In this document: positions 1-10,168 of the stretch, one piece after another | Position numbering within the stretch: the stretch's first letter is position 1 | Layout of the letters: every line of letters begins with the position of its first letter | DNA from: Candidatus Desantisiibacteriota bacterium | GTDB taxonomy: Bacteria > JACRDZ01 | Length of the DNA stretch: 10,168 bases | NCBI GenBank assembly: GCA_016209155.1 | Contig: JACQWU010000089.1 | Span: 859 to 11,026, forward strand | Reading direction: 5' to 3' | Notes under the pieces: generated by a model | The model's input: the letters and a program-made list of their open reading frames with translations, nothing else | Databases searched by the model: none | Told to the model about the DNA's origin: nothing | Translations under genes and position numbers: made by a program

Positions 1-8
1 GTTATACA

Positions 9-13
9 CTCCT
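9..13 (-). promoter_or_regulatory. Shine-Dalgarno site of a gene starting just left of the window
   Basis: On the minus strand the bases read AGGAG, followed by eight bases (TGTATAAC) that reach the window edge. A start codon immediately beyond position 1 would sit at a normal SD spacing. The SD sites of several genes in this window have the same core. The start codon itself cannot be seen, so this is an inference from the motif and the preceding promoter-like region. Confidence 0.4.
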
Positions 14-86
14 ATAAAAATAAATTTATTATTACCTAATTTTTCTTATTTAACACATTATTATTCATATACACTAAAGCGTTAAA

Positions 87-116
87 TTAATAACATATTT
101 TCCAATAAGGTGTCAA
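87..116 (-). promoter_or_regulatory. possible sigma-70-type promoter (second of two)
   Basis: On the minus strand there is a perfect TTGACA at 116-111, then an 18-base spacer and TATTAA at 92-87. The -10 element matches the consensus at four of six positions and lacks the final T. It is weaker than the neighbouring candidate at 144-172. It would drive the gene beyond the left edge. Confidence 0.2.
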
Positions 117-143
117 GCATAAAACACTGTTTTTCGCTAAATG

Positions 144-172
144 ATAATGAAAATTGAATTCAAAATTGTCAA
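144..172 (-). promoter_or_regulatory. candidate sigma-70-type promoter for a gene left of the window
   Basis: On the minus strand there is a perfect TTGACA -35 element at 172-167, a 17-base spacer and CATTAT at 149-144 as the -10 element. The -10 has four of six matches and keeps the important second A and last T. It lies 36 bp past the kinase stop codon and points toward the SD motif at 9-13. In DNA this AT-rich such matches can arise by chance. Confidence 0.35.
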
Positions 173-207
173 TTTCTATCTGAAAATGCCATCATGAAAT
201 TCTTAGC

Positions 208-1653
208 TTAGTATGAAGCAGTTTTTGATAGTGTTTTATATAGCTTTCTATATCTTCTATATTTTTTCATATATTCTTTATGTCTTTTTATATCAGGGGA
301 ATATACTTTTTCAAACTTTATTTTTATATCTGATAAAGATTTTATTTTACCGATAGAAACCAAAGCAACGATGGCAGCGCCGGCAGCACTTGCCTCTTTA
401 ATACACGGTACTTTTATTATTATATTAAAAATATCTGATTGCATCTGGAGAATTTTCTCTGTATGTACATATCCTCCGGTTGCTATAATCTCTCTATACG
501 CTTTTCTGTGAATAACTAAAATCCTATAACAATCATACAAATTAAATAGTATACCTTCGACCGCTGCCTTATATATATCACTGTTACTGTTTCCTGAATT
601 TAAGCCTATTAAAGAAGCAGACATTCTATAATTATAGTTAGGGCCTCTTTCGCCATCCAAAAAAGGCAGAACAATTATATCGGTTAATACATCAAGATCA
701 ATATTGTCAATATCCTCAAATAAACTGCTCGAATCTTTATGTAATATATTTTTACAGAACCAGTCCAGGGTCCTTACCCCGGCATTGATTGCAATACCAA
801 ATATATATTTATTTTCATATAAATAGTATTTCCATACTGATTTATTATGTTTTCGATAAGGGCTGATAATTCTAAGCGCAGCACTTGTACCAATAGTTGA
901 GCACATGGTTTTATCTGTTAAACATCCGATACCGACATTGCTTAAATGCCCGTCTCCTGCGCCAATCACTAATGAAACATCAGTATCCAACCTCGTTTCC
1001 AGCCTGATTTTTTCAAGCAATTCTTCAGAATGAAAAATGCTGAAGCATTCTGATAATTGATCCTTTGATATTCCTGCTATCTTTAAGATTTCTTTATCCC
1101 ATTTGAGAGATTTTATATTAAAAAGACCTGTAGTTGATGCTATCGCATAGGAAACAAGATATTTCCCTGTTAATTTGTATACCAGATAGTCTGATAAAGA
1201 TAAAAATTTATTTGCTCCTGAAAATATTTCTTTTTTATTTTCTTTCAGCCACAATATCTTCCATAAAGAATAAGACTCATGAATTATGCATCCGGTTTTA
1301 TTTTGTAATATTGCGGCTTGTTTTTTATTTTTTTTAAAATTTTCAGCAATTTCACATCCTCTTTTATCCATCCATGTAATTATATTAGTTAAGGGGCTGC
1401 CTTTTTCATCAAGCACAATAAGACTTGGGAAAATTGTACTCAGCCCTATTGCTTCTATTTTTACTTTTCTATTATTAGCTTTACATATTAAAGAGATGAC
1501 ATCTTTGAATAATTTTGCAGGATCAATTTCCTGCCCGCTGGAACCTGTACCTGAATAATCTTTTCTATCCGAATAAATTATCCCTTTCCTTCCATATAAT
1601 ACAAGTTTGATAGAAGATGTTCCAATATCTAATCCGGCTGTTACTTTTTCCAA
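208..1653 (-). CDS. FGGY-family carbohydrate kinase, gluconokinase-like
   Basis: A 481-residue cytoplasmic sugar or sugar-acid kinase, full length for the FGGY family. The phosphate-1 loop DIGTSSIK is at residues 9-16, the catalytic Asp of GAGDG at 234, GTSA at 255-258, and the second-domain ATGGY signature at 391-395. LDGERGPNYN at 332-341 resembles the GERxPxWN stretch of Bacillus-type gluconokinases. The gene starts at TTG and overlaps the upstream 6-phosphogluconate-dehydrogenase-like gene by 13 bp. A kinase of this type next to such a dehydrogenase recalls the B. subtilis gntK/gntZ pairing, so the expected reaction is ATP-dependent phosphorylation of gluconate or a related aldonate. Xylulose, ribulose or another polyol remain possible, because FGGY specificity cannot be read from motifs alone. 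It is the last gene of the operon. Confidence 0.88.
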   Translation of the reverse strand: MEKVTAGLDIGTSSIKLVLYGRKGIIYSDRKDYSGTGSSGQEIDPAKLFKDVISLICKANNRKVKIEAIGLSTIFPSLIVLDEKGSPLTNIITWMDKRGCEIAENFKKNKKQAAILQNKTGCIIHESYSLWKILWLKENKKEIFSGANKFLSLSDYLVYKLTGKYLVSYAIASTTGLFNIKSLKWDKEILKIAGISKDQLSECFSIFHSEELLEKIRLETRLDTDVSLVIGAGDGHLSNVGIGCLTDKTMCSTIGTSAALRIISPYRKHNKSVWKYYLYENKYIFGIAINAGVRTLDWFCKNILHKDSSSLFEDIDNIDLDVLTDIIVLPFLDGERGPNYNYRMSASLIGLNSGNSNSDIYKAAVEGILFNLYDCYRILVIHRKAYREIIATGGYVHTEKILQMQSDIFNIIIKVPCIKEASAAGAAIVALVSIGKIKSLSDIKIKFEKVYSPDIKRHKEYMKKYRRYRKLYKTLSKTASY

Positions 1654-2564
1654 TCAGTATGCCCTCCAAAAATATTTCTTGCAGCATTTATTATCTTCCC
1701 GCTATATGTAGGTTTTTTTTGTGAATCCATCCTGGCTTTTACAGCTGCCTTGCAGGAATAAATTTTTACTTTTGATTTATTTGCAATACTAATTAATTTT
1801 TGCATTTCTTTTAATGTCTGCCCGTAAACAGAACCGCTAATATCTTCTAAAGATGGATCTTTTTCAAAAGCTTTTTTTATATCCGATACAAGCCTTGATT
1901 CAATTATACTGCCTTTACTCCAGATATCACATACTTTTTCAAGACTTAAGTTTATACTCTCTTTTTTAGATATTGCGGATAAGCTTTCTAATCCCTCTGC
2001 TAAAGATTGTAGATAACCGTATTCAATTAAATTATGATATCCTTTCACCAAATGCCCTGCACCGCTTTTACCAAGATATTTATAAGAACCTTCAAACGAT
2101 AGGATTTCAAACAAATATTCCAGCTTTGACACTTCCTTTTTATCGCCGCCTATCATCAGGCATGCACCATTTCTGGCTCCATCAATACCTCCGCTCATTC
2201 CCGCATCAATAAAGTTTATTCCTCTTTTTTTTAAATTTTCAGATCTTCTTTGAGTATCTTTATAAAAAGAGTTCCCTAAATCAATAAGAGTATCACCAGA
2301 AGAAAGATATAAACTTAATTGATTTATAATCTCATCAATAGTTTTACCTGCGGGGACACAAAGAATAATTAGTTTTGGATCTGCCAATTTTAAAGCTACA
2401 TCCTCTATTGATTTACTTCCACAAGCTCCTTTTTTAACTATTTTATTAATATTTTCTTTTTTAAAATCATACACTATAATCGGCAGTTTAGAATGAATAA
2501 TTCTTTCCGCAATGCCTGCCCCCATTTTACCGAGCCCTATAAATCCAAGTTTTTTTTTAATCAT
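1641..2564 (-). CDS. gnd: 6-phosphogluconate dehydrogenase (decarboxylating), short form
   Basis: A 307-residue NAD(P)-dependent oxidative decarboxylase that would convert 6-phosphogluconate, or a close 6-phospho-aldonate, to ribulose 5-phosphate and CO2 in the cytoplasm. The N-terminal Rossmann fold carries GFIGLGKMG at residues 7-15. The substrate region has GNSFYKDT at 98-104, MSGGIDGA at 123-130, and the catalytic block with Lys174, Asn178 and Glu181 in the same spacing as the classical enzyme (K183, N187, E190 in sheep). The C-terminus ends with an Arg-x-x-Phe-Gly-Gly-His block at 296-302. The length matches the roughly 300-residue GntZ-like form, not the 470-residue Gnd. An upstream in-frame ATG at 2630 would add 22 residues and overlap the preceding gene; the ATG at 2564 is preferred because it has an SD site and directly precedes the Rossmann strand. 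Nine consecutive A residues lie just after the start. Confidence 0.85.
   Translation of the reverse strand: MIKKKLGFIGLGKMGAGIAERIIHSKLPIIVYDFKKENINKIVKKGACGSKSIEDVALKLADPKLIILCVPAGKTIDEIINQLSLYLSSGDTLIDLGNSFYKDTQRRSENLKKRGINFIDAGMSGGIDGARNGACLMIGGDKKEVSKLEYLFEILSFEGSYKYLGKSGAGHLVKGYHNLIEYGYLQSLAEGLESLSAISKKESINLSLEKVCDIWSKGSIIESRLVSDIKKAFEKDPSLEDISGSVYGQTLKEMQKLISIANKSKVKIYSCKAAVKARMDSQKKPTYSGKIINAARNIFGGHTDWKK
1662..1667 (-). promoter_or_regulatory. Shine-Dalgarno GGAGGG that fixes the TTG start of the kinase
   Basis: GGAGGG on the minus strand lies eight bases before TTG (1653-1651). No ATG or GTG occurs between it and the DIGTSS motif, so TTG is the only sensible start. The site lies inside the last codons of the upstream dehydrogenase gene, which suggests translational coupling. 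Confidence 0.75.
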
Positions 2565-2570
2565 TGCAAT

Positions 2571-2576
2571 TCCTTT
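2571..2576 (-). promoter_or_regulatory. Shine-Dalgarno AAAGGA deciding the start of the 6-phosphogluconate dehydrogenase
   Basis: AAAGGA on the minus strand is six bases before the ATG at 2564-2562, in the 31-bp gap after the cyclase stop codon. It supports the internal ATG over the one at 2630, which lies inside the cyclase gene. Confidence 0.65.
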
Positions 2577-2595
2577 CCGAACCGATAGAGGTTTT

Positions 2596-3336
2596 CTAAT
2601 GAGATAAAGGGATATAAGCATATGCCACAACAGGGCCGCCTGTAGCTCCTACTATTGCAACCGGGCTTGTCTGAAGATAAAAACCGCTCCTGTTTTTCTC
2701 CGGAATACTATAAAGATTCACAAGACATTCTACAATCAATTTATCTTTAAATTTTCTATGTGCGTAACTTTTTCCTATTTCGTCAATTGTTAAACTGTCT
2801 GTCCCGATTACTTTGATTTTATTAAATTTTGAAATTATTTTAATCGCGCTTCTATCCATATAAGGGATATTATCCGGAATATGTTTTTTATTTAACTTCA
2901 GGTACTTGTCGTAACCGGTCCTGAGTATCAAAGCACTATTGTTTTTTATTTGATCTATATAAGGCAGAAGATGTTTAGCTGTTATTTTCCTGAGGTATAT
3001 TATTCCATCAATTTTTTTAGAATCACCTGATTCTGATAAATCAATTAAACATGCCTTATTAAATACAAAATTAAGATCCCAGAATTCAAAACCCCTATTT
3101 TTATACTGAAGATTCTGGTGATTTGGAGCATCTCCGTGAGGATGATAATTGTGGTCACCTATTGAATATATATTATACCGGCAGCCATCTTTTTCAAAAG
3201 TACAAAATACCTTTTTTTCGGGTTTAGGGTCTCCCGGAAAAACTTCTGTATTTTCATTTAAAGGTTCAGACAGGCTTATTATTTTGAATTTTTTATTTTC
3301 TAATTTTATTATTTTTTGATTATTTGTTTTGCTCAT
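2596..3336 (-). CDS. cyclase / kynurenine-formamidase-family metal-dependent hydrolase
   Basis: A 246-residue protein of the PF04199 cyclase family, which includes KynB, isatin hydrolase and related Zn or Mn hydrolases that open amides, lactones or rings. The metal-binding stretch is at residues 61-73 with His62, His67, Asp69, Pro71 and His73. Against the usual HxGTHxDxPxH motif it has one extra residue between the first two His and lacks GT. The later VIGTDSLTID at 176-185 and E-x-L-x-N-L at 203-208 also fit the family. No signal peptide is seen, so it is probably cytoplasmic. The start lies three bases past the dehydrogenase/epimerase stop, with only a weak SD, suggesting translational coupling. 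Placed between a sugar dehydrogenase and an aldonate kinase/decarboxylase pair, a lactone or amide of a sugar acid is a reasonable substrate guess, but it is not shown by the sequence. Confidence 0.8.
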   Translation of the reverse strand: MSKTNNQKIIKLENKKFKIISLSEPLNENTEVFPGDPKPEKKVFCTFEKDGCRYNIYSIGDHNYHPHGDAPNHQNLQYKNRGFEFWDLNFVFNKACLIDLSESGDSKKIDGIIYLRKITAKHLLPYIDQIKNNSALILRTGYDKYLKLNKKHIPDNIPYMDRSAIKIISKFNKIKVIGTDSLTIDEIGKSYAHRKFKDKLIVECLVNLYSIPEKNRSGFYLQTSPVAIVGATGGPVVAYAYIPLSH

Positions 3337-3339
3337 TTT

Positions 3340-4299
3340 TTATCTGTTTAAAATATATTTTGATTCCTGTTTAATAGCATCCATAGAACTATACGCCGGT
3401 TTATGACCTATTTGCGCCATATTATTATAATTTGAGCAATAAATATTTTTTGAACCTGTTGCGCTGACATATACCGAAGCTTTACCTATTTCATATTTTA
3501 AACCGTATTGCGATGAAAAATAATCCAAAATTTCTATTTTTCCGGCAGGTCTTAAGCTTGTTACATCAAACGCTGTATTAATATTTTTAAAATCCATACA
3601 TTTTCTGACCACAGAAAAAAGGTCTTCCGGATGAACATAATCACGCACAATATTCACATTATTGGTAACAAACACCTTTTTATTTAAAATACAATTCATT
3701 ATTTCTGTAATAAAATAACCATCCGTTAAATCTATAAACCTGCTAAAATAAGAAAACAATCTCAAATCGGCAATTTTTAAATTTTTGAAAGATCTGTGCT
3801 TCGCTTCGGAATTCAATCTTACAATCGAATAATAATCTTCCGCCGCGACATGGTTGACCCTTATAACATTCGCGGTATTCTCTTCCACGGGCAATGAATG
3901 CTCCCTGCCATAAACAATCCCGCTGCTAAAACTGATATAAAGAGTATCCTGACAAACATTACATAAATACTTAATAATCAAATTGTCATATTCTTCTGTC
4001 ACAGTGAAATAATTCGAATAGTTACCTTTAAGTTTATTTATTGTCCCTACACCGACACAATTAATTATTGTATTATAAGAAAATTCATTGAAATCGTTGT
4101 ACCCTTCATGAATAATACAATTATCATCAGGTGATTTTCTTATGGTACTAAGGAAATTGATGGTTTTATCCCGGGATTTTGTAAAAAGATGCAAACTGAA
4201 TTTCGTGTTATGTAAAAAATTATTAATCAATCCCTTCGCGATATGGGATGTAGCGCCTAAAATAGCAATTTGTAATTTATGATTATTATCGAGGTTCAT
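3340..4299 (-). CDS. NAD-dependent epimerase/dehydratase (extended SDR) with Tyr-x3-Arg active site
   Basis: A 319-residue extended short-chain dehydrogenase of the sugar-nucleotide epimerase/dehydratase type. The N-terminal Rossmann loop is GATSHIA starting at residue 15, a variant of GxxGxxG. The catalytic Ser lies in SFSSG at 123-127. RDYVHPEDL at 219-227 matches the substrate-domain signature of the group. The usual YxxxK catalytic pair is Y157-SIV-R161, so Lys is replaced by Arg. The substrate may be a nucleotide-linked or free sugar; oxidation, reduction or epimerisation cannot be told apart here. Two in-frame ATGs are possible: 4323 (overlap of 38 bp with the upstream radical SAM gene, GG directly abutting the ATG) and 4299 (overlap of 14 bp, AGAGG about 13 bases upstream). 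I favour 4299 because it places the first beta strand near the N-terminus; SD evidence is poor for both. Confidence 0.78.
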   Translation of the reverse strand: MNLDNNHKLQIAILGATSHIAKGLINNFLHNTKFSLHLFTKSRDKTINFLSTIRKSPDDNCIIHEGYNDFNEFSYNTIINCVGVGTINKLKGNYSNYFTVTEEYDNLIIKYLCNVCQDTLYISFSSGIVYGREHSLPVEENTANVIRVNHVAAEDYYSIVRLNSEAKHRSFKNLKIADLRLFSYFSRFIDLTDGYFITEIMNCILNKKVFVTNNVNIVRDYVHPEDLFSVVRKCMDFKNINTAFDVTSLRPAGKIEILDYFSSQYGLKYEIGKASVYVSATGSKNIYCSNYNNMAQIGHKPAYSSMDAIKQESKYILNR

Positions 4300-5308
4300 A
4301 AAACTTTTTAAGCCTCTCGGCATCCTTATTTAAAACGTCTTCAGGAAAAAGTCTGTATTTAATTATATTGCACTTAGCGCATATCTCACAAATATTTTTA
4401 GCTCCGTCAAGCATTATACGCCTAAAACGCTGAAACTGATTTCCATTCCATATTTCGCGCACTGACTGCTCGTTACAATTACCGACCACCTCAGGGTACT
4501 CAAAAGAAAAACAGGGAACAACTTTACCATCAGGGTTGATTTGCATCGTAAAAAAAGGCTGAGGGCAAATCTTAACTTCTGAAACCGGCAGCCCGAATTG
4601 AGTAAGCGCCATATCTTTATTTTTTATCACATTCTCATAGTCAATCCCCGCATGGATAGGAACAGTATGCTCAATTGCCATGGTATCACAAATATCTCCA
4701 AAAATCCCATAAAATTTTTTTTCATCATCCTTATTATCCAGTGCGCTATCTACAATCTTTATATATACCTGTACATTACCTTTATTTTTATAAAAATATC
4801 GTAAATTTTCAATAAAATTATCAAAGTCAATATTTATTCCGCTTACTTTTTGGTATTTTTCTTTAGTTGTCCCCTGTAAAGATACTACCAGCCTTGTAAG
4901 CCCTGCTGAAATAAGTGAATTTGAGAGCTCAGGAGTTAGAAGAGAAGCATTTGTTAAAATTTCGATTGTTTTCGCAATGCTTTTTGAAGCCGCGTATTCA
5001 ACCATGTCAACTATTTTTTTATGTAAAAGAGGCTCTCCTATTCCTACAAAACGTAATACTTTAATTTTATCTGGAAATAAAGCTATATCGTCCACACTTT
5101 TTTTAAATAATTCAAAATCCATAATAATCTTATCGGAAATAAAACCGCGTTTTGCTTTATCTATTGAAAAAATACAATAACTGCATCTAAAATTACAGGA
5201 ATATACGGGAAATATCTGGATTACAAACGGCGTATCCAGAGGAAGTACTTCCGCGAGCTTTGTTCTTTTGCCGCCGGGTGCCTGACCGCTAATATCTTTT
5301 GCTTTCAA
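4286..5308 (-). CDS. radical SAM/SPASM protein
   Basis: A 340-residue radical SAM enzyme. The [4Fe-4S]-binding CxxxCxxC motif is C38, C42, C45 (SCNFRCSYC). The SAM-contacting GGEP motif is present as GIGEP at 89-93. The C-terminal SPASM-like region has C248, then 12 residues, G261-x4-C266, C278, and the cluster C307-x2-C310-x2-C313, which would bind at least one auxiliary Fe-S cluster. The family uses a 5'-deoxyadenosyl radical to oxidise, epimerise or cross-link peptides, sugars or cofactors. The substrate is unknown. The gene starts at TTG behind a strong SD, 16 bp after the Nudix gene, and its 3' end overlaps the epimerase gene. It lacks a B12-binding domain. No precursor peptide lies beside it, which makes a sugar or other small substrate the more likely choice. 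Confidence 0.85.
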   Translation of the reverse strand: MKAKDISGQAPGGKRTKLAEVLPLDTPFVIQIFPVYSCNFRCSYCIFSIDKAKRGFISDKIIMDFELFKKSVDDIALFPDKIKVLRFVGIGEPLLHKKIVDMVEYAASKSIAKTIEILTNASLLTPELSNSLISAGLTRLVVSLQGTTKEKYQKVSGINIDFDNFIENLRYFYKNKGNVQVYIKIVDSALDNKDDEKKFYGIFGDICDTMAIEHTVPIHAGIDYENVIKNKDMALTQFGLPVSEVKICPQPFFTMQINPDGKVVPCFSFEYPEVVGNCNEQSVREIWNGNQFQRFRRIMLDGAKNICEICAKCNIIKYRLFPEDVLNKDAERLKKFYEPR

Positions 5309-5315
5309 AATAAAA

Positions 5316-5321
5316 TCTCCT
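5316..5321 (-). promoter_or_regulatory. Shine-Dalgarno AGGAGA that fixes a TTG start
   Basis: AGGAGA on the minus strand is seven bases before TTG at 5308-5306, inside the 16-bp gap after the Nudix stop codon. There is no ATG near the N-terminus of this radical SAM frame, so TTG is strongly favoured. Confidence 0.75.
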
Positions 5322-5324
5322 GAA

Positions 5325-5831
5325 TTATTTTTTTTGGCTTATGTAATTCCGGTAAATTTCATGATATTTTATCAAATTATCCGGACAAAAATCATGCCAC
5401 ATAAGATAACCTTTATCTTCACGGGAAAGCCCTTTGTTTTGCGGAATAAAAGAACCGGGCAGGAAGCATTTATATAAAATCGAAATAAAATGGCTCCGTA
5501 TTTCGCGATCATGTTGAATAAGCTGATTTAAGGCAATCGGGACAAGATCAAAACTAACGCCGAAACCTATTTCAGTCTCCGCTACTTTTTTAATCCTTGT
5601 TTCAAATGTTTCCTTAAACCTGACAATTCCACCGGGTATATGCCATCCTTTTCCTGCATACTGGTCATTTCTCCAGGATAAAAGAGTACGGCCTTTTTCA
5701 TCTTTTATTAAAAGATCTACATTTACAAGCGGAGTTGTCCTGCTTATATAATAAAACACTTCGTCAGGGAGTCCCATCGAAGGATCCGGAACCTGTTTAA
5801 CAAGAACCTCAACAGCATCAGCAATATTCAT
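5325..5831 (-). CDS. Nudix hydrolase related to GDP-mannose mannosyl hydrolase
   Basis: A 168-residue Nudix-fold protein. TTPLVNVDLLI at 32-42 and GWHIPGG at 62-68 align well with the opening of E. coli GDP-mannose mannosyl hydrolase, a Nudix enzyme that splits GDP-mannose into GDP and mannose. The Nudix box runs from Gly68 to about Phe90, keeping Gly68, Glu74, Glu87 and Gly89 but with KVAETE where typical Nudix enzymes have REUxEE; the E. coli mannosyl hydrolase also departs there. By alignment from memory, Asp22, Arg37 and Glu70 of the E. coli enzyme are kept (Asp39, Arg54, Glu87). Arg52, Arg65 and the base His124 become Ile69, Lys82 and probably Lys140. The family fits a nucleotide-sugar role, but the substrate may not be GDP-mannose. 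The start has GGAGG at 5836-5840, four bases before ATG. Confidence 0.82.
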   Translation of the reverse strand: MNIADAVEVLVKQVPDPSMGLPDEVFYYISRTTPLVNVDLLIKDEKGRTLLSWRNDQYAGKGWHIPGGIVRFKETFETRIKKVAETEIGFGVSFDLVPIALNQLIQHDREIRSHFISILYKCFLPGSFIPQNKGLSREDKGYLMWHDFCPDNLIKYHEIYRNYISQKK

Positions 5832-5835
5832 AAAA

Positions 5836-5840
5836 CCTCC
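5836..5840 (-). promoter_or_regulatory. Shine-Dalgarno GGAGG of the Nudix gene
   Basis: GGAGG on the minus strand is four bases before the ATG at 5831-5829, within the 20-bp gap after the upstream radical SAM stop codon. The spacing is slightly short but acceptable. Confidence 0.65.
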
Positions 5841-5851
5841 ATAATAACCGG

Positions 5852-6877
5852 TTACCAGCCGGACTCACCTAAAAGGTTACAAGTTTTACAGGCTTCAGGA
5901 GGATCACTTAATGGATCTAAAAGCTGCTCTCGCATTTTTACTAATGTAGGGTGGTTGATGAGTTTTTCAGATTCACTATCAAACAAATTACTGCAGGGTC
6001 CCTCCAGAGTTTTGTCTATACCGCAGCAGATTACCATATTCCCTGATATATCGCAAGTGACTCGCTGCCAAAGCTGAGGACAAAGTTTTTTTACTTTCCC
6101 TGTCTGGATTGTAACCGGCCAGAGACAAAAATTCGGCAAAACCTCCTCCATACGCCTGCGGAATTCTATATATGAGGGAAGATTATCACTTATTATTTCT
6201 TTCGGCTGCGGATCAATCCCCATTGGACGATAAAGCCAAAAACGAAGACTGCGGCAGCCGGCGTCATGAATAAAACGCGCTATTTTTATAAGCTCTTCCT
6301 GCTCTTTCTCAACCTGACTGCGCAGCAGAACAAAACTCATATGTACCGGAAAAATCTGGTTAATTTTAGCAAGATCACGTTCAATAACCGGCCTATTGGC
6401 ATCATAAAGAGAAACATTTATTCTTGAAATCCCGGCTCGTTTTAAATCAGTTATTCGGTCAGCCAGCAATAAACCGTTCGTGGAAGTGTTAATAATATGG
6501 CCGCGTTTCGCCAGATAAGAAACAATACGGTCAAAATCATTAACCAGAAGCGGTTCCCCCCCCTGCAGGTCAACTAATAAACAATTACTAAATAACGGAT
6601 TGGTAAAAATTTGCCGGACTTTGGGAAGAGTAGCTTCGCTTTCACGCCATTTATCCTTCTCTTTTTGAAGTATTTTTGCCGCTGCGCAATATCCGCACTT
6701 GAGATTACAGCGCATTGTAACACACAAACAGGCAATCTGCGGTGTATACCGTTTTAATGACATAACAGCTTTACGCTGCATGCTGCGGTATTTTAAATAA
6801 TTCCAGGCTTTCGCAGTTGAATTTAATAAATTCAAATTATGATACATCTCATAATAATAGGATAGTTTGGAAGGCAT
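5852..6877 (-). CDS. radical SAM/SPASM protein with G8 tract in the SAM motif
   Basis: A 341-residue radical SAM enzyme. The cluster-binding motif is C57, C61, C64 (RCNLKCGYC), preceded by about 50 residues rich in Tyr, Leu and basic residues. The GGEP motif is at 106-109 and is encoded across a run of eight G bases. The SPASM-like region has C266, 12 residues, G279-x4-C284, an adjacent C285, then C295 and C330-x2-C333, consistent with auxiliary Fe-S ligation. An AGAGGA SD site eight bases before the ATG lies in the last codons of the methyltransferase gene, and only four bases separate the two genes. Its base composition is clearly richer in G+C than the methyltransferase upstream. The substrate is unknown; the neighbouring Nudix protein suggests a nucleotide-sugar or glycan context. 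Confidence 0.85.
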   Translation of the reverse strand: MPSKLSYYYEMYHNLNLLNSTAKAWNYLKYRSMQRKAVMSLKRYTPQIACLCVTMRCNLKCGYCAAAKILQKEKDKWRESEATLPKVRQIFTNPLFSNCLLVDLQGGEPLLVNDFDRIVSYLAKRGHIINTSTNGLLLADRITDLKRAGISRINVSLYDANRPVIERDLAKINQIFPVHMSFVLLRSQVEKEQEELIKIARFIHDAGCRSLRFWLYRPMGIDPQPKEIISDNLPSYIEFRRRMEEVLPNFCLWPVTIQTGKVKKLCPQLWQRVTCDISGNMVICCGIDKTLEGPCSNLFDSESEKLINHPTLVKMREQLLDPLSDPPEACKTCNLLGESGW

Positions 6878-6881
6878 TTTT

Positions 6882-7727
6882 CTAATCCTCTTTTTTCTTT
6901 ACCGCAAACACTGTTATTATGTCATGTAAATTTTTATATAATTTCAAATTTCCCAACTTTGTTCCTTCAAGCAATTTATAAATGCGGAAGAAAATATTAT
7001 TTTGCTCTCCTCTGGACAATCTGTAAAAAACCGTACTAAAAAACATCAAATGTCCCATATGCTTTGAAAAAACAACATTGAATGCCGCCTCATCAAGCGT
7101 CATGATAAATGCATAAAAATTTTTACCCATAATTTTTGCGTACAGGGAAGACAAGTCATGTACCTTGATAATCAGTATACCGCCCGGCTTTAAAAGCTTA
7201 TTGCATTTCTTCAGCGCCTCGACAGGATCTATCAAATGATCAAGAACATCCTGCATAGTTATGCAATCAAAAAGAAAATCAGGAATTTTATAATCCTCAA
7301 AAGTACCGACAAATACTTTATCACCGTACTTTCCCTTTGCGATATTGCCGTGGTTTAACGATCTTTCTATTCCATAACGCTCAAAACCCTCCATAACATC
7401 AAGAAAATACCCGGTATTGCAGCCTATATCAAGAATTTTCCCTGTCGGGATTTTATCAGTAATAACAGCCCTCAAATTACGATAATAGTATTTTAAGTTT
7501 TCAACATTTTCGTCATTCAAATAAACACAATTACCGATCCCCTTTTTATAATAATCATCTAATTCCTGCTGTGACAATTTCTCTTTAACAAACATCAGCC
7601 CGCAGGACAGGCATTGTGTAATAGTAAAATCATTAATGATAAACTTATTTTTAAAATTATTATTATGGCAAACAGGACAAAAGGAATGATAAATTTTGTT
7701 TTGTAAGCTATTATTTATATTTTGCAT
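6882..7727 (-). CDS. class I SAM-dependent methyltransferase with N-terminal zinc-ribbon-like motif
   Basis: A 281-residue protein of the Methyltransf_23/UbiG-like group. Two Cys pairs, C17-x2-C20 and C39-x2-C42, form a zinc-ribbon-like N-terminus common in methyltransferases of sugar and antibiotic loci. The SAM-binding motif I is ILDIGCNTG at 98-106, followed by an acidic strand end at YGIE (118-121) and QDVLDHLIDP at 159-168, then KPGG at 180-183. The C-terminal third has GHLMFFS at 225-231, which resembles the H-x-x-x-F-S element of the group. The acceptor could be an O, N or C atom of a sugar, nucleotide-sugar or other metabolite. It follows the preceding radical SAM gene by 18 bp with only a weak SD (AAGATAA), suggesting coupling. 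The gene is visibly more AT-rich than its neighbours. Confidence 0.85.
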   Translation of the reverse strand: MQNINNSLQNKIYHSFCPVCHNNNFKNKFIINDFTITQCLSCGLMFVKEKLSQQELDDYYKKGIGNCVYLNDENVENLKYYYRNLRAVITDKIPTGKILDIGCNTGYFLDVMEGFERYGIERSLNHGNIAKGKYGDKVFVGTFEDYKIPDFLFDCITMQDVLDHLIDPVEALKKCNKLLKPGGILIIKVHDLSSLYAKIMGKNFYAFIMTLDEAAFNVVFSKHMGHLMFFSTVFYRLSRGEQNNIFFRIYKLLEGTKLGNLKLYKNLHDIITVFAVKKKED

Positions 7728-7745
7728 TTTATCTTATTTCTATAT

Positions 7746-8834
7746 TTATATTTCATTAAATGGTTTTTTTGTTTTATCTTCATCCGTAAAAACTTCTGCG
7801 CACAGAACCGGCAATGGTTTATTATATACACGGTTTACTATATATTTGTTAATAAAATTTCTATCTTCAGCGATAAGGCAGGTATTAATATGCTCGCCAA
7901 AGTATTTAATATCCAGACCTCTTTGAATTATATCTTTTAAAGGCTCTTTAAAAACATTCCCTATTGATACATGAATATACGGACAGGGCAGGACATCTCC
8001 GTATTGAGTTACAGAGAACATTCCCTTAACCGCGATACATCCCATATCAAGGCCGTATGCCGGGGTTAAATGGGTAAATACTTTATATTTTTTTTCAAGC
8101 TCCTCCATGTACTTCATATCATCCTTATTCACTAAAACATCAAAATTACCTTCCCATGAACCAACAGGCTTTGCGTAAGTCACAAAAACACCTATATCCT
8201 TTTTATTGAAATACTCAACAAATTTTATAAATTCATCTGAATGGAGCCTTTGTTTAGTAACAACTGTTTGAACAAAAATTGCCAGATCCGCGTTTTTAGC
8301 GATATCAACCGCTTTCATAGCTCTCTCGTATGAACCCCTGGCATTTCTGAAACTGTCATGTTCCTCCGCGTTAAAGCTGTCAAGGCTTAATTGAATCCTG
8401 TCAACACCTATACTCTTTAAATGCCTGGCTGTTTTTTCATCGAAAAGCCAGCCATTTGTATCACAGTTTATATAAAATTTTTCGGGATTAATAGCCTCTA
8501 CCAGCTGGTCAAAATCCTTAAACACCAATGGTTCTCCGCCGGTAATAGTAACACGCGCCAGCCCAAGTTCATCCGCCTGGCGAAAGAGCTCTTTCACGTC
8601 AGCTATAGTAAACTGTCTCGCGTCTTTTTTCCCTTGAAATCTTTTCACAGAACAATGAACACAACGGAAATTACAGGTATAATTATATTGAAACTGGATA
8701 ATCGCTATGCTTTCTCCCCGCTTATATTTTTCTTCAAATTTTACAATTTTTTCATAAACATAAGGCTTCTTCAGCTTCAACAGGTTTCTCCTGCCGGCTT
8801 CGGACGGTTTTAACTCTATCTTCTGGTTTGACAT
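7746..8834 (-). CDS. radical SAM protein with SPASM-like C-terminus
   Basis: A 362-residue radical SAM enzyme. The cluster motif is C54, C58, C61 (TCNFRCVHC), with TGGEPL at 98-103 and further barrel signatures such as CDTNGW at 124-129 and IQLSLDSF at 147-154. The C-terminal region has C266, 12 residues, G279-x4-C284, and then only two widely spaced Cys, C319 and C345, which is fewer than a full seven-Cys SPASM. The layout recalls the MoaA/NirJ/PqqE-like group, but nothing identifies a specific member. The start at 8834 is chosen over the ATG at 8858 because AGGAG lies five bases before it, while 8858 has no SD. The upstream gene ends 43 bp away. The substrate is unknown. Confidence 0.83.
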   Translation of the reverse strand: MSNQKIELKPSEAGRRNLLKLKKPYVYEKIVKFEEKYKRGESIAIIQFQYNYTCNFRCVHCSVKRFQGKKDARQFTIADVKELFRQADELGLARVTITGGEPLVFKDFDQLVEAINPEKFYINCDTNGWLFDEKTARHLKSIGVDRIQLSLDSFNAEEHDSFRNARGSYERAMKAVDIAKNADLAIFVQTVVTKQRLHSDEFIKFVEYFNKKDIGVFVTYAKPVGSWEGNFDVLVNKDDMKYMEELEKKYKVFTHLTPAYGLDMGCIAVKGMFSVTQYGDVLPCPYIHVSIGNVFKEPLKDIIQRGLDIKYFGEHINTCLIAEDRNFINKYIVNRVYNKPLPVLCAEVFTDEDKTKKPFNEI

Positions 8835-8839
8835 TTTAA

Positions 8840-8844
8840 CTCCT
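8840..8844 (-). promoter_or_regulatory. Shine-Dalgarno AGGAG that decides the start at 8834
   Basis: AGGAG on the minus strand is five bases before the ATG at 8834-8832. It lies inside the eight codons that would be gained from the ATG at 8858, which itself has no SD-like sequence upstream. The shorter protein is therefore preferred. Confidence 0.7.
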
Positions 8845-8877
8845 AATTTTTTGTCCATGATAAAATTCTATTATCAA

Positions 8878-9846
8878 TTATTTGTTATTTCTTAACCATT
8901 TAATTGTTGCCATGTCTTGATCACATGCCGCGGTACACGGCAGGCAGCAATATACCGGCGATTTATCGAGCTTAAAGTCCGGGGCAAAGAGATTGCCCAT
9001 TAAGAAAAAATCCGGATCATAAGGAGCATCAGGCCCCATTGTCAATAATCGCTTTTTCAACGGACTGTGAAAATAATCACTACCGCCTACGCAGCGAAAA
9101 ACAGTCCCGTCCGGCATAAGGTTAATATAGTTCTGCCCGGCTGAACATTCCTTCTTAGTATAGGAAGTAAAATCCAGCATATTGAGACTGCTCCTGTCTG
9201 ACGCAAGATACCGGGAAAGGATAAGCATCTCCTCCTGGGTATATACAAATGCGGTATCGGGGTCAACAAACGGATCAATGTGCAAACTGACGTTATGATC
9301 CTTCAAAATTTCCTCAAGCCCCTGAATCATTTGTATATTTTTTCTCGTTGCAACCAGATTTATATTGATATGAAATCTTCCAATTCTGCGCAATTCATCG
9401 ATCTTGCTGATAAACTGGTCATCATTAACAAATTCACTGTGATAAGACACATTAAGATGCATTTTCTTTTTTATGCGTTCATAGACAGCTGTTTTTACTG
9501 TCGCATTTGTAACCAGACCAAGTATTTTATGTTTCTTCAAGCCATTGATCAGTTCAGGCATGCCATCATACAAAAATGGCTCTCCTCCGCTAATATAAAT
9601 ATTTGCCCTGGGCAGCTTATCAAGAGCACCAATCCAGGCTTCAACTGTCGGTTCTTTTTCTTTGGTATATATATTTGAATAACTAAACCTTGTGACCCAG
9701 GGACAATATGAACACCGGTAATTACAGCGAAAAGTCACCATGAAATTTATACATAACTGATTAGGGAACATTTTTCTATAATACGGCTTTAACGCATTCT
9801 TAACCGATGCGGGAAGATAACGTTGCAAAATAGTAACATCGATCAT
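8878..9846 (-). CDS. radical SAM protein with shortened SPASM cysteine pattern
   Basis: A 322-residue radical SAM enzyme. The cluster motif is C41, C45, C48 (RCNYRCSYC), with ISGGEPF at 85-91. The C-terminal region has C234, 12 residues, G247-x4-C252, and a terminal cluster C300, C301-x2-C304-x3-C308. The full SPASM pattern would have CX2CX5CX3C here, so a reduced auxiliary site is likely. About 40 residues with basic and aromatic character (LPASVKNALKPYYRK) precede the core, but no clear signal peptide or membrane segment. The start is at an ATG ten bases after the upstream gene, preceded by AAGGGGGGG. Local base composition is the richest in G+C of the window in the lines sampled. The substrate is unknown. 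Confidence 0.84.
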   Translation of the reverse strand: MIDVTILQRYLPASVKNALKPYYRKMFPNQLCINFMVTFRCNYRCSYCPWVTRFSYSNIYTKEKEPTVEAWIGALDKLPRANIYISGGEPFLYDGMPELINGLKKHKILGLVTNATVKTAVYERIKKKMHLNVSYHSEFVNDDQFISKIDELRRIGRFHININLVATRKNIQMIQGLEEILKDHNVSLHIDPFVDPDTAFVYTQEEMLILSRYLASDRSSLNMLDFTSYTKKECSAGQNYINLMPDGTVFRCVGGSDYFHSPLKKRLLTMGPDAPYDPDFFLMGNLFAPDFKLDKSPVYCCLPCTAACDQDMATIKWLRNNK

Positions 9847-9849
9847 ATG

Positions 9850-9858
9850 CCCCCCCTT
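9850..9858 (-). promoter_or_regulatory. Shine-Dalgarno-like AAGGGGGGG with a G7 tract
   Basis: On the minus strand AAGG is followed by five more G, ending three bases before the ATG at 9846. Its first two bases lie in the stop codon of the upstream gene (9859-9857). A seven-base G run at this place could alter SD spacing if its length varies; variation is not shown by one sequence. Confidence 0.55.
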
Positions 9859-10168
9859 AATATTTATGATATGTCAACGGTTTATTTATCTGTACAGCCG
9901 GAGGGACTTCATTCCCTGACAAAGGCCGTCCATTACAATATTCGCATATCTCAAGATAATCTTTTTCTAAAAGATACGCTCTGACTTTATTTTTTGTTTC
10001 CTGAATATTTTTTATATCAACAAGTTCTTGAAACAGATCAATATAATCACTTTTATTATCCGGTACCGCCGCTAATCTGAAAGCATTCGCCGCATAGGGA
10101 CACCGGAACAATTTACCATCCGATAAAGTAGCCATATTTTTGGCACAGCATATTTTAAATATTTCTTT
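9857..10168 (-). CDS. C-terminal part of a radical SAM/SPASM-type protein, cut by the window edge
   Basis: Only the last 103 codons are inside the window. The frame stays open to position 10168, and the residues before the ATG at 10135 (IFKICCAKN) belong to the same conserved stretch, so that Met is internal and not the start. The fragment has two adjacent Cys, then G-K-L-F-R-C (GX4C with 9 to 10 residues before the Gly), then CEYCNGR near the end, followed by VPPAVQINKPL. This matches the SPASM-like tail of radical SAM proteins, here probably a separate family from the other four because the end is CxxC-N-G. The CxxxCxxC core would lie outside the window, so the assignment rests on the tail and the context. 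It ends ten bases before the next gene, pointing to the same transcript. Confidence 0.7.
   Translation of the reverse strand, partial: KEIFKICCAKNMATLSDGKLFRCPYAANAFRLAAVPDNKSDYIDLFQELVDIKNIQETKNKVRAYLLEKDYLEICEYCNGRPLSGNEVPPAVQINKPLTYHKY

Follow-up and report, generated by a model that had tools for sequence, protein, structure and literature searches.

The radical SAM genes in this stretch of DNA probably belong to a cluster, here seen in its downstream part, for the synthesis of a CDP-activated, carbon-branched 3,6-dideoxy sugar and its tailoring for a surface glycan. The stretch analysed, referred to here as the window, is 10,168 nucleotides long and comes from Candidatus Desantisiibacteriota.

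Layout of the unit and genes on other contigs

The window contains a minus-strand unit that includes RS1, a Nudix gene, RS2, a methyltransferase gene, RS3, RS4 and the C-terminal part of RS5, and ends with a sugar kinase gene.

208-1653, minus strand: FGGY-family sugar kinase, final gene of the unit (PF00370/PF02782)
1641-2630, minus strand: 6-phosphogluconate dehydrogenase-like protein (NCBIfam NF007161, above cut-off)
2596-3336, minus strand: PF04199 cyclase-type hydrolase (homologues at 69-73% in loci L062 and L106)
3340-4323, minus strand: EPIM, an extended SDR of the NAD-dependent epimerase family (PF01370)
4286-5308, minus strand: RS1, radical SAM protein with a four-Cys twitch-type auxiliary cluster (PF04055 and PF13186)
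5325-5831, minus strand: Nudix protein, GDP-mannose mannosyl hydrolase-like, with a degenerate Nudix box (PF00293)
5852-6877, minus strand: RS2, radical SAM protein with a C-terminal Cys motif (PF04055)
6882-7727, minus strand: SAM-dependent methyltransferase with an N-terminal CPxC zinc-like motif (PF13489/PF08241)
7746-8858, minus strand: RS3, core radical SAM protein with an auxiliary cluster of three invariant Cys (72-sequence alignment)
8878-9846, minus strand: RS4, radical SAM protein for which close relatives were not found (PF04055)
9857-10168, minus strand: RS5, radical SAM gene of which the C-terminal 103 codons are present (full-length homologue)

These coordinates bear out the original prediction: the minus strand carries four radical SAM genes in full and the tail of a fifth, together with a methyltransferase and a Nudix protein. 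The Pfam Radical_SAM profile scored above its cut-off in RS1-RS4, and each of RS1-RS5 carries a CX3CX2C motif and the C-terminal GX4C pattern that had been noticed. Pairwise identities of 17-30% agree with the earlier impression that none of the five duplicates another. From RS1 to RS5 the intergenic gaps are 16, 20, 4, 18, 19 and 10 bp, well inside the limit of 43 bp first given, and the EPIM open reading frame overlaps RS1 by 38 bp. The genes for the kinase, the 6-phosphogluconate dehydrogenase-like protein and the PF04199 hydrolase form a three-gene run that is conserved in L062 and L106.

The right edge of the window is the end of the contig and falls inside RS5, so this gene was cut by the assembly and not by the choice of window. 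A 414-residue homologue (55%) matches the window end with residues 307-408 and the start of a second contig of the same genome, C220, with residues 6-294; the N-terminal half of RS5 occupies positions 1-869 of C220. It is this full-length homologue, split between the two contigs, that identifies RS5 as a radical SAM protein. A search found no second copy of the contig end. Another contig, C341, also opens with a cut radical SAM gene but was rejected as the missing half, being NrdG2-like by eye, and the homologue maps to C220.

Upstream on C220 are genes for a NeuB-cupin protein, a HAD phosphatase, an acetolactate-synthase-like ThDP enzyme and two glycosyltransferases, the last of these being among the genes that the original prediction had proposed to look for beyond the contig. 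A third contig carries the CDP-3,6-dideoxyhexose genes, with DdhB at 492.7 bits (cut-off 278), DdhC at 671.9 bits (cut-off 423) and, beside them, DdhA as two fragments that are ~78% and ~70% identical to relatives. The ThDP gene copy of this genome is interrupted by 14 N, and the Ddh and ThDP genes lie on separate contigs. Because all of these genes are outside the contig of the window, the pathway logic of a CDP-dideoxyhexose, a NeuB-cupin and a ThDP ligase was hidden from the first reading.

Recurrence of the gene set in other genomes

Relatives were gathered by a scan seeded with RS3 alone, in which RS3 is near-universal as the query. The scan returned 80 loci from more than 20 named phyla, with hosts that span archaea, candidate-phylum bacteria and the cultured Marinitoga and Butyrivibrio. 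Genes were counted over the 42 loci of at least 18 kb. The ThDP gene is present in 40 of these, the NeuB-cupin in 39 and a Nudix homologue in 32; at the threshold used, the Nudix gene was absent from the distant RS3-like loci L043-L047 (~26-36% identity), and a comparison based on the genes of the window showed no NeuB or ThDP neighbours there either. ThDP, NeuB-cupin and RS3 occur together in 37 of the 42 and are joined by at least two Ddh genes in 25, and only 16/42 combine them with all three Ddh genes. The nucleotidyltransferase, dehydratase and aminotransferase of the relatives score above the cut-offs for glucose-1-phosphate cytidylyltransferase, CDP-glucose 4,6-dehydratase and RfbH. Recurrence in other genomes, proposed as a check on the original prediction, is indeed observed for the gene set. 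G001, a genome of the same phylum, has the NeuB-cupin, ThDP and HAD genes but no RS3 within the 20 kb that were read, which indicates that RS3 is not obligatory.

A locus can hold up to six radical SAM enzymes. RS1 was found in 17 of the 42 long loci, RS5 in nine, RS2 in two and RS4 in none. The glycan context of the multi-step radical pathway originally envisaged is retained, but these counts do not support a fixed five-step route. RS1, RS2 and RS5 behave as modules that can be separated from one another and are combined on a shared branched-sugar core, and RS4 is an orphan. No close relatives of RS4 were found in genome contigs, viral contigs, plasmids or the PDB, its plasmid matches being just distant mycofactocin-type enzymes, and a scan of 386 genomes at E<=1e-12 gave no further match. 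For RS3, plasmids gave no relatives at 1e-20, and all phage matches were below 30% identity. The mutual exclusion of RS1 and CMT (p 2e-9) is essentially one clade split and not a set of independent events, and was therefore not counted as evidence of function.

The characterised sugar-acting radical SAM enzymes, such as BtrN, DesII, SpeY and AprD4, come mostly from antibiotic pathways. The family described here would tie a conserved radical SAM enzyme to surface-glycan sugar synthesis in more than 20 phyla, archaea included. Among the papers that were searched we found no description of the cluster, including any that links radical SAM enzymes with NeuB, yersiniose or CDP-glucose, and no glycan structure from these hosts is known to us. 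If our reading is correct, a class of branched sugars that have not yet been seen should exist, and several radical SAM families that are still uncharacterised gain substrates that can be tested.

A proposed route to a branched sugar

By sequence, the ThDP enzyme is a YerE-like carboligase whose nearest solved relative is JanthE; the orthologue in L066 scored 402 bits against JanthE (8rph) and 297 bits against the best acetolactate synthase. The YerE-type pathways to yersiniose, erwiniose and caryophyllose, which use DdhABC with YerE, ErwE or JanthE, share with the system described here the Ddh genes, an acetolactate-synthase-like ThDP enzyme and a surface-glycan setting. What is added here is the NeuB-cupin, the HAD protein and as many as six radical SAM enzymes in a single locus. 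The YerE-like ErwE has a preference for 4-hydroxy-2-oxo acids and works on CDP-4-keto-3,6-dideoxyglucose (PMC12247030). The main text of the 2025 review of YerE-like enzymes makes no mention of radical enzymes, polysaccharide or NeuB.

In the route that we propose from the observed content, order and recurrence of the genes, DdhA, DdhB and DdhC, whose genes are present in this genome, are predicted from their families to produce CDP-4-keto-3,6-dideoxyglucose. The NeuB-cupin would then join PEP to an aldehyde to give a 4-hydroxy-2-oxo acid, and the HAD protein would strip off a phosphate. In the third step the ThDP enzyme would, to judge from its relatives, decarboxylate a 2-oxo acid, possibly the product of the NeuB-cupin, and place the acyl group on the 4-keto carbon as suggested by JanthE and YerE, creating a branched sugar. 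Analogy and gene adjacency suggest that the NeuB product may be the donor, with pyruvate as the alternative. If it is, the NeuB-cupin becomes a candidate source of the donor acid for YerE-like enzymes such as JanthE. As a tentative and, taken whole, rather doubtful extension, the NeuB-made 4-hydroxy-2-oxo acid, decarboxylated by the YerE-like enzyme and grafted onto the CDP-4-keto dideoxyhexose, would give a branched sugar of very large size, edited in turn by a modular radical SAM set (RS3 as core; RS1, RS2, RS5 and B12-binding options), and such surface sugars would form a widespread and horizontally spread class.

In the fourth step RS3, probably working with an SDR epimerase, may alter a carbon either in the nucleotide sugar or in the side chain. 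Relatives of RS3 are fused to an NDP-sugar epimerase in two opposite domain orders. These fusions, the nucleotide-sugar genes that fill the homologous loci and the glycosyltransferases on C220 support the original choice of a sugar or glycan over a peptide as the substrate.

In the fifth step RS1 is predicted to remove hydrogen at a carbinol carbon, and the most likely outcome is oxidation to a ketone, as with BtrN. BtrN, the 2-deoxy-scyllo-inosamine radical dehydrogenase of butirosin synthesis, is the closest fold (Z 22.4, 237 residues, rmsd 2.7). Like BtrN, RS1 combines a radical SAM core containing CX3CX2C with a twitch domain whose four cluster-binding cysteines match, and the HMM alignment of the two runs through GX4C and CX2C; Cys 38/42/45 and 248/266/310/313 are kept in 95% or more of the 21 orthologues. 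RS1 differs in being ~90 residues longer, 22% identical and encoded in a locus of nucleotide-sugar genes, where it has an SDR as its partner. The next fold is DesII (Z 21.0, 292 residues, rmsd 3.6), a TDP-4-amino-4,6-dideoxyglucose deaminase or dehydrogenase, whose substrate is a nucleotide-linked deoxysugar, although it is 16% identical to RS1 and has a large extra N-terminal part of its own. EPIM, often found after RS1 in relatives and adjacent to it in eight loci, would reduce or epimerise the RS1 product.

Proposed optional tailoring and alternative substrates

A sixth step may consist of further, optional tailoring by two modules, in which RS2 is paired with the methyltransferase and RS5 with a family-2 glycosyltransferase. 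Homologues of RS2 (58-60%) are found in L064, L065 and L084, and in L064 and L065 RS2 adjoins the short methyltransferase. The sole PDB sequence match for RS5, a weak one, is the twitch radical SAM dehydrogenase SpeY of spectinomycin synthesis (7wzv, E 3e-4); unlike SpeY, RS5 is extended at its N-terminus by a Rossmann-like segment of ~140 residues and is linked to a glycosyltransferase. RS5 is found only with this enzyme, GT2b, sharing all 9/9 loci and following it immediately in eight. Such a pairing, and the glycosyltransferases interleaved with radical SAM genes in the homologous loci, would be expected if the radical SAM enzymes acted after glycosyl transfer, on a lipid-linked or polymerised glycan or a glycosylated protein instead of the CDP sugar. 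We consider this unlikely, given that both orders of fusion exist between RS3 and an NDP-sugar-type epimerase and that RS1 often has an SDR sugar enzyme after it.

In a seventh step the Gmm-like Nudix protein may cleave a nucleotide sugar; its score against NCBIfam NF011963 (GDP-mannose mannosyl hydrolase) is 43.8 bits, below the cut-off of 146. In pseudaminate synthesis, a nonulosonic acid route, PseG frees the sugar, and the Nudix protein could likewise release a free sugar for NeuB. The NeuB-cupin might make a nonulosonic-acid-type sugar, with the ThDP and radical SAM enzymes modifying that acid or its CMP form and not a CDP-dideoxyhexose. The NeuB-cupin matches the ThDP gene in constancy (39/42), and some Bacillota loci have ThDP, NeuB and RS3 without Ddh genes nearby. 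The relatives' NeuB-cupin does contain the NeuB domain PF03102 (394 bits for 3g8r), but it falls below the NCBIfam equivalog cut-offs for NeuB (126 vs 400 bits) and PseI (120 vs 340), and the cytidylyltransferase in the loci is of the RfbF type, with which the Ddh genes recur. We regard a nonulosonic product as distinctly improbable.

A chance placement of RiPP peptide maturases inside a glycan island is very improbable: in structure RS3 comes closest to the peptide maturases SkfB and SuiB and many peptide maturases appear among the sub-cut-off NCBIfam matches, but RS1-RS4 score far short of the cut-offs of all named maturase families, the auxiliary cysteines number three in RS3 and four in RS1 instead of a full SPASM set, and gene maps of ORFs of at least 70 aa revealed no recurrent short precursor gene. 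As first proposed, no precursor would fit within the unit, the gaps being 4-20 bp with no intergenic ORF of at least 20 aa, and the analysis turned up no RiPP precursor.

The fold of RS3 singles out no sugar enzyme, with SkfB, SuiB, viperin, BlsE and MoaA all scoring Z 20-23. In the PDB profile search, MoaA (GTP 3',8-cyclase) was closest. RS3 resembles MoaA and BlsE (cytosylglucuronate decarboxylase) in its three auxiliary cysteines, although it is 20-26% identical to them and its fold scores tie with those of the peptide maturases and viperin. C62, C66, C69, C274, C292 and C327 of RS3 are invariant in the 72-sequence alignment, and in MoaA a three-Cys auxiliary cluster leaves a site for the substrate.

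Gene content and extension of the unit

The genes of the window, all on the minus strand, encode RS5 (tail), RS4, RS3, a short methyltransferase (MT), RS2, a Nudix protein, RS1, the SDR epimerase EPIM, a PF04199 cyclase, a 6-phosphogluconate-dehydrogenase-like protein (6PGDH) and an FGGY kinase. The original prediction of five radical SAM genes (RS1–RS5) in one unit proved correct, with gaps of 4–20 bp and both CX3CX2C and C-terminal GX4C motifs in each protein; pairwise identity among the five is 17–30%. With such gaps, and no ORF of at least 20 aa between window genes, there is indeed no room for a precursor peptide.

The window covers C37:859-11026, and its right end is the end of this contig. 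In another genome RS5 has a full-length homologue, of which residues 307–408 align to C37 and residues 6–294 to contig C220, in compatible orientation and with ~12 residues absent between the two parts. The glycosyltransferases to be sought by extending the contig were found here: going upstream, C220 carries GT2b (frameshifted), GT2a, the acetolactate-synthase-like enzyme ThDP (its sequence broken by 14 N), a HAD protein and NeuB-cupin, followed by a divergent gene that appears by eye to be proton-pyrophosphatase-like. The GT2b-RS5 order is the same in 8 other loci. We infer that the full unit runs NeuB-cupin, HAD, ThDP, GT2a, GT2b, RS5, RS4, RS3, MT, RS2, Nudix, RS1, EPIM, cyclase, 6PGDH, FGGY. 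The CDP-3,6-dideoxyhexose genes DdhA, DdhB and DdhC lie on contig C336. The frameshift (L059:1231-1239) splits GT2b in this genome, through sequencing error or decay; its relatives are intact. Contig C341 begins with a cut radical SAM gene (L010:2-304) resembling the anaerobic ribonucleotide reductase activase NrdG2.

Recurrence across phyla

A single scan of species genomes, using an alignment of RS3 orthologues, gave 113 confirmed relatives. The best 80 of these span 22 named phyla, archaea included, with hosts in the Omnitrophota, Firestonebacteria, Elusimicrobiota, Lentisphaerota, Kiritimatiellota, Bacillota (Lachnospiraceae, Clostridium), Thermotogota (Marinitoga) and Pseudomonadota (Magnetococcales). 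As the scan selected for RS3 only, other recurring genes are independent evidence. The gene set does recur elsewhere: among 42 loci of at least 18 kb, ThDP is present in 40, NeuB-cupin in 39 and Nudix in 32, together with DegT/RfbH (30), a C-methyltransferase (25), an NTP transferase (24) and a dehydratase (22).

The five radical SAM genes did not hold together as one set. RS1 occurs in 17/42 long loci (EPIM in 14/42), RS5 in nine, always alongside GT2b, and RS2 in two, both with MT; no RS4 orthologue was present in any RS3-seeded locus. RS4 (8878-9846, minus strand) likewise had no orthologue detected in 386 genomes, plasmids and viral contigs, although all its neighbours have relatives. The five represent separable modules, combined locally on a core with wide recurrence. 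By a simple motif count, at least three radical SAM genes occur in 20 loci and at least five in 7, some of them B12-binding. The cyclase-6PGDH-FGGY run is intact in two loci (L062 and L106), adjoining GT2b-RS5.

Many phyla are intermixed in the RS3 tree. The nearest relatives of the window RS3 are from Kiritimatiellota, Omnitrophota and a Patescibacteria lineage, and a same-phylum genome has a relative at 43% only. This pattern fits horizontal spread, with mis-binned contigs in metagenome genomes as a caveat. Within the phylum, genome G001 has a NeuB-cupin-ThDP-HAD set of its own, which means that the core cannot be called alien to this phylum. The G001 locus (L171) also carries a methyltransferase and a glycosyltransferase, with no RS3 within the 20 kb read.

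In the reciprocal search NeuB-cupin matched 9/386 genomes. In the group at ≥57% identity, own genome included, ThDP was nearby in 5/5 and RS3 in 4/5. Two genomes at 48–49% lacked both, and two at ~42%, matching only the NeuB part, lacked RS3. In this small sample NeuB-cupin and ThDP are therefore the tightest pair, with RS3 a frequent partner.

A putative branched CDP sugar pathway

The relatives' NTP transferase, dehydratase and DegT proteins exceed curated cut-offs for glucose-1-phosphate cytidylyltransferase, CDP-glucose 4,6-dehydratase and RfbH, which together would provide a route to CDP-4-keto-3,6-dideoxyglucose. When an enzyme of the NeuB type condenses PEP with an aldehyde, the product is precisely a 4-hydroxy-2-oxo acid. 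The solved structure nearest to ThDP is the YerE-like JanthE (8rph). According to a review (PMC12247030), YerE takes activated acetaldehyde from pyruvate and attaches it to CDP-3,6-dideoxy-4-keto-glucose; ErwE does not accept pyruvate and favours 4-hydroxy-2-oxo acids. By analogy, NeuB-cupin and HAD may make the donor used by ThDP, a supply link that would explain the tight pairing of NeuB-cupin with ThDP. The proposed glycan or sugar substrate is supported, and the Ddh-type proteins, the JanthE-like ThDP and the RS3-epimerase fusions described below sharpen it to a probable role for the radical SAM enzymes in tailoring a YerE-type branched CDP sugar. No published description of the cluster was found among the open-access papers searched.

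Substrate clues from the radical enzymes

RS3 has three auxiliary Cys, invariant over 72 sequences. Its predicted model is good (pLDDT 93), with ambiguous fold neighbours: SkfB (22.9), SuiB (21.7), viperin-like (20.9), BlsE (20.2) and MoaA (20.2). The best clue to its substrate is gene fusion to an NDP-sugar epimerase, as epimerase-RS3 in a Woesebacteria record and RS3-epimerase in a deltaproteobacterial record (L101:1865-4024 and L126:3-2048, respectively). The opposite orders point to probably separate events.

RS1 has four auxiliary Cys. In fold it comes closest to BtrN (Z 22.4, rmsd 2.7, 237 residues), then to DesII (21.0). EPIM directly follows RS1 in 8 loci, suggesting oxidation by RS1 and then reduction or epimerisation by EPIM. 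The single PDB match of RS5 is SpeY, a twitch radical dehydrogenase, and RS2 goes together with the short methyltransferase.

A recurring add-on module, present in L067:12677-17609 and L097, combines related radical SAM genes (family 34) with an FkbM methyltransferase and an alcohol dehydrogenase of the iron type. A tandem pair of B12-binding, HpnJ/BchE-like radical SAM genes lies beside the same sugar cluster at L118:17207-20835, and likewise in L094 and L119.
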